In this document: piece by piece, positions 1 through 53,764 of the stretch
How positions within the stretch are numbered: position 1 is the stretch's first letter
How the letters are laid out: each line of letters opens with the position of its first letter
Source of the DNA: Chloroflexota bacterium
GTDB taxonomy: Bacteria > Chloroflexota > Anaerolineae > J102
NCBI GenBank assembly: GCA_013152585.1
Contig: JAADGC010000157.1
Location: forward strand, 1-53,764
DNA length: 53,764 nt
Direction: 5' to 3'
Translations under genes and position numbers: made by a program
Notes under the pieces: model-generated
Database searches by the model: none
The model's input: the letters and a program-made list of their open reading frames with translations, nothing else
Told to the model about the DNA's origin: nothing

Positions 1-269
1 ATATGAAAACCGCTACTGGACACCAGTCTATTGTGTCACCCTGAACGTGTCAAGCAGGCAACTCACGTGAACTCGAAAGGCCAGTGAAGGGATGAGCAGG
101 CATTTCACGGAAAAAGAAGGTAAAAGCCTTTCATCATTCGTCTAATTCGTGGCCGAAAATGCGTCTATGGGTGACGGATTCCGTTTTCGCCAGACTTGCA
201 GTCAGTATAAAAAACAACGGAGCAGCTTGCAAATGCTCCCGGTAATTGCTCCCATCCCCCTTCGATTTA

Positions 270-278
270 TGGTACAAT
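270..278 (+). promoter_or_regulatory. Possible extended -10 promoter of the ABC operon
   Basis: TGG followed by TACAAT matches an extended -10 element. No good -35 lies 16-18 bases upstream. Transcription would start near 285, at the left edge of a repeat copy, giving a long leader before the ABC ATPase. Confidence 0.35.
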
Positions 279-286
279 GAATCATG

Positions 287-366
287 GTTCAACCGCGTCT
301 CCCGGGGACTTACTGTGACCTCCGCAAGGCGGTCAGGGCCTTTTTGCCACCTCCCGGAGGTGCGAA
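287..366 (+). repeat. Dispersed palindromic repeat, copy A
   Basis: Shares GTTCAACCGC, TCTC, GTGACCTCCG, TTTTTGCC and the near-palindrome ACCTCCCGGAGGT in the same order with 39997-40096. The right part can fold by pairing within the CCTCC/GGAGG blocks. It lies in the leader of the ABC operon, while the other copy lies upstream of the GntR gene. Confidence 0.6.
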
Positions 367-600
367 TGATGACCCCACGGAATTCAAAAGAGCCTGAATC
401 ATCAACTTTTTTCCATCCTACTCATTTTATTGGTCCCATGCTCTACGCCTCCAATGCCCTTAATTCTTTATGGATGATCATGGTGCTTCTCCGTTCTCCC
501 GATCCAGCACTGCCGGTTCCCGCCATCGTGACTGACACCTTGCCAGAACCTCAGCCCACCGACGCTGCGATTGACCGCTCCCGATACAGTGAGTAAGTAC

Positions 601-1545
601 ATGGCTGCCATGATTCATACCGACCATCTGACGCGCCGATTCAGAACCAAAGACAAGACCGAGCTGGTGGCTGTGGATAACCTCACCATTGATGTGCAGC
701 CCGGCGAGATATTCGGCTTTCTGGGCCCGAACGGCGCCGGTAAAACCACCACCATCCGGTTGCTAAGCTGCCTTATCGCCCCCAGCAGCGGCACGGCCAC
801 GGTCAACGGCTACACCGTGGGCCAGCAGAATCAGGCAATTCGCCAGAGCGTGGGCATTCTCACGGAGACGCCGGGCATGTACGACCGCCTCAGCGCCGCC
901 ACCAATCTGCGCATCTTCGCCCGTTTGTATGGCGTGGCCGATGCCGACGCCCAGATCGCCAGGTATCTGCGCTTGCTGGGGCTATGGGATCGGCGGGATG
1001 ATGAAGCTGGTGGGTTTTCGAAGGGGATGCGGCAGAAACTGGCGCTGGCCCGCGCCCTCTTACATGAACCCCCAATCCTGTTTTTGGATGAGCCCACGGC
1101 CGGACTGGATCCCGAAGCCGCCCATCTGGTGCGCGATTTCATCGCCGAACTGCGCCAGCAGGGACGCACCGTGTTTTTGTGCACCCACAATCTCGACGAA
1201 GCGGATCGTTTGTGCGATCGTATTGCGGTTTTCAAGACCCACCTCATCGCCGTGGATACTCCCACCAACCTGCGCCGAAAACTCTTCAGCCGTCAGGTGG
1301 TTTTTCATTTACGGGCGATGGCGCCGCAACTCGTGGCGGCTGTGAAAGCACACCCCTTTGTCGATGAGGTGCAGGCCATCGACAACAAGCTGGTGGTGCG
1401 CATGCATGATCCCGAACTCCACAACCCGACTCTCATCCGCACGCTGGTGGATGCCGGCGCCGATATTCAGTTTGTGGGTGAACTACGTTATTCATTGGAA
1501 GATGTCTATCTCCAGCTCGTGCAAACCCCCTCTCTTTCTGCCTGA
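601..1545 (+). CDS. ABC transporter ATP-binding protein (ABC-2 type, DrrA/CcmA-like)
   Basis: Cytoplasmic ATPase that should energise an ABC-2 exporter, most likely with the permease two genes downstream. Counting from the ATG at 601, Walker A (GPNGAGKT) is near residues 42-49, the signature FSKGMRQK near 139-146, Walker B with LFLDEP near 160-165 and the switch His in CTHNLDE near 196. The C-terminal 90 residues form the extra domain typical of DrrA/NatA-like exporters. Upstream in-frame TTG (571) and GTG codons exist; 601 is preferred for a weak GTGAG, and 610 is also possible. Substrate unknown. Confidence 0.9.
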   Translation: MAAMIHTDHLTRRFRTKDKTELVAVDNLTIDVQPGEIFGFLGPNGAGKTTTIRLLSCLIAPSSGTATVNGYTVGQQNQAIRQSVGILTETPGMYDRLSAATNLRIFARLYGVADADAQIARYLRLLGLWDRRDDEAGGFSKGMRQKLALARALLHEPPILFLDEPTAGLDPEAAHLVRDFIAELRQQGRTVFLCTHNLDEADRLCDRIAVFKTHLIAVDTPTNLRRKLFSRQVVFHLRAMAPQLVAAVKAHPFVDEVQAIDNKLVVRMHDPELHNPTLIRTLVDAGADIQFVGELRYSLEDVYLQLVQTPSLSA

Positions 1546-1557
1546 TCCCTCAACATT

Positions 1558-2262
1558 ATGACACCCAAACGCATTTTTATTACCGGCGCCAATCGCGGCC
1601 TCGGACTGGCCCTCACAGAACAAAGCTTGCAACGTGGAGATATCGTTTTGGCCTCTTGCCGCCAGCCAGAGCAGGCGCCGGAGCTGATGGCGTTGGCCAC
1701 CAGCACCCCGGACCGTCTTCTGCTTTTGCGCCTGGATGTGAGCGATGAGTCCAGTATTGCCGCCGCGGCCCGGCAGGTGGGCGAGCATGTCGAGGCCATC
1801 GATTTGCTGATCAACAATGCCGGCGTATTTTCCCGTGGGGAATCGATCCGCAGTTTGCAGCCCGAGACCATGTTGCACACCATGCACGTCAATGCCATCG
1901 CCCCCATGATCGTCGCACAGCATCTGTTGCCGTGGCTGGAAGCCAGCCCTTACCCGTGCATCCTCAATATCTCCTCCCAGTTTGGCTCGATCCAGTGCAA
2001 GAGCGACGGGCAGCATTACAGTTACGCCAGTAGCAAGGCGGCGCTGAATATGTTGACGCGTACGCTGGCCTTTGAATTGTCGCCCTCCGGCATTATCGTT
2101 GTCGCCCTGCATCCCGGTTGGGCGCAGACCGATATGGGCGGGCCGAATGCCACCATCCCGCCCCAAGAATCAGCAGCCGGCATCCTGGCCCTGGCCGAGC
2201 GCCTGACTCTGGCCGACAGCAATCGTTTTTACACCTGGCAAGGCCACGAACATCCCTGGTGA
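1558..2262 (+). CDS. SDR family NAD(P)-dependent oxidoreductase
   Basis: Classical short-chain dehydrogenase of 234 residues. The cofactor motif TGANRGLG is at residues 9-16, NNAG at 86-89, catalytic Ser near 139-140 and Tyr156-x3-Lys160 (YASSK). The substrate cannot be read from sequence; overall it resembles C-factor/sniffer-like carbonyl reductases. The gene starts 12 nt after the ABC ATPase and ends 5 nt before the ABC permease, so it is probably co-transcribed while splitting an ATPase/permease pair. Confidence 0.9.
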   Translation: MTPKRIFITGANRGLGLALTEQSLQRGDIVLASCRQPEQAPELMALATSTPDRLLLLRLDVSDESSIAAAARQVGEHVEAIDLLINNAGVFSRGESIRSLQPETMLHTMHVNAIAPMIVAQHLLPWLEASPYPCILNISSQFGSIQCKSDGQHYSYASSKAALNMLTRTLAFELSPSGIIVVALHPGWAQTDMGGPNATIPPQESAAGILALAERLTLADSNRFYTWQGHEHPW

Positions 2263-2267
2263 AACCG

Positions 2268-3065
2268 ATGAATCGCACAAGAATGACGACTATCATCCGC
2301 AAAGAATGGGCCGAATTGTACAAGAATTCGCTGGTGCTCTCGACCGTCGTCTTTATGCCGCTCATTTTAACGGCCTTGCCCCTGGTGATCCTGTGGGCAT
2401 CTGGCGGCTTTGAAGGTTCGGTGGATGTCGTCGTGTCGGAACTCCCCCCGCAGATGGTGCAGCAATGCCAGGGTTTGAGCGGGGCTGCGTGCAATCAGAT
2501 ATTCATTGTGAGCCAGTTTATGCTTTTGTTTATGATGATCCCGCTCATCATTCCCGCGGCCATTGCCCCCTACAGCATTGTGGGTGAAAAAACGCAGCGC
2601 AGCCTCGAACCTCTGCTGGCCAGCCCTATCACGACCACAGAGCTGTTGCTGGCCAAGAATCTGGCGGCGGTGATCCCGGCTATCTTGGCGACATGGGTCT
2701 CGTTCGGGATTTTCGTGGTGGGCGCTCGCCTGCTGATCCACGATACGCTGGCCTTTAACCATCTGTTCGCCGGCCGCTGGCTGATCGCAATCTTCCTGCT
2801 GGCACCGTTGCTGGCCATCCTTTCTGTAGATCTGTCGATTATGGTCTCGTCCCGCAGCAACGATCCGCGGGTGGCGCAACAAATCGCCAGCCTGCTCGTC
2901 TTGCCGGTGGTTTTTTTGCTGCTGGGGCAGATGCTTGGTTTCCTTATCTTCAACAATCAGGTCGCCATCCTGTTTTCAGTGGTGGCTTTGGGGATCGACA
3001 TTGTCTTGACTTATGTGGCCGTGCAGGTATTTGACCGCGAGGCGATCCTCACCCGCTGGCAATGA
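2268..3065 (+). CDS. ABC-2 type transporter permease
   Basis: Integral membrane protein of 265 residues with about six hydrophobic segments. The first follows a short basic start (RKEWAELYKNS), as is usual for ABC-2 permeases. The motif GEKTQRSLEPLLASPIT before the second segment cluster is characteristic of NatB/CcmB-like permeases (GEKERGTLE type). A hydrophilic outside loop carries three Cys. The frame is open further upstream inside the SDR gene, but the ATG at 2268, just after the SDR stop, is the sensible start. Presumed partner of the ATPase at 601-1545. Confidence 0.85.
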   Translation: MNRTRMTTIIRKEWAELYKNSLVLSTVVFMPLILTALPLVILWASGGFEGSVDVVVSELPPQMVQQCQGLSGAACNQIFIVSQFMLLFMMIPLIIPAAIAPYSIVGEKTQRSLEPLLASPITTTELLLAKNLAAVIPAILATWVSFGIFVVGARLLIHDTLAFNHLFAGRWLIAIFLLAPLLAILSVDLSIMVSSRSNDPRVAQQIASLLVLPVVFLLLGQMLGFLIFNNQVAILFSVVALGIDIVLTYVAVQVFDREAILTRWQ

Positions 3066-3094
3066 CCTGTCCTCTCGTTGATCGAGGATTAACT

Positions 3095-3829
3095 ATGAAT
3101 CATTCCCGACGCGTCTTCTTTTTCGTTTTGGTGCTTGTGCTGCTGGCTGCGGCGCCGGTGTGGGCGCAGGAAGCTGCCCTGAGCCTGCGTCTTGACCGTG
3201 ATTTTGGCTACGGGGGCTTTAGTGGCGATATTCAGGGCACGTTCAGTTTCCGGGTCAAGGGGCCGGAGACGCTGACCGAGGTGCAGTTTTATATCGACAA
3301 GGAATTGGTGGGCGTGGATCAGAAGGCCCCGTGGCGCTATCAGTTCCGCACCGACGACTTTGCACTGGGCGTGCACAAGCTGTATGCCACCGGGCGCACC
3401 GCCGGGGGGGATGTGTTGCAGTCGAATGTGCTACAGCGTGAATTTGTGCCCGCCGCGCGCGGCTGGGATTTTGCAGCCAAGGTAGTGATTCCCCTGATAC
3501 TCCTTAGTTTGCTGATCCCGATGTCGATGTTCCTGCTGGGTCGGCGGCGGGGAGACAGAAAAGGTGCGGGTTATGGTATTTGGGGCGGCGCTGTTTGCCC
3601 CAAATGCGGCTATCCCTTTGCCCGGCATATATGGGCGCCCAATATGGGGTTGAGTAAATTCGACCGCTGCTCCCATTGCGGTAAATGGAGCCTGGTGCGC
3701 CGCGCCTCCCCGGACGAGCTGGCAGATGCCGAAGAACGCTTCTATGGCTCGCCGGAAACGGAATCGGAGCTCCAGCTTTCGCCGGAAGAGAAGCTACGCC
3801 GACAAATTGAAGAATCGAGGTTCGATTGA
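3095..3829 (+). CDS. Membrane-anchored Ig-like protein with C-terminal zinc ribbon
   Basis: Starts with a signal-like hydrophobic segment (after MNHSRR) ending near AQEA. About 110 residues follow that read like an Ig/cadherin-type domain (FYIDKELVG, GVHKLYATG), typical of adhesion or carbohydrate-active accessory modules. A transmembrane segment comes next, then a cytoplasmic part with two CxxC pairs (CPKCG and CSHCG), a likely zinc ribbon, and an acidic tail. GAGG eight bases before the ATG decides the start. It probably belongs to the ABC operon. No specific function is recognised. Confidence 0.7.
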   Translation: MNHSRRVFFFVLVLVLLAAAPVWAQEAALSLRLDRDFGYGGFSGDIQGTFSFRVKGPETLTEVQFYIDKELVGVDQKAPWRYQFRTDDFALGVHKLYATGRTAGGDVLQSNVLQREFVPAARGWDFAAKVVIPLILLSLLIPMSMFLLGRRRGDRKGAGYGIWGGAVCPKCGYPFARHIWAPNMGLSKFDRCSHCGKWSLVRRASPDELADAEERFYGSPETESELQLSPEEKLRRQIEESRFD

Positions 3830-4104
3830 TAAACTTCCGGCACTGGACATGGGACGCGGACGAACGCGGCTAGCGCAGATAAATGCTGAAAAGACAATGG
3901 CTCTTAAGGTGGCGTTTAGCTCTCGCAAAGCCTTTGCGATTCTGGGGTAAATGCCGTCATCTGTGGTAAAAATGGCATGGCCTGCGACAAAAACCACTCA
4001 CCCTTTGCTGACATGGGTGCACGGAATAGCCCGCTTTGGGCCGACCGATGCGCACCCGCACCCAATCTATCAACGCACCACTAATCACTAACCACTATTT
4101 TCAC

Positions 4105-4653
4105 ATGCCTCGTCGTTATCAACAACGTACCCGAACTTGCGGCTCGCTGGCGCTGACCGCACTGCTTTTGCTGCTGGTCGTGGTGCAGTGGAGCCTGAGC
4201 CGGCAGGATGCTCGACCCGTGCCCCGGCCCACGCCTACTGCCACGCCCACGTTTATCAGCCGCCAGGCGATAGTGGGCCTGCCAACGCGCACGCCTTATC
4301 TGCAACTGCCCAGGCTGTCGACATTCACCCCCACAGCCACGCTTTCGCCTACGCCCACGCAAACGCCTACACCCCTGCCCACAGCCACAGCCACAGCCAC
4401 GCCTGAACCCACCCGGCAGGCGCAGGTGACGGCTTCGCTGCTTTATGTGCGCAGTGGCCCCGGCAGCGACTATTCTGCGCAAGTGATTCTGGGGGCCGGA
4501 GAAGAAGTGACGGTGCTGGGGCGTACTGCTGCTGGCGATTGGCTGCAAGTGAGGCTGCTGAACGGCACAGAGGGCTGGGTGTTTGCCGAGTTGTTATCTG
4601 CGATCGGCGACGTTGATGTACTGGCCGTGCGCACACCGCCCCCCACGCCATGA
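4105..4653 (+). CDS. Membrane-anchored SH3b-domain protein with Pro/Thr linker
   Basis: A basic N-terminus and one hydrophobic segment are followed by a long Pro-Thr linker (TPTATP and TATATAT runs) and a C-terminal bacterial SH3 domain (YVRSGPGSDY through GWVFAELLS). This is a common extracytoplasmic architecture in Chloroflexota; SH3b domains usually bind peptidoglycan or cell-surface ligands. The start is uncertain: ATG at 4105 leaves a clean signal-anchor, while 4048 would add about 19 residues. Its stop overlaps the start of a 40-residue ORF. Confidence 0.75.
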   Translation: MPRRYQQRTRTCGSLALTALLLLLVVVQWSLSRQDARPVPRPTPTATPTFISRQAIVGLPTRTPYLQLPRLSTFTPTATLSPTPTQTPTPLPTATATATPEPTRQAQVTASLLYVRSGPGSDYSAQVILGAGEEVTVLGRTAAGDWLQVRLLNGTEGWVFAELLSAIGDVDVLAVRTPPPTP

Positions 4654-4772
4654 CCGATCATGCTATTGCCCACTGGATTGACACCCTGCCTCACGGCGAT
4701 CCCGAGGCGCGGTGCGACGCGGCCCGCCAGTTGGCGGCGCGGACGCTGGGTGCCCTGGAGGCTCGGCAATGA
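4650..4772 (+). CDS. Small coupled ORF (40 aa), HEAT-like helix pair
   Basis: ATGA overlaps join this frame both to the SH3b gene before it and to the metallophosphoesterase after it, which suggests translational coupling. The 40 residues include DPEARCDAARQLAARTL, which resembles the helix boundary of HEAT/PBS-lyase repeats. It could be a small protein, a remnant of a HEAT-repeat protein, or a coupling ORF. No Shine-Dalgarno sequence is seen. Confidence 0.4.
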   Translation: MTDHAIAHWIDTLPHGDPEARCDAARQLAARTLGALEARQ

Positions 4773-5758
4773 TGAAAGCATGGGCGCGTCTCCTGGGGGG
4801 AGGACTGGGGCTCGGTGGGGGGATGCTGGCCTACGCCTGGATGGGCGAACGTCCGCGCATGCGTTTGCAAGTGTATCGCGTGCCTGTACGCTCATCCCGG
4901 GCAGCAGGTTTGCGGCTGTTGCATCTCTCGGATCAGCATCTGGGTGGCGATTCGTGGGTGCAGAAACAGCGCCTGCGACGCCTGCAGGTGCTATTGCCGC
5001 GCCTGCAAGTGGATGCGGTGATGCTCACAGGCGATTTTTTGCATGATCAGGAGGGGCTGAGGGCACTGGAGACGCTGCTGCAGATGCTGCCACCGGCGCC
5101 TCTGGGCACTTATGCAGTGCTGGGCAATCATGATTATGCCCAGTATTCTTATGGCGAACTTTTCCGCAGTGCCTGGGCTAATATTCAGCACAGCCGGGAG
5201 TCACAGCAGCGGCTGAGCGTCACCGGCCAGGAAGTGCGACGTCTGCGGCGTCTGGCCTGGCAGATCTACAGCAACGAGCGTTTGCGCTTTGCGGCGGTAC
5301 CCAATCCCACAGCCGAATTACAGGCGCTGCTGGCATTATATGATGTGCAGGTGTTGCTGAACACGGCCGTGCCCCTTGGCGACCGCGGGATATGGGTGGC
5401 GGGGGTGGATGATTGGGTGGAGGGCCGGCCGGATGTGGCGCAGGCATTGGCTGCGGTGCCGGCAGACGCGACGCTATGGCTGCTCAGCCATCATCCCGAT
5501 GTGGCCTATCACGTGCACGACCGGCGGCTGGAACTGGTGTTGGCCGGGCACACGCATGGCGGGCAGGTGGTCTTGCCGCTGATGGGGGCTGTGCACACGC
5601 AGGGGACGCTGCTGCCGCGCCAGCATCCGGCCGGCATATTTGACGATCTCCCGTCGGGGGCGCGCATGGTGGTCTCGCGGGGCATGGGCGAGTCGACGCC
5701 ACTGCGTTTCCGCTGTTTGCCCGAGGTGGTGGTGGTAGACCTGGTACCGGAGAGTTAA
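4769..5758 (+). CDS. Metallophosphoesterase (YaeI/YkuE-like)
   Basis: Calcineurin-like phosphoesterase of 329 residues with an N-terminal hydrophobic anchor. The dinuclear metal site is complete: SDQHLG (Asp55, His57), GDF (88-90), GNHD (119-122), SHHPD (240-244) and GHTHGG (260-265). This order matches the YaeI/YkuE group of membrane-associated phosphodiesterases, some of which cleave UDP-2,3-diacylglucosamine or phospholipids; the substrate here is inferred only by family. An insertion of about 60 residues follows GNHD. The start at 4769 overlaps the preceding small ORF. Confidence 0.88.
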   Translation: MMKAWARLLGGGLGLGGGMLAYAWMGERPRMRLQVYRVPVRSSRAAGLRLLHLSDQHLGGDSWVQKQRLRRLQVLLPRLQVDAVMLTGDFLHDQEGLRALETLLQMLPPAPLGTYAVLGNHDYAQYSYGELFRSAWANIQHSRESQQRLSVTGQEVRRLRRLAWQIYSNERLRFAAVPNPTAELQALLALYDVQVLLNTAVPLGDRGIWVAGVDDWVEGRPDVAQALAAVPADATLWLLSHHPDVAYHVHDRRLELVLAGHTHGGQVVLPLMGAVHTQGTLLPRQHPAGIFDDLPSGARMVVSRGMGESTPLRFRCLPEVVVVDLVPES

Positions 5759-5774
5759 CGGGATTTCGAGGCGG

Positions 5775-5789
5775 CGCATCACGGATGCG
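5775..5789. repeat. REP-like hairpin CGCATCACGGATGCG
   Basis: A six-base-pair stem with an ACG loop at the convergent ends of the metallophosphoesterase and birA genes, covering the birA stop codon. The same 15-mer occurs reversed at 8701-8715 and forward at 34611-34625. Confidence 0.6.
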
Positions 5790-6534
5790 GCGGGTGTTTC
5801 TGCACCACAACATCGCCCGACCAGATGGTGTGCGTGTGACCGTGGGCATCGCGCACCTGCAGGGCGCCCTCGGGTGTGGCGTCAATGGCTTTGCCGATCA
5901 GTTCGGGCTGGCCCGGACGCTGTACGCTCACCATGCGTCCTACGGGCTCGAGCTGACGTCGCCAGGCGTGGTATGGTGATATGCCGCTTTGCCACTGTTG
6001 ATAGCGATGGTTGAGCGCGTCCAGGAAGCTATGGCGCAGGCGCTCGATGTCATAACTGCGACCGCTGACGCTGCGCAGGCTGGTGGCGATGTCGGCCAGG
6101 TCGGTATGCCGGAAATCGGTGTTGACGTTGAGCCCGATGCCCACGATAACATAACGCAGGTGGTCGCCCTGCAGGCTTTGTTCGCTAAGGATGCCGGCCA
6201 GCTTGCGCCCGTTCAGGAGCACGTCGTTGGGCCATTTGGGGCGGGGCTGTACCGCGGCAAGGGCGGTGCAGGTGTCGATGGCGGCGAGCGCTGCCAGCAT
6301 GGTGATGTGGCTGGCCTGAGCCAGGGGGATGGCCGGGCGCAGGAGGAGCGAGAGATAGAGTCCGCCGCCAGGGGGCGACCACCAGATGCGTTGTTGGCGG
6401 CCGTGTCCTTGTGTTTGGCTACGGGCGTGGATGGTGAGCCCTTCGGCTGCGCCCAGTTCGGCCCAGCCCCGCGCCCACTCCTGGGTGGAAGGGATGCTGT
6501 CGAAGCGGATGAGCGGTTGTCCGAGGGGGGGCAT
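5779..6534 (-). CDS. birA: Biotin--[acetyl-CoA-carboxylase] ligase
   Basis: Makes biotinyl-AMP and transfers biotin to the carrier lysine of biotin-dependent carboxylases. The protein is 251 residues and lacks the N-terminal winged helix of E. coli BirA, so it is a class I ligase without a repressor domain. The biotin/ATP loop GHGRQQR is at 43-49 (the family usually has GRGRxGR, so two positions differ), KWPND at 100-104 and the catalytic-core GIGLNVN follows. It lies 2 nt after the acyl-CoA synthetase gene, at the end of the gat operon. Confidence 0.9.
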   Translation of the reverse strand: MPPLGQPLIRFDSIPSTQEWARGWAELGAAEGLTIHARSQTQGHGRQQRIWWSPPGGGLYLSLLLRPAIPLAQASHITMLAALAAIDTCTALAAVQPRPKWPNDVLLNGRKLAGILSEQSLQGDHLRYVIVGIGLNVNTDFRHTDLADIATSLRSVSGRSYDIERLRHSFLDALNHRYQQWQSGISPYHAWRRQLEPVGRMVSVQRPGQPELIGKAIDATPEGALQVRDAHGHTHTIWSGDVVVQKHPPHP

Positions 6535-6536
6535 GG

Positions 6537-8645
6537 TCAGGTGCTGAGGATGGCACGGGCATCGACGACGGTGACCCCTTGGCCTTGGGGATGGGCGATG
6601 ACGGGGTTGAATTCGAGCTGTTCGATCTGGGGGAAAGCAAGGGCGAGAGCGGCGATTTTGTGGATGAGTGCGACAAGGGCGTTGATATCGGCAGGGGGGT
6701 GTTGGCGGTAGCCACCGAGAAGGCGGCCGGTGGCGGTTTGGGCGATGAGGCTGCGGGCCTGGGCGTCGCTGAGGGGGGCGATGCCAAAGGCGACGTCGTG
6801 CAGGGCTTCGACGAGGATGCCGCCGCCACCGAACATGATCAGGGGCCCGAAGGTGGGGTCGCGCTGCATGCCGATGATGGTTTCGTGTCCGGGAACGGCC
6901 ATGCTTTGCACCATCACGCCGTTGATCTGGGCCTGGGGTTGGTGCTGCCGCACATGCTGGAGCATTTGTTGGTAGGCGGCGGTGATTTCCGCCGGCGTTT
7001 GCAGGTGCAGACGCACGCCACCAGCATCAGATTTGTGGAGGATGTGGGGGGAGAGAATTTTGAGGGCCACGGGGCGGGCAATGGTTTCGGCGATTTGAAC
7101 AGCTTCGGTGGCGCTGTGGGCAATGCCGTAGGCTGGCAGGGGGATGTGCAGGTCTTGCAGCAAGGGATAGAGTTCTCTTTCGCCCAGGGTGGGGGGCGCC
7201 TCACGCAGGCGCTGGTGGATGCTGGGGGGCAGTTGGGGGGAGACTACCGGCACCGCGGGCGGGGTATCGAGCCATTGCCGCCATTGCCAGGCGAGGCGAA
7301 AGGCGCGGGCGGCGTCTTCGGGGAAGGCGTAGGCAGGGATGCGGTGATGATGGAGCCGGGCCAGGCCTTCGCGGATACTGACATCGCCCATGTAGCAGGC
7401 GTACAGCGGCTTGGTGCTGTGGCTGCAGGCACGGGCGAGGCCATCGGCGACGCCGGCAGGGTCGTTGACGGCGTTGGGCACGAGGATGGCGAGCACGGCG
7501 TCGTATTGAAGGCTGGCGAGCAGGATGCGGGCGGCGGTTTCGTATTCGGTGGTAGAGGCGGCGCCCAGCATGTCGATGGGGTTACGGAGCTGGGGGCCGG
7601 GTCCAAGTTCGGCCCGGAGTTGGGCGTGGGTCGCCGGATCGGGTTCGGGTAGACTGAGGCCGTTGCGGGCAAGGGCGTCGGCAGCAATGGCGCCGGGGCC
7701 GCCGGCATTGGTGAGGATGGCGATACGATTGCCGGATGGGGGCTGCTGGTAGGCCAATGCCAGGGCAGCGGCAAAGAGTTCGGATGTGGTTTCGGCGCTG
7801 AGAATGCCGCTTTGGCGGAAAGCCGCCTCGAAGGCGGCTGCGGTGCCGGCCAGATGCGCCGTATGCGAGGCGACGGCGCGGGCGCCCGCGGACGTGGCGC
7901 CCACTTTGAGGACGATGATGGGTTTGCGACGGCTGACGGCAGCGGCGGTTTGCATCAATTTGCGGCCATCGCTCAGTCCTTCGAGATAAAGGGTAAACAC
8001 GCGCACGTGTTCATCATCAGCCAAAAAAGCGATTAAATCGCTTTCGTCCACGTCGATGGCATTGCCCAGGCTGGCGAAGTGTGATAGCCCCAGATACTGG
8101 CCTTTTCCCCAATCGATCATGGCTCCGCCCACGGCTCCGGACTGCGAGAAGAAGGCGATGGCGCCGGGATCGGGCATCTGTTCGATAAAGGTGGCGTTCA
8201 GGGGATGCCAGGCGTCGATGGTACCCACGCAATTGGGGCCGATCAGGCGCATATGATAACGCCGGGCAATGGCCAGAAGTTGGTCCTGCAGGACGATTCC
8301 TTCGTCGCCAGCTTCGGCGAAGCCCCCGGAGAGGATGTTGGCGGCACGAATGCCACGCTGACCACACGCCTCGAGCGCTGCAGGCACATGGGGGGCGGGG
8401 ATGATGATGACGGCGAGATCGACGGGATCGGGCACATCGGCCACCTGGGTGTAGCAGGGCAGATCGAGGATGCGGGTGGCGTGGGGGTTGACGGGATAGA
8501 TGTGACCAGGATAGTGCCCTTGCACCAGATTGGCCACAACACTGTAGCCCAGTTTGCCTGGCGTGGCTGAGGCGCCGATGATGGCAATGCCGCGGGGTTG
8601 GAAAAAGGCGTGTAGGTCGGGGGGAGTTGGGGGGGTGGGGATCAT
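6537..8645 (-). CDS. Acetate--CoA ligase (ADP-forming), fused alpha-beta type
   Basis: NDP-forming acyl-CoA synthetase of 702 residues in one chain. It has an N-terminal CoA-binding domain (FFQPRGIAIIGAS), succinyl-CoA-synthetase-like middle domains (GPNCVGT, FFSQSGAVGG) and a C-terminal ATP-grasp domain (VALKILSPHILHKSDAGGV, IIGMQRDPTFGPLIMFGGGG). Such enzymes interconvert acyl-CoA, ADP and phosphate with acid, CoA and ATP. The His motif reads ASHTAHLAGT where ASHTGSLAG is usual. The ATG at 8645 directly precedes the conserved domain; the upstream open frame runs through repeat DNA. Confidence 0.88.
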   Translation of the reverse strand: MIPTPPTPPDLHAFFQPRGIAIIGASATPGKLGYSVVANLVQGHYPGHIYPVNPHATRILDLPCYTQVADVPDPVDLAVIIIPAPHVPAALEACGQRGIRAANILSGGFAEAGDEGIVLQDQLLAIARRYHMRLIGPNCVGTIDAWHPLNATFIEQMPDPGAIAFFSQSGAVGGAMIDWGKGQYLGLSHFASLGNAIDVDESDLIAFLADDEHVRVFTLYLEGLSDGRKLMQTAAAVSRRKPIIVLKVGATSAGARAVASHTAHLAGTAAAFEAAFRQSGILSAETTSELFAAALALAYQQPPSGNRIAILTNAGGPGAIAADALARNGLSLPEPDPATHAQLRAELGPGPQLRNPIDMLGAASTTEYETAARILLASLQYDAVLAILVPNAVNDPAGVADGLARACSHSTKPLYACYMGDVSIREGLARLHHHRIPAYAFPEDAARAFRLAWQWRQWLDTPPAVPVVSPQLPPSIHQRLREAPPTLGERELYPLLQDLHIPLPAYGIAHSATEAVQIAETIARPVALKILSPHILHKSDAGGVRLHLQTPAEITAAYQQMLQHVRQHQPQAQINGVMVQSMAVPGHETIIGMQRDPTFGPLIMFGGGGILVEALHDVAFGIAPLSDAQARSLIAQTATGRLLGGYRQHPPADINALVALIHKIAALALAFPQIEQLEFNPVIAHPQGQGVTVVDARAILST

Positions 8646-8697
8646 AGGTGGCCGGATTTTTGAATTGCGGATTGCAGATTGGGAATTTGCGGGTGTT

Positions 8698-8718
8698 CGC
8701 CGCATCCGTGATGCGGCG
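8698..8718. repeat. REP-like hairpin (reverse copy)
   Basis: A perfect nine-base-pair stem (CGCCGCATC/GATGCGGCG) with loop CGT, the reverse orientation of the element at 5775-5789. It lies in the 89-nt gap between the GH4 gene and the acyl-CoA synthetase gene, so it would be in the operon mRNA and could affect its stability or expression downstream. Confidence 0.6.
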
Positions 8719-8734
8719 AGATAGGCGGCGGGTT

Positions 8735-10141
8735 TTAATTCCAAGCGGCCAACAGGTCGCCGTGGGCGGCGATGAGTTCATCTACCAGGCGCCAGATTTG
8801 ATCGAGATCGAGTTCGGCGGCGGTGTGCGGATCGAGCATGGCGGCGTGGTAGATGTGCTGGCGGTTGCCGCTCAGGGCGGCAGCGACGGTGAGTTCCTGC
8901 ACGCTGATGTGGGTGCGCATAAGAGCAGCCAGTTGCGGAGGCAGAGTGCCGATGCGGGTAGGCTGCACGCCGTTGCCGTCCACCAGGCAGGGCACCTCGA
9001 CGATGGCCGCGGGGGGCAGGTTGTCGATGAGACCGTGATTGGGGACGTTGGCGTAGACGACGCGGGGGGTGTTCGTTTCGCGGCTGTGGATGATCAGGGA
9101 GCCGTATTCGCCGCTGTGCACGGGCAGGTCGGCGCTTTGCAGTTGCAGCAGGGCCTGTAAGGTGGCATGGCGCTGGCTGGGCATAACCTGAATCTGGCTT
9201 ACGTCTTGCGAAAATTGGCTGATGACTTCGGGGCCGGGCAGGCCACGATGCAACACGTCGTGCTCCAGCACAAAATCCCAGGAGCGGTTGTAGAGCTGGC
9301 ACCGACCGAGATATTCGTCCAGGGGGATGTTGAACCGTTCCAACAGGTCGGGGCGCTGGCTTTTGATGAACCAGGGCACGTATTCGGCAAAATGCTCGCT
9401 CGATTCGGTGACAAAGTAGCCCAAACGTTGCAGCATTTCGTAGCGCACGCGGTTGTGATCGGGCACGCGGCCTTCGGCAATGAGGCGATGCAGCTCGGGG
9501 TACAGGTCCTGGCCATCGCGTTCGAAGCGCAGGTAGAAGGCCATGTGGTTGATGCCGGCGGCCACATAGTTGATCTCGGACAGGGGGATGCCGATGTCGT
9601 GGGCGAGCCCGGCCGCGGTCTGCTGCACGCTGTGGCAGAGGCCGATGGTCTGGATGCTGCTGGCGCCGGCCAGGGCCCAGCAATTCATGGCCATGGGATT
9701 GACGTAGTTGAGATGCAAGACGTCGGGACACAGTTCTTCCATATCGCTGGCCATGTCAAGCAGCACGGGGATGGTGCGCAGCCCGCGCATGATGCCGCCA
9801 ATCCCCAGGGTGTCGGCAATGGTCTGCCGCAGGCCATATTTCTTGGGTATCTCGAAGTCGGTGACGGTGGCAGGACGGTAGCCCCCCACCTGAATCATGT
9901 TGATGGCGTAGTCGGCGCCTGCGAGGGCGCGGCGGCGGTCGGTGGTAGCGATGAGGGTAGGGTGAGCACCCATCTGCTTGGCCAGACCTTGGCCCACCGC
10001 ATATGAAAATTGCAGCCGTTCTTCGTCGATGTCGTGCAAAACGATGGTGGCGTCGGCCAGCTCGGGAAAGCTGAGGATGTCGGCCATGAGGTTGCGGGCG
10101 AAGACGGTGCTGCCAGCGCCGATGAAGGTAATAGTGGGCAT
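8735..10141 (-). CDS. melA: Alpha-galactosidase-like glycoside hydrolase, family GH4
   Basis: GH4 enzymes use NAD+ and a divalent metal to cleave glycosides by oxidation-elimination. The NAD-binding glycine motif GAGS is at residues 8-11, VNPM at 147-150, the metal-ligand motif CHSV at 169-172 and NHM at 198-200. Length is 468. The CHSV form and the GIGGIMRGLRTIP segment fit MelA-type alpha-galactosidases better than phospho-glucosidases (usually CN.P), though exact sugar and anomer specificity are inferred. It sits 26 nt after gatB with no sugar transporter nearby. Confidence 0.85.
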   Translation of the reverse strand: MPTITFIGAGSTVFARNLMADILSFPELADATIVLHDIDEERLQFSYAVGQGLAKQMGAHPTLIATTDRRRALAGADYAINMIQVGGYRPATVTDFEIPKKYGLRQTIADTLGIGGIMRGLRTIPVLLDMASDMEELCPDVLHLNYVNPMAMNCWALAGASSIQTIGLCHSVQQTAAGLAHDIGIPLSEINYVAAGINHMAFYLRFERDGQDLYPELHRLIAEGRVPDHNRVRYEMLQRLGYFVTESSEHFAEYVPWFIKSQRPDLLERFNIPLDEYLGRCQLYNRSWDFVLEHDVLHRGLPGPEVISQFSQDVSQIQVMPSQRHATLQALLQLQSADLPVHSGEYGSLIIHSRETNTPRVVYANVPNHGLIDNLPPAAIVEVPCLVDGNGVQPTRIGTLPPQLAALMRTHISVQELTVAAALSGNRQHIYHAAMLDPHTAAELDLDQIWRLVDELIAAHGDLLAAWN

Positions 10142-10167
10142 AACAAGTGGATAGTGAGGAGTGGGGC

Positions 10168-11598
10168 TTACAGATATTTTTGCAAAAGCTGGCGTACGAG
10201 GTCGGGATTGGCTTTGCCGCGGGTTTCGCGCATGACCTGTCCCACAAACCAGCCCAGCAACTGGGTTTTGCCGGCCTGATAACGGGCGACTTCGTCGGGG
10301 TGAGCGGCTAACAGGCTCTGTACGGCGCTTTCCAGCACGTTGGCGTCGCTGACCTGGGCCAGGTTTTCACGCTCGACAATGCGGGCGGCGCTTTCGCCAC
10401 TGCTGAACATGGTTTTGAGCACCTGACTGCCGGTATTGGCGTTGATCACGTGGCGGGCGACCAGTTGCAGCAGTTCGGCAAAGTGGGCGGCGGGGATAGG
10501 AATGCGGTCGAGATTGTGCTCGTTCAGCAGGCGGAACAGATCGCCCATGATCCAGTGGGCGACTTTGTGGGGCGTCACGACGCCACCCACGGCTTGCAGC
10601 GTGGCTTCGAAAAAGTCGGCCACACCGCGATCTGCGCTGAGCACGTCGGCATCGGCCAGTTTGAGCCCGTACGCGGCCATAAAACGGCTGCGGCGGGCCA
10701 GGGGCAGCTCGGGCAGGCTGGCCTGTAATTCTGCCACCCATTCCCGGCTGACGGCCAGCGGCGGCAGATCGGGTTCGGGAAAATAGCGATAATCGTGAGC
10801 CGATTCTTTGCTGCGCTGCACATAGGTGCGCCCTGCGTGCTCCAACCAGCCCATGGTCACTTGCTCCACCTGACCCCCGGTCGCCAGAACGGCACTCTGG
10901 CGCCGGATCTCGTATTCGAGGGCGTTGCGCACGGCCCGGAAGCTGTTGAGATTTTTAATCTCGACTTTGGTGCCAAAGCTGCTGCTACCGGCCGGGCGCA
11001 GGGAGATGTTGGCTTCCATGCGCATGGCCCCTTTTTCCATGTCGCCGCTGCTGACGCCGATGGTGACGAGAAGCTGGCGCAGCCGGGTCAGGTATTCGTT
11101 GACCTCCTCGATAGTACGGAGGTCGGGTTCGGTGACGATCTCCAGCAAAGGAACGCCGGCGCGATTGAGATCGACGAGGCTGACGCCATCGGCGTGCACA
11201 AGCTTGCCGGTGTCTTCTTCGAGATGGGCGCGGGTGATGCCGATGCGCTTGGCCCCGTGTGCTGTGTCGATTTCGATCCAGCCGTCAGAGCACTGCGGCA
11301 GTTCGTATTGGCTGATCTGGTAGCCTTTGGGCAGGTCGGGATAGGTGTAGTTTTTGCGGGCAAAGACGGCTTCGGCGCCAATGGTGCAGTTGAGGGCAAG
11401 GCCGGCGCGGATAGTCTGGGCCACAGCTTGGCGATTGATAACCGGCAACATGCCGGGCATGGCCAGGCACACGGGGCAGGTGTTGCTGTTGGGTTCGGTG
11501 TCGAAGGCGTTGGCGCTGCATCCGCAGAACATTTTGGATTGGGTGAGGAGTTGGGCATGGACTTCCATGCCCACGACGAGTTCGTATGCTGGGGTCAT
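10168..11598 (-). CDS. gatB: Asp-tRNA(Asn)/Glu-tRNA(Gln) amidotransferase subunit B
   Basis: GatB carries the kinase and tRNA-binding part of GatCAB: it phosphorylates Glu or Asp on the mischarged tRNA and accepts ammonia from GatA. The protein is 476 residues, normal for the family. It begins with the conserved GMEVHAQL and has a Cys4 zinc site (Cys25, Cys27, Cys41, Cys44). The C-terminal YqeY-like tail domain ends with [12 protein letters not shown]. Its start codon overlaps the stop of the small ORF before it. Confidence 0.97.
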
Positions 11599-11846
11599 GC
11601 GGGGTCCTTGCGGGGAGGAGCGAGAGAGATCAGGGTCCAGGTGTCGGTGCGGGGATGGTAGCTCAGCTCGACACGGCCCAGGGTTTCGATTTGCAGGCGG
11701 AAGTGGAGGGCGTCGGGGGTGCGCCAGGTGCGTTCGATCTGCAACGCTTCCAGGCGTTGTCCTTGCCAGTGCACCGCGATAGGACGTTGGGGATAGCTGG
11801 CGCCGGCGTAGGCGCTGACCGTGACCGGGGTGGGGGGTTCAGTCAT
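11595..11846 (-). CDS. Small conserved-looking protein between gatA and gatB
   Basis: An 83-residue frame whose start lies 8 bases inside the end of gatA and whose stop overlaps the gatB start (ATGA). The protein is mostly beta-like: [16 protein letters not shown], then [18 protein letters not shown] and [11 protein letters not shown]. It resembles the DUF6504-type small proteins found in Deinococcus/Chloroflexota, but this match is from memory and needs a profile search. The tight coupling on both sides argues that it is translated. Its role in or beside the amidotransferase is unknown. Confidence 0.6.
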
Positions 11847-13314
11847 GGGCCAGGGGCGGCGTTTGCCGGTGGTAGAGGGTGGCTTGTTCGAAGGCGTAGG
11901 CGATTTGCAGGATGGTGGCTTCGGCAAAGGGCTTGCCGATGATCTGCAAGCCGACGGGCAGGGAGGCGCCATCTTCGGCAATAAAACCGGCGGGCACGGA
12001 GATGCAGGGCACGCCAGCCAGGGCCGTGGGCAGGGTGAGGATGTCGGTGAGATACATTTCCACCGGGTCGGTGGGGGCGGCACCGATTTTGTAGGGGGGG
12101 ATGGGAACGACGGGGGTGATGAGGGCATCGTACTGCGCAAAGGCCTGCTCGAAATCCTGGCGGATGAGGGTGCGGACTTTTTGCGCCTGCAGGTAGTAGG
12201 CGTCGTAGTAGCCGGCGGAGAGGGCGTAGGCGCCGAGGATGATGCGGCGCTTGACTTCGGGGCCGAAGCCCTGGCCGCGCGTCTGGCGATAGTTTTCCCA
12301 CATGGTGTCGGCGCCGGCGCTGTGGCCATAGCGCACGCCATCGTAGCGGGCGAGATTGGCGCTGGCTTCGGCAGTGGCCACCAGATAGTAGACCGGCATG
12401 CCGTAGCGGGTGGTGGGCAGCGACATTTCTTCGATATGGGCGCCCAGATCGCTGAGGGTGGCTACGGCATCGATGATGGTCTGGCGCACGCCGGGGTGCA
12501 TCCCCTCGGTGAAGTATTCGCGGGGCAGACCAAAGCGCATGCCGCGAATATCCTGGCCCAGGGCGGCCTGATAATCGGGTATCTCGAGGGGCATGGTGGT
12601 GCTGTCGCGGGGGTCGGCCCCGGCAATGGCCGTCAGCAAGAGGGCATTGTCGCGCACGTCTCTGGTCAGGGGCCCCACCTGATCGAGCGAAGAGGCAAAG
12701 GCAACGACTCCCCAGCGGGATACTCGCCCATACGAGGGGCGCATCCCCACCAGATTGGTCCACGAGGCAGGCTGCCGTACGCTGCCCCCGGTATCGGTGC
12801 CCAGAGCGGCCACGGCTTCGCTGGCGGCTACGGCTGCGGCCGGGCCGCCGCTGGAGCCACCCGGCACCCGTGTGAGGTCCCAGGGGTTGTGGGTGGTGAA
12901 AAAGCCCGAGTTCTCGGTGCTCCAGCCCATGGCAAATTCATCGGTGTTGGCTTTGCCCAGGAATACCGCGCCCAAAGCCCGCAGGCGGCTGATCACCGTG
13001 GCTTCGTACGGCGGCATGAAGCCTTCCAATATGCGTGAGGCGGCGGTGGTGGGCATGCCTTTGATCGTGAGCATGTCTTTGATGGCCAGGGGCACACCCA
13101 AAAGGGGATTGTCTTCGCCGCCGGCGCGGCGGGCGTCGGCCTGGCGGGCTTGCGCCAACGCCAACTCGGGCGCCAGGTGCAAATAGGCCTTCACCCGGGG
13201 TTCCAGGCGCTCGATGCGATCGAGATAAGCCCGCGTGAGTTCGACGGCACTGATCTCCCGCTTTTGCAGCAGTTGGTGGCAGGCGTGGATGGTCAACGTG
13301 CTGAGGTCGATCAT
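11839..13314 (-). CDS. gatA: Asp-tRNA(Asn)/Glu-tRNA(Gln) amidotransferase subunit A
   Basis: Amidase-signature subunit that hydrolyses glutamine to supply ammonia to GatB. The Ser-cisSer-Lys triad is clear: Lys79 (VPLAIKD), Ser154 (GGSSGG) and Ser178 (DTGGSVRQPAS). Length 491 is normal. The start overlaps the gatC stop (ATGA), and the end overlaps the following small ORF. Found with gatB and gatC, it implies indirect synthesis of Gln-tRNA and/or Asn-tRNA in this organism. Confidence 0.97.
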   Translation of the reverse strand: MIDLSTLTIHACHQLLQKREISAVELTRAYLDRIERLEPRVKAYLHLAPELALAQARQADARRAGGEDNPLLGVPLAIKDMLTIKGMPTTAASRILEGFMPPYEATVISRLRALGAVFLGKANTDEFAMGWSTENSGFFTTHNPWDLTRVPGGSSGGPAAAVAASEAVAALGTDTGGSVRQPASWTNLVGMRPSYGRVSRWGVVAFASSLDQVGPLTRDVRDNALLLTAIAGADPRDSTTMPLEIPDYQAALGQDIRGMRFGLPREYFTEGMHPGVRQTIIDAVATLSDLGAHIEEMSLPTTRYGMPVYYLVATAEASANLARYDGVRYGHSAGADTMWENYRQTRGQGFGPEVKRRIILGAYALSAGYYDAYYLQAQKVRTLIRQDFEQAFAQYDALITPVVPIPPYKIGAAPTDPVEMYLTDILTLPTALAGVPCISVPAGFIAEDGASLPVGLQIIGKPFAEATILQIAYAFEQATLYHRQTPPLAHD

Positions 13315-13610
13315 TGGCTGCCATCCAGTATGGCGTGCACCTTGAAGAAGGAGTCCTGCCGATTGGGAGCATTGGCCAGGGCCTCGTCCACAGACAAACG
13401 GGGCTCGGTGACATCATCGCGCATGATGCTACGCAAAGGCAGCACGGTGGCAGTGGGCGGCACCTGCGAGGTGTCAACTTCCTGTATCTGCGCGGCATAG
13501 TCGAGAATGGCGGAAAGCTGACTGGCGAAGAGTTCGATTTCTGCTGCTGTCAGCTTGAGTTTGACGAGTTCGGCGACATGCTGGACCTCGTCGGCGCTAA
13601 GTCGGGTCAT
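13311..13610 (-). CDS. gatC: Asp-tRNA(Asn)/Glu-tRNA(Gln) amidotransferase subunit C
   Basis: GatC wraps around GatA and GatB and stabilises the complex. The 99-residue protein has the typical N-terminal helices (DEVQHVAELVKLKLTAAEIE, then LSAILDYAAQIQEVD) and the conserved LRxDxV region (LRSIMRDDVTEP). It is first in the operon, 33 nt after an extended -10 promoter, with gatA overlapping its stop. Confidence 0.95.
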   Translation of the reverse strand: MTRLSADEVQHVAELVKLKLTAAEIELFASQLSAILDYAAQIQEVDTSQVPPTATVLPLRSIMRDDVTEPRLSVDEALANAPNRQDSFFKVHAILDGSQ

Positions 13611-13642
13611 GGTATTATTCCAAAGAGGGAGATTGTGGCGGT

Positions 13643-13651
13643 ATTATAGCA
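13643..13651 (-). promoter_or_regulatory. Extended -10 promoter of the gatCAB operon
   Basis: On the minus strand the sequence reads TGC-TATAAT, a perfect extended -10. No good -35 is visible, as allowed for extended -10 promoters. The start point would be near 13636, giving a leader of about 26 nt before gatC. The same nine bases occur before tRNA-Thr and before the membrane-protein gene at 17421. Confidence 0.65.
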
Positions 13652-13777
13652 CGGGCAGCCAGGAGATACCGTGCGGGCGCAGAAGGGCGAAGAGGTGGAT
13701 AGCAGGAGCGAGTCCGTCAATCCGCATTCCGAAATTTCCGTCGCTATGTGGTGCGTCGCCACGCATGGTTGCTGCTT

Positions 13778-14398
13778 TTATTGCCCGGGTTCTGGCACCC
13801 GGAAATAGGTCGATTGCGCGTTCACACCGGTGGGGATGTGTTCTAACACAAAAGCGTGTGATGTGAGCGGCACCTGGATACAGATATTGCCGGTGAGGCT
13901 TTCGCCGCGAGGCAGGGTGCCTTTCAGGGGCTGGGGTATCACACCGCAACGCGTGTCTGCATCGAATGTGGTATAGGGCTGGCGCTGTTCGTCAATCACC
14001 CGGAATAGGGCCTCGCGTATCTGCATCGTCTCCTCTCCAGCAACATTCGTCACCTGCAACGTCAACATCAACATGCGTTCGTCGGGGGGCGGAGCCTCGT
14101 TGAACTTATTTTCAAGATGCACCAATGGCCAGGCATCATCATCAACCCGCATTATTTCTACCCTCAGGCCATCCCAAGTCTGGTTGGAAGTGGATATGTT
14201 GGGAATACCCATCCATTCCACCGCCTCGGATCCTGTGGCAGCGGTTTGCGTGGCAAAGAACACTTTTGCCGTGGCAGTAGCCATTTTCTTCGGTGCCTGC
14301 ATCGGTTGTACATAAAGCTGATTCACGGTAGTCACGAGAATAATAAAAAGGACGGTGACACCGATAATCATGAAAAAACGGTTGCGTTTCTGGCGCAT
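13778..14398 (-). CDS. Membrane-anchored DUF4352-like protein
   Basis: 206 residues: a short basic start, one hydrophobic segment (FFMIIGVTVLFIILVTTV), a Thr/Ala-rich spacer, then a predicted beta-sandwich. The strand pattern (MLMLTLQVTNVAGEETMQI, FRVIDEQRQPY, LPRGESLTGNICIQVP) resembles DUF4352/telokin-like extracytoplasmic domains, which commonly stand alone or as lipoproteins. It is single, divergent from the thioredoxin gene. Function unknown. Confidence 0.65.
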   Translation of the reverse strand: MRQKRNRFFMIIGVTVLFIILVTTVNQLYVQPMQAPKKMATATAKVFFATQTAATGSEAVEWMGIPNISTSNQTWDGLRVEIMRVDDDAWPLVHLENKFNEAPPPDERMLMLTLQVTNVAGEETMQIREALFRVIDEQRQPYTTFDADTRCGVIPQPLKGTLPRGESLTGNICIQVPLTSHAFVLEHIPTGVNAQSTYFRVPEPGQ

Positions 14399-14708
14399 GG
14401 ATCGTATTCTCCTATAAAAATACGCTGGGATGATGAGAATTGTTGGCTCTTTTGGATTTCGTGGGGGTCTCGTGGCTGATAATGCTTTGCTTAAGTTGCA
14501 GGGGTCATCTTCGCCAGACTCCAGGTCTTAAGTCCGAAGCAGCTCGTGCAAAGCATGGCCGTTGCCCTGGCCCCTATCATCGCATGAGGAGCTATTTGCG
14601 TCAAGCATGAAGCCATGCGGCCTACGTAACTTTTTTGCGGTTCACCTCATCTTAAGTAAACAAAGCAATTTTCGAATCCACCTCACCCCAAACAGATCGG
14701 AGTCTCTC
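14399..14708. other. Divergent intergenic region
   Basis: Separates two divergently read genes. It holds a nine-base inverted repeat ATGCTTTGC (14482-14490) and GCAAAGCAT (14548-14556), with two CTTAAG sites between and around the arms. A Shine-Dalgarno GGAG stands about 7 bases before the thioredoxin start. No convincing gene or sigma-70 pair is seen. Confidence 0.5.
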
Positions 14709-15107
14709 ATGTCTTTTATCAAAAGTCTTCTTAATAACAACCCCACCCCGCAGCCAACGAACAATGACGATCCCAATCGTCCTCAGCCCATTCGCATCAC
14801 CGATGCTGAGTTTGCCGAGAAAATCCTGCAATCCGACAAACTGGCCCTTGTGGATCTGTGGGCAGATTGGTGCCGTCCCTGCCATATGATTGCCCCCACC
14901 ATCGAAAAACTGGCCGCAGAGTACGACGGTCGCGTCGTCGTGGCCAAGCTGAATGTAGACGAAAATCCCGCCACCCCTGGCCGCTATGGCATCATGGGCA
15001 TTCCCACGGTGCTCTTTTTCAAGAATGGCGAAGAAGTCGATCGCATTGTCGGTGTGCAAAATTACCCGGCGTTCGTCAATCGCATCGAGCGCTGGCTGGG
15101 AGCCTGA
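14709..15107 (+). CDS. trxA: Thioredoxin with WCRPC active site
   Basis: Thioredoxin fold of 132 residues with an extra polar N-terminus of about 28 residues rich in Asn and Pro. The active site is Trp54-Cys55-Arg56-Pro57-Cys58, where most thioredoxins have WCGPC; the cis-Pro (GIPT) is at 99. The Gly-to-Arg change sits between the redox cysteines and should alter potential or partner choice (inference). GGAG before the ATG at 14709 decides the start over in-frame codons further upstream. A strong terminator follows. Confidence 0.92.
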   Translation: MSFIKSLLNNNPTPQPTNNDDPNRPQPIRITDAEFAEKILQSDKLALVDLWADWCRPCHMIAPTIEKLAAEYDGRVVVAKLNVDENPATPGRYGIMGIPTVLFFKNGEEVDRIVGVQNYPAFVNRIERWLGA

Positions 15108-15160
15108 AGTGTGAGGCTTGTGCCAGCTTAGCCCCGGCCTGCATTTTCTTCAACCCAATC

Positions 15161-15198
15161 ACTGGATGAGCATTTTTTGCTCGTCCAGTTTTTATTTT
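15161..15198 (+). terminator. Rho-independent terminator after trxA
   Basis: A 12-base-pair stem (ACTGGATGAGCA with TGCTCGTCCAGT, one G-T wobble), a five-T loop and a following T-rich run. It ends the thioredoxin transcript and insulates the rho promoter. Confidence 0.9.
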
Positions 15199-15236
15199 CT
15201 GATTGTTCCTATTCCTCTTCTCTGCATTCGCTACCT

Positions 15237-15266
15237 TTGACGCTTCAAATTGGACTATGCTATACT
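15237..15266 (+). promoter_or_regulatory. Sigma-70 promoter of rho-xpt
   Basis: TTGACG, an 18-base spacer and TATACT preceded by TGC (extended -10). The start point would be near 15273, leaving about 210 nt of leader before rho. Confidence 0.75.
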
Positions 15267-15272
15267 CATTCG

Positions 15273-15482
15273 TGTTACAAACTGCATGTTGGTTCGTCCA
15301 TACTGGCTAGGGTGGGCAGCCATTGCCCCTTTCTCCTCCTCGCTCATTGCCCATATTCGACATCTCGCCACAAGAGTCATATGGGTCTGTCCATGTTTAC
15401 TCTGCATCAGACACAGTCGATACGATCGCCACATCGTTTGGTCATCTGGCCAGCGATTGTGTCCTGATACCCTGACAACCTC
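15273..15482 (+). promoter_or_regulatory. Long pyrimidine-rich leader of rho
   Basis: About 210 nt without a supported ORF. It contains a C/T-rich, G-poor stretch around 15326-15360 of the kind to which Rho binds (rut-like). In E. coli the rho gene is autoregulated by termination in its leader; the same is inferred here from position and base content only. Confidence 0.35.
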
Positions 15483-16745
15483 ATGAATCTTACTGCTCCT
15501 CTCGCAACTCGTAGCTTGAAAGAACTGCGCATGCTGGCGCGTCAGCAAGGGCTGAAAGGATACAGCCGCCTGCGCAAGGAAGAACTGGTGCGTGTGCTGG
15601 CCAAAGCCAGTAATGGCACCGGGGCTATCCAGGAAGGAATGGGCTATCTCGATTTCGACCGTCATGACACGGCGATATTGCGCCCAGGTTTTGGTTATAG
15701 TTTCCGCAAAAGCAAGAAGGTTTACGTGTCTCCGGCCCAGATCAAGCGCTTTGGCCTCCGCCACGGCGATTTCATCGAAGGGCAGGTACGCAAGCCCAAA
15801 CCAGGAGAAAAGTATCTCAGCCTGGTGCAGATACAATCTGTCAACGGCTTGCACCCCGAGACAGCGCTGGAACGTGATCAATTCGAATCGTTGGTTCCCA
15901 TATTTCCGCAACAACAATTGATCCTGGAAACCAAGCCCCATATCCTGGCGCCCCGCTTTATCGATCTGCTCTGTCCCATGGGGCGGGGTCAGCGCGGGCT
16001 CATGATCAGCCCCCCCCGGGCTGGCAAAACCACCCTGATCAAACAGATAGTCAAAGGGCTGACCTACAATTACAGCGATATCCATGTAATCGTGGCCCTC
16101 ATTGGCGAACGCCCGGAAGAAATTACCAACGTGATTCGCTCGGTCGAAGCCGAGGTGTTCAGCGCTTCGTTTGATGCCTCAGCTTATAAACAGGTGGCCA
16201 CGGCTGAACTGGCCCGCAGCCGTGCTCAACGCCTGGTGGAGATGCACCGGGATGTCGTGCTTGTAGTCGATTCCCTCACCCGTCTCACCCGCGCTTACAA
16301 CGAAACCCTGGCATCATCCGGCCATCAATTGGGGCCGGATCTCGATGCCGTGGCTGTATACCGTGCCCGACGCTTTTTTGCCGCTGGCCAGAACATCGAA
16401 AACGGCGGCAGTCTCACCTTGCTGGCGACCTGTCTTGTAGATACTGGTAGCAGCATCGACGAACGTATCGCCGAGGAATTTCAGCATACAGCCAATATGG
16501 AGATATACTTGAGCCGTCATCTGGCATCCAAACGCATCTTCCCGGCAATCGATCTGGCACGCAGCAGCACCCGTCACGAAGAATTGCTGCTCGACAAGGA
16601 TACGGTACAAAAGGCCTGGCTTATGCGTCGCATGATCGCCGCTATTCGCAGCAAGCAACCCGGCGCCGAGCCGATGTTGGTCTTCCGGGACCGACTTCTG
16701 CGCAGCCGCAACAACTACGAATTTATCTCCACTCTGCAAGCCTGA
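15483..16745 (+). CDS. rho: Transcription termination factor Rho
   Basis: Hexameric RNA helicase that ends transcription. Domains in order: Rho_N/SAP-like helices (residues 8-42), an RNA-binding cold-shock domain (about 52-120) and a RecA-like ATPase. The P-loop is SPPRAGKTT at 176-184, and [14 protein letters not shown] gives Walker B. Length 420 matches the family. Unusual: the normally near-invariant GTGNME and RSGTRKEE stretches read HTANME and RSSTRHEE, and the P-loop Lys of PPKAGKT is Arg (the GKT lysine is intact). It is followed 5 nt later by xpt. Confidence 0.95.
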
Positions 16746-16750
16746 GGCCC

Positions 16751-17368
16751 ATGTATCTGCTCAACCGTTTGAATGAACTGGTACGCGAAAATGGTAAAGC
16801 GGTCGGCGACAGTATTGTCAATGTCGATACGCTCTTGAATCATCGTATTGATACCACCTTTAGCGCCTATGCCGGGGCCATGCTGGCGCGGGCTGTGCGC
16901 GATCAACATGTCGATGTGATCCTCACTGCCGAGGCATCAGGCATCAGTGTGGCGGTGTTTACGGCCATGGCCATCAACAATGCACAATGGCCTCAGCCAG
17001 CAGCCGTCGTTTTCGCCAAAAAGAGTCGTCCCATCACCTTGCCCGAAGGCGGCTACTACAAGATCGACTCATTCAGCCGCACCAAAAACAAGCCGGTGCA
17101 GCTTTTCCTGGGCTCGCACGTGATCCCTGACGGGGCCAATGTGTTTGTTGTGGATGATTTTTTGGCCCAGGGCACTACCCTGGCAGCTCTGGGCGAGCTA
17201 GTCAAGCTGGCGGGGGGACAGATTGTGGGATTTGGAGTCGTGCTGGAAAAAACCTTCGAGTCCGGCAGAGAGGCCGTTGCCTCCTTCGGAGCGCCGGTGG
17301 TCTCCCTGGTCAAAGTGACAGGTCTGGCCGACGGGGAGATCCATTTGGCGCCGCCCAGTCTTTCGTAG
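16751..17368 (+). CDS. xpt: Xanthine phosphoribosyltransferase
   Basis: Type I phosphoribosyltransferase that converts xanthine and PRPP to XMP in purine salvage. The PRPP-binding motif VVDDFLAQGTT is at 133-143, and the N-terminal block (RVREN-like LVRENGKAV, VDTLLNHRID) and C-terminal GFGVVLEK match Xpt of Bacillus. Length 205 is slightly above the usual 190-195. It is probably co-transcribed with rho; no purine riboswitch precedes it. Confidence 0.92.
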   Translation: MYLLNRLNELVRENGKAVGDSIVNVDTLLNHRIDTTFSAYAGAMLARAVRDQHVDVILTAEASGISVAVFTAMAINNAQWPQPAAVVFAKKSRPITLPEGGYYKIDSFSRTKNKPVQLFLGSHVIPDGANVFVVDDFLAQGTTLAALGELVKLAGGQIVGFGVVLEKTFESGREAVASFGAPVVSLVKVTGLADGEIHLAPPSLS

Positions 17369-17404
17369 CAAGGCGGGCTCGATTCCCGATCAACACCCGA
17401 AGCG

Positions 17405-17413
17405 TGCTATAAT
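17405..17413 (+). promoter_or_regulatory. Extended -10 promoter, leaderless start for the membrane-protein operon
   Basis: TGC-TATAAT, with only seven bases between the last T of the -10 and the ATG at 17421. Transcription should start at or next to the A of the start codon, so the mRNA would have no leader; consistent with this, no Shine-Dalgarno sequence is present. The -35 region is poor. Confidence 0.65.
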
Positions 17414-17420
17414 CGCCGAT

Positions 17421-18932
17421 ATGTCAAGAATCCGTCTGGCGATGTCTCCGTGGTGGGCGGCCCTTGTGCTGGCATGTTACCTCACACTTCCCGTCTGGGC
17501 CATGCTCAGCCACCCGGGCCTGCCGGCCACTACGAATGGCCCTCTCCCAGTGTTGAAGCTGTATGCCGTAGAACGGGGAGCCCCCCCGGCTGTGGCCACG
17601 GCTGGGGAGCGCTGGCACACGGATGGTGTTTGGCCCTACACGGTAGCCAGGATGGCGCACGGGCTAAGCGGCGATGGCGTCAGCGCTATCAAAATCAGCA
17701 TCGTACTGGCCCAGGTCTTGCTTGTCGCCGGCTGCGTGGGCTGGGGAGTGAGGCTGGGCGGTGTTTACGGTGGGGTGCTGGCAGCGGTGCTGGTGGCGTT
17801 TGCCCCTGTTTTGCTGAGCACCCTCTATCACGACGGTGATGTGGCGTTGATGTGGGCGATGGCCGGGCTGGCGTGGGCTGGCTGGGGGATTGGGCGCGGG
17901 CGTCGCCGGGATGCTGTTGTGGTGGTGATCGCTTTGATCGTGGCCTGGGCTGCCCGCCCGGGGCTGGGGATATGGATTTCGTTGGCCGCCCTGCTGCTGG
18001 CGGCTTTCTATCGCCACCCCCTGACGCTGTTGAGTGTGCTAGGAGGCAGTTTACTGGGCTTTTTCTTCGCCCAGCCCTGGACCCGGCCCGTGCTACCGAT
18101 GCCGGCATCAGCGGGGGTGGCACTCTACCAACTGCTGGAGCCGGGCTGGAGCTGGGATGTGGAGACCATCGGGCGCATGGTCCCGGCCAATTTCTCGCTG
18201 GGCCTGCCGTTGTTGGGCTTGCTATTGGTGGGCGCCTGGGGCAGCACCTCTCTTCCGGATGCCGGCACTCGCCCGCAACCGTGGTTACCGCATCTCCTGA
18301 TCGGTGGCCTGCTGACGCTGCTAAGTCTACAAGCCGTGAGCAGCCGCTTGCCGTTCATCGCCCAAACAGTGCCACCGGCATCGCTCCTGGTATTGGCGCT
18401 GCCCTTTTTGGCCATGGCGGCAGTGGTGGGCTGGCAACGCCTGATGCCATCCACCAGCGTTCCTGTGTGGACGGCGCTTTTCGTCCTCAGCATTCTCAAC
18501 GCCGGGCCAGCGCTTTCGCCCAGCTTCGAATCCTACGCCATTCCCCAACAGCCCGTGGCCCTCTTTGGCCCGCAGCCGATCATGCTCTTGTCGGCCCAAC
18601 CGGTATCCGCTCCCCAAGCGGGCGCATCCTTCACCCTCGATGTTTCGTGGGTGGCGTTGCAAAAGCCCGATTTCGATTATAATATCTTTGTGCATGTGCT
18701 CGATGCCCAGGGCCATAAAGTGGCGCAATTCGACGGCCAACCACAGCAAGGCGCCCGCCCCATGACCAGTTGGCAACCCGGCGAAGTGATTTCCGACAGC
18801 CTGCAGGTACCCATCCCTGCCGACGCCCCCCAGGGGCTGCGGGTGCTGCTGGGCGTGTACAACTGGCAGACCGGGGTGCGGTTGCTGGCCGGGGATAAGG
18901 ATGCCATTGCCGTTTCAGGAGGGGGGCTATGA
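17421..18932 (+). CDS. Polytopic membrane protein with C-terminal beta domain
   Basis: 503 residues with roughly nine to ten hydrophobic segments, then an extracytoplasmic tail of about 120 residues that reads like a beta domain (FDYNIFVHVLDAQGHKVAQ, SWQPGEVISDSLQVPIP, LLGVYNWQTGVRLLAGD). That tail is often seen at the ends of Chloroflexota membrane glycosyltransferase-like proteins. The first outside loop carries a Glu and Asp-His pair (GERWHTDG, YHDGD). A GT-C-like fold is plausible but no catalytic motif proves it. It overlaps the next gene by ATGA. Confidence 0.7.
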   Translation: MSRIRLAMSPWWAALVLACYLTLPVWAMLSHPGLPATTNGPLPVLKLYAVERGAPPAVATAGERWHTDGVWPYTVARMAHGLSGDGVSAIKISIVLAQVLLVAGCVGWGVRLGGVYGGVLAAVLVAFAPVLLSTLYHDGDVALMWAMAGLAWAGWGIGRGRRRDAVVVVIALIVAWAARPGLGIWISLAALLLAAFYRHPLTLLSVLGGSLLGFFFAQPWTRPVLPMPASAGVALYQLLEPGWSWDVETIGRMVPANFSLGLPLLGLLLVGAWGSTSLPDAGTRPQPWLPHLLIGGLLTLLSLQAVSSRLPFIAQTVPPASLLVLALPFLAMAAVVGWQRLMPSTSVPVWTALFVLSILNAGPALSPSFESYAIPQQPVALFGPQPIMLLSAQPVSAPQAGASFTLDVSWVALQKPDFDYNIFVHVLDAQGHKVAQFDGQPQQGARPMTSWQPGEVISDSLQVPIPADAPQGLRVLLGVYNWQTGVRLLAGDKDAIAVSGGGL

Positions 18933-20743
18933 AGCGAGTTCTGCGTTCACCTGCCCTGTGGATGACGCTGCTGTTGTCGCTTTTTGCGGTGGCGCCTTTC
19001 CTGCACCCTGGCTATTTTTGGTCGGCCAACGATGCCCGGCACGACGTGTTTTTCATCCTGCAATACAATCTGAGCTGGAATGAAGGCGTGCTGCTCCCGC
19101 GCTGGTCTCCCGACTGGGCCTTTGGTTATGGTTATCCCTTTTTTAACCTGGTAGCGCCGGGCGCCACATTTGTGGGCACAGCCCTGTACCATTTTCTGCC
19201 CCTGAGCCTGGAATCGGCCGTGAAGGGCACGTTTATCCTGTCGATTTTACTGAGTGCCCTGGGCATGTGGCTATTCGTGCGGGAGTGGGCGGATGAACGG
19301 GCGGCCATGGTGGCGGCACTGGTCTACGTCTATGCCCCCTACCATTTGCTCGATATCACGGTGCGGGCGGCCATGGGCGAATCGTTGGCCCTGGCGCTGG
19401 TGCCGTTTGCTTTGTGGACTCTGCGCCGGCTGGTACGGCGGCCCACGCCCCAACGCATCGTCTGGTTCGCTCTTAGTTATGCGGCCATCCATCTCACGCA
19501 TAATTTCATTGCCCTGCTCAGTACCGGTTTGTTGCTGGCTTATTTAGCCGCCCTGGCGGTGGCGCAGGCCGGGCGCGGCCATGCCTTGGGGATCAGGCTG
19601 CGGGCCGGGTTCCGTAGTATCGTCCTCGGCGGGTTGGGGCTGGGGCTGGGCCTGGGGCTGGCAGCTTTTTTCGTGTTTCCGGCTTTGCTCGAATTTCAGT
19701 ATGTGCGGCAGGATCAGTGGTTTGGCGGCTATTACGACTTCCACGATCACTTTGTCTATTTCTCCCAGTTTTTTGATCCACGCTGGGGCTTTGGCATCAG
19801 CGTTCCCGGCCCCGATGACGCTATCAGCTTTCAGTTGGGGCTTGTGGCCTTGACATTGGCCGGGGTAGCGGTGTGGCGCTGGTGGCGAGGGCAGAGCCAT
19901 GGCCACGGCGAACCGGGTTTTTGGCTGCTCATCCTGGTGGGGGGAGCCTGGTTGAGCACGGCCGCCGCCACCTGGGCCTGGGATCATGTGCCGTTGGTGG
20001 CGAGCGCTCAGTTTCCCTGGCGTTATCTGTCGCTGGCTATCCTGGCTTTGGCGGTGCTGGCGGCGCATGTCTGGACCCCGGACGACTTTACGCCACCCCA
20101 CCCCCGGCAATGGCTGGCGCCGATCCTGCTCAGCGGCCTGGTCATTTTGGGTAGCAGTCGTTATGTGCAGATGCAAACACCCCCGGCCCCCCCTGGTGGC
20201 GCCACCCTGGCCGGTCTCATGGAGTTTGAACGCAGCGCCAACGAGATGACCGGCATGACTGCCACCGCCGCCGAAGTGGCAACGTGGTCGCCATTGGCCG
20301 ATCTACACATGGCGGGCATCAAGATCGGTAATCAGGTTGATTATAGCCTGGTCAATGCCAACGATCAGCTCGTGGTGGACGTGAAGGAACATCGCATCGA
20401 TAGCGAGCTGCTTTGGGTGCGGGCGCTGAGCGCCGGCCAGAGTGTGCCCTTCTATCGACAGTGGTTCCCGGGCTGGACGGCCACCCTGTTGGATCCGGAC
20501 AGCGGCGCCGAAATCGCCCATTTTTCCCTGGGCCCCGAACACACCCGGCCTCCGTATGGCCTGCTCACCGTGCCGGTGCCGCAGGGCGACCATCTCCTGC
20601 TGATTCGCTTTCAGAACACGCCCCTGCGCACCGCCAGCAACGTGGTGTCGGCTTTGAGTATGGCGGTGGCGCTGCTGTTGCTGCTGGCCGCCCGCTGGCT
20701 GACCCCGGTCATTCACCGCTTTTTCGCTCCCATCTCTGATTGA
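18929..20743 (+). CDS. PTPS-related polytopic membrane protein, paralogue 1
   Basis: 604 residues with about ten transmembrane segments and a C-terminal extracytoplasmic domain closed by a last helix. The N-terminal block (PGYFWSANDARHDVF, WSPDWAFGYGYPFFN), the VYVYAPYHLLDI motif and GFGISVPGPDDAISFQLG match the PTPS-related membrane family (Pfam 10131), whose domain organisation resembles GT-C glycosyltransferases. Acidic residues in the first outside loop (NDARHD) would suit such an active site. The substrate is unknown. It is a tandem paralogue of the next gene. Confidence 0.78.
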   Translation: MKRVLRSPALWMTLLLSLFAVAPFLHPGYFWSANDARHDVFFILQYNLSWNEGVLLPRWSPDWAFGYGYPFFNLVAPGATFVGTALYHFLPLSLESAVKGTFILSILLSALGMWLFVREWADERAAMVAALVYVYAPYHLLDITVRAAMGESLALALVPFALWTLRRLVRRPTPQRIVWFALSYAAIHLTHNFIALLSTGLLLAYLAALAVAQAGRGHALGIRLRAGFRSIVLGGLGLGLGLGLAAFFVFPALLEFQYVRQDQWFGGYYDFHDHFVYFSQFFDPRWGFGISVPGPDDAISFQLGLVALTLAGVAVWRWWRGQSHGHGEPGFWLLILVGGAWLSTAAATWAWDHVPLVASAQFPWRYLSLAILALAVLAAHVWTPDDFTPPHPRQWLAPILLSGLVILGSSRYVQMQTPPAPPGGATLAGLMEFERSANEMTGMTATAAEVATWSPLADLHMAGIKIGNQVDYSLVNANDQLVVDVKEHRIDSELLWVRALSAGQSVPFYRQWFPGWTATLLDPDSGAEIAHFSLGPEHTRPPYGLLTVPVPQGDHLLLIRFQNTPLRTASNVVSALSMAVALLLLLAARWLTPVIHRFFAPISD

Positions 20744-20744
20744 A

Positions 20745-22496
20745 ATGAGCAAGCGTCGTTCCCCCCTGTGGTTGGTGCTGTTGCTGTCGTTGTTTGCCGG
20801 GGCCCCCCTGCTGGCCCCCGGCTACTTTCTGCACGCCCACGATGCCGCGCACAGCCTGTTCTGGCTGACGGAGTTCGATCAGGGTATTCGTGATGGTTTT
20901 TTGTGGCCGCGGTGGGCGCCCGACCATGCCCTGGGCTATGGCTATCCGCTTTTTACTTTTTATGCGCCCCTGGTTTTTTATGTGGCCGAGTTTTTCCACC
21001 TGCTCGGGGCCAGTATCCTGGGCGCTGTCAAGATCGTGTGGGGGCTGGGTATTGTACTTTCGGGGCTGAGCATGTACGCGTTAGTCCGCCGTTTGTGGGG
21101 CGCTGGACCGGCGGTGATTGCCGCCTTACTTTATGTGTATGCCCCGTATCATCTGGTCAATATCTATGTGCGCTCGGCGCTGGCCGAATTTGTTGCCATG
21201 GGCTTGTACCCCTGGGTAGTGCTTTGCTTTTGGGATGTGCTGGCCCAGGGGGGGCGACGCCGTGTGGCCTGGGCGGCCCTGAGTTTTGGCCTGCTATTGC
21301 TCACACACAGCGTCACGGTGGTCTTTTTTCCGCCTGTGCTCATCCTGCTTATTTTGTATTGGTTGGCCGTACAGGCCTGGCGGCAAAAGCGTGTGCCCTG
21401 GGCCGCCATCCTGCGGGCCGCCGTGGCCGGAGTGGGGGGGGCGATGCTGGCCGCCATCTTCCTGTTGCCGGCGGTGGCCGAAAGCCGCTACATTGTGCAG
21501 GATCAGTGGCTGCCCGACACCTATCAGTACGGCAATCAGTTTTTGTATCCGTTTCAATGGTTCCAGAACAATTGGGGATTTGGCTTTGCCATCGAGGGGC
21601 CTGATGACGGCATGAGTATGCAGGTGGGGCTGTGGCTATTCGTATTGGGGCTGGGCACCCTGCCTCTGCTGTGGCAACATCGTCCCCGCCATCTTTTCAC
21701 CTGGGCAGGGTTCGGCCTGCTGGCCGTGGGCACCCTGTGGCTCACGCAGGCCGGTAGCCACTTCCTGTGGGCGCTCCTGCCTCTCATGGCCCTGATTCAA
21801 TTCCCCTTTCGGCTGCTGGCGCTGATCAACTTCTCTTTGGCCCTCACGGCTGCGGGCATGATCGCCGCACTGACTGCGCCCGCGGCGTCTTCGCAGTCCC
21901 AACAGCGCCTGTCGCCCGCCCTCCTGGCGCTGGCGCTGGCGATCGTGTTCGCTTCGTACCCCATGGCGCGGCCGCAGCACACACCCCTCACCGCCCACAG
22001 CCAAAGCCCGCGGGCGGTGATCGACTTCGAGGTCAACTATCCCGACATGCGCGGCAGCACCGCCTTTGCCAAAGCCCCCCCGCAGGATAGCCCCAAGCTG
22101 GCCGCTTATCTGGCCAACGAGCCTTTGCCCCTGGCTGGCATCCTTGCCGGCCAGGGAACGATACGCCCCCTGCATCATGGCGCCGGCTCCGAGCGTATCC
22201 ATCTCTCGGCCCAAAGCCCGGTCACAGTGCAGTTTTACACCTACTGGTATCCGGGCTGGCAGGGCGAGATCGACGGACAACCGCTGCCGTTGGTCGCTGC
22301 CGGGCCCGATGCCCTGATCACCCTGCAGGCGCCGGCCGGTGAGCACGAGATCGCCATCCGTTTTCGCAACACACCGTTGCGCAGTGGGGCGGCGGTGCTG
22401 TCGCTTCTGAGCCTGCTCATCATCATGATCGTGTTGTCCGGCCTCGATACCCGCATCTGGCGCCGATTCCACGCTTCCACTCCTGCTGATTCCTGA
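20745..22496 (+). CDS. PTPS-related polytopic membrane protein, paralogue 2
   Basis: 583 residues, aligned along its whole length with the preceding protein: PGYFLHAHDAAHSLF, WAPDHALGYGYPLFT, YVYAPYHLVNIYVRSA and GFGFAIEGPDDGMSMQVG stand in the same order. The C-terminal outside domain also matches (YWYPGWQGEIDGQPLP with IRFRNTPLRSGAAVLS). The acidic NDARHD of paralogue 1 is HDAAHS here. It begins right after its neighbour's stop. Tandem duplication followed by divergence is inferred. Confidence 0.78.
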   Translation: MSKRRSPLWLVLLLSLFAGAPLLAPGYFLHAHDAAHSLFWLTEFDQGIRDGFLWPRWAPDHALGYGYPLFTFYAPLVFYVAEFFHLLGASILGAVKIVWGLGIVLSGLSMYALVRRLWGAGPAVIAALLYVYAPYHLVNIYVRSALAEFVAMGLYPWVVLCFWDVLAQGGRRRVAWAALSFGLLLLTHSVTVVFFPPVLILLILYWLAVQAWRQKRVPWAAILRAAVAGVGGAMLAAIFLLPAVAESRYIVQDQWLPDTYQYGNQFLYPFQWFQNNWGFGFAIEGPDDGMSMQVGLWLFVLGLGTLPLLWQHRPRHLFTWAGFGLLAVGTLWLTQAGSHFLWALLPLMALIQFPFRLLALINFSLALTAAGMIAALTAPAASSQSQQRLSPALLALALAIVFASYPMARPQHTPLTAHSQSPRAVIDFEVNYPDMRGSTAFAKAPPQDSPKLAAYLANEPLPLAGILAGQGTIRPLHHGAGSERIHLSAQSPVTVQFYTYWYPGWQGEIDGQPLPLVAAGPDALITLQAPAGEHEIAIRFRNTPLRSGAAVLSLLSLLIIMIVLSGLDTRIWRRFHASTPADS

Positions 22497-22502
22497 ACCC
22501 CC

Positions 22503-23537
22503 GTGTCATCTCCATCTTTCCGGCGCTGTCCTCACTGTAACACCCCCCTTCCCGCGCACGTGCGTCTCTGTCCCACCTGCGGCGGCGCCGTCAGCGCCTC
22601 TCGCCGTCATCGGCGCCTGCCCTGGGCCGATATGGCGCTGGTTTTGGTCTTGTTGGTCATCTTCGTCGTGTGGGGTCGCTGGCAGAACCAACAGCGCATT
22701 CTGGCCCTGACGCCCACCGTCACGGCCACGCCCACCAACACGGCCACAGCCACGGCCACAGCCACGCTCACCCCCACAGCCACGCTCACGCCTACACCCA
22801 CCCTCACGCCTACGCCCATTTTTTACACCGTGCAACCCGGCGATACCATCTCGGACATTGCCGCCCGCTACAATCTTTTACCCGAGGCAGTTTTGACGGC
22901 CAATCAGTTGAGCGAAAACGATTTCCTGCAGGTCAATCAGACGCTGTTCATTCCGCTGGCCACCCCGACACCGGTGGGCACGGCTGCCCCCACGGCCACC
23001 CCGCGTGTGGGCGCCGTCAACTATCGCGTACAGCGCGGCGATACCCTGACGGCCATCGCCATCCGTTTCCAGGTAGATGCCGGGAGCATTCAGCAGCGGA
23101 ACAAGATCGCCGACCCCAACCAACTCACCCCAGGTGATGTGCTGGTGATCCCGCTGGGCCCGGAACAGCCCCCCGCCGGCACTCCCACCATGACGCCCAC
23201 CCCTCATTATGCCGTGGCTCCCCACCTGATAGCACCGCCGTCGCTAGCCGAATTCCAGGTAAACGACAGGCCATTACTGCGTTGGGTATCGGTTGGTCTC
23301 CTTCCCACCAACATCTGGTATGCCGTGCAACTCGACTACGTCGATTTCCATCTCTCCGATCCGGCGCCCATCCTTACCAAAGCCACCAGCATCCGCTTGA
23401 GTGCTGATACCCAGCCGGCGGCGGATGCTGCTGCAACCGAATTGGTGTGGTGGGTGCAGTTGGTACGCGTGGCCGCGGACGGATCCCTGCAACCCACCAG
23501 TCCTAAAAGCGAAGTGCGGGCCTTTCGTTGGCCCTGA
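22503..23537 (+). CDS. Zinc-ribbon, transmembrane, double LysM protein
   Basis: Starts with GTG. Residues 9-27 hold two CxxC pairs (CPHCN, CPTCGG), a cytoplasmic zinc ribbon. A single transmembrane helix (MALVLVLLVIFVVWG) and a Thr/Pro linker follow, then two LysM domains (about 106-152 and 172-218) starting FYTVQPGDTISDIA and NYRVQRGDTLTAIA. The last 120 residues form a further uncharacterised domain. LysM modules bind N-acetylglucosamine polymers such as peptidoglycan. It is last in the operon and meets the HIT gene tail to tail with a 1-nt gap. Confidence 0.82.
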   Translation: MSSPSFRRCPHCNTPLPAHVRLCPTCGGAVSASRRHRRLPWADMALVLVLLVIFVVWGRWQNQQRILALTPTVTATPTNTATATATATLTPTATLTPTPTLTPTPIFYTVQPGDTISDIAARYNLLPEAVLTANQLSENDFLQVNQTLFIPLATPTPVGTAAPTATPRVGAVNYRVQRGDTLTAIAIRFQVDAGSIQQRNKIADPNQLTPGDVLVIPLGPEQPPAGTPTMTPTPHYAVAPHLIAPPSLAEFQVNDRPLLRWVSVGLLPTNIWYAVQLDYVDFHLSDPAPILTKATSIRLSADTQPAADAAATELVWWVQLVRVAADGSLQPTSPKSEVRAFRWP

Positions 23538-23538
23538 T

Positions 23539-23889
23539 TCAGGCCCGCGGCACCATGCGGCCCAGCGGTCGGCCCCCCACCAGGTGCAAATGCAAATGCG
23601 GCACCACCAGATTGGCGTCGGGGCCGTAATTGATAATCAACCGATAGCCAGATTCGGCAATGCCTTCCATCTCGGCCACCTGGTTGGCTGCCTGCACCAT
23701 CTCCGCCAAAATCGTGCCATCCAGCGCCGCCCGGTCGCGGATGTGTTCGATGTGATGGTTGGGCACAATGAGGATATGTGTGGGCGCCATGGGGTTGATA
23801 TCGCGGAAAGCAGTGACAGTAGGCCCGTTGTAAACCACCTCGGCCGGCAGCTCGCCCGCCACGATCTTGCAAAAAAGACAATCAGTCAT
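23539..23889 (-). CDS. HIT family protein
   Basis: Histidine-triad nucleotide hydrolase/transferase of 116 residues, the size of HINT/HinT. The triad is HLHLHLV with His98, His100 and His102. An N-terminal CLFCKIV motif provides two of the Cys often found in HINT proteins, and the VPNHHIEHI segment is canonical. HinT-type enzymes hydrolyse purine phosphoramidates. Its start overlaps the uridine kinase stop by ATGA. Confidence 0.93.
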   Translation of the reverse strand: MTDCLFCKIVAGELPAEVVYNGPTVTAFRDINPMAPTHILIVPNHHIEHIRDRAALDGTILAEMVQAANQVAEMEGIAESGYRLIINYGPDANLVVPHLHLHLVGGRPLGRMVPRA

Positions 23890-24542
23890 GGGTGTTTCTC
23901 CTCGGATGCAGACTGGTGAGTGCTCAGTAAATTCTCGATGCGGCCGATCACCATCTCCAGGGCCACATCGTTATAGCCCCCTTCGGGGATGACCACATCG
24001 GCATAGCGTTTGGCGGGTTCCACAAATTTAAGGTGCATAGGTCGTACGGTTGTTTGATACTGTTCGATCACCGATTCGACTGTACGACCTCGTTCGTGCA
24101 AATCGCGCAGCAATCGGCGAATAAAACGAATATCCGCATCCGTATCCACAAATATCTTGATATCCATGAGATCCCGCAGCTCTTCATCGGCAAAGACGAG
24201 AATGCCTTCCACCAAAATGACGGGACTGGGGTTTACATGCCGGGTCTGCGCCCGCCGGACATGAGCCTTAAAATCATACATGGGTACATCGACGGCTTCC
24301 CCTCGTAACAACTGCCGCACATGTTGCACCAATAATTCGTTGTCCAGCGAATGGGGATGATCAAAATTAAGATGGGCGCGGGCGCTGGGGGGCAGATGCG
24401 AGGCGTCTTTGTAGTAGGCGTCGTGGGGGAGATAGGCAATACGGTCCCAGCCGACCCGATCCAGGATGCGGTTGACCACCGTGGTCTTGCCCGAACCGCT
24501 GCCGCCGGCAAGGCCTACGACGACGGGTGTATAGGTGTTCAT
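23886..24542 (-). CDS. udk: Uridine kinase
   Basis: P-loop kinase that phosphorylates uridine and cytidine in pyrimidine salvage. Walker A GGSGSGKT is at 13-20. HDAYYKD, FDHPHSLDNELL, YDFKAHVR and VILVEGILVF follow in the Udk order, and the RRLLRDLHERGR lid is present. Length is 218. The ATG at 24542 is used because the conserved domain starts there; it overlaps the stop of the preceding gene (ATGA). Confidence 0.92.
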   Translation of the reverse strand: MNTYTPVVVGLAGGSGSGKTTVVNRILDRVGWDRIAYLPHDAYYKDASHLPPSARAHLNFDHPHSLDNELLVQHVRQLLRGEAVDVPMYDFKAHVRRAQTRHVNPSPVILVEGILVFADEELRDLMDIKIFVDTDADIRFIRRLLRDLHERGRTVESVIEQYQTTVRPMHLKFVEPAKRYADVVIPEGGYNDVALEMVIGRIENLLSTHQSASEEKHP

Positions 24543-25807
24543 GATGTTTGTTCGTCCGAGTGAAAATAGTGCAAGATTTCGGCCAGTGTGGGATGGGCGC
24601 GCCATTGTCCTTGCCAACGGATGACCGTGCCCGCCGCATTGCTACGGACGCCGATCCGCAGATACGGCCAACGCCAGGCGGCCCCAAGCCCCAGCATCAG
24701 CATCAGCCCTGCCGGCCACAGCAACCAGGTGCCGGGCCGATAGCGCACGCTGAGCGCACTGGTGTGGGTCGCCTGCAACTGAAAACTGACGTCTTGCCAG
24801 TGCAGCTCGCCTTCGTGGCTGATTTCGGAACTCATGATAGGTGTATTTTCGGCGTCGCGCAATTGCAGTTGATAGCGGTCGGTATCTTGTGCCACCACAA
24901 CCAGCACCAAGTTGCGGTCGGGGATGGCCACGGCCCGCTCACTACGTTCCTGCGGAAATTGCAGCAGCAGGGTGGTGCCCATCTGACCGGCATCCAACGA
25001 TTGCAGACTGAGGGGCTGGCCGGCAACATGCGCCTGCACTTGCAGGGCCGGGATCAGCCGTTGCACCTGCAGATGAAAACCCCGCACCGATAACGAGCCT
25101 GTCTCGGGCGCCATAGTGGCCTGGGGCTGGCAGCACAGGCGAATCATCTGCCCATCGGCGTCCATTTGCAGTGTTTGGGAGCTGTAAGGGGTCAGGGTGA
25201 GTGATTCGGCCGGGGCCAGGAGGATAGCATCTTTTTGCCAACCATTGCGCAATTGCCAGACCAGCAGCAATAGCAGCAGCAGCAATCCTAGCTCGAGCAG
25301 ACTCTGCCACCCCAGGTGCCGGTGGTGCCAATCGCCGATCCATTCCCATGGCGATGCCTCTGCCTCCTGGCGCCGGGCATGGCGGTGGCTGCTGTGCGTC
25401 AGCACCTGAAGGCTGGCGTCATCTGGCGCCAACGACGGCATCCGGGCTTCGTGGATGGTGGTCAGGGGCAGCCACTGCTGCGGCGGCTGCAAGGTGCGAA
25501 CTTGCCACGCCAGCAGCAGGCGTCCCCAGAGCCGCAGCACCAAAATCAGGGCCAACAGCGTCACCAACGCCCGCACCCACGGCTGTTGCGCCAGGTTATA
25601 AAAGCCGAGCCAGCGTTCCCAATCACTGACCGCTGTTCGATCCAGCCACAGGCTGGTAGCTAGCGTATCTCCAACCAACGATGTGGGCAGTTGCGGCCAC
25701 ATCATTTGCCCCCATCCCACCAGCCCTGCTAATACCGACAAGGGTATCAGCAACCACGCCGAACCGATGCGGCGCCAGAATCGAAGCAAACGCGGGAGGA
25801 TTTTCAT
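24539..25807 (-). CDS. ResB-like membrane protein
   Basis: 422 residues with four hydrophobic segments: SAWLLIPLSVLAGLVG, ALVTLLALILVLRLW, LLELGLLLLLLLLVW and a C-terminal WLLWPAGLMLMLGLGAAW, with a large outside domain between the last two. This layout, the segment pairing after GFYNLAQQPW and the RYRPGTWLLWPAG ending resemble ResB/Ccs1, which helps assemble cytochrome c. No CcsA/ResC gene lies nearby and no haem-binding motif is certain, so the role in cytochrome maturation is only inferred. Confidence 0.55.
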   Translation of the reverse strand: MKILPRLLRFWRRIGSAWLLIPLSVLAGLVGWGQMMWPQLPTSLVGDTLATSLWLDRTAVSDWERWLGFYNLAQQPWVRALVTLLALILVLRLWGRLLLAWQVRTLQPPQQWLPLTTIHEARMPSLAPDDASLQVLTHSSHRHARRQEAEASPWEWIGDWHHRHLGWQSLLELGLLLLLLLLVWQLRNGWQKDAILLAPAESLTLTPYSSQTLQMDADGQMIRLCCQPQATMAPETGSLSVRGFHLQVQRLIPALQVQAHVAGQPLSLQSLDAGQMGTTLLLQFPQERSERAVAIPDRNLVLVVVAQDTDRYQLQLRDAENTPIMSSEISHEGELHWQDVSFQLQATHTSALSVRYRPGTWLLWPAGLMLMLGLGAAWRWPYLRIGVRSNAAGTVIRWQGQWRAHPTLAEILHYFHSDEQTS

Positions 25808-25834
25808 GTCGTGGATCTGGCAGGGGGCTTTTTC

Positions 25835-25863
25835 AAAAAGACCCCAACCGCACGGCTGGGGTC
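25835..25863 (-). terminator. Rho-independent terminator after tRNA-Thr
   Basis: On the minus strand a 10-base-pair hairpin (GACCCCAGCC, loop GTGC, GGTTGGGGTC) is followed by TTTTTG. It lies 8 nt after the tRNA 3' end and separates it from the ResB-like gene. Confidence 0.85.
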
Positions 25864-25870
25864 GTAACTG

Positions 25871-25943
25871 AGCCACCCATCGGACTCGAACCGATGACCG
25901 ACGCATTACGAATGCGTTGCTCTACCTGCTGAGCTAGGGTGGC
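25871..25943 (-). tRNA. tRNA-Thr (anticodon CGT)
   Basis: Full cloverleaf of 73 nt. The acceptor is GCCACCC/GGGTGGC, the D arm contains AGCTCAGCAGGTAGAGC, the anticodon stem ACGCA/TGCGT carries loop TTCGTAA (anticodon CGT, reads ACG), and the T arm has the GGTTCGAGTCC signature. The discriminator is T and CCA is not encoded, so it must be added after transcription. Confidence 0.97.
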
Positions 25944-25956
25944 AAATGACAGCTAA

Positions 25957-25986
25957 ATTATAGCAAGAATTGGCTGCGCAGGCAAA
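25957..25986 (-). promoter_or_regulatory. Promoter of tRNA-Thr
   Basis: On the minus strand TTTGCC, an 18-base spacer and TATAAT preceded by TGC (extended -10). The start point falls about 7 nt before the tRNA 5' end, so the tRNA has its own short transcription unit inside the gene row. Confidence 0.75.
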
Positions 25987-26094
25987 GTTGGCCCGACCGC
26001 GGGTGTGCCCCAGGAATTGGGCGGGATGATGCGGCTGGTTGATGCGCCGGTGCCATGCTCTGTTCCAGGAGCAATCCCGTGCAGCGTGTTTGGC

Positions 26095-26673
26095 TCAGGG
26101 CGAAAGCTGCGATAAGGCAGCTCTCAGCCTTTCTTCGACGCCTTCGATATCCTTGGGCAAGCCCTGCATTGCGCGTTGGGCTTCGACCACGCTGTAGCCC
26201 AGGCTGGTGAGGGCGTCGATAACCTCGGTGTCGGCGTCGCTGATGCCGGCCGCCCCCCACATATCGATTTCGCTGGGGGTAAATTTATCTTTGAGATGGA
26301 ACAGGATCTTTTGGGCGCTTTTTTTGCCGATGCCGGGCACGCGCGTCAGCAACCCCGGTTCGTCGTTGGCAACGGCCAGGCGGATGCTGTCGGGCGGCAG
26401 GGTGCTGATGATGTTGAGGGCCAGCCTCGGCCCCACCCCGCTGACGCCAATGAGAAGCTCGAATAATCGCAGCTCTTCATCCGTGGCAAACCCAAACAAG
26501 GCCAATTCTTGTTCGCGCACATGAAAATGGGTGTATAAAAACACGGCTTGGTCGATGCGATAGGTGGGCAAGTGGGCCGCCGGTACAGATACCTCGATGC
26601 CCAACGCGCCTACATCCACGATGATGCTGTTGTCAAGGATTTCTTCGATGCGACCGCGCAGACGGCTAATCAT
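26095..26673 (-). CDS. ruvA: Holliday junction branch migration protein RuvA
   Basis: Binds four-way DNA junctions and loads the RuvB motor. 192 residues: an N-terminal OB domain (MISRLRGRIEEI, VGALGIEVSVP), tandem helix-hairpin-helix motifs (LIGVSGVGPRLALNI and LTRVPGIGKKSAQKI) and a C-terminal RuvB-binding domain (EVIDALTSLGYSVVEAQRAM). Its start overlaps the response regulator stop (ATGA). No ruvB follows; a tRNA unit lies downstream. Confidence 0.95.
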   Translation of the reverse strand: MISRLRGRIEEILDNSIIVDVGALGIEVSVPAAHLPTYRIDQAVFLYTHFHVREQELALFGFATDEELRLFELLIGVSGVGPRLALNIISTLPPDSIRLAVANDEPGLLTRVPGIGKKSAQKILFHLKDKFTPSEIDMWGAAGISDADTEVIDALTSLGYSVVEAQRAMQGLPKDIEGVEERLRAALSQLSP

Positions 26674-27395
26674 GACGAGGTGGCAGAGTCTGTCTGAAAA
26701 CGATAGCCCCGGCCACGAATCGTGACAATGAGACGCGGCTGGGATGGGTTCTCTTCGATTTTTTCGCGCAGCCGGCGCACACCCACCTCCACCAGATTGG
26801 TGGACCCAGAGAATTCGTAGCCCCAGACTTCTTTGAAGAGTTGTTGCTTGCTGAGAATGGTGTCGGGATACGTCATAAAATAGCGCAGCAGCTTAAATTC
26901 AATCGGCGTCATATCCACAGACTGCCCCCTGACTGCTACATGATGGTTGCGATCATCGATTTCGATATCGACCATACGCAGAACGGGGCGGTTGTTCTCT
27001 TCATCGTGCATCCAGCGCACGCGGCGCAGGATGGCCTCGATGCGGGCCGAGACTTCGCGGAAGGTGAAGGGTTTGGTGATGTAATCGTCGGCGCCCAACT
27101 TAAAGCCGCGTACAATATCATCGGAGGTGCCCAGGGCTGTGAGAATGACCACCGGCACGTCGGATTCGCTGCGGATTTCTTTCAACACGTCAAAGCCATC
27201 TTTGCGCGGCATCATCACATCCAGGATCACCAGATCAAAGGGCCCTTCCTGCTGGAATTTTTCAATCGCAGCCTGTCCATCATAGGCGGTGATAACTTCA
27301 TATTGGTTATTGAGGAGACTCAGCTTGACAAGATTGCGCAGGGGAGCTTCGTCTTCGGCAATAAGAACGCGTATGGAAATAGAAGGATCGGCCAT
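26670..27395 (-). CDS. OmpR/PhoB-family response regulator
   Basis: 241 residues. The receiver domain has acidic pair Glu14-Asp15, phosphoacceptor Asp59 (LVILDVMMP), Thr86 and Lys108 (KPF). The C-terminal winged helix is of PhoB type (MTPIEFKLLRYFMTYP, SGSTNLVEVGVRRLREKI, IRGRGYRF). No histidine kinase lies anywhere in the window, so it is an orphan. It sits between ruvC and ruvA and overlaps ruvA by ATGA. Confidence 0.95.
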   Translation of the reverse strand: MADPSISIRVLIAEDEAPLRNLVKLSLLNNQYEVITAYDGQAAIEKFQQEGPFDLVILDVMMPRKDGFDVLKEIRSESDVPVVILTALGTSDDIVRGFKLGADDYITKPFTFREVSARIEAILRRVRWMHDEENNRPVLRMVDIEIDDRNHHVAVRGQSVDMTPIEFKLLRYFMTYPDTILSKQQLFKEVWGYEFSGSTNLVEVGVRRLREKIEENPSQPRLIVTIRGRGYRFQTDSATSS

Positions 27396-27446
27396 GAGAG
27401 GTAGGGTGGAATCAGATAGAAACCTGGGGGGGCAAGGCTGATGGGA

Positions 27447-27953
27447 TTATTGCGACGATAGTTGCAAAAACCTTGCTGAATGATAATGGCAGATGGCGAT
27501 GGCCAAGGCATCGGCAGCATCGTCTGGTTTGGGGATGGTGTCGAGGACTAAAAGCAGGCGCACCATCTCCTGTATTTGTTTTTTGGAAGCGCCACCATAA
27601 CCGGTGACAGCCTGTTTGATTTGGGTTGGTTTGTATTGGTAAAGGGGGGTATCGCTTTGGGCAATGGCAAGCAGCACGACGCCACGGGCATGACCTACGC
27701 TGAGAGCGGTGCGGGCGTTTTTGGAAAAGAAGAGTTCTTCTACGGCGACAGCCCGGGGATGGTGCTGCTGAATCAGATCGACAACGGATTGGTAGATGTG
27801 GATGAGTCGAACATGGAGGGGCTCGGTGGAAGGGGTGCGGATCACGCCGTAGTCGATGGCTTGCAAGGCGTCGTCATCGGTGCCGCGAACCAGGCCAAAG
27901 CCGGTGATGGCTGTGCCGGGGTCGATGCCCAAAATGCAGTGATCGGCACTCAT
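27447..27953 (-). CDS. ruvC: Crossover junction endodeoxyribonuclease RuvC
   Basis: Resolves Holliday junctions by paired nicks. The RNase H-like catalytic acids are visible: Asp11 (GIDPGTA), Glu72/73 (AVEELFFSKN) and the Asp145/Asp148 pair (KPDDAADALA). Length 168 is normal. It overlaps the yebC stop by ATGA and is followed after about 50 nt by the response regulator. Confidence 0.95.
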   Translation of the reverse strand: MSADHCILGIDPGTAITGFGLVRGTDDDALQAIDYGVIRTPSTEPLHVRLIHIYQSVVDLIQQHHPRAVAVEELFFSKNARTALSVGHARGVVLLAIAQSDTPLYQYKPTQIKQAVTGYGGASKKQIQEMVRLLLVLDTIPKPDDAADALAIAICHYHSARFLQLSSQ

Positions 27954-28705
27954 GCCGCGTCCAACTGGGCCAGAAGTTCCTCGCTCATGGCAAGATTGGA
28001 ATGGAGTTTTTGTACATCGTCGAGATCTTCCAGGCTTTCGATCATGTTGAGTACTTTCATGGCGTGTTGTGGCGACAGTTCGATTTCGGTTTTGGGAACC
28101 ATTGTCAATTCGGCTTCTTCTATGATGACGCCGTTTTGGCTTAAAGAGTCGCGCACGGCGGCCAAAAGAGTATCTTCGGTAATGACTTCGGCCGTACCGT
28201 CATCGTTCCAGTCTACATCTTCGGCCCCGGCTTCCACGGCTAACAGGAAAAGGTCTTCTTCGTTGAGCCCCTCGGTTTTGACAATGATCTGACCTTTGCG
28301 ATCGAATTGCCAGGCAACGGCCCCGGCAGCGGCCATGCTACCGCCGCTGCGGCTAAACATGTGCCGGACTTCGGCTACGGAACGATTGCGGTTATCGGTC
28401 AACACTTCTACCAGGACGGCAATACCGTGTGGGCCGTAGCCTTCGTAAATGGCTTCCTCGAAATCCTGACCTTTTTCTAGCCCGGCGCCGCGGTTGATGG
28501 CCCGTTGTAAATTGTCCTTAGGCATGTTTGCAGCCCGGGCTTTATCCAGGATCAGGCGCAGACGGATGTTGTTGTCGGGGTCAGGGCCGCCATGACGGGC
28601 GGCTGTTTCCAGTTCGCGGGCAATTTTGGTGAATATTTTGCCTCTTTTGGCATCGACAACAGATTTACGGCGTTTGATGTTCGCCCATTTGCTGTGACCA
28701 GACAT
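27950..28705 (-). CDS. yebC: YebC/PmpR family protein
   Basis: 251 residues starting with the signature MSGHSKWANIKRRK. YebC proteins were first described as DNA-binding regulators and more recently as translation factors that help ribosomes at proline stretches; the role here is by family. The conserved blocks KARAANMPKDNLQRAI and YEGYGPHGIAVLVE are intact. The ATG at 28705 is fixed by the family N-terminus, although the frame stays open about 100 codons upstream. Co-transcribed with ruvC, as in many bacteria. Confidence 0.95.
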   Translation of the reverse strand: MSGHSKWANIKRRKSVVDAKRGKIFTKIARELETAARHGGPDPDNNIRLRLILDKARAANMPKDNLQRAINRGAGLEKGQDFEEAIYEGYGPHGIAVLVEVLTDNRNRSVAEVRHMFSRSGGSMAAAGAVAWQFDRKGQIIVKTEGLNEEDLFLLAVEAGAEDVDWNDDGTAEVITEDTLLAAVRDSLSQNGVIIEEAELTMVPKTEIELSPQHAMKVLNMIESLEDLDDVQKLHSNLAMSEELLAQLDAA

Positions 28706-29072
28706 AAGTGCTCCGTAGATGTATAGGATTGTGTCGTTGCGGCTGGGTGCTGGCACGAAGAGGCCGCATACGGCAGGGAATTTTGAATCTGTACCACCGC
28801 GATGATGCGTTAGCGCATCGATTATACCACAGTAGACGGCAACAAGGCTCAACGCACCCATAGCATCCAATGGCCGATGGTCCGAGGCTTCGTTGCCCAC
28901 GCCGACGGCTTGCAGGGTTCGCCAGAGTTGGCGGCATTGGCGCCTGAGCGCGATCACGCCGATCCCCTGGCACGAATCGGGCAATTGCTGCCATTTCCCC
29001 ATGGCGCCGGCCATACCCAAAGCGCTTGCCCCTCTGACCCGTGCCAGAGAGGCAATGAAGTGGTGGCGGTGC
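28706..29072. other. Intergenic region upstream of yebC
   Basis: The yebC-proximal part holds a minus-strand promoter candidate (28821-28826) and the hairpin GATGCG-TTAG-CGCATC (28805-28820) at the presumed transcript start. The distal 200 bases are GC-rich and open in the yebC frame, with no recognisable protein features; they could be a decayed gene fragment. Confidence 0.45.
28805..28826 (-). promoter_or_regulatory. -10 element and start-proximal hairpin of yebC-ruvC operon
   Basis: TATAAT on the minus strand at 28821-28826 places the start near 28814, inside a six-base-pair hairpin. The best -35 (TTGAGC) has a 20-base spacer, so the promoter is only moderately supported. The leader would be about 110 nt. 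Confidence 0.45.
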
Positions 29073-31571
29073 TTATTGGCCTTCTATGAAATTTTGCGCC
29101 CAGGTGAGAGGATAGCGCATTTTCAGAGGCGTCCCCACCTGATAAACAGCTTGCGCCAGAGGTTCTGCCTGTCCTGGACGATAGACTTGCACCAGGAAGA
29201 GCTGGTCTTTTTGGTTGGCGCGGGTGCGGAAGAGTTGCTGCCCGCCGCCAATGCCTCCGGTCTTGATCGCGGTCACATCAACCCGTTCGAATTGCACCAG
29301 ATCATCTGTCGCACCCGTTTGGCGATAACGGACGATGAGCAGCTCTTCGCGGGGTGAGAAGCCAGCGACGCTGATGATGGCCGGGGTGCCTTCCTGCGGG
29401 GAGCGGGGCTGGACAACGACATGTGGCTGCTGTGGTTTGACCACATCGAAGCTGCCTTTGAACGTCTTCCCGCCGCCGCGAATGGAAACTTTATAGGTTC
29501 CCAGTTTCTCATCATTGAGCGCATACCAGTAGGCGTCGGCATAGCCTTCGGCATCGGCACGGACGCTGAGAATGACATGCACACCGTTGGGCGGCGTGAC
29601 TGTGACGCGGAAGCTGGTGTCAGCCGCGAAACCGTGCATGAGCAGGGCCACAAAGGTGCCGCGGGGCAGGGTGTCGGGGACGAGACAGATGGCCGGTTGC
29701 TGCGCCGGCGCGTCGGGACAGGTGGGTCTGGCGCCGTCGGCGGCCGGCAGACTGACGTTGAGCGGGGGTATTTCGGCGGGTGTGGTCGCAGCCTGAGGCG
29801 TCGGGCTGGCCGGGGTTGAGGACGGCGTCGGGGTGGGGGTTGGCGGTACGGGCGTGGGCCCGGGCTCGGTGGCAGCGACCACAGCGCCTTCGGTGCGCCC
29901 CAGATAGAGGGTATAGAATTCAAGGCTGGGATTCGGCTCGCTGTTGTAGCTGAAGAAGTCGAGGGCGCTGGCGGCCAGATCGACGCCGGAGAACTGGAAG
30001 GCGGGGCCGCCTTGTGCCACGACTGCATAGTCGCCACTTTCGAGGGCGAAAGCCTGAATGAAGTCGCCTTTGTACGCCCCCCATCTGTTGGTTTGCACCT
30101 GCCATTCTTTGATTTTGGCGCCGTTGCCTTGGGCGTCGAGCGCATACAATGCCAGTTGCACCTGACTTCGGGCGGGGAAGCCACTCAGGTTGAGTTGGCC
30201 GCCGACGCTGATGGTGTAGTTATGGGGGAAGACGAGCACGTGCGGGCTGGAGGTGGGCTGGATTTTGAAGTTGAGCTTGGCTTTGCCGCTGCTGTTTTCG
30301 GCGACGATGCGGTACTTGCCTGCGCCTTCACCCGGTGCCGAATACCAGCGGAAGAGGGCCGTGCCACTGGCGTCGGCCGTAATGGGGAAGGTGGTCGTAT
30401 CGTTATTGGCCTGCGTGACGGTGAACTGAATGATATTGCCGGGGGCGAATCCGCTGGCGCAGCCATGCCACCACTGGCCGATCTCGCCGGCGCTGGGCCA
30501 AAGCCGCAATTGGGGGCTGTCGGCAGGGACACAGGCCGGGAGTTCGACCGTGGGCAGGTGTACCTGGATGGTTGACGGCAGGCCGCCACCAACTGCCACG
30601 GGTTGGGGTTCCGGCGGTATGGCTTCTTCGGACGGCACCAGGGGGGTGTCCGGGGCCGTTGGCGTGGCCTCGGCGCCGGTGCCGGCGATCTCGGTGTCGG
30701 CGGACAGGGGGCGGGTGATATTGACAGCCACAACAAGATTTTCTTGTGCGGGCAATTTCAGGGAGGGCGGAGCGCCCAGATCCACTTCGGCGGGCAGGAG
30801 CAGGAGCATGTAAGGGCCGGCGGGCAGATCGGCTACATCGAGTTCGAGATCCGCACGACCGCTGTCATCGGCAGAGAGGCGGGTGGAGATGAGCAGCACG
30901 GCTTCGGCGATGTTGGGCTGGGCTGTGTTGGGGCCGGTGATGCTGTACAGGGCGAAGCGGGCGGAGCCGTTGGTCGCCAATCCCCCAATGCTGGCGCGAA
31001 TGAGCTGGGCATTATCGCTCAGGGGTTCGCTGAGGGCGATGAAGGGCTGAGAAGCTGCCTGGACGTTGAACGTGGTTTGGGCTGACAGGTCTTCGCTCTG
31101 GGCCGTCAATGTCCACATGCCGGCCGGATCGGCAGGTGTAAGCCGCAGCGAGAAGGGAGCTACGGTGAGGCCGTCCTGCACAAAGCTGAGGGATGGCGTG
31201 CTGTGGCTGACGCCAGCGGGGTCAACCAAGTTGAAGTCAACGGTAGCACCATCGGCTGCCCCCACAGCACAAAAGAGATAGTTGAACCCGGGCACCAATC
31301 CGCTGGCAGGCTGCGGCCCTGAACGCAGTTGGAACGTATCGGGACTGCCTTCCAGGCATGCTGGGTCGATGGCAGGGCGCATCGTGTTTTCGATGCGGAT
31401 CGACAGGGGCGCCTGGCTGGTGCGCGTGGGTAAGGCGGGTTCGGGCGTGGTTTCGGGGGTAATGGCAGCGGCAGGCGTGGCTTTGTCTTCAGGATTGGAG
31501 CACCCTGCCAGCACGATGACGACCATCAGGACTGCCACGAGCAACCAGATGGAGGGGTGTTTTTGCGACAT
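29073..31571 (-). CDS. Large lipoprotein with repeated beta domains
   Basis: 832 residues. A signal peptide ends in the lipobox LAGC (Cys24), so it is predicted to be lipid-anchored outside the membrane. The rest consists of beta-rich segments with a Pro/Thr-rich linker around residues 555-600. Two stretches look like the same domain: one with GFAPGNIIQFTVT, SGTALFRWYSAPGEGAGKYRI and another with GFAADTSFRVTVTP, GYADAYWYALNDEKLGTYKVSI. This is an Ig/MG-like pattern of surface proteins. No catalytic motif was recognised. It is third in an operon with a TPR protein and a double solute-binding lipoprotein. Confidence 0.7.
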   Translation of the reverse strand: MSQKHPSIWLLVAVLMVVIVLAGCSNPEDKATPAAAITPETTPEPALPTRTSQAPLSIRIENTMRPAIDPACLEGSPDTFQLRSGPQPASGLVPGFNYLFCAVGAADGATVDFNLVDPAGVSHSTPSLSFVQDGLTVAPFSLRLTPADPAGMWTLTAQSEDLSAQTTFNVQAASQPFIALSEPLSDNAQLIRASIGGLATNGSARFALYSITGPNTAQPNIAEAVLLISTRLSADDSGRADLELDVADLPAGPYMLLLLPAEVDLGAPPSLKLPAQENLVVAVNITRPLSADTEIAGTGAEATPTAPDTPLVPSEEAIPPEPQPVAVGGGLPSTIQVHLPTVELPACVPADSPQLRLWPSAGEIGQWWHGCASGFAPGNIIQFTVTQANNDTTTFPITADASGTALFRWYSAPGEGAGKYRIVAENSSGKAKLNFKIQPTSSPHVLVFPHNYTISVGGQLNLSGFPARSQVQLALYALDAQGNGAKIKEWQVQTNRWGAYKGDFIQAFALESGDYAVVAQGGPAFQFSGVDLAASALDFFSYNSEPNPSLEFYTLYLGRTEGAVVAATEPGPTPVPPTPTPTPSSTPASPTPQAATTPAEIPPLNVSLPAADGARPTCPDAPAQQPAICLVPDTLPRGTFVALLMHGFAADTSFRVTVTPPNGVHVILSVRADAEGYADAYWYALNDEKLGTYKVSIRGGGKTFKGSFDVVKPQQPHVVVQPRSPQEGTPAIISVAGFSPREELLIVRYRQTGATDDLVQFERVDVTAIKTGGIGGGQQLFRTRANQKDQLFLVQVYRPGQAEPLAQAVYQVGTPLKMRYPLTWAQNFIEGQ

Positions 31572-31615
31572 GATGGGACCTCCGAGGGGGAGAAGTGGAA
31601 AGATGATATCCGGGA

Positions 31616-33052
31616 TTAGCCGTTGGCTTGATCGATTTCGGTTTGAATTTGCTGGATGACGTCTGCCAGGTCGGGCATGCGCTGTTGTAGATCAGAAAGA
31701 TCGCGGTAGGCAACGCCGAAGTAGGTGCTGCGAGTAAGCACGTCGTCGATGCTGAGGGTCAGATCGATGGCTTCACGATAGGCGGTTTGAGCGGCGGCGG
31801 TTTGGCCGGCGGCCAGCAGGAGCAGGGCTTCGTTAAAGGCCAGGTCGGGCCGGTCGGGGGCTTGCTGACGGGCGGCGGCACTGGCCCGCACCGCCGTTTC
31901 GAAGTCTCCGGCCATGTACGCAGCCCAACCCAGATTAGCCTGGACGTAGATGTCGTCGCCACCAAGGAGCAACGCCTGCTGGAAGTCCTCCTGGGCTTTG
32001 GCAAATTCACCCCGGTCCAGAAGCTGGTAGCCGCGGCTGAAATAGACAGAGGCCAGGGCCGGGGATGGGACTGGGGACTGCGCCTGCAACAGGGCGAGGG
32101 CGCGCTGGTAATGAGTGAGCCCGATGGCAACGTCGTCCTTTTGAATTTCGATCTGGGCCAGGGCAAAGTAGATGCGCCAGTCGCTGTCGTGGTTGCGCAG
32201 GGTTCGCCGCAGGGTGGTTTCGGCCTGATCCAGATTCCGCAGTTGTGCCTGCGCAGCGGCAAGGCCCAGCACGGGTGTGGGATCGCCGGGATTGAGGCGA
32301 ACGGCGTCGCTGAAAAGATCAAAGGCTGCCTGCCAGTTGCTCTGAACCGGGCCGGCGATGATGCCGAGTTGCCAGTCAATGGCCGCACTGAAGCGGTCCA
32401 TTTCGCTGCGGTCGGTGAGGGGAACAGCGGGTGGCAGCAGGCTTTTGGCGCTGCGCAGAGCGGGCAATGCTTCCTGGTAACTTCCCTGCCAAAAACTGCT
32501 TTGGGCCTGAATCCAGTCTTGCAGGTAGCGCAGGGGACTTTCGTTGCCGAGGGGGGCATAAAGATGATAGCGGGCAGGTTTCGATGGTGGGAAGAGGGCA
32601 ATCACGTCGTTGCTTGTCGGATCGGCTGCGGGAGGGGGCGTGTGCGGCGGGATGAAGACGACATCGGCGTGGATGCTGGTGGTGTCGTAGGAGCCGGTCA
32701 CCAGAAGGCGCGGATGATAGGCAGCGATGAGATTGGGGATCGATTCTGGCAGCGGGGCGCGGGGGAGCATCTCGATGCGGGTGTTGGCCGCTGGCTGCTG
32801 TTGCAGATCGTTGGCGAGCGCACCCCCGATGGGTTGCGGCTCGCCACCCTCGCGCACGAAGGCGGCAACGATGATGAGAAATTCGTTGTCTTGGGCTGGC
32901 GCCAGGTTGAGTGCTGTCTCTGGAGGCGGGCCGGTGCGCCGCGACCAGGCGACGGTGATTGCAATGATGCTTGCAAGCACAATCATGCCGGCGATGACGA
33001 CGAGAAGGCGCTTACGCCGTGGTGGTGTCAATGGGGTGGGGGAAGGAGTCAC
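31616..33052 (-). CDS. Membrane-anchored TPR protein
   Basis: 478 residues: short cytoplasmic N-terminus, one transmembrane helix (LLVVIAGMIVLASIIAITVAW), a domain of about 110 residues and then a TPR array covering roughly residues 180-460 (AAFDLFSDAVRLNPGDP, YFSRGYQLLDRGEFAKAQEDF, AQTAYREAIDLT). The middle domain (NEFLIIVAAF, LLVTGSYD) resembles nucleotide- or effector-like alpha/beta modules but was not identified. It starts inside the end of the SBP gene (ATGA), so the two are coupled. Confidence 0.75.
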   Translation of the reverse strand: MTPSPTPLTPPRRKRLLVVIAGMIVLASIIAITVAWSRRTGPPPETALNLAPAQDNEFLIIVAAFVREGGEPQPIGGALANDLQQQPAANTRIEMLPRAPLPESIPNLIAAYHPRLLVTGSYDTTSIHADVVFIPPHTPPPAADPTSNDVIALFPPSKPARYHLYAPLGNESPLRYLQDWIQAQSSFWQGSYQEALPALRSAKSLLPPAVPLTDRSEMDRFSAAIDWQLGIIAGPVQSNWQAAFDLFSDAVRLNPGDPTPVLGLAAAQAQLRNLDQAETTLRRTLRNHDSDWRIYFALAQIEIQKDDVAIGLTHYQRALALLQAQSPVPSPALASVYFSRGYQLLDRGEFAKAQEDFQQALLLGGDDIYVQANLGWAAYMAGDFETAVRASAAARQQAPDRPDLAFNEALLLLAAGQTAAAQTAYREAIDLTLSIDDVLTRSTYFGVAYRDLSDLQQRMPDLADVIQQIQTEIDQANG

Positions 33053-34434
33053 TGCTGGGGCCAGAGTTCGATGGGATAGGGGGGATCGCCGCCAAAGTAT
33101 TGGCTGTGCAGCTTGGCGAGGAAGCCATCGCTCGCCATATCCTGCAAAGCGAAGTTGACAGCATCGCGCAGGGAGCTGTCGTTGGCAGGCAAGGCAAAAG
33201 CCAACGGCAGGGTGGGGCCCTGCCGCCCGGGAGCCAGGATGGCATCGGGGATGTGGGCCGCCACCATGCGGGCGGCCGGATAGCCCTGCACCAGGATGGC
33301 ATCGACTTTGTTATCGAGTAGCAGCGGTATGGCTTCTTCGGGGGTGGCAACCGGGTAGAGTATGGGCTCGACGCCGAGTTCGGCGAGTGCGGCTGCATAC
33401 AGGGCGCTGCTGCTGGGCGTTTGCAGCAGGGCCAGCGGTCGATGGTGCAACTGGTCGAGTCTGGTCACGTTGCTACCAGGCCGGGCCACCAGAGCCAGGC
33501 CGTCGGCATAAAAGGTTTGTGAGAAATCGACCCTGCTTTCCTGCTCCCAGCTATGCACCAGCGGCCCCAGATAGATGTCGAAAGCGTCGAAGTTGAGTGT
33601 GGGGGGCTGGAGATAAGCCCTAAGCTGGGGCTGAGCGTTGCCGCTGAGGCGGCGACTCAGTTCGCGGGCCAGATCGGGCAGATAACCGCTGGCGCTATCG
33701 CCTGCCACATCAGAGCTGAAAACACTGTCTTGCAGATAGGCAATGCGCAGTACCCGGCCTGCTTGCAAGCGCGAGGCTTCGGGGACGGGTTGGGAGCGAG
33801 CGCAGAGGGTGGCGATATCGGGTAACGGAGGCAGCCAAAGTTCGGGAGTGAAAATGGGCGCAGCGCCGGTGGCAGTCTGCACCAGAGCCTGCCACTGTCC
33901 CCCAGACACCATCTCTTGCAGGCTGAGATTGACACTATCGCGCATGAGGCTGTCGTTGCTGGCCACGCCGATGGCGACGGGCTGGCCGTCCTGCAGCCAG
34001 TAGGTTTGGCTGAAGTCGATCTCGGCCTCGGCGGCGCGGGTGTGAATCAGCCCGCCCATCAGCAGATCCACGCGGCCGGCCGCAAGGTCAGCCGGGGAGG
34101 CATCGATGCGCCAGGCCAGGGCATTGGCACGCCCTGTCCATGCCCGCGCCAGGGTTTCGGCCAGCATGATGTCGAGCCCGTTGGGACCGGCCTCGGTGGC
34201 AGGGAGCACGAACGGCGCCTGCGCCTGGGGGAGTAGGCCGATTAGCAGGCTTTGGCGCTGCAGTACGCGGTTAAATGCGCCCTGAGCGCCTGGTAACCGT
34301 GGGGTGGGGCTGGGCGTGGGCGTGGGGGCTGCGGGCGGTTCGGGCGTGGGTGTGGGACTGAGAGGAGCCACAACATAAGAGCACCCTGCCAGAAGCAACG
34401 CACAACAAAGAATGATCAAAGTATGATGACGCAT
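33049..34434 (-). CDS. Lipoprotein with two tandem type-3 solute-binding domains
   Basis: 461 residues with lipobox LAGC near residues 14-18 and a Pro/Thr linker. Two periplasmic-binding domains of SBP_bac_3 type follow: about 55-240 (LAETLARAWTG, GRVDLLMGGLIHTRAAEAEIDFSQTYW) and 255-460 (YLPDLARELSRRLSG, FDIYLGPLVHSWEQESRVDFSQTFY, DNKVDAILVQGY). The repeated IDFSQTY/VDFSQTF motif marks the duplication. Such domains bind amino acids or related polar ligands. No permease or ATPase is nearby, which suggests sensing rather than transport (inference). The ATG at 34434 is fixed by the signal peptide. Confidence 0.8.
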   Translation of the reverse strand: MRHHTLIILCCALLLAGCSYVVAPLSPTPTPEPPAAPTPTPSPTPRLPGAQGAFNRVLQRQSLLIGLLPQAQAPFVLPATEAGPNGLDIMLAETLARAWTGRANALAWRIDASPADLAAGRVDLLMGGLIHTRAAEAEIDFSQTYWLQDGQPVAIGVASNDSLMRDSVNLSLQEMVSGGQWQALVQTATGAAPIFTPELWLPPLPDIATLCARSQPVPEASRLQAGRVLRIAYLQDSVFSSDVAGDSASGYLPDLARELSRRLSGNAQPQLRAYLQPPTLNFDAFDIYLGPLVHSWEQESRVDFSQTFYADGLALVARPGSNVTRLDQLHHRPLALLQTPSSSALYAAALAELGVEPILYPVATPEEAIPLLLDNKVDAILVQGYPAARMVAAHIPDAILAPGRQGPTLPLAFALPANDSSLRDAVNFALQDMASDGFLAKLHSQYFGGDPPYPIELWPQQ

Positions 34435-34519
34435 AGGGGCGAGAAGGGTGAGATAAAGGGGGCGGCTCCTGATAGGGTGAGGAGAACCGAGAGAAGAGGA
34501 CAATGGGACAGCAAGGGGC

Positions 34520-34548
34520 ATTGTATCAGTTATAGGCACAAAAAACAA
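34520..34548 (-). promoter_or_regulatory. Promoter of the SBP/TPR/lipoprotein operon
   Basis: On the minus strand TTGTTT, a 17-base spacer and TACAAT preceded by TGA (extended -10). The start near 34513 gives a leader of about 80 nt before the first gene. Confidence 0.5.
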
Positions 34549-34564
34549 CAAGGCATATTCCCAG

Positions 34565-34708
34565 GGGTGCGTCCCAGGAAATTGGGCGTAAGGTTGGAGG
34601 TGGCGCTGCGGCGCATCACGGATGCGCCGAGCGCTTCCTTTTTTTGTGTGTTGGCCGCATCCATCATGATGCGACCAACACACGCCACCAAAAACATGGG
34701 ACGCACCC
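34565..34708. repeat. 144-bp element with 12-bp terminal inverted repeats and two internal hairpins
   Basis: The ends are GGGTGCGTCCCA and TGGGACGCACCC, a perfect 12-bp inverted repeat. Inside are the hairpin at 34603-34634 and a second at 34646-34683 with a 9+6 bp stem (GTGTGTTGG/CCAACACAC and CGCATC/GATGCG). It carries no ORF. Its left part (CCCAGGAAATTGGGCG) resembles 26009-26023. The layout is MITE-like or that of a structured RNA. Confidence 0.6.
34603..34645 (+). terminator. Orphan terminator-like hairpin
   Basis: GCGCT plus GGCGCATC, loop ACG, GATGCGCC plus AGCGC, then TTCC and seven T. On the plus strand this is a textbook intrinsic terminator, but both neighbouring genes read the other way, so no known transcript ends here. 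Confidence 0.5.
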
Positions 34709-34754
34709 TTTCCAGGGGCTGGCGTTTCGATTTTGGATTGGCTGCAAGGCGTTG

Positions 34755-36944
34755 CTATAAGGTGCGTGCCAATGGCACCAACTTCATGAACCACTGCTGG
34801 CGGGGACGCTCGTATGGCCAATCCATCTCGGACAGGGCTTCGTCCAGCGTTTTGTGGAGAATATGTTTGCCGCGCAGGCCAATACAGCGATAGTCCGGCC
34901 GCTGGCCTGCTTCTATTTTGGCCAGACATTCGATGGCGGCCACGGCAAAACGGCCGGCCAGAATGCGATCAAAAGGCGAGGGGGCGCCCCCGCGCTGGGT
35001 GTGCCCCAACACCACCGAACGCACATCAAAGAGAGCCCCGCCCTCTTCATCCAGAATACGCCGCACCATCGATTGGTCATAGACAGGAGAGGCATTTTCG
35101 CTCTGAATCCAAATCGAAAGCCGCTTCCCCAGCTCGAATCCGTGGCGCAAAGTAGACACATCAGCGGCCAATTGTTGCAGTGTGATCCCTTCCTCGGGCA
35201 AATAGATCCCTTCGGCGCCCGACGCCAGGGCCGCCATCACCGCCAGATAGCCCGAATGATATCCGGCTACTTCCACCACGAAAGCTCGTTTGTTGGCCCC
35301 GGCGGTATCTTTCACGCGGTCGATGGCGGAAACAATGTTATTGAGGGCGGTATCGGTGCCCAACGAAAAATCGGTGAGAGGCAGGCTGTTGGTGATGGAA
35401 GCGGGGATGATGACGGCAGGCAGTTGGAATTCGGGGTGCGCCTGCCGGTGGGCTTGTATCAGGGCCAGATTGCGGTAGGCGTCCAGCCCGCCCACAATCA
35501 CCAGGGCCGAGACCTGGTGCTGGCGCAACACCTGCGCCAACATGGGTAGATCGGCCTCTTGCAGCAAATACCGCCCCGCCCCCAGTTCCGACCCCCCGCG
35601 CCCGGCCCAGCCGCTGACGTCCATCCATCCCAGGGCACGAATATCCTCCTCCAGCAGACCGCTGAAACCATACTGGCCGCCCAGCACGCGGTAGCCCCGA
35701 TTCAGGGCCACCCGGGTCAAAACCTGCACGCACGAATTCATGCCCGGGGCGTCGTGCCCGGCCGTCAGCACCAATAGATTCCCTCGCGAAGCGTCAACGT
35801 CGGGCGCAGACTGGGTCAGGAGTTTGAATAGCTTCAGTTGTTCCTGAAAGCTATGCCCCCGCAATTGCAGGGCAGCATCATAATCTCCCTCGTCGATGCA
35901 TTCGCCCACGCTGCGACTTTGGGTCACCATTTCATCCAGGGGCGTGCTTTGCACCTTGTTCTCGACAATGCCCAACATGCGCGGGGGCGCGTCGGCACCC
36001 ACCGTCATCAGATTCTCGATGGCGGCTGCCCCCAGGCGACTGGCCAACACGCGGTCGAAGGCACTGGGGGCTCCCCCACGCTGTACGTGCCCCAGAACCG
36101 TCACCCGGGCTTCGATGCCGAGGCGCTTCATCAGGATGTCACGCACAGTGTCGGCTTTGAGAGGCAAGCCGTCGGGATGCCGCGCCCCTTCGGACAGCAT
36201 GATGATGGCGTGCTGGCGGCCAGCATCGCGCCCCCGCTGCAGTGAGGCCACCATCTCCCGGTGCCAGCGCGGGTTGAGTTCTTCTTCAGGGACTATCAGC
36301 CAATGGCTGCCGGCGGCCAGGCCCCCGGCCAGGGCCAGATAGCCACAATGCCGGCCCATCACCTCCATGATAAAGGTGCGCTGGTGCGCCGACGCCGTAC
36401 TCGCCAGTTGATCGGCGGCGGTGACAATGCGGTGCAGGGCGGTATCGGCACCGATAGACATATCGCTGCCGTAGGTATCGTTATCGATGGAGCCGGGCAG
36501 ACCGACGACGGCCAGTTGCGGGGGGGCGTCGGCATCTAAAGTGGCCTGACCCGGCGCCAGGGCTTCCTGTAAAAGCTGGGGCCATTCGGCCGCCAGCAGG
36601 TGGGCGCCGGTCAACGAACCGTCACCACCGATTACCACCAGACCGTCTATCCCCAGGCGATACAAGTTCGCGGCTGCCTGACGGCGTCCTTCTCGCCGGC
36701 GAAAGTCGCGGCAGCGGGCGGTGCCCAGCACAGTGCCTCCCCGCTGCAAAATACCGCCCACCGAGCCCCAAGTCATTTTTTCGATGGCCTCGCCGCCATC
36801 GACAGCCCCTTGCCACCCATTATGAATCCCGTACACTTCCAGACCGCCGTGCAATGCCATACGAACGGCGGCGCGGATAGCAGCATTCATGCCGGGGGCA
36901 TCGCCGCCGCTGGTGATAATTGCAACTGCATGAACTTTGGACAT
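34755..36944 (-). CDS. Double-domain 6-phosphofructokinase (eukaryote-like N/C fusion)
   Basis: Phosphorylates fructose 6-phosphate in glycolysis. At 729 residues it is two PFK domains in one chain, against about 320 for ordinary bacterial PFK. The N-half keeps the active site: GGDGS at 106-110, PGSIDND at 150-156 (catalytic Asp154), MGR at 196-198 and GHVQRGGAPS. Gly in both GGDGS and PGSIDND indicates ATP, not pyrophosphate, as donor. In the C-half GGDGS has become GGLDAY (485-490) and PGTIDND has become PASITNS (514-520), so it should be inactive and possibly regulatory. An AGGAG just before the ATG at 36944 decides the start. Confidence 0.92.
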   Translation of the reverse strand: MSKVHAVAIITSGGDAPGMNAAIRAAVRMALHGGLEVYGIHNGWQGAVDGGEAIEKMTWGSVGGILQRGGTVLGTARCRDFRRREGRRQAAANLYRLGIDGLVVIGGDGSLTGAHLLAAEWPQLLQEALAPGQATLDADAPPQLAVVGLPGSIDNDTYGSDMSIGADTALHRIVTAADQLASTASAHQRTFIMEVMGRHCGYLALAGGLAAGSHWLIVPEEELNPRWHREMVASLQRGRDAGRQHAIIMLSEGARHPDGLPLKADTVRDILMKRLGIEARVTVLGHVQRGGAPSAFDRVLASRLGAAAIENLMTVGADAPPRMLGIVENKVQSTPLDEMVTQSRSVGECIDEGDYDAALQLRGHSFQEQLKLFKLLTQSAPDVDASRGNLLVLTAGHDAPGMNSCVQVLTRVALNRGYRVLGGQYGFSGLLEEDIRALGWMDVSGWAGRGGSELGAGRYLLQEADLPMLAQVLRQHQVSALVIVGGLDAYRNLALIQAHRQAHPEFQLPAVIIPASITNSLPLTDFSLGTDTALNNIVSAIDRVKDTAGANKRAFVVEVAGYHSGYLAVMAALASGAEGIYLPEEGITLQQLAADVSTLRHGFELGKRLSIWIQSENASPVYDQSMVRRILDEEGGALFDVRSVVLGHTQRGGAPSPFDRILAGRFAVAAIECLAKIEAGQRPDYRCIGLRGKHILHKTLDEALSEMDWPYERPRQQWFMKLVPLARTL

Positions 36945-37004
36945 AACAACTCCTGAATATTGATTCATGACACAAAGCATCGTGTTTGTCTAGAATGAAC
37001 CTGC

Positions 37005-37057
37005 GGGAGGGAGTCACCGATATTTCGGTGCTGGCAGCACTTCTGACCAGCTCCCGG
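37005..37057 (-). ncRNA. Three-way-junction structure in the PFK leader
   Basis: GGGAG/CTCCC closes two adjacent hairpins: CACCGA with TCGGTG (four-base loop) and CTGGCAG with CTGACCAG (one bulge, five-base loop). Almost every base is paired. It would lie in the 5' leader of the PFK mRNA, about 55-110 nt from the presumed start. It matches no riboswitch class I can recall. Being near-palindromic, it could fold on either strand. Confidence 0.4.
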
Positions 37058-37114
37058 AGCTCAAAAACGGGAACTCATTTTTGCACGATTCCAGAGGGTC
37101 ATTTGCTGATTGAT

Positions 37115-37143
37115 ATTCTAACGTATTTTGGCCTATTTGTCTT
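37115..37143 (-). promoter_or_regulatory. Promoter candidate of the double PFK gene
   Basis: On the minus strand AAGACA, a 17-base spacer and TAGAAT. The start near 37108 gives a 164-nt leader. Its -35 touches the -35 of the divergent kbl promoter. Confidence 0.45.
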
Positions 37144-37170
37144 GGTGGATTATAGTCAACGTGCTATACT
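37142..37170 (+). promoter_or_regulatory. Promoter of the small ORF and kbl
   Basis: TTGGTG, a 17-base spacer and TATACT preceded by TGC (extended -10). The start near 37177 precedes the 46-residue ORF by about 67 nt and kbl by about 233 nt. Confidence 0.6.
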
Positions 37171-37243
37171 GAAGCCATCTCAAAGCCAAGGCAGTCCATC
37201 ATAACACTGGACCCCTTGCTCAACTCACTCAATGGAGCGTGCG

Positions 37244-37384
37244 ATGAGCCAGGCACCAATCCAATCGCCATCAGGTATGCCAGCATGGGATCAATGCTGG
37301 GGGGGTGTATGCTGCATGAGTGCAAATGATACCCGGGAACAGAACAGCGCCCGGACTTTGGTCTTTTTCCACGCTACCGATTGA
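37244..37384 (+). CDS. Small ORF (46 aa) with CWGGVCC motif upstream of kbl
   Basis: ATG preceded by GGAG at good spacing, downstream of a promoter, 46 codons, ending 25 nt before kbl. The peptide has two Trp and three Cys clustered in [10 protein letters not shown], with a polar C-terminus. It could be a leader peptide controlling kbl, a small metal- or redox-binding protein, or a chance frame. No modification enzyme for a peptide natural product is nearby. Codon use is not decisive at this length. Confidence 0.4.
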
Positions 37385-37409
37385 TTCAATTCACCTGCCG
37401 GAGAGAGTT

Positions 37410-38603
37410 ATGACCGATCCTACACATAAACACCAGTTTATCATCGACGATCTCAAACGCCTGGAAGCAGAAAGCCTGCTGATCAGCATTCGCACCATTG
37501 AATCTGCTGCGGACAACTGGATGGTGGTGGATGGCCAGCGCGTGCTTAATTTCTGTACCAACAATTATCTGGGCCTGGCCAATCATCCCCGCCTGCGAGC
37601 GGCGGCCCAACAGGCCATTGATCGCTGGGGCGTGGGTCCGGCGGCAGTGCGCACCATTGCCGGCACCACGGCCCTGCATCGTGAGCTGGAACAACGCCTG
37701 GCGGCATTCAAGGGCGTGGAAGATGCACTTTTTGTGCAAAGTGGCTTTAACGCCAATCAGGCAGCCATTGCTCCGCTTGTGGGCAAAGGCGACGTGATCT
37801 TTTCTGATCGGCTCAACCACGCCTCCATAATCGATGGCTGCCGGCTTTCGGGCGCCAAGATCATCGTCTACGCACATTGTGATCCGGCAGACGCCGAGGC
37901 CAAAATCAAAGAGCACCTGCCCCGGTATCGTCGCGGCATGTTGATCAGCGACGGCGTATTTAGCATGGATGGAGATATCGCTCCCCTGGACGGGCTTTAC
38001 GAAGTGGCGCAGCGCTACGGCGTGCTGACGATGGTGGATGATGCCCATGGTGAGGGCGTGTTGGGGCGGGGAGGGCGCGGCATTGTGGATCATTTCGGCC
38101 TGCACGGTCAGTTCGATGTAGAGGTCGGCACGCTTTCCAAGGCCTTTGGCGTGGTGGGAGGCGTGATTGCCGGCAAGAAGATCATCGTTGATTATATCCG
38201 CCAAAAGGCCCGACCCTTCCTCTTTTCCAGCGCCACCACGCCGGCCGACACCGCCGCTTGTCTGGCCGCAGTGGATGTGCTGGAAGAAAGCGAGGATCTG
38301 GTGCAAAAACTGTGGGACAATGCCCGCTATTTGCGCACCGGCATGGATGATCTGGGCTTCGATACCGGCCACAGCCAGACGCCCATCCTGCCCATCATGC
38401 TCGGCGAGGCCAAATTGGCCAAGACCTTCAGCCGCCGTCTTTTCGAAGAAGGCGTCTTTGCCATGAGCATCGGTTTCCCCACGGTTCCCCAAGGCCTGGC
38501 CCGCATCCGCGTCATGAATACCGCCGCCCACAGTCAGGACGATCTTGATTTCGGCCTGAAAGTGTTTGCAAAAGTAGGCCGCGAGCTGGGCGTCATTGCT
38601 TGA
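37410..38603 (+). CDS. kbl: Glycine C-acetyltransferase (2-amino-3-ketobutyrate CoA ligase)
   Basis: PLP enzyme of the alpha-oxoamine synthase family. It cleaves 2-amino-3-ketobutyrate with CoA to glycine and acetyl-CoA, the second step of threonine breakdown. 397 residues; the PLP lysine is Lys244 in GTLSKAFG, with the [23 protein letters not shown] and [10 protein letters not shown] blocks of Kbl. GGAGAGAG before the ATG at 37410 decides the start. Threonine dehydrogenase (tdh), the usual partner, is absent from the window. AONS or serine palmitoyltransferase are less likely alternatives. Confidence 0.9.
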
Positions 38604-38710
38604 GGCTGCTCCCACGCCCACAGACCTCTTCCCACCATTATCAACCTCCCCCCCTACCCCATTCGTAACTACTTAGGTCCCTCAAAAAGTGGCCCTTCCC
38701 TGCTGAATTC

Positions 38711-38779
38711 AACCACAGATGGCACAGACAGCGCCGGTTTGTTGTTACTCATCTGTGAAAATACGTGAAATCTGTGGTT
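38711..38779. repeat. Inverted repeat in the kbl-glpX gap
   Basis: AACCACAGAT and ATCTGTGGTT form a perfect 10-bp inverted repeat with about 49 bases between, including ATCTGTGAAA and ACGTGAAATC. This type of ATCTGTG-rich intergenic sequence is common in many bacterial genomes. It could attenuate read-through into glpX. Confidence 0.5.
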
Positions 38780-38830
38780 AAGAACGAGGATAGCTTAGGT
38801 GTTACTCCCATTCTTTTTAAGGAAGCATTC

Positions 38831-39820
38831 ATGAGTCACCCCCCTGATCGAAACCTGGCCCTTGAGTTGGCACGTGTCACCGAAGCTGCGGCATTGGCCG
38901 CGGGCCGTTGGATGGGCCGCGGCGACAAGATCGCCGCAGACCAGGCTGCTGTTGACGCCATGCGTCTGGTGCTTAACACGGTCGAAATGGATGGCGTTGT
39001 CATCATTGGCGAAGGCGAAAAAGACGAGGCCCCCATGCTCTTCAATGGTGAGCGTCTGGGTACCGGCGCCGCCCCACATGTGGATATCGCTGTCGATCCT
39101 ATCGATGGCACCCGCCTGACTGCCGAGGGGGGGCATGGTGCGCTGGCCGTGGTGGCCATAGCTGAACACGGCACGATGTACAACCCCTTTCATGTGGTGT
39201 ACATGGACAAAATCGCCGTCGGTCCCGAGGCCAAAGGTGCCATTGATGTCAACGCCCCGGTGGCGGCCAACCTGAGCAGCATTGCCCGAGCTCTGAACAA
39301 GGACCTCGACGACGTCACGGTTATGATCCTGGATCGGCCCCGTCATGCCGAACTCATCCAGGAGGTGCGCACGGCCGGCGCCCGTATTCGCCTGATCCGT
39401 GATGGCGATGTGGCGGGGGCTATTGCCACTTGCATGCCTGATTCGGGCATCGACGCTCTCATGGGCATTGGCGGATCGCCTGAAGCCGTGATTGCCGCCG
39501 CCGCCCTGATCTGCCTGGGTGGAGACATGCAATGCAAGCTTTGGCCGCGCAATGAGAAAGAAAGAATGCAGTCACTGGCGGCCGGGCAGGAACTTGATCG
39601 GGTGATCGGGATTACGGACCTCGTACGCGGAGACAATGTTTTCTTTGCGGCCACCGGCATTACCAACGGCGAACTCCTGGACGGCGTGCGTTACTTTGGC
39701 GGCGGCGCCGTGACGCACAGCATTGTCATGCGCTCGCGTTCCGGAACCATTCGCACCATTACAGCCCGGCATCGTTGGGATAAGCTAATGGTCTACAGCG
39801 CCGTGGCTTACGGTGCCTGA
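38831..39820 (+). CDS. glpX: Fructose-1,6-bisphosphatase class II
   Basis: Removes the 1-phosphate of fructose 1,6-bisphosphate in gluconeogenesis, the reverse of the PFK step encoded nearby. 329 residues with the Li+-sensitive phosphatase motifs: IIGEGEKDEAPML, DIAVDPIDGTRLTAEGG and the GIGGSPEAVIAAAAL block of GlpX. AAGGA before the ATG at 38831 decides the start. Some cyanobacterial relatives also act on sedoheptulose 1,7-bisphosphate; that cannot be told here. Confidence 0.93.
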   Translation: MSHPPDRNLALELARVTEAAALAAGRWMGRGDKIAADQAAVDAMRLVLNTVEMDGVVIIGEGEKDEAPMLFNGERLGTGAAPHVDIAVDPIDGTRLTAEGGHGALAVVAIAEHGTMYNPFHVVYMDKIAVGPEAKGAIDVNAPVAANLSSIARALNKDLDDVTVMILDRPRHAELIQEVRTAGARIRLIRDGDVAGAIATCMPDSGIDALMGIGGSPEAVIAAAALICLGGDMQCKLWPRNEKERMQSLAAGQELDRVIGITDLVRGDNVFFAATGITNGELLDGVRYFGGGAVTHSIVMRSRSGTIRTITARHRWDKLMVYSAVAYGA

Positions 39821-39833
39821 GGTAGCGTCCATT

Positions 39834-39992
39834 CGCCGCTGCCTGTCATTCTGAACGGGTTCCAGAAGCCAACCCACATCAAAGAGACAAGCACTTTGAC
39901 GCCGAAACGGGCATCGCCAAGCCAATTCCAGTGAAGAATCTCGCCTTTCATGGGCGGCGAGACCCTTGAGCCTGGCCGAAGGGGGACACAAT
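39834..39992 (+). repeat. 160-bp direct repeat, copy 1
   Basis: Closely matches 40213-40370 from CGCCGCTGCCTGTCAT to ACACAAT. Both contain the potential hairpin TCTCGCC/GGCGAGA around TTTCATG. The TGTCATTCTGA...AGAATCTC words are of a widespread intergenic type. Confidence 0.8.
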
Positions 39993-39996
39993 ATCT

Positions 39997-40096
39997 GTTC
40001 AACCGCATCTCAGGGGGGCTCACCGTGACCTCCGGGAGGTGGCCATGGTATTTTTGCCCCAACAGAGCGTTTTCGGCCACCTCCCGGAGGTCTGAA
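39997..40096 (+). repeat. Dispersed palindromic repeat, copy B
   Basis: Second copy of the repeat at 287-366. Here the two CCTCC palindromes are both perfect (ACCTCCGGGAGGT at 40028-40040 and ACCTCCCGGAGGT at 40079-40091) and are spaced about 20 bases further apart than in copy A. Confidence 0.6.
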
Positions 40097-40212
40097 TCTT
40101 GTTGACAGCGGCCCGCCATTTTCGGTGACCTGCCCCCGCAGGGATTTGATGTGGTTAAGCGGGGACTGAAATCCATGCGGGGATTTCGAATGGTGAGACG
40201 GCGAATTCGATC

Positions 40213-40370
40213 CGCCGCTGCCTGTCATGCTGAGTGGTTTTCTGTAGCCAACAGACATCAAAGAGACATGTCCTTTGACGCCGAAACGGCCATCGCCAAG
40301 CCGATTCCAGCGAAGAATCTCGCCTTTCATGGGCGGCGAGACCCTTGAGCCTGGCGAAAGGTGACACAAT
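40213..40370 (+). repeat. 160-bp direct repeat, copy 2
   Basis: Second copy of the repeat at 39834-39992, ending 34 bases before the -35 of the GntR promoter. Confidence 0.8.
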
Positions 40371-40404
40371 AGAAACATGTGTCATCTTCACCAGACGCCG
40401 GTAT

Positions 40405-40466
40405 TTGACACGAACCTCGACGCATGTTAGTATGTACCTTATAGAACCTCTATAGTCGTCTCTATA
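40405..40466 (+). promoter_or_regulatory. Promoter and operator of the ribose-type operon
   Basis: TTGACA, a 17-base spacer and TAGTAT place the start near 40440. Exactly there lies the palindrome TATAGAACCTCTATA (perfect 6-3-6), followed by a second half-site TCTATA at 40461-40466. This is where a GntR/HutC repressor of its own operon would bind, so autoregulation is inferred. Confidence 0.6.
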
Positions 40467-40484
40467 CCTTTCCAGGAATACTAC

Positions 40485-41279
40485 GTGATGTCAGACCAAC
40501 CTGAATTTGATCGTGAAGGACCTGTACCGATTTATTTACAAATCGAAGATTGGGTACGGCAGAATATTGCCAGTGGGGCGTGGCCAGGTAACTATAAGCT
40601 ACTGGCTGAAGCGGACTTGGCTGCCGAACTTCAGGTCAGCCGCGGGACCGTGCGAAGAGCTATTGCAGATCTGACGAGTGAGGGGCTGCTGATGAGAACA
40701 CATGGTAAAGGCACATTTGTAGCGTCAAATGTATTGCAGCAGCCTCTGGCGGAGCGCTTAGTCACATTTTCGGAGGACTTAATTAGCAAAGGTATCCCCT
40801 TTCGGACGAAGGTACTGACGCAAGAGGTAATTCTATGTAGCAGACGCCTACGCGCCCTGCTATCGATCGCCGTCGACGAAAAACTGCTCTTCTTGAGGCG
40901 GATAAGATATGTCAACGACGAGCCACTTATCCTCTTGAATAATTACGTAGTTTACGCTTCAGCTCCTGGCATAGAGAACGTTGATTTCAAACAACATCGT
41001 TTGTTTGAAATACTTGAAACAGGTTATGGCTTAACACTAGCAGGTGGCAGTCGAACATTTCAAGCCCAACCAGCAAACGCCGAAACAGCGTCGTTACTCG
41101 ACACAAATCAAGCTGCTCCTGTTATGTACATGGAGCAACTCACGCACCTTCAAAGCGGAGCGCCTGTCGAGTTTTCCGAAATCTGGATACGAGGAGATCG
41201 CTTTCGGCTAACTGCATCCGTAAACCGCACCCAGCTTGACGCCGCCGGGGTGGTTGTCTCCGTGTTAGATGACAGGTAA
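40485..41279 (+). CDS. GntR/HutC-family transcriptional regulator
   Basis: 264 residues: an N-terminal winged helix (PIYLQIEDWVRQNI, KLLAEADLAAELQVSRGTVRRAIADL, HGKGTFVA) and a C-terminal UTRA ligand-binding domain from about residue 95. UTRA regulators usually sense a sugar or phosphosugar. The gene heads an ABC-sugar operon and should repress it in the absence of ligand. AGGA is best spaced for the GTG at 40485; the ATG three bases later is also possible. Lower GC than the housekeeping genes around suggests transfer of the operon. Confidence 0.92.
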   Translation: MMSDQPEFDREGPVPIYLQIEDWVRQNIASGAWPGNYKLLAEADLAAELQVSRGTVRRAIADLTSEGLLMRTHGKGTFVASNVLQQPLAERLVTFSEDLISKGIPFRTKVLTQEVILCSRRLRALLSIAVDEKLLFLRRIRYVNDEPLILLNNYVVYASAPGIENVDFKQHRLFEILETGYGLTLAGGSRTFQAQPANAETASLLDTNQAAPVMYMEQLTHLQSGAPVEFSEIWIRGDRFRLTASVNRTQLDAAGVVVSVLDDR

Positions 41280-41324
41280 ATATCCCAGGCATCATTTTGT
41301 TGAGATGTGAAGGAGACGAAAACG

Positions 41325-42356
41325 ATGACCCAACAAACATCCGCCGTTTCATACGACAAGCAACGCCAGACTGTCACTGCGAGGCTAAAAAAGATTCTTT
41401 TAGCCCGTGAGACTGGTGTCTTTGTTGCACTGATATTGATGTGTCTCTTTTTATGGCAAGCAACAGACGCATTTCTCACGGTGCATAATCTGCTTAATGT
41501 CGGCCGACAGATATCCCTCCTGGGCATTATGGCTATCGGCATGACCTACGTGCTAATCGCTCGTGAGGTCGATTTATCGGTCGGTTCGATCTATGCGCTC
41601 GCTGGTCTCATCGCAGGAATGCTTATCGTCGCTCAGTGGAATTTATGGCTGGCCATTGTGGTTGGTTTGATGGTGGGCATGGGGGCGGGATTTGCCAATG
41701 GTGCTCTATCAACATACGGAATGCTACCCTCCTTTATTACCACCTTGGGTATGATGAGCGTCGCCCGCGGAGCAGCGCTGGTGATTACCAATGGCCGACC
41801 AGTCACGATTAATGAGACTGCGGGGGCGGATCCCAAGGCGCTGGAAACCTTTTATTTTCTCGGCCAGGGTTATGTCTTCGAAAAGATACCGATGCAACTG
41901 GTGTTCTTTATTGCCGTCGCCATCATCGGCACAATACTATTATCCAGAACCGTGTTCGGCTTTCGGGTCTACGCCGTTGGCGGCAGTGACAAGGCAGCCA
42001 GAGTGTCAGGCATCAAGGTTTTTAATACCAAGATCTGGACATTTGTGATTATGGGATTTCTCAGCGCCTTAGCAGGCATCCTCAGCCTTGCTTTTCTACC
42101 CAGCGGCCAGGCAGGCCGCACCGGCGTCGGCTTGGAACTTGACGTTATCGCCGCAGCAATCGTCGGCGGAGCCTCTCTAGGCGGCGGTGAAGGCACGATT
42201 CTGGGCACGATTCTGGGCGTGCTTATCATTGGCGTTCTGCGAAACGGTCTTGTGCTCATGCATGTGTCGCCCTTCTGGCAGGAGATTGCCATTGGCGCCG
42301 TCATTATTCTGGCGGTAGGCATCGACAAATGGACAAACGTACGGCGCAGAACTTGA
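41325..42356 (+). CDS. rbsC: Sugar ABC transporter permease (RbsC-like)
   Basis: 343-residue membrane subunit of a CUT2-type sugar importer. It has about nine hydrophobic segments and the family blocks GIMAIGMTYVLIAREVDLSVGS, GMLPSFITTLGMM, FGFRVYAVGGSDKAARVSGI and AAAIVGGASLGGGEGTILGT. AAGGAG before the ATG at 41325 decides the start. It precedes the binding protein and ATPase genes, an order differing from E. coli rbsDACBK. Confidence 0.92.
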   Translation: MTQQTSAVSYDKQRQTVTARLKKILLARETGVFVALILMCLFLWQATDAFLTVHNLLNVGRQISLLGIMAIGMTYVLIAREVDLSVGSIYALAGLIAGMLIVAQWNLWLAIVVGLMVGMGAGFANGALSTYGMLPSFITTLGMMSVARGAALVITNGRPVTINETAGADPKALETFYFLGQGYVFEKIPMQLVFFIAVAIIGTILLSRTVFGFRVYAVGGSDKAARVSGIKVFNTKIWTFVIMGFLSALAGILSLAFLPSGQAGRTGVGLELDVIAAAIVGGASLGGGEGTILGTILGVLIIGVLRNGLVLMHVSPFWQEIAIGAVIILAVGIDKWTNVRRRT

Positions 42357-42463
42357 GATTGAGACTCATTCCTCCACCCAAAGCTTATCACCAAGAGGAG
42401 ACGTCTATGCATTGAATTACAAAAACATGGCGCTCCGCTTCACCACTGATTCACTCACCTATT

Positions 42464-42480
42464 GTCGCAACCATTGCGAC
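42464..42480 (+). other. Hairpin upstream of the binding-protein gene
   Basis: GTCGCAA, loop CCA, TTGCGAC: a perfect seven-base-pair stem in the 149-nt gap before the binding-protein gene. It may protect or process the mRNA in front of this gene. Confidence 0.45.
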
Positions 42481-42505
42481 TAACGAAATTGAGGATAGAG
42501 TAAAA

Positions 42506-43597
42506 ATGAAACGTTTGTCTGGACTTCCAATCTTGATTGTTATTTTAATGGCAGCTCTATTTTTAGCAGCCTGTGCACCAGCAGCTCAGCCGGCAACGCC
42601 AACACCGCCTGCCGTAGAAGAAGCTACCGCACAACCTGTTGAAACGCCTCAAGTCGAAAAGACTCCTCAAGCCGAAAAGACTGAAGAACCGGCCACCACT
42701 GAAGGATTTACCCTTGCTCCGGCAATAGCGGAACGGATGGCGGCGGGTAAGACGCCGATTATCTATGTTTCCTATCATGACGTCTCCAACGAATTCGCGC
42801 CCTTCTTGAAAGCAGGCGTCGAAAAAGCCGTTGCTGATCTGGGCGTTTCCGCAGAATTCGTCGGCCCTGTTGGTGCAGACGCCGAGGCCCAGATCGCCGA
42901 ACTCGAAAGCCTGGTCGAGTCCGGCGTCGATGGCCTGGCCATCTCTTCCGCCAGCACCGACGCCCTCGCTCCTGCCATCAACCGCTTCCTCGCTGAGGGC
43001 ATCCCCGTCGTTACCTACAACACCGACAATCCTGACAGCAACCGCCTCGCCTTTGCCGGACAGGATCTCGTCACTTCTGGCTATGCAGCCGCCCAGGTTT
43101 TGGCCGATCTGCTCGGTGGCGAAGGCGATATCATCATCACCACCCTCGACGCCGCCGCCCAGTGGTCCATCGACCGCGAAACCGGCGCCCGCAACGCCTT
43201 CGACGAGTACCCCGGCATCAACGTGCTCGAAACCATCAACACCGGCACCGAACCCCAAGAAATCTACGCCAACATCGAAAACGCCATGCTGGCCAATCCC
43301 ACCGTTACCGGCATCCTCTCCCTGGAATGTTGCTCCACCCCCGCCGCCGGCGAATATGTCAAACGCAACGACCTCCAGGACAAGGTCACCGTCGTCGGCT
43401 TCGACGAACTTCCCACCACCCTCGAATTGATCCGTGACGGCTACATCGCCGGCAGCGTCTCCCAGGCTCCCGAACGCCAGGGCTACGAAGCGGTGCGCAT
43501 GCTCGTCGATTTCCTCAACGGTAAGCCTATCTCTGATGTCGATACCGGCATCGAGGTCATCGACCTCTCCAACTACCAGAAATACCTCGGCGAGTAA
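42506..43597 (+). CDS. rbsB: Sugar ABC transporter substrate-binding lipoprotein
   Basis: 363 residues with lipobox LAAC (Cys22), then a low-complexity Pro/Glu/Thr linker to about residue 70 and a type I periplasmic-binding fold (PIIYVSYHDVSNEFAPFLKAGVEKA, VDGLAISSAST, GIPVVTYNTDNPDS, DKVTVVGFDELP). This is the ribose/galactose (CUT2) binding-protein family; the ligand is inferred from the RbsK/RbsD neighbours. GAGG precedes the ATG. From about 42840 on, codons end strongly in C, unlike the flanking genes. Confidence 0.9.
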   Translation: MKRLSGLPILIVILMAALFLAACAPAAQPATPTPPAVEEATAQPVETPQVEKTPQAEKTEEPATTEGFTLAPAIAERMAAGKTPIIYVSYHDVSNEFAPFLKAGVEKAVADLGVSAEFVGPVGADAEAQIAELESLVESGVDGLAISSASTDALAPAINRFLAEGIPVVTYNTDNPDSNRLAFAGQDLVTSGYAAAQVLADLLGGEGDIIITTLDAAAQWSIDRETGARNAFDEYPGINVLETINTGTEPQEIYANIENAMLANPTVTGILSLECCSTPAAGEYVKRNDLQDKVTVVGFDELPTTLELIRDGYIAGSVSQAPERQGYEAVRMLVDFLNGKPISDVDTGIEVIDLSNYQKYLGE

Positions 43598-43609
43598 TCG
43601 ACCATCTCC

Positions 43610-43637
43610 GGGTAGCGTTCCGTCTGGAGCGCTACCC
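43610..43637 (+). other. Strong hairpin after the binding-protein gene
   Basis: GGGTAGCG with CGCTACCC, extended by TTCC/GGAG to 12 pairs with a four-base loop and no T run. A stem of this kind behind a binding-protein gene often stabilises the upstream mRNA and lowers expression of the transporter genes behind it, as the malE-malF REP does. Confidence 0.6.
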
Positions 43638-43669
43638 GTCACAAGCCGAGCCTAAGGCTGAAGCGAAAC

Positions 43670-45187
43670 ATGAATGACCAAATCTCACCCATAGTCGAGT
43701 TGCGAGACATTAGCAAACGATTCCCTGGCGTCCTGGCCCTCGATAACGTCAGCATGAACGTGCTACCGGGCGAAATTCATGCAGTCGTGGGAGAGAATGG
43801 CGCTGGTAAATCAACCTTGATGAACATCCTCGCTGGCGAACTGCAACCCGACTCCGGCGACATCGTTTTTCAGGGAAATAGGTGTGCTATTCCCAATCCT
43901 TATGTGTCACAGCAAATGGGGATTAGCGTCGTCTACCAGGAACTGGCACTCTGCCCTAATCTATCGATTGCCGAGAACGTGTCATTGAGCAGCGCCTCGA
44001 CATCGAATGCGCTTTCATTTGTAAAAAGGCGCAGGTTTGCGGTTAAGGCTCGAGAAGTGCTCTCCCAGTTGGGAATAACCGACATAGACCCCAATCGCCC
44101 CATCAGCAAACTCACGGTAGCGGAGCAACAGCTTGTCGAAATAGCCAAAGCCATTTCAGGGCAAGTCAAACTGCTCATTTTAGATGAACCAAACTCCGCC
44201 CTCACGCGAGAAGAGACCGACAACCTCTTTGCAATCTTGCGACAACTCCGCGACTCGGGAGTGGGTATGATTTATGTTTCGCACCGGTTGGAAGAAGCCC
44301 TTAGCTTGTGCGATAGAATCACCGTCTTACGCGACGGCAAATGGATCGACACGGTAGCTGCAGCAAATGTGACGGTTGACGATTTAATCGCCATGATGGT
44401 GGGCCGGGCTGTTGATGACCTCTATCAACGAGCTACCGATGCTACCACTCACACCCAGACCATCTTCGAACTTCATGATTTAAGGTCTGGCAATGCACTA
44501 AAAGGGATGTCGTTTGCTTTGAAAGCCGGTGAAATATTAGGAGTTGCCGGCTTACCCGGGGCGGGGAAAGACGAACTTGTAGAATGCTGTTTTGGCCTCA
44601 GATCCTATACCGGAAAAATTGATATACAGGGAAATGCGGTGTCAATCCATTCACCATCAGAAGCAATTCAACTGGGGTTGGCTTTTATACCAGCAGACCG
44701 CAGAGCTTCGGGGGCACTGCTTGTCATGGATGTTAAGGGAAACATTGTAGCGGCAAACTTGCCATCGGTCAGCAAGTATGGGCTCATGAAACAACCTGCC
44801 ATACGTGCGACCAGCCAGAAATATGTAAAAGAACTCGATATTCGCATCGCCAGCTTGAGCCAGAAAATGGGCACTCTTAGCGGGGGCAACCAGCAAAAGG
44901 TAATTCTGGCTCGCGGACTTGCTACCAACCCGTCGGTGCTCATCCTTCACGAACCCACTCGCGGCATCGATGTCGGGGCCAAGGCCGAGATTTATAGGAT
45001 ACTCCAGGATTTGGCCGCAGAGGGGGTCGGCGTCCTCATCGTGTCATCTGAGTTGCCTGAGTTAATCGGCCAATGCGATCGTATCCTGGTGATGCATGAC
45101 GGTCGAATTACAGGACAGTTTACTCGTGACGAAGCGGCCGAAGAACCTATCCTGGCTTGCGCCATGGGCCAGACAACTCATTTCTAG
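43670..45187 (+). CDS. rbsA: Sugar ABC transporter ATP-binding protein (RbsA-like)
   Basis: 505 residues with two fused nucleotide-binding domains. Domain 1: Walker A GENGAGKST (41-49), signature region LTVAEQQLVEIAKA and Walker B LILDEPNSALT. Domain 2: Walker A degenerate (GLPGAGKDE, 295-302), as is usual in RbsA, but a good LSGGNQQKV signature (403-411). Its Walker B reads LILHEPT (424-430), with His in place of the usual Asp. ATP hydrolysis is therefore expected mainly at one composite site. Confidence 0.93.
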   Translation: MNDQISPIVELRDISKRFPGVLALDNVSMNVLPGEIHAVVGENGAGKSTLMNILAGELQPDSGDIVFQGNRCAIPNPYVSQQMGISVVYQELALCPNLSIAENVSLSSASTSNALSFVKRRRFAVKAREVLSQLGITDIDPNRPISKLTVAEQQLVEIAKAISGQVKLLILDEPNSALTREETDNLFAILRQLRDSGVGMIYVSHRLEEALSLCDRITVLRDGKWIDTVAAANVTVDDLIAMMVGRAVDDLYQRATDATTHTQTIFELHDLRSGNALKGMSFALKAGEILGVAGLPGAGKDELVECCFGLRSYTGKIDIQGNAVSIHSPSEAIQLGLAFIPADRRASGALLVMDVKGNIVAANLPSVSKYGLMKQPAIRATSQKYVKELDIRIASLSQKMGTLSGGNQQKVILARGLATNPSVLILHEPTRGIDVGAKAEIYRILQDLAAEGVGVLIVSSELPELIGQCDRILVMHDGRITGQFTRDEAAEEPILACAMGQTTHF

Positions 45188-45231
45188 CCCGGTGCGGCCT
45201 CACACCTCAAGCATATTGCTCATTACCTATC

Positions 45232-46161
45232 ATGACAAACCCAATCATAACCGTTGTTGGAAGCTTTGCCGTTGGCATGACCATGCGAACCGTTCGCATG
45301 CCTATATTCGGAGAAACGCTGGTTGGATCGGACTTCGACATGGGTCCTGGGGGAAAAGGTTCCAATCAAGCGGTGGGAACGGCCAGACTTGGCGCTTCTT
45401 CCTATTTTGCAGGAATCATAGGCGACGACAAATTAGGAGAGATCGCCGTTGACCTTTATGCAGAAGAGGGAGTAGATACAACCTATCTGCAAAGGACAGA
45501 CAGGCTGCCTACCGGCGTTGGCATCATCATCCTCAATGAAGCCGGTGAGAATGGCATTATTCTCGATATGGCCGCTAATGAGCTCATGGATGCCACATTC
45601 GTCGATAATGTTGAAAGTCAGATCAAGAAGAGTGACGTTGTGATGTCTGTGTTAGAATTACCTGTTGAGGCTGCCGCTCGAGCTATGGAGCTGGGGCGCA
45701 AGCATGGCGTGCATACAATTCTGAATCCTGCGCCGGCGACGGCCTTAACAGATGACATTCTCAGAAATGTGGACTATCTGACCCCCAATGAAACTGAATT
45801 GCGAATTCTTTTAGATCTCCCGCCGGACGATCCGACACCCACCGCAATCCTGGCCCAAAGATTACGAGACCGTGGTGTTGGCAATCTCATCGTCACGATG
45901 GGCGCCAAAGGCTCACTCTTGTATACACGCGACGGCATGACGGCCGTATCCGGAGTAACTGTCGATGTCGTCGATACAACAGGCGCCGGCGATGCGTTCA
46001 ACTCAGGACTCGCCATTGCCCTGGCCGAAGGGATGGGGCTCGTCGAAGCCGTGCGTTTTGCGAATTGTGCGGGCGCTTTGGCGTGCACGAAGCTGGGTGT
46101 CATTCCCTCTCTTGCTGACCGGGCGGCCGTACAGGTATTTTTTGAACGTCACTACAATTAA
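45232..46161 (+). CDS. rbsK: Ribokinase (PfkB family)
   Basis: 309-residue sugar kinase that phosphorylates ribose or a similar sugar with ATP. The N-terminal GGKGSNQAV motif is at 40-48 and the C-terminal DTTGAGDAF at 248-256 with catalytic base Asp254. NPAPAT and TPNETEL are typical of ribokinase. The ATG at 45232 is chosen because the beta-strand IITVVGSF starts the domain. It is followed by RbsD, so ribose is the likeliest substrate. Confidence 0.9.
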   Translation: MTNPIITVVGSFAVGMTMRTVRMPIFGETLVGSDFDMGPGGKGSNQAVGTARLGASSYFAGIIGDDKLGEIAVDLYAEEGVDTTYLQRTDRLPTGVGIIILNEAGENGIILDMAANELMDATFVDNVESQIKKSDVVMSVLELPVEAAARAMELGRKHGVHTILNPAPATALTDDILRNVDYLTPNETELRILLDLPPDDPTPTAILAQRLRDRGVGNLIVTMGAKGSLLYTRDGMTAVSGVTVDVVDTTGAGDAFNSGLAIALAEGMGLVEAVRFANCAGALACTKLGVIPSLADRAAVQVFFERHYN

Positions 46162-46205
46162 CCACTCTTCTATCCCTGCCTGGATATCAAGGAGAAAAGT
46201 ACGCA

Positions 46206-46694
46206 ATGAAAAGCGGAAAGTTACTTAACGCTGAACTGAGCCATGCGATTGCATCCATGGGGCATACCGATTTAATGATCGTGTGCGACGCTGGTTTCCC
46301 GATTCCCAGCAGCGCTTGGCGAATCGACTTGGCGATCATGCCAGATGTCCCGGACCTGGAAACCGTGCTCACTGCGGTGAGCTGCGCCTTTATCGCCGAA
46401 AAAGTCTCATTCGCTACCGAGATGGCCGAGAATAACCCGCCTTTGCTCGAAAAGGTCAAACTCATTTTCCCTGACAGCGATTACCTGCCAATACCGCACG
46501 AACAAATCCTCAACGAAATGGCGGCCCGAGCCAAGGTCATTGTGCGAACGGGTGCATTTGATCCCTGGGGGAACATTCTGCTCTATTCCGGCGTCGACGC
46601 ACCTGTATGGTTCTCGAAGCCAGGGCTGAAGGTGCCGGATATCTACCGGCAACGCGTCGAACAGATGCAAAACAGCGCTGATGCTGCTCGCTAA
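46206..46694 (+). CDS. rbsD: D-ribose pyranase
   Basis: Converts pyranose to furanose forms of ribose so that ribokinase can use it. 162 residues; the catalytic His20 lies in ASMGHTD, and the C-terminal RTGAFDPWGNILLYSGV is the family signature. RbsD-fold fucose mutarotases are related, but the neighbouring ribokinase favours ribose. An AAGGAG precedes the ATG. Confidence 0.93.
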   Translation: MKSGKLLNAELSHAIASMGHTDLMIVCDAGFPIPSSAWRIDLAIMPDVPDLETVLTAVSCAFIAEKVSFATEMAENNPPLLEKVKLIFPDSDYLPIPHEQILNEMAARAKVIVRTGAFDPWGNILLYSGVDAPVWFSKPGLKVPDIYRQRVEQMQNSADAAR

Positions 46695-46717
46695 CCAACA
46701 ACACTCCCAAGAAGATT

Positions 46718-47929
46718 ATGGCAACATTCACCCATACCATTCAAGCAACAACAACGCCCCGCCAACGCGTTTTGACAGCGCTTCAACATCAGCAGCCTGA
46801 TCGCCAGCCGGTAGATTTTCTGGCCACATCTGAGATCTGGCGCCAACTTCAAGAATACTTTGACATCGATGAAAGGAAGCCCTCCGACGAAGACTTCTTC
46901 GACCCCAACTGGGAGGCGATTCTTCAGCGATTAGAAGTTGATTGCCGGGTCATCTCCTACGACCAATTCTGCAAACCACCCGAGTCGGTCATCTTACCCG
47001 GCGCGAAGGTGAACTGGTGGGATGCGCTGAGCCGCTCAACGCCTAATCGTATGTTTCGGCAGAAGCTTCCTGATGGTACCTGGCGTGATATTTGGGGGCA
47101 CGTCATTGGCATTGTCCAGAATCAATCTGGATCCTATGAAGAATTTTCAGAATGGCCCTTAGGTCGGGCAGAATCGGTCGCTGATTTGAAGAATCATCCC
47201 TGGCCAGCTCCTGATTGGTGGGATTTCAGTCCCCTACCAGATCTGTTAGCTCAGTACGACGCCATGGGCGATTTCCATCTACGATTTCGCATCGGCTCGG
47301 TGTTCGAGATCGCCTGGCAGTTACGCGGGATGCAGGAGTTCTTGATGGACCTTGTTAGAAGCCCAGAGATTCCATTGTATATTTTAGACCGTCTCACAGA
47401 GGTTCATGTTGAGAATACAAAGCGGGTGCTGGAGCTGGCGGGGGATCGACTGGACATGGTCTATCTCTATGATGACGTGGCCACCCAAAATTCGCTGATG
47501 ATCTCGCAGCGGATGTATCGTCAATTTGTCCGGCCCTTTCACGAGAGAATCATTGCCGTGGCCAAATCCTATGGCATTCCTGTCATGTACCACTGTGACG
47601 GCGCCCTCTACCCCCTGATCCCAGACTTCATCGACCTGGGCATCGATCTCCTGAATCCGGTGCAAGCGGACGCCAATGGTATGGAACCTGCGAGACTCAA
47701 AGCAGAATTCGGCGAGCAACTTAGTTTCCACGGCGGCATCGACATCATCAAGACCTTACCGCGCGGGACAGTGGATGATGTCCGTCATGAAGTGAATGAA
47801 CGGATTCGTGTGCTGGGAAAAAATGGCGGCTACATCTTATGCAGCTCCCATCACATACAATCAGATACACCTCTGATCAACGTGCTTAGCATGTACGATA
47901 TAGAATCTCGTTATGTCCACCAACACTAG
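46718..47929 (+). CDS. UroD-like (uroporphyrinogen decarboxylase superfamily) protein
   Basis: 403 residues. The fold markers RVLTALQHQQPDRQPVDF, YLYDDVATQNSLMIS, YHCDGALYPLIPDFIDLGIDLLNPVQ, FHGGIDIIKTLP and the CSSHHIQSDTP ending belong to the UroD/MtaA-CmuA superfamily. It is not a haem enzyme by context: no haem genes are near and the N-terminal substrate loop of true UroD is missing. Relatives include corrinoid-dependent methyltransferases, where a His-x-Cys site binds zinc; here HCDG is present. Placed last in the ribose-type operon, it may act on a methylated or otherwise modified sugar (hypothesis). Confidence 0.8.
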   Translation: MATFTHTIQATTTPRQRVLTALQHQQPDRQPVDFLATSEIWRQLQEYFDIDERKPSDEDFFDPNWEAILQRLEVDCRVISYDQFCKPPESVILPGAKVNWWDALSRSTPNRMFRQKLPDGTWRDIWGHVIGIVQNQSGSYEEFSEWPLGRAESVADLKNHPWPAPDWWDFSPLPDLLAQYDAMGDFHLRFRIGSVFEIAWQLRGMQEFLMDLVRSPEIPLYILDRLTEVHVENTKRVLELAGDRLDMVYLYDDVATQNSLMISQRMYRQFVRPFHERIIAVAKSYGIPVMYHCDGALYPLIPDFIDLGIDLLNPVQADANGMEPARLKAEFGEQLSFHGGIDIIKTLPRGTVDDVRHEVNERIRVLGKNGGYILCSSHHIQSDTPLINVLSMYDIESRYVHQH

Positions 47930-48209
47930 ATGGCTTGAAGCCGTGCCCGCCGAATCAATTCGGCGGGTGCGCTCCCTTTAGCCCCGAATTTGATCGCCGC
48001 ACCGGCGATGACCGACATTGGCCGCACATTGAAAATGTGCGTCTCAAGGGGCAAAATCCCCGCAGGGATTTGATTTCGGGTAATTCGTGTCAAAAAATGC
48101 CTTGCTAAGCCGTGTGCCGCCGGGGGACAAGCAGGGGGGGAGCCAGATTTGACACGAGAAACCATATTGATTTAACATATAAGCATCCTCTTATGTATTT
48201 AATCCCATC
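47930..48209. other. Hairpin-rich gap between the two operons
   Basis: Holds three perfect hairpins: CCCGCCGAAT/ATTCGGCGGG (47946-47967, directly after the UroD-like gene and perhaps its terminator), CGCACATT/AATGTGCG (48023-48041) and AAATCCC/GGGATTT (48054-48071). An inverted pair TCGTGTCAAA/TTTGACACGA spans 48085-48157, and the metal-regulator promoter follows. Confidence 0.6.
48149..48200 (+). promoter_or_regulatory. Promoter and operator 1 of the metal-sensor gene
   Basis: TTGACA, an 18-base spacer and TAACAT. Overlapping the -10 and start is the imperfect inverted repeat ACATATAAG...CTTATGTAT (48175-48198), like SmtB/CzrA-family operators. Autorepression is inferred. Confidence 0.55.
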
Positions 48210-48569
48210 ATGATCGATTCCCGAACCATCTGCGCCGCCGACCACACGGACGAAACCCTGGCTCGCGCTGCCGAGGACTATCTGCTCGATGGCATCATCG
48301 CCACCCACGTCGCCGATCTGTTCAAGGCCCTCTCTGACCCCACCCGCGTGCGCGTCATCAGTCTGTTGGCGCACACCGAATTATGCGTGGGGGACTTATC
48401 CCTGGTGATGGGCATGAGCCAACCCGCCATCTCACACCAGCTCCGGGTGTTACGCAATCTGCGCATCGTCACGGCGCGCCGGGAAGGACGCCACGTTTTC
48501 TACACCCTCAGCGATGAACACATTCATGATCTGTTCCAGCAGGGATTGGCCCATGTAAAGCATGAATGA
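48210..48569 (+). CDS. ArsR/SmtB-family metal-sensing repressor
   Basis: 119-residue winged-helix repressor (ALSDPTRVRVISLL, MGMSQPAISHQLRVLRNLRIV, EGRHVFYTL). Both metal sites known in the family appear complete. The alpha3N-type ligands Cys8, His12, Cys59 and Asp62 match SmtB Cys14/His18/Cys61/Asp64 in spacing. The alpha5 ligands Asp102, His104, His115 and His118 match the CzrA pattern. Zinc (or cobalt/cadmium) is therefore the likely inducer. It lies before a P1B metal ATPase, and operator-like sites stand before both genes. Confidence 0.9.
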   Translation: MIDSRTICAADHTDETLARAAEDYLLDGIIATHVADLFKALSDPTRVRVISLLAHTELCVGDLSLVMGMSQPAISHQLRVLRNLRIVTARREGRHVFYTLSDEHIHDLFQQGLAHVKHE

Positions 48570-48639
48570 CCTTTAGCCCATGCTCCCTTCCTCTCCCTGA
48601 CCTCTGGCTGGCACGAAATCTCTTTTTTTTAGCCAAAAC

Positions 48640-48664
48640 CATAAACGTTTGCTTATGTATCAAT
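48640..48664 (+). promoter_or_regulatory. Operator 2 candidate before the metal ATPase gene
   Basis: CATAAAC...GCTTATGTATCAAT shares the nine bases CTTATGTAT with operator 1 and has a similar left arm. It suggests that the sensor also controls the ATPase gene from a separate promoter in the 126-nt gap. Confidence 0.5.
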
Positions 48665-48695
48665 ATCCATTCAGCCCCCCAAACAATGATCCACC

Positions 48696-51113
48696 ATGAC
48701 CAAACTCCAACTCGACCTCTCCTTCCTTCTCCCCGACATGGACGCGGGCGACCGCTGCGTGAATATGCTCACCCAGCAACTGGCCAGCACCCGCGGCCTT
48801 TCGGAAGCGCACATCGTCCGTGAAGACGGCACGGCCAAGCTCTGCCTGCACTACGATCCCAACCTGCTCTCGCTGGCCAAGATCGAGCGCATGGCCGAGC
48901 AGGCAGGGGCTGAAATCAGCGAACGCTACCGGCACAAAGCCATCCCCCTGGAAAACATCCTCGTCGCCGACGCCGCCATCAGCCTGACCCGGGTGCTGGA
49001 GAAAATGCCGGGCATGCTGCATGCCAACGTCAACTATGCCGCCGGCGTCGCTTTCGTGGCATACGATAGCGAGCGCCTGTCACGCCGACAGATCGAAGAA
49101 GCTATCCGCAGCCAGGGTTACCGCCCTCTGCCCGAGGCAGGGCAGCGGCCGGAGCTGGCAGAGACCTCCGAGGAAGCGGAGGCGACGGAGGAGCACGATC
49201 ACGGCAGTGCCCCCGCGTTTCTGCCGCACTGGATGCAGGAACGCTGGACCCTGATCCTGGTGGGATTGGCGGGCTTCTTCCTGCTCATCGGCTGGTTGGG
49301 AGAGACTTTTTTCGCATTACCTGCAAACGTAGCCCTGGTTTTCTATCTACTCGCTTATCTGGCCGGTGGCTACGACATTGCCACCCATGCCGTCCCCGGC
49401 CTGCTCAAAGGCCGCTTTGATACCGATGTGCTGATGCTGGCCGCGGCCTTGGGCGCAGCGATCCTGGGCGAGTGGCCGGAAGGCGCGTTCCTGCTCTTCC
49501 TGTTCAGTCTGGGCCATGCCGGCGAGCATTATGCCCTCGACCGGGCGCGCAACGCCGTCAATGCCCTGGGCGAGCTCATGCCCAAAACGGCACGGGTCAA
49601 GCGGGATGGCCGGATCACAGAACTACCGGTAGGGCGAGTGCAGATCGGCGACGTGGTGGTGGTGCGGCCAGGTGACCGGATGCCGGTGGATGGGCGGGTG
49701 GTGGCTGGCGCCAGCGCCGTGGATCAAAGCCCCATCACCGGCGAAAGCGCGCCGGTGGCCAAAAGGACGGGCGACGAAGTCTTCGCCGGCACCATCAATC
49801 AGGAAGCGGCGCTGGATGTCGAGGTGACCAAACTGGCCAAAGACAACACCCTCAGCCGGGTGATGCAGATGGTGGCCGAAGCCCAGAGCCAACAAAGTCC
49901 CACCCAGCGTTTCACCGAGCGCTTCACCGCCCGCTTTGTTCCGACCGTGTTGCTTCTGGTGCTGGCAGTCATCGTCATCCCGCCCCTGTTGGGTTGGATG
50001 GCGCTCGCAGACAGTTTCTATCGGGGCATGTTGCTTTTAGTCGCCGCTTCACCCTGTGCCCTGGCCATCGGCACACCGGCGGCCGTGCTTACAGGCATTG
50101 CCCAGGCGGCCCGTAATGGCGTCCTGATCAAAGGAGGCGTGCATTTGGAGAATCTGGGCATGGTCCGGGTGATGGCGTTCGACAAGACCGGCACCCTCAC
50201 CCAGGGCCGCTTCCAGCTAACCGATCTCATCCCCCTCAACGGCGCCGGCGATGACGACTTGTTGCGCGTGGCCGCAGCCGTGGAGCAGCAATCCAACCAC
50301 CCCCTGGCCCTGGCTGTGGTGAAGGCCGCGCAAAAGAAAAACCTGGATCTCCCCCCCTCCCATGGCCTGGAGAACCTGGCCGGACGCGGCGTTAGCAGTA
50401 AGATCAACGGCAAGCCTGTACTCATCGGTTCGGTCAAACTCTTCCAGGAAAAGGATGGGCATATTCAGAATGAGCAAGTGGAAGATATTATCGCCCGGCT
50501 GGAGGCGGCCGGCAAAACCACCATGGCAGTCAGTTTTGATGGGGTTTTCCTGGGCATTCTGGCCCTGGCCGATGCACCCCGCCCCGGCGTCCGCCAAACC
50601 ATGCAGCAACTCCTGAAGCTGGGCATCAAGCGCCTGGTTATGTTGACCGGCGACAACGAGCGGGTGGCGCAAGAAATCGGGCGGAAAGTCGGTGTCACCG
50701 ATGTGCGGGCAAAGTTGATGCCCGAGAACAAATTGGATGCCATCAAGCAGTTACAGCAGGATTATGGGACGGTGGCCATGACAGGCGATGGCGTGAATGA
50801 TGCGCCAGCCCTGGCCACCGCCACCGTAGGCATTGCCATGGGCGCGGCTGGTACGGCCGTGGCTTTGGAGACTGCGGATGTGGCTCTGATGGCCGACGAC
50901 TTGGGCAAGCTGCCTTTCGCCGTGGGCTTGAGCCGGGCCAGCCGTCGCATCATCATGCAGAACCTGGCCATTTCCCTGGGCGTGATCGGCATCCTGATCG
51001 TAACATCGGTGGCCGGTTTGATCGCCCTGAGTGGCGCCGTCGTCCTCCACGAGGGCAGCACCATTGTCGTGGTGATGAATGCGTTGCGACTCTTACGCTA
51101 TGATTATTCTTAA
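48696..51113 (+). CDS. P1B-type heavy-metal-translocating ATPase (SPC type)
   Basis: 805-residue metal exporter. Two N-terminal ferredoxin-like domains (about 4-75 and 90-142) resemble HMA domains but lack CxxC. A short His/Asp/Glu-rich stretch (EEHDHG) follows, then the pump core: TGES (348-351), DKTGT (496-500, phosphorylated Asp496) and GDGVND. The transport motif in the sixth helix is SPC (452-454), and the last helices carry HEGST (785-789). SPC plus HEG[G/S]T defines the P1B-4 group, which exports Co, Zn, Cd or Fe in different bacteria. The specific metal is open; the SmtB/CzrA-like sensor favours Zn, Co or Cd. Confidence 0.92.
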   Translation: MTKLQLDLSFLLPDMDAGDRCVNMLTQQLASTRGLSEAHIVREDGTAKLCLHYDPNLLSLAKIERMAEQAGAEISERYRHKAIPLENILVADAAISLTRVLEKMPGMLHANVNYAAGVAFVAYDSERLSRRQIEEAIRSQGYRPLPEAGQRPELAETSEEAEATEEHDHGSAPAFLPHWMQERWTLILVGLAGFFLLIGWLGETFFALPANVALVFYLLAYLAGGYDIATHAVPGLLKGRFDTDVLMLAAALGAAILGEWPEGAFLLFLFSLGHAGEHYALDRARNAVNALGELMPKTARVKRDGRITELPVGRVQIGDVVVVRPGDRMPVDGRVVAGASAVDQSPITGESAPVAKRTGDEVFAGTINQEAALDVEVTKLAKDNTLSRVMQMVAEAQSQQSPTQRFTERFTARFVPTVLLLVLAVIVIPPLLGWMALADSFYRGMLLLVAASPCALAIGTPAAVLTGIAQAARNGVLIKGGVHLENLGMVRVMAFDKTGTLTQGRFQLTDLIPLNGAGDDDLLRVAAAVEQQSNHPLALAVVKAAQKKNLDLPPSHGLENLAGRGVSSKINGKPVLIGSVKLFQEKDGHIQNEQVEDIIARLEAAGKTTMAVSFDGVFLGILALADAPRPGVRQTMQQLLKLGIKRLVMLTGDNERVAQEIGRKVGVTDVRAKLMPENKLDAIKQLQQDYGTVAMTGDGVNDAPALATATVGIAMGAAGTAVALETADVALMADDLGKLPFAVGLSRASRRIIMQNLAISLGVIGILIVTSVAGLIALSGAVVLHEGSTIVVVMNALRLLRYDYS

Positions 51114-51155
51114 CTGGAGTCTGACGAAAATCAAACTCACGGCTTGGCAACACAT

Positions 51156-51233
51156 TTTTTGACACGAATTACCCGAATGTGACGCATTATTTGTCGACTT
51201 TTTCGTGAAATTCGTAAAAATTCGTGTCAAAAA
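51156..51233. repeat. 15-bp inverted repeat after the metal ATPase gene
   Basis: TTTTTGACACGAATT and AATTCGTGTCAAAAA are perfect inverted copies 48 bases apart. The core TTTGACACGA is the same as in the inverted pair at 48085-48157, in opposite arm order, so the pairs bracket the sensor and ATPase genes. Confidence 0.65.
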
Positions 51234-51275
51234 GAAAAAATGCCAAAGTTCAGTTCTTAATCAGGAGACAAAAAC

Positions 51276-51992
51276 ATGAAACGACGATGGTTGGCCAGAT
51301 TGACGTTAGGCGCCGCCCTTGGCATTCTCTGGCGGCGAGAGCGAGCCAGCGGAGAGCTTAGCCGGTGGCTGAAACACACGATTATCCGCGGCGCCCAAAC
51401 CGCCCACTTGGTGCGGGGTCGGGAACGCTCTTCCTGGGTGCGCCGCTTTTACGTTTTCATGGCCCCAGCCTACGACCTGGCGTTTCTCAGTATGCCCGGA
51501 TACCGACACTCAGCCCGCGACCTCCTCGATCAACTGGAGGCCGGGCCCGAAGATGTGGTGTTGGATGTGGGCTGCGGCACGGGTTTGCTGACCTTGCCCC
51601 TGGCTGAACGCGCCAAAAAAGTCGTGGGCCTGGATCTGAGCCCGGAGATGCTGGCCAGACTCTCCACCAAAGCGGCCCGGCGTGGGCTAAGCATCGATCT
51701 GCACCAGGGGAGCGTCCTGGATTTGCCCTTTGACGACGATACATTCACCCTTGTCACCACCTCCTTCATGCTCCTCTACCTGACACTGGAAGAAAAAGAG
51801 CGCGCCCTGGCGGAAATCCACCGCGTCCTCGCCCCTGGTGGACGCCTGGGATGCCTCAGCAGCCTGGGCGAGATCGCCGATATCTTCCTGACCGGCGAGG
51901 AATGGGAAAAGCTGCTGCTGGGAGCGGGCTTCAGTGATGTCCAGATAAAAGACAGCGACGACGTTTTCCGCCTGGTGAGGGCTCAAAAATAA
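51276..51992 (+). CDS. Class I SAM-dependent methyltransferase
   Basis: 238 residues. A basic, partly hydrophobic N-terminus is followed by a Rossmann methyltransferase domain: motif I DVGCGTG (97-103), the acidic end of strand 2 in VVGLDLSPEM, motif II-like GSVLDLPFDDDTF and the post-motif HRVLAPGGRLG. It resembles UbiE/PMT-type small-molecule or lipid methyltransferases; the substrate is unknown. AGGAG precedes the ATG. The stop overlaps the next small ORF (TAATG). Confidence 0.88.
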   Translation: MKRRWLARLTLGAALGILWRRERASGELSRWLKHTIIRGAQTAHLVRGRERSSWVRRFYVFMAPAYDLAFLSMPGYRHSARDLLDQLEAGPEDVVLDVGCGTGLLTLPLAERAKKVVGLDLSPEMLARLSTKAARRGLSIDLHQGSVLDLPFDDDTFTLVTTSFMLLYLTLEEKERALAEIHRVLAPGGRLGCLSSLGEIADIFLTGEEWEKLLLGAGFSDVQIKDSDDVFRLVRAQK

Positions 51993-52117
51993 TGGACAAC
52001 CAACGCAATCTCGATCGCTTTGGCAAGAAGTCGGATCTGGTCACCGGGCAGGATGAGCTCTCCCTGCTGCGGAGCCAGTACCGCCTCTCTCGGCTGGAAA
52101 AGGAAGGACCAACATGA
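51992..52117 (+). CDS. Small coupled ORF (41 aa) between two methyltransferase genes
   Basis: Begins in a TAATG overlap with the methyltransferase stop and ends in an ATGA overlap with the ICMT-like gene, so it is tightly coupled on both sides. The peptide is hydrophilic and helical in character (NQRNLDRFGKKSDL, DELSLLRSQYRLSRLEKEG), without a signal or membrane segment. No family is recognised. The double overlap makes translation likely; otherwise a short insertion kept in frame would have to explain it. Confidence 0.5.
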   Translation: MDNQRNLDRFGKKSDLVTGQDELSLLRSQYRLSRLEKEGPT

Positions 52118-52740
52118 GTACATTTTCCCCTCGCTTCTTTACACTGCCAGCAATTGGCAACCCCACCTGGATTTACCCCGGTTTGGGTATCGCGCTTGGC
52201 GTTTGGGTAATGTTGGGCATCTACGTCTTTGCGGAGATCAGAAAAACCTACGATAGAAATGGGGTATTCACGAGTAAACTGCTGAACCTTTGGTTTGTCA
52301 TATGGGGATTCTACCACCTGGCGGTCATTCTCTCGTCGTTATATGCTGTCTGGTCGATACCGATTAACCGAACGTTAGCATTCGCAGGCGGTCTGGTTTT
52401 GATTGCGCTTGGGGCGATTACACTGGCAACCGGTATGATTGAGTTCCGCTCCCTGCAGAGGAGTTGCGGACAGGATACCTCACAATTGATCACCACCGGC
52501 ATATATCGGTGGAGCAGAAACCCGCAGTTTATGGGGTGTCTTTTTTATCTTTTAGGCCTATCCCTGATCGGCCGATCAGGGTTCGCTTTTCTACTGACGG
52601 GAGCGGCCTCCCTGGTCATTTATTGGTACACCGTCCGTCTGGCAGAGCCCTACCTGGAGCGATTGTATGGCGATGAATATCGTTCGTACAAAGCGAGAAC
52701 GGCAAGGTGGGTAGGAATGCCGAAGAAGGAAGGGACATGA
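52114..52740 (+). CDS. ICMT/PEMT-like membrane methyltransferase
   Basis: 208 residues with about five transmembrane helices. The C-terminal block GIYRWSRNPQFMG, then EPYLERLYGDEYRSYKAR, is the SAM-binding signature of the isoprenylcysteine carboxyl methyltransferase/phospholipid methyltransferase family. Bacterial members act on unknown lipid-like or small substrates. The start overlaps the 41-residue ORF and the stop overlaps the next gene (ATGA both sides). Confidence 0.85.
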   Translation: MSTFSPRFFTLPAIGNPTWIYPGLGIALGVWVMLGIYVFAEIRKTYDRNGVFTSKLLNLWFVIWGFYHLAVILSSLYAVWSIPINRTLAFAGGLVLIALGAITLATGMIEFRSLQRSCGQDTSQLITTGIYRWSRNPQFMGCLFYLLGLSLIGRSGFAFLLTGAASLVIYWYTVRLAEPYLERLYGDEYRSYKARTARWVGMPKKEGT

Positions 52741-53489
52741 AGCACAAGACTTCCCCCAAAGATGGAAAGAAAAAGGGGGCGCCACGGTTTGGACTTAGCT
52801 TGATCGCCGGCGCCCTGGGCGGGTTTATCGCCGGGCGTAGCGTATCCGCGCCGCGCCGAATGCCCCACCTGGAGGTCTGGCAGGGGATGATGGCCGAGCA
52901 AAGGGGTGAGCTGGGGGCTGCCATGCTCGGCGCCCGCGTCCAGGCTCGCTACGACGAGCACTTTGCCCAACGACCACGCTTTCGCAGCCGTGCTCTGCGC
53001 TTCCATTTCGAGAGCAACATCCTCCCCACCCTGGCTCTCTATCAAGTCCTGCAAGAGGACGAAGACGGCACCTCCCCGGAAGAGGTGTTGGCGGAGGTGG
53101 CCCGCCTCCTGGAAGTGGCAATGCGTGATCGCCTGCTCCGGCGCTCGCAGTTATTTGCGCACATCCCCCGCCCCTTTGCGGCGTTCCGCCTGAGTGCGCG
53201 CTGGTTTATGCGCTTACTTTTCCCATCCAGTGGTTGGGATATGGAAGTGGTGGAGGACAACGATCATTGCTTTGCATTCAACGTGCGGCGTTGTTTTTAC
53301 CTGGATGTACTGAGCACTTACGGCCCCCCCGAGTTGACCAAACTCTTTTGCGGATTGGATGATCTCGCGTACGAGGCCTTGCCGCCGGCCATCCGCTGGC
53401 AGCGCACCAAGACGCTGGGCCGGGGCGATGACTGTTGCGATTTCCGCTGGTGTCGGACAGCACCAGAGAGGGGAGAAGAAAAAGCATGA
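52737..53489 (+). CDS. L-2-amino-thiazoline-4-carboxylic acid hydrolase-like protein
   Basis: 250 residues. A basic N-terminus with a glycine-rich hydrophobic stretch (LSLIAGALGGFIAG) is followed by a domain ending in YGPPELTKLFCGLDDLAYEAL, IRWQRTKTLGRGDDCCDFRW. That ending matches the ATC-hydrolase family (Pfam 14196), named for ring opening of 2-amino-thiazoline-4-carboxylate in the Pseudomonas route to cysteine. Cys residues of the conserved FC..D and CDFR motifs are present. Most family members have no tested activity. The start overlaps the ICMT-like gene. Confidence 0.72.
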   Translation: MKHKTSPKDGKKKGAPRFGLSLIAGALGGFIAGRSVSAPRRMPHLEVWQGMMAEQRGELGAAMLGARVQARYDEHFAQRPRFRSRALRFHFESNILPTLALYQVLQEDEDGTSPEEVLAEVARLLEVAMRDRLLRRSQLFAHIPRPFAAFRLSARWFMRLLFPSSGWDMEVVEDNDHCFAFNVRRCFYLDVLSTYGPPELTKLFCGLDDLAYEALPPAIRWQRTKTLGRGDDCCDFRWCRTAPERGEEKA

Positions 53490-53764
53490 TGAACCTATTG
53501 CGCCCCCTCTTGTCGTGGAGCTTGCGGCGAGGACTGAAACAGAGGTTTTCCTGGCAGGAACAGCAGCAGATCATGCAAGAAGTCTGGCGTATCGACAATG
53601 AATTGGCCCAAAATCTCCCCGATGAACCCAATCTGGGGGCACGTCTGATGGTGCGTACGGCAGCGCTCACCGTCAGTGTTTACCGTGCTTTATGTAACGT
53701 TGGCATGGAGGAGGATAAGGCGCGGGAGATGACGGCGCGAATCACCTGGTCAATCTATGATAAA
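53486..53764 (+). CDS. Partial CDS, possibly a second ATC-hydrolase-like protein (cut by window end)
   Basis: Starts in an ATGA overlap with the preceding gene and is open for 93 codons to the window edge. The visible part (VYRALCNVGMEEDKAREMTARITWSIYDK) reads like the N-terminal helical region of ATC-hydrolase-family proteins, where an LYxxL.xxGxxxxxA pattern precedes the core domain. A paralogue of the previous protein is therefore suspected, but the diagnostic C-terminus lies outside the window. Confidence 0.55.
   Translation, partial: MMNLLRPLLSWSLRRGLKQRFSWQEQQQIMQEVWRIDNELAQNLPDEPNLGARLMVRTAALTVSVYRALCNVGMEEDKAREMTARITWSIYDK

Follow-up and report, generated by a model that had tools for sequence, protein, structure and literature searches.

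A gene whose product carries two fused phosphofructokinase (PFK) domains lies on a bacterial contig from a member of the Chloroflexota, within a stretch of 53,764 nucleotides that we refer to as the window. The preliminary description of this DNA offered two readings, that the enzyme is a bacterial relative of the eukaryotic PFK or that it is a parallel case. The locus raises the question of whether the two types are related by descent and, if they are, in which group the doubling took place. PFK-1 is a textbook case of gene duplication leading to new allosteric sites (Poorman 1984, cited in PMC12203962), and as recently as 2024 and 2025 a paper and a review have called this duplication eukaryotic, or that of animals and fungi. 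It was already known that bacteria carry a two-domain PFK: a 2021 study described Cagg_2702 of Chloroflexus aggregans as a 747-residue 6PF1K_euk protein and noted that many Chloroflexota have homologues of it (PMC8004040). Our literature search, with Bapteste 2003 outside its reach, turned up neither a description of the deep branch to which the window protein belongs, nor a tree that covers the two halves, nor any view on the direction of transfer. The protein is a deep-branching form of a type already known; what is new here is the evolutionary reading of it. The explanation that we favor, with a probability of roughly 0.75, is that the N-half would be catalytic, that the C-half would sense a sugar phosphate, and that the duplication would have occurred in bacteria, with a later transfer to eukaryotes.

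The gene, its product and its surroundings

The features of the gene are collected in Table 1. The PFK gene is encoded by the minus strand; on the plus strand the frame of 34755-36944 is interrupted by stops. A second in-frame ATG, at 36980, is a less likely start than the one at 36944, which has AGGAG upstream. The motifs that the preliminary description had read in the two halves are all present, and the C-half stretch that it quoted, PASITNSLPLTDFSLGTDTALN, is present in the protein, matching at every letter.

Table 1. The double PFK gene of the window and the parts of its product (positions are those of the window).
Feature	Position	Strand	Remarks
Double PFK gene, 729 aa + stop	34755..36944	-	start ATG 36944-36942; uninterrupted ORF and TIGR02478 match
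AGGAG, putative ribosome-binding site	36950..36954	-	5-nt spacer to ATG; sequence reading
Predicted catalytic N-half, residues 5-345	35910..36932	-	active-site residues in place
GGDGS, residues 106-110, N-half ATP/Mg loop	36615..36629	-	
PGSIDND, residues 150-156	36477..36497	-	catalytic Asp154 and Asp156
Interdomain linker, residues 346-385	35790..35909	-	limits chosen from double-PFK alignment
Predicted non-catalytic C-half, residues 386-715	34800..35789	-	sugar-phosphate pocket R458, R553, E616, R642, H648, R651 retained
GGLDAY, residues 485-490, C-half lost ATP loop	35475..35492	-	
PASITNS, residues 514-520	35385..35405	-	T518 at the catalytic Asp position

The claim of two fused PFK domains in one chain is borne out by PF00365, which matches two domains (E 4.5e-184). 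The NCBIfam model TIGR02478 (6PF1K_euk) scores 815.9 bits over residues 6-728, compared with a curated cut-off of 708.4 (E 3e-245), and the best solved relative, human PFKP, aligns over residues 5-728 (E 1.1e-187). Because both of these matches are full-length and have such E-values, a chance match is ruled out. The preliminary description had also proposed that the structure be modeled. An AlphaFold model, for which the window and locus sequences alone served as input, has a pLDDT of 91.8 and a pTM of 0.92. When compared with human PFKP and PFKL by Foldseek, the predicted structure fits over the whole chain (TM 0.96-0.97, rmsd about 1.5-1.7), and VIA-align gives a Z of 52 across 727 residues. 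Judged from its sequence, the window protein belongs to the two-domain 6-phosphofructokinases that are commonly termed eukaryotic, and is ATP-dependent.

The likeness to the eukaryotic enzymes (human PFKP, PFKM and PFKL, yeast Pfk1 and Pfk2; TIGR02478, IPR009161) includes the architecture, the fold and the order of the halves, as well as a predicted catalytic N-half, a C-half from which the ATP site is gone and the retained sugar-phosphate pocket known as F'. Identity to PFKP is 49% in the N-half and 36% in the C-half. There are also differences. The window C-half retains R651 (in QRGG, which is QQGG in eukaryotes) and D398, both absent from eukaryotes, and it lacks the C-terminal regulatory tail of vertebrate PFK-1, about 20 residues long: the last residue of the protein, 729, is also where the alignment with the human core stops. 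Human PFK is regulated by this tail (PMC12203962). When the comparison is made with single-domain bacterial enzymes, all 319 residues of Geobacillus PFK (3pfk) superpose on the window N-half with an rmsd of 1.3 and 46% identity. However, the bacterial single-domain ATP-PFKs (Geobacillus, E. coli PfkA; TIGR02482) have one domain per chain and all their chains are catalytic, whereas in the window protein two domains are fused and one of them appears to be dead.

With Geobacillus PFK as the active-site reference (its sequence was confirmed against 3u39), the catalytic set of the N-half is intact: R77, D108, G109, S110, D154, D156, R189, R198, E252, R280, H286 and R289. The presence of G109, together with a PGSIDND that is free of Lys, is that of the ATP type. 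An active site so preserved suggests that the N-half catalyzes the reaction F6P + ATP -> FBP + ADP.

Of the closest named relatives, one, 81% identical, is in a Chloroflexi MAG of the same genus (L036/L014), and further ones, 60-70% identical, are found in Caldilineales, Caldilineae and Anaerolineae MAGs. The source of the window is therefore very probably one of the Caldilineales within the Chloroflexota. Divergent from the adjoining PFK gene, at 37320-39820 on the plus strand, are genes for a KBL-like (2-amino-3-ketobutyrate CoA ligase) PLP enzyme, to which Pfam assigns aminotransferase class I/II only, and for a GlpX fructose-1,6-bisphosphatase. This trio is conserved in L036, and in the distant locus L012 glpX adjoins the double PFK. 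Eukaryotic contamination of the contig is ruled out by the bacterial neighbors and by the synteny with L036. A search for plasmid carriage of the contig gave no match.

The window genome has two more PfkA-type genes, one with PKTMDND and GGDDT and the other with PKTIDND and GGGGT, and it also encodes several PfkB-family sugar kinases. Because both of the other PfkA-type genes carry a Lys at the PPi-associated position, the double PFK appears by motif to be the one PFK-A that is clearly of the ATP type in an assembly that is 96% complete. The combination of GGGGT with PKTIDND in one of these single PFKs (L003, G000:C89) is an unusual mix for phosphate-donor specificity. In the Chloroflexota loci L009, L075, L080, L084, L085, L087 and L090, a single-domain PFK with a PPi-like GGDDTL lies near the double PFK. 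The arrangement in Chloroflexus differs from that in the window genome, with its PPi-like PKT(I/M)DND in the other two genes: in Chloroflexus aggregans a strongly transcribed single PFK (1312 TPM) exists beside the weakly transcribed Cagg_2702 (9 TPM; PMC8004040).

Decay and retention in the C-terminal half

The preliminary description regarded the C-half as decayed, with Thr518 in place of the catalytic Asp, and T518 does align with the catalytic D127 of Geobacillus PFK. Relative to that enzyme both Asp residues are replaced (T518 and S520) and the ATP loop is lost, with G11 changed to H397, D103 to L487, G104 to D488 and S105 to A489. This loss of motifs would make ATP binding and catalysis by the C-half impossible. 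A catalytically competent C-half had been named as the observation that would speak against decay; GGDGS was not found in the C-half of any of 80 bacterial double PFKs. Across bacteria the decay is graded, the motif reading IDND, INND, INNN or ITNS, while eukaryotes have SNN. The C-halves of L010 (G051) and L012 (G048), among the least decayed seen, have a complete IDND and yet have lost the ATP loop. The dN/dS values are 0.11-0.27 for the C-half and 0.07-0.14 for the N-half, and these ratios are rough, since dS exceeds 1 in every case. The C-half is the faster evolving of the two, yet purifying selection acts on it.

What has been kept in the C-half is the old F6P pocket, with its phosphate-binding residues (Table 1). 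Across 40 diverse bacterial sequences R553, E616 and R642 are invariant and R458 and H648 nearly so. Compared with the F' pocket residues in the UniProt annotation of human PFKM, the window protein has S516 for T, A560 for M and Y562 for G. In eukaryotic PFK the same pocket serves as the F' site, to which fructose-2,6-bisphosphate binds (PMC12203962). A priori this compound might be the native effector here as well. We consider this candidate unlikely because 6-phosphofructo-2-kinase (6PF2K, PF01591) gave no match in the window genome or in 27 others, nearly all of which have a double PFK. Since no 6PF2K match was found, the effector is more likely F6P or fructose-1,6-bisphosphate, and the C-half, by means of its retained phosphate-binding residues, probably senses one of these as an allosteric signal.

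It is possible to imagine that the C-half is a structural partner only, which makes up the tetramer and has no effector. The pocket of the window protein is altered at the positions of the second Asp (S520), a Met (A560) and an Arg (Y562), the human-type C-terminal tail is missing, and the eukaryotic C-half serves stability too (PMC12203962). Nevertheless, the retention of R458, R553, E616, R642 and H648 in the window protein and in nearly all of the 40 diverse bacteria makes a purely structural role unlikely, and we favor a C-half that would respond to a sugar phosphate.

Trees of the two halves and the direction of transfer

The preliminary description was right that a bacterial double PFK exists, but the window protein is not an isolated instance: the type is present across Chloroflexota and Actinomycetota and has been known for Chloroflexus since 2021. 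Double PFKs above the TIGR02478 cut-off were found in 18 of 61 near relatives, in 42 of 400 sampled Chloroflexota and in 15 of 296 Actinomycetota, the centre genome of that sample being included among the 15. The latter sample is from the phylum of Mycolicibacterium. L042 (JAKIXW010000210.1) comes from a record titled Acidobacteria, but its phylum sample coincides with that of Mycolicibacterium, so that the title is probably wrong and the locus was counted with the Actinomycetota. None was found in 296 genomes from the phylum of G450, which includes a Bacteroidales MAG. One candidate, L107 (G021), whose alignment was confined to the C-half portion of the profile, was rejected as a single PFK with GGDDT/PKTIDND. 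The locus L011 (G005), from the same family as the window genome, has a double PFK of the eukaryote-side type, so that two lineages of the enzyme occur within one bacterial family.

The trees were built from a joint alignment of the N- and C-halves, of single PFKs and of six eukaryotic sequences (human, yeasts), the last of these taken from PDB alignments. Every N-half falls in one clade (100/99) and every C-half in another (100/100). Because each of these clades unites bacteria and eukaryotes, a single duplication-fusion gave rise to all the two-domain PFKs sampled. The clustering of bacterial and eukaryotic halves by position, N with N and C with C, supports the reading of the window protein as a bacterial relative of the eukaryotic type. 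Within both clades the window family lies outside a group that contains the eukaryotes and the other bacterial doubles (100/100 and 100/99 for the two halves). This early branch was recovered in two further runs, one of them with another aligner and without L021 (98 and 97). L021 likewise lies outside the eukaryote-containing clade. The Chloroflexota and Actinomycetota relatives of Cagg_2702 resemble the window protein as bacterial two-domain PFKs above the cut-off; those that were sampled group with eukaryotes, whereas the window family is outside that clade. The eukaryotes are placed inside or beside the other bacteria, with the placement differing between runs. When Geobacillus PFK was added, the single PFKs ceased to form one group.

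The conserved residues bear on the direction of transfer. All six polarized columns set the window family outside a group of other bacteria and eukaryotes and none fits either alternative. Of 93 ancestrally conserved columns, 14 keep their residue in the C-half of some bacteria and have lost it in each of the six eukaryotes, among them the Asp of IDND, the Arg of MGR and the Arg of QRGG; the reverse was found in 0. R651, D398 and T394 are retained by all five members of the window family in the set and by few other bacteria. Because of the six polarized columns and the 14 ancestral residues versus 0, bacteria are favored as the source. The duplication and the decay of the C-half probably arose in bacteria, although this is not proven, with AU test p-values against bacterial monophyly that range from 0.005 to 0.26. 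The preliminary description did not go on to infer that the duplication probably occurred in bacteria and predates the presence of the doubled enzyme in eukaryotes. On this evidence a single duplication-fusion in bacteria would have yielded all two-domain PFKs, the lineage of the window would have split off early, and eukaryotes would then have gained the doubled gene by lateral transfer.

Alternatively, the duplication may predate both groups, with the bacterial doubles forming one clade and the eukaryotes its sister, so that neither direction of transfer would be favored. The AU test does not firmly reject this arrangement: p was 0.12 with N-halves alone and 0.26 with C-halves alone. For both halves it was 0.005 when the site profiles were derived from the free tree and 0.076 under LG+G4, and a second alignment gave 0.028 with one guide tree and 0.127 with another. 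The groups compared were picked after the tree was seen, the six eukaryotic sequences are a narrow sampling, and eukaryotic C-halves are fast-evolving and in some cases odd in composition. However, the best forced tree fell short of the best free tree by 19 to 69 log-likelihood units in every comparison, all six polarized characters oppose it, and bacterial monophyly appeared in 0% of 200 bootstrap trees for either half. We consider a sister-group relationship rather improbable.

A eukaryotic duplication, from which bacteria gained their double PFK by lateral transfer, would accord with the patchy bacterial distribution described above, and PFK transfers are known in both directions (PMC12203962). 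This origin is nonetheless very doubtful, since the ancestral C-half residues of the 14 columns are lost in all six eukaryotes yet kept by bacteria, and the window family and L021 make at least two branches of bacteria that are placed outside the eukaryotes. Moreover, the Pro that single PFKs have in PGTIDND is retained in both of these branches, and in the clade that contains the eukaryotes its place is mostly taken by Val. An independent duplication in the window lineage, parallel to the eukaryotic one, has nothing in its favor that we found and can be set aside, because a tree in which the N- and C-halves of the window family are held together is worse by 154 log-likelihood units (AU p 2.8e-162), a result that also disposes of the recent local duplication against which the preliminary description had asked for a check.

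Returning to a bacterial origin, we think it fairly probable that the PFK-1 duplication is bacterial, that the window lineage is a surviving early branch, and that eukaryotes received a doubled enzyme whose C-half was already a sensor, before the link to fructose-2,6-bisphosphate was made. The doubled and half-retired PFK has long been regarded as an invention of animals and fungi, and the trees suggest instead that the doubling took place in bacteria before eukaryotes acquired it. If so, the fructose-2,6-bisphosphate site would have been co-opted from a more ancient sensor of F6P or fructose-1,6-bisphosphate, and the change from a catalytic to an effector site could be studied in living bacteria, in which the decay of the C-half is graded.

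Follow-up and report, generated by a model that had tools for sequence, protein, structure and literature searches.

The genes at the end of this window probably make up a metal-responsive efflux operon to which an accessory module of methyltransferases and cysteine proteins belongs (Table 1). The window, a stretch of 53,764 nucleotides, is one whole contig and stops at the contig end; the genome comprises 3.8 Mb in 251 contigs. From sequence comparison the set is read as conserved metal-resistance accessories. In unrelated bacteria, too, metal pumps have relatives of the partners as neighbours, a sign of a helper set for metal resistance that is as yet unstudied. The role of the ICMT-like genes that occur in copper and czc clusters is not settled, and a recurring ATC partner with a motif resembling a metal site offers a testable handle on it.

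Table 1. Features of the sensor, pump and accessory gene row in the window
Feature	Coordinates	Strand	Evidence or remark
Promoter-like element, TTGACA-18-TAACAT	48149-48178	+	directly before the first operator-like site; relatives have a similar sequence upstream of arsR
First sensor-operator-like site, ATAAGCATCCTCTTATGTAT	48179-48198	+	abuts the promoter-like element (48149..48198 together)
ArsR/SmtB-family sensor, 119 aa	48210..48569	+	PF01022 1.3e-15; NF033788; SmtB best PDB match
Second sensor-operator-like site, ATAAACGTTTGCTTATGTAT	48641..48660	+	before the pump
P1B-4-type (SPC) heavy-metal ATPase, 805 aa	48696..51113	+	TIGR01525 1e-179; 7qbz 3.5e-172
Dispersed repeat, ~145 bp	51114..51259		between the pump stop and the MT ribosome-binding site
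UbiE-like SAM methyltransferase (MT), 238 aa	51276..51992	+	Methyltransf_25 1.7e-28
ORF41, 41 aa	51992..52117	+	overlaps both neighbours
PEMT/ICMT-like membrane methyltransferase (PEMT), 208 aa	52114..52740	+	PF04191 3.2e-14
ATC1, ATC_hydrolase-like, 250 aa	52737..53489	+	PF14196 1.1e-23; conserved C186, C205, D208, C234
ATC2, second ATC_hydrolase-like, first 92 aa only (contig end)	53489..53764	+	60% to G005 ATC2; 98.8 bits against the ATC2 profile

Pfam matches place the ArsR, P1B ATPase, MT, PEMT and ATC_hydrolase families where the sequence-only reading had put them. Its five tightly packed downstream genes are borne out by overlapping or abutting coordinates: the MT stop and ORF41 start overlap at 51992, ORF41 and PEMT at 52114, PEMT and ATC1 at 52737, and ATC1 abuts ATC2 at 53489. 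The probable second ATC-like protein holds up as well, since its visible part aligns with the N-terminal end of a PF14196 protein that is complete in genome G005; the 92 residues themselves give no Pfam match. The sensor and pump do head the row as had been claimed, but their tight junction to the other five genes does not stand, as a 162-bp gap consisting mostly of a dispersed repeat intervenes. ORF41 shows no family in Pfam or NCBIfam, and a search of positions 45000-53764 against Rfam gave no matches.

The sensor passes the HTH_metalloreg domain model NF033788 with 100 bits against a cut-off of 55, and its closest PDB relative is SmtB (1.5e-28). The alpha5 metal-sensor motif of the ArsR/SmtB family is D-x-H-x10-H-xx-H/E in the last helix. 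The last helix of the sensor, read from the translation, displays D102-x-H104-x10-H115-xx-H118 (D-E-H-x10-H-xx-H). From this motif we infer an alpha5-type metal-sensing repressor of the SmtB/CzrA type. With up to 3 mismatches allowed, two operator-like sites are found in the window, where shuffled sequences give a mean of 0.03; there is no third site in the window at this tolerance and none upstream of MT. A strict-palindrome scan of the operator regions gave nothing of use. By eye, relatives show similar sites upstream of arsR and upstream of the pump or, where present, the ICMT gene.

The best solved relative of the pump is 7qbz, which we take to be the P1B-4 pump sCoaT. The pump displays domains PF00122/PF00702 and the motifs SPC (SPCAL) and HEGxT (HEGST), and its HMA-like stretch, positions 97-142, has no CxxC. 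P1B-4 ATPases are defined by SPC in M4 and HEGxT in M6 (PMC8880997, the sCoaT study, in the text available). By its motifs the pump is thus a predicted P1B-4 ATPase that lacks a classical CxxC metal-binding domain. The sensor/pump architecture and motifs are common to the window and to SmtB/CzrA sensors with P1B-4 pumps such as 7qbz, but the window differs by its accessory genes and its degenerate HMA-like domain. The alpha5 ligand motif suggests that metal on the repressor would free the two operators and switch on the pump, which would export a divalent metal of the Co, Zn, Cd, Fe or Ni class.

Approximately 145 bp of the gap between pump and MT consists of a repeat with 44 matches in its own genome, self included. 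The repeat is able to fold (z -3.3), and no + strand terminator-like site is listed within 51114-51275. In genome G001, of the same genus, the repeat is absent from the pump-MT junction and MT starts 15 bp past the pump stop; this MT (contig equal to locus L233) is a 78% orthologue with the same TCAGGAG start region. Because the G001 junction is 15 bp without the repeat, pump and MT appear ancestrally to form one unit, and it is simplest to suppose that, in the window's lineage, the repeat was inserted into the space separating the pump stop from the MT ribosome-binding site. Ancestral transcription probably read through from the pump into the downstream genes, for MT across the 15-bp junction, the repeat later separating them here. 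The ArsR-pump pair is flanked by 40-nt inverted repeats, and a repeat-flanked mobile cassette joined to MT by chance was considered; it was rejected in view of the repeat-free junction in G001.

Conserved neighbourhoods, which had been proposed as one check on the operon, are found in three forms: the 15-bp pump-MT junction in G001, a pump cluster with MT and PEMT in G075, and a sensor-ICMT-pump-DUF4386-ATC2 row in G005. G075, a member of another family, carries an SPC pump, an ICMT (PF04140), PEMT (75% identity), a PCYCGC-motif protein, MT (66%), a second MT and a CPC pump. G005, of the same family as the window, displays the sensor (83%), an ICMT-like gene, the pump (75%), DUF4386 and an ATC2-type protein (60% identity to the part visible in the window, 92 residues). 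This full-length G005 protein matches PF14196 at 1.4e-16, and its gene (locus L171) matches JAADII010000070.1 at 100%. In G039, ArsR, CDF, MBL-fold, UbiE-like MT, MacB-like permease, ATC1 (~45%), two ICMT and HlyD/CusB-like genes are found together, the same gene set around a different pump. Genes called by script at these loci are simple longest-ORF calls. An ICMT-like gene lies within 4 kb of 5 of 21 SPC pumps, all five in one genus of the same family, and of 0 of 14 other P-type pumps; these pumps come from 40 regions fetched via sensor orthologues, the best-scoring places plus a few below. Many orthologous sensor-pump loci have neither ICMT nor ATC2. With ICMT in 5 of 21 SPC-pump loci, the accessories are therefore common companions of the pump that a locus can also lack.

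The question whether downstream genes occur in relatives without the pump has a divided answer. Close orthologues of MT (at least 66%) are found in 3 of 90 genomes including its own, and a 75% orthologue of PEMT in one other genome among the 90; all of these adjoin an SPC pump. ATC1 relatives, on the other hand, are often pumpless. MT matches Methyltransf_25, Methyltransf_11 and UbiE in Pfam. Its NCBIfam matches include arsenite methyltransferases, far below cut-off, and all the NCBIfam matches shown for MT fall under the curated cut-offs. PEMT scores 53.7 bits for PF04191 against a gathering threshold of 25 and is not a protein-S-isoprenylcysteine O-methyltransferase equivalog (NF040696, 28.4 bits against 160).

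The association of ATC-like proteins with metal genes extends beyond the Chloroflexota. Searched against the GTDB genome collection, an ATC2 profile built from G005, G105 and G182 yielded 12 loci, 13 with G182, within which loci L171, L173 and L206 carry the seed genes of the profile. The loci are spread over Chloroflexota, Clostridiales, Acidobacteria-type MAGs, Alphaproteobacteria, Nevskia and Solirubrobacteraceae, loci within genera being non-independent, as are plasmid loci. A metal gene (P1B, CDF, RND or multicopper oxidase) is found within 8 kb in 9 of the 13 chromosomal ATC2-subclade loci versus 0 of 32 other PF14196 loci (Fisher 8e-7), the latter all from Chloroflexota, several from one genus, with the weak places G084, G129, G039:C494, G210 and G042:C86 left out. 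For P1B genes the same comparison gives 7/13 versus 0/32 (Fisher 4e-5); ~0.17 would be expected in the flanking DNA of these 13 from a density of 50 genes over cut-off in 14 genomes (~56 Mb). Locus L201 (G269) was rejected as a pump locus: its ATPase is P2-type (Cation_ATPase_N and _C) and its ATC protein has no extra Cys, and for these reasons it was moved out of the ATC2 group after a first count (16/21 overall).

Gene orders among these loci include DUF2933-ICMT-ATC-P1B in Nevskia, RND-OEP-P1B-ATC in an alphaproteobacterium and YHS-ATC-P1B-cupredoxin in G105. Four of the 13 have no listed metal gene within 8 kb. Of these, L182 has an ArsP-YHS permease next door, L175 a MerR gene plus a contig-cut YHS-HMBD protein 8.8 kb off, and L177 an ICMT nearby; nothing metal-like is seen at L172. 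In the classes of the Nevskia and alphaproteobacterial loci, ATC2-like genes are found in 1 of 369 and 1 of 385 genomes, the starting genomes only. On plasmids, ATC-like places lie near metal genes in 6 of the 7 fetched (matches H35 and H36 left out of the 7). The ATC gene is 5 bp downstream of a heavy-metal ATPase in the Croceicoccus marinus E4A9 plasmid and overlaps a CDF gene in a Martelella plasmid, and the seventh place, in Sulfitobacter dubius, has DUF2933-ICMT 5.4 kb off. These plasmid proteins are divergent, and the three scanned give no Pfam match. ATC1-type genes show no metal gene nearby in 5 of 7 loci, one of the five on a 3.3-kb contig, and a plasmid search with ATC1 gave 4 weak partial matches.

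The pattern C-x(14-22)-C-xx-D-x(18-30)-C is present in all 13 ATC2-subclade proteins, L201, the 7 ATC1-type proteins and the 32 other PF14196 proteins. As it is found in 32 of 32 members without metal neighbours, Cys-Cys-Asp-Cys alone does not tie the fold to metal resistance. An extra Cys five residues before the second Cys, however, is found in 13/13 of the ATC2 subclade, 0/7 of ATC1 and 0/32 of the others. The window's ATC1 has no extra Cys and its ATC2 ends before the position, so that what ties the window itself to the subclade is the 60% identity at the N-terminus of ATC2. The pattern as written is absent from the 7 plasmid loci; the full-length L184, L185, L186, L187 and L189 proteins display HC..SWC-xx-D..VCDMCW.

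A structure model of the G005 ATC2 protein (pLDDT 93.5) gives a Foldseek match to H-NOX 6bdd at 1.1e-4. VIA aligns the model with Bet3 1wc9 (Z 9.1, rmsd 3.8, 144 aligned) and 5kbi (Z 8.3, rmsd 3.7, 140 aligned), and the MopR/DmpR/PoxR sensor domains give Z 7.8-8.3; a VIA Z of 7-8 can reflect a common arrangement, but the list obtained here is filled by members of a single superfamily. The absence of other folds from the Foldseek and VIA lists is not counted as evidence. The model of the window's ATC1 is weaker, at pLDDT 75 and a best E of 1.6e-3, with the same structural neighbours, and a PDB sequence search with the ATC2 profile gave no matches. The predicted fold of the ATC-like proteins is V4R/H-NOX/Bet3-like, in agreement with the kinship by sequence of PF14196 to V4R and HNOB, with a three-Cys cluster in common, described in the available part of PMC5847659. 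DmpR binds zinc through Cys151, Glu172, Cys177 and Cys185 (PMC7264223, excerpted text). Fold and three conserved Cys plus an acid are thus common to the ATC-like proteins and the V4R sensor domains of DmpR/MopR/PoxR as those are described there, but the presumed ligand order in the ATC-like proteins is C-C-D-C and there is no AAA+ or DNA-binding domain. The likeness to L-ATC hydrolase (AtcB) is of the domain only: ATC1 carries PF14196 above cut-off, but the gene context differs and the extra Cys is specific to the subclade.

These models also bear on the proposal of the sequence-only reading that the ATC-like hydrolases, together with the methyltransferases, build or alter a thiol or thiazoline metal ligand, or methylate a metalloid. 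The family name, the arsenite methyltransferases among the sub-threshold MT matches, and the ArsP-YHS permease adjoining one ATC2 relative would fit. However, the MT matches shown are all below curated cut-offs, no other ligand biosynthesis genes are seen, and the modelled ATC fold is one that binds ligands or metals, which speaks against a thiazoline or thiol ligand pathway; the proposal is very improbable as a whole, and the ATC-like proteins are probably not thiazoline hydrolases. Correcting this would remove a misleading automatic annotation, "thiazoline hydrolase", from metal-resistance islands. Two unrelated transcription units side by side by chance, one with sensor and pump and the other a methyltransferase/ATC operon that serves a different function, would account for the 162-bp repeat-filled gap, the missing operator before MT and the mostly pumpless relatives of ATC1. 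Such an arrangement is improbable in view of the 15-bp pump-MT junction in G001, the pump cluster of G075, from another family, with its PEMT and MT orthologues, and the ATC2 gene next to a pump in G005.

An adaptation of the envelope or of lipids to metal, with phospholipids or quinones as methyl acceptors of the PEMT- and UbiE-like enzymes and the ATC-like proteins as carriers of that hydrophobic substrate, is on the unlikely side. PF04191 is named a phospholipid methyltransferase family, and lipids and aromatics are ligands of the Bet3 and V4R folds, the model matches including palmitate-bound TRAPPC3/Bet3 and phenol-binding MopR/DmpR, but the clusters seen hold no lipid or quinone pathway genes, and the extra Cys of the metal-linked subclade fits metal better. 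Under the favoured reading, a metal-responsive operon with an accessory module, the ATC-like proteins may use Cys-Cys-Asp-Cys to bind metal or a metal-linked ligand, which they would buffer or sense. The substrate of the PEMT/ICMT-like and UbiE-like methyltransferases would be a thiol, carboxyl, quinone or lipid linked to the membrane and either damaged by metal or carrying it. A broader proposal is offered tentatively: the "ATC hydrolases" with the extra Cys could be an unrecognised metal-binding V4R/H-NOX family that serves the P1B pumps of various phyla as a chaperone, buffer or sensor, together with ICMT-type methyltransferases in a methylation-dependent metal-resistance step.

It had been stated that metal efflux operons do not normally carry such genes. 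For the ICMT-like gene this is wrong, as czcN/NccN are found in czc/ncc clusters (PMC7563307, PMC12029693, PMC3056050) and ICMT occurs with DUF2933 in copA clusters (PMC8478169), these sources being available in part. In the text available, CzcN/NccN of Cupriavidus is, like the window's protein, an ICMT-like membrane methyltransferase of ~200 aa in a metal efflux cluster, but with RND efflux there and P1B-4 here and with no ATC-like protein there; the likeness is one of superfamily and context. The Alteromonas cluster MerR-copA-cupredoxin-DUF2933-ICMT likewise combines a P1B pump with an ICMT-like gene, but as described in that portion of PMC8478169 it has a copper pump and MerR, whereas the window has an SmtB-type sensor, an SPC pump, a UbiE-like MT and two ATC-like genes. 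No link of the ATC family (PF14196) to metal was found in the open literature searched, in which PF14196 appears in archaeal signalling. Thus the ICMT part is a further case of a known pattern, and the ATC/V4R part is the new element. No plasmid match to MT was found at 1e-20. Plasmid ICMT homologues adjoin a metal transporter (CDF, cation transporter or Nramp) in 5 of 5 inspected (H46, H61, H62, H63 and H67, among the 30 matches listed; 80 and 159 records overall). The Nevskia locus adds an ATC-like gene to the DUF2933-ICMT-P1B set.

The gap between the pump stop codon and the methyltransferase ribosome-binding site is occupied by a dispersed repeat with a self-complementary core (TTTTTGACACGAATT/AATTCGTGTCAAAAA). 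A 40-nt portion of this repeat is found inverted 5′ of arsR, and further repeat sequence also occupies positions ~47950–48075. A search of window positions 45000–53764 gave no Rfam match for the repeat. The 41-aa open reading frame (51992–52117) is similar to the C-terminal tail of the methyltransferase in G039, where the cluster also holds an ATC1 gene (43% over 37 aa).

Coordinates of the repeat and of related gene rows in other genomes
Feature	Position	Remark
Dispersed repeat, high-copy	window 51114–51259 and 48075–48114	copies genome-wide; 44 matches in own genome, self included
PCYCGC-motif gene (PF13798)	L232 4845–5204 (G075)	within pump-methyltransferase cluster of another family
P2-type cation ATPase, directly followed by UbiE-like methyltransferase and ATC1-type gene	L201 4668–8995 (G269)	

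ATC1 may accompany other cation pumps too, as suggested by the gene row in L201. No metal efflux genes are found near the ATC1-type genes at L043–L045 (genomes G046, G106, and G079). The ATC1-type gene of L045 sits beside an ABC transporter whose binding protein is of the PBP_like_2 type. Divergent ATC-like proteins are also encoded by copper-resistance islands of marine Alphaproteobacteria plasmids (L183–L189), where APC permease and Lgt genes are repeated neighbours.
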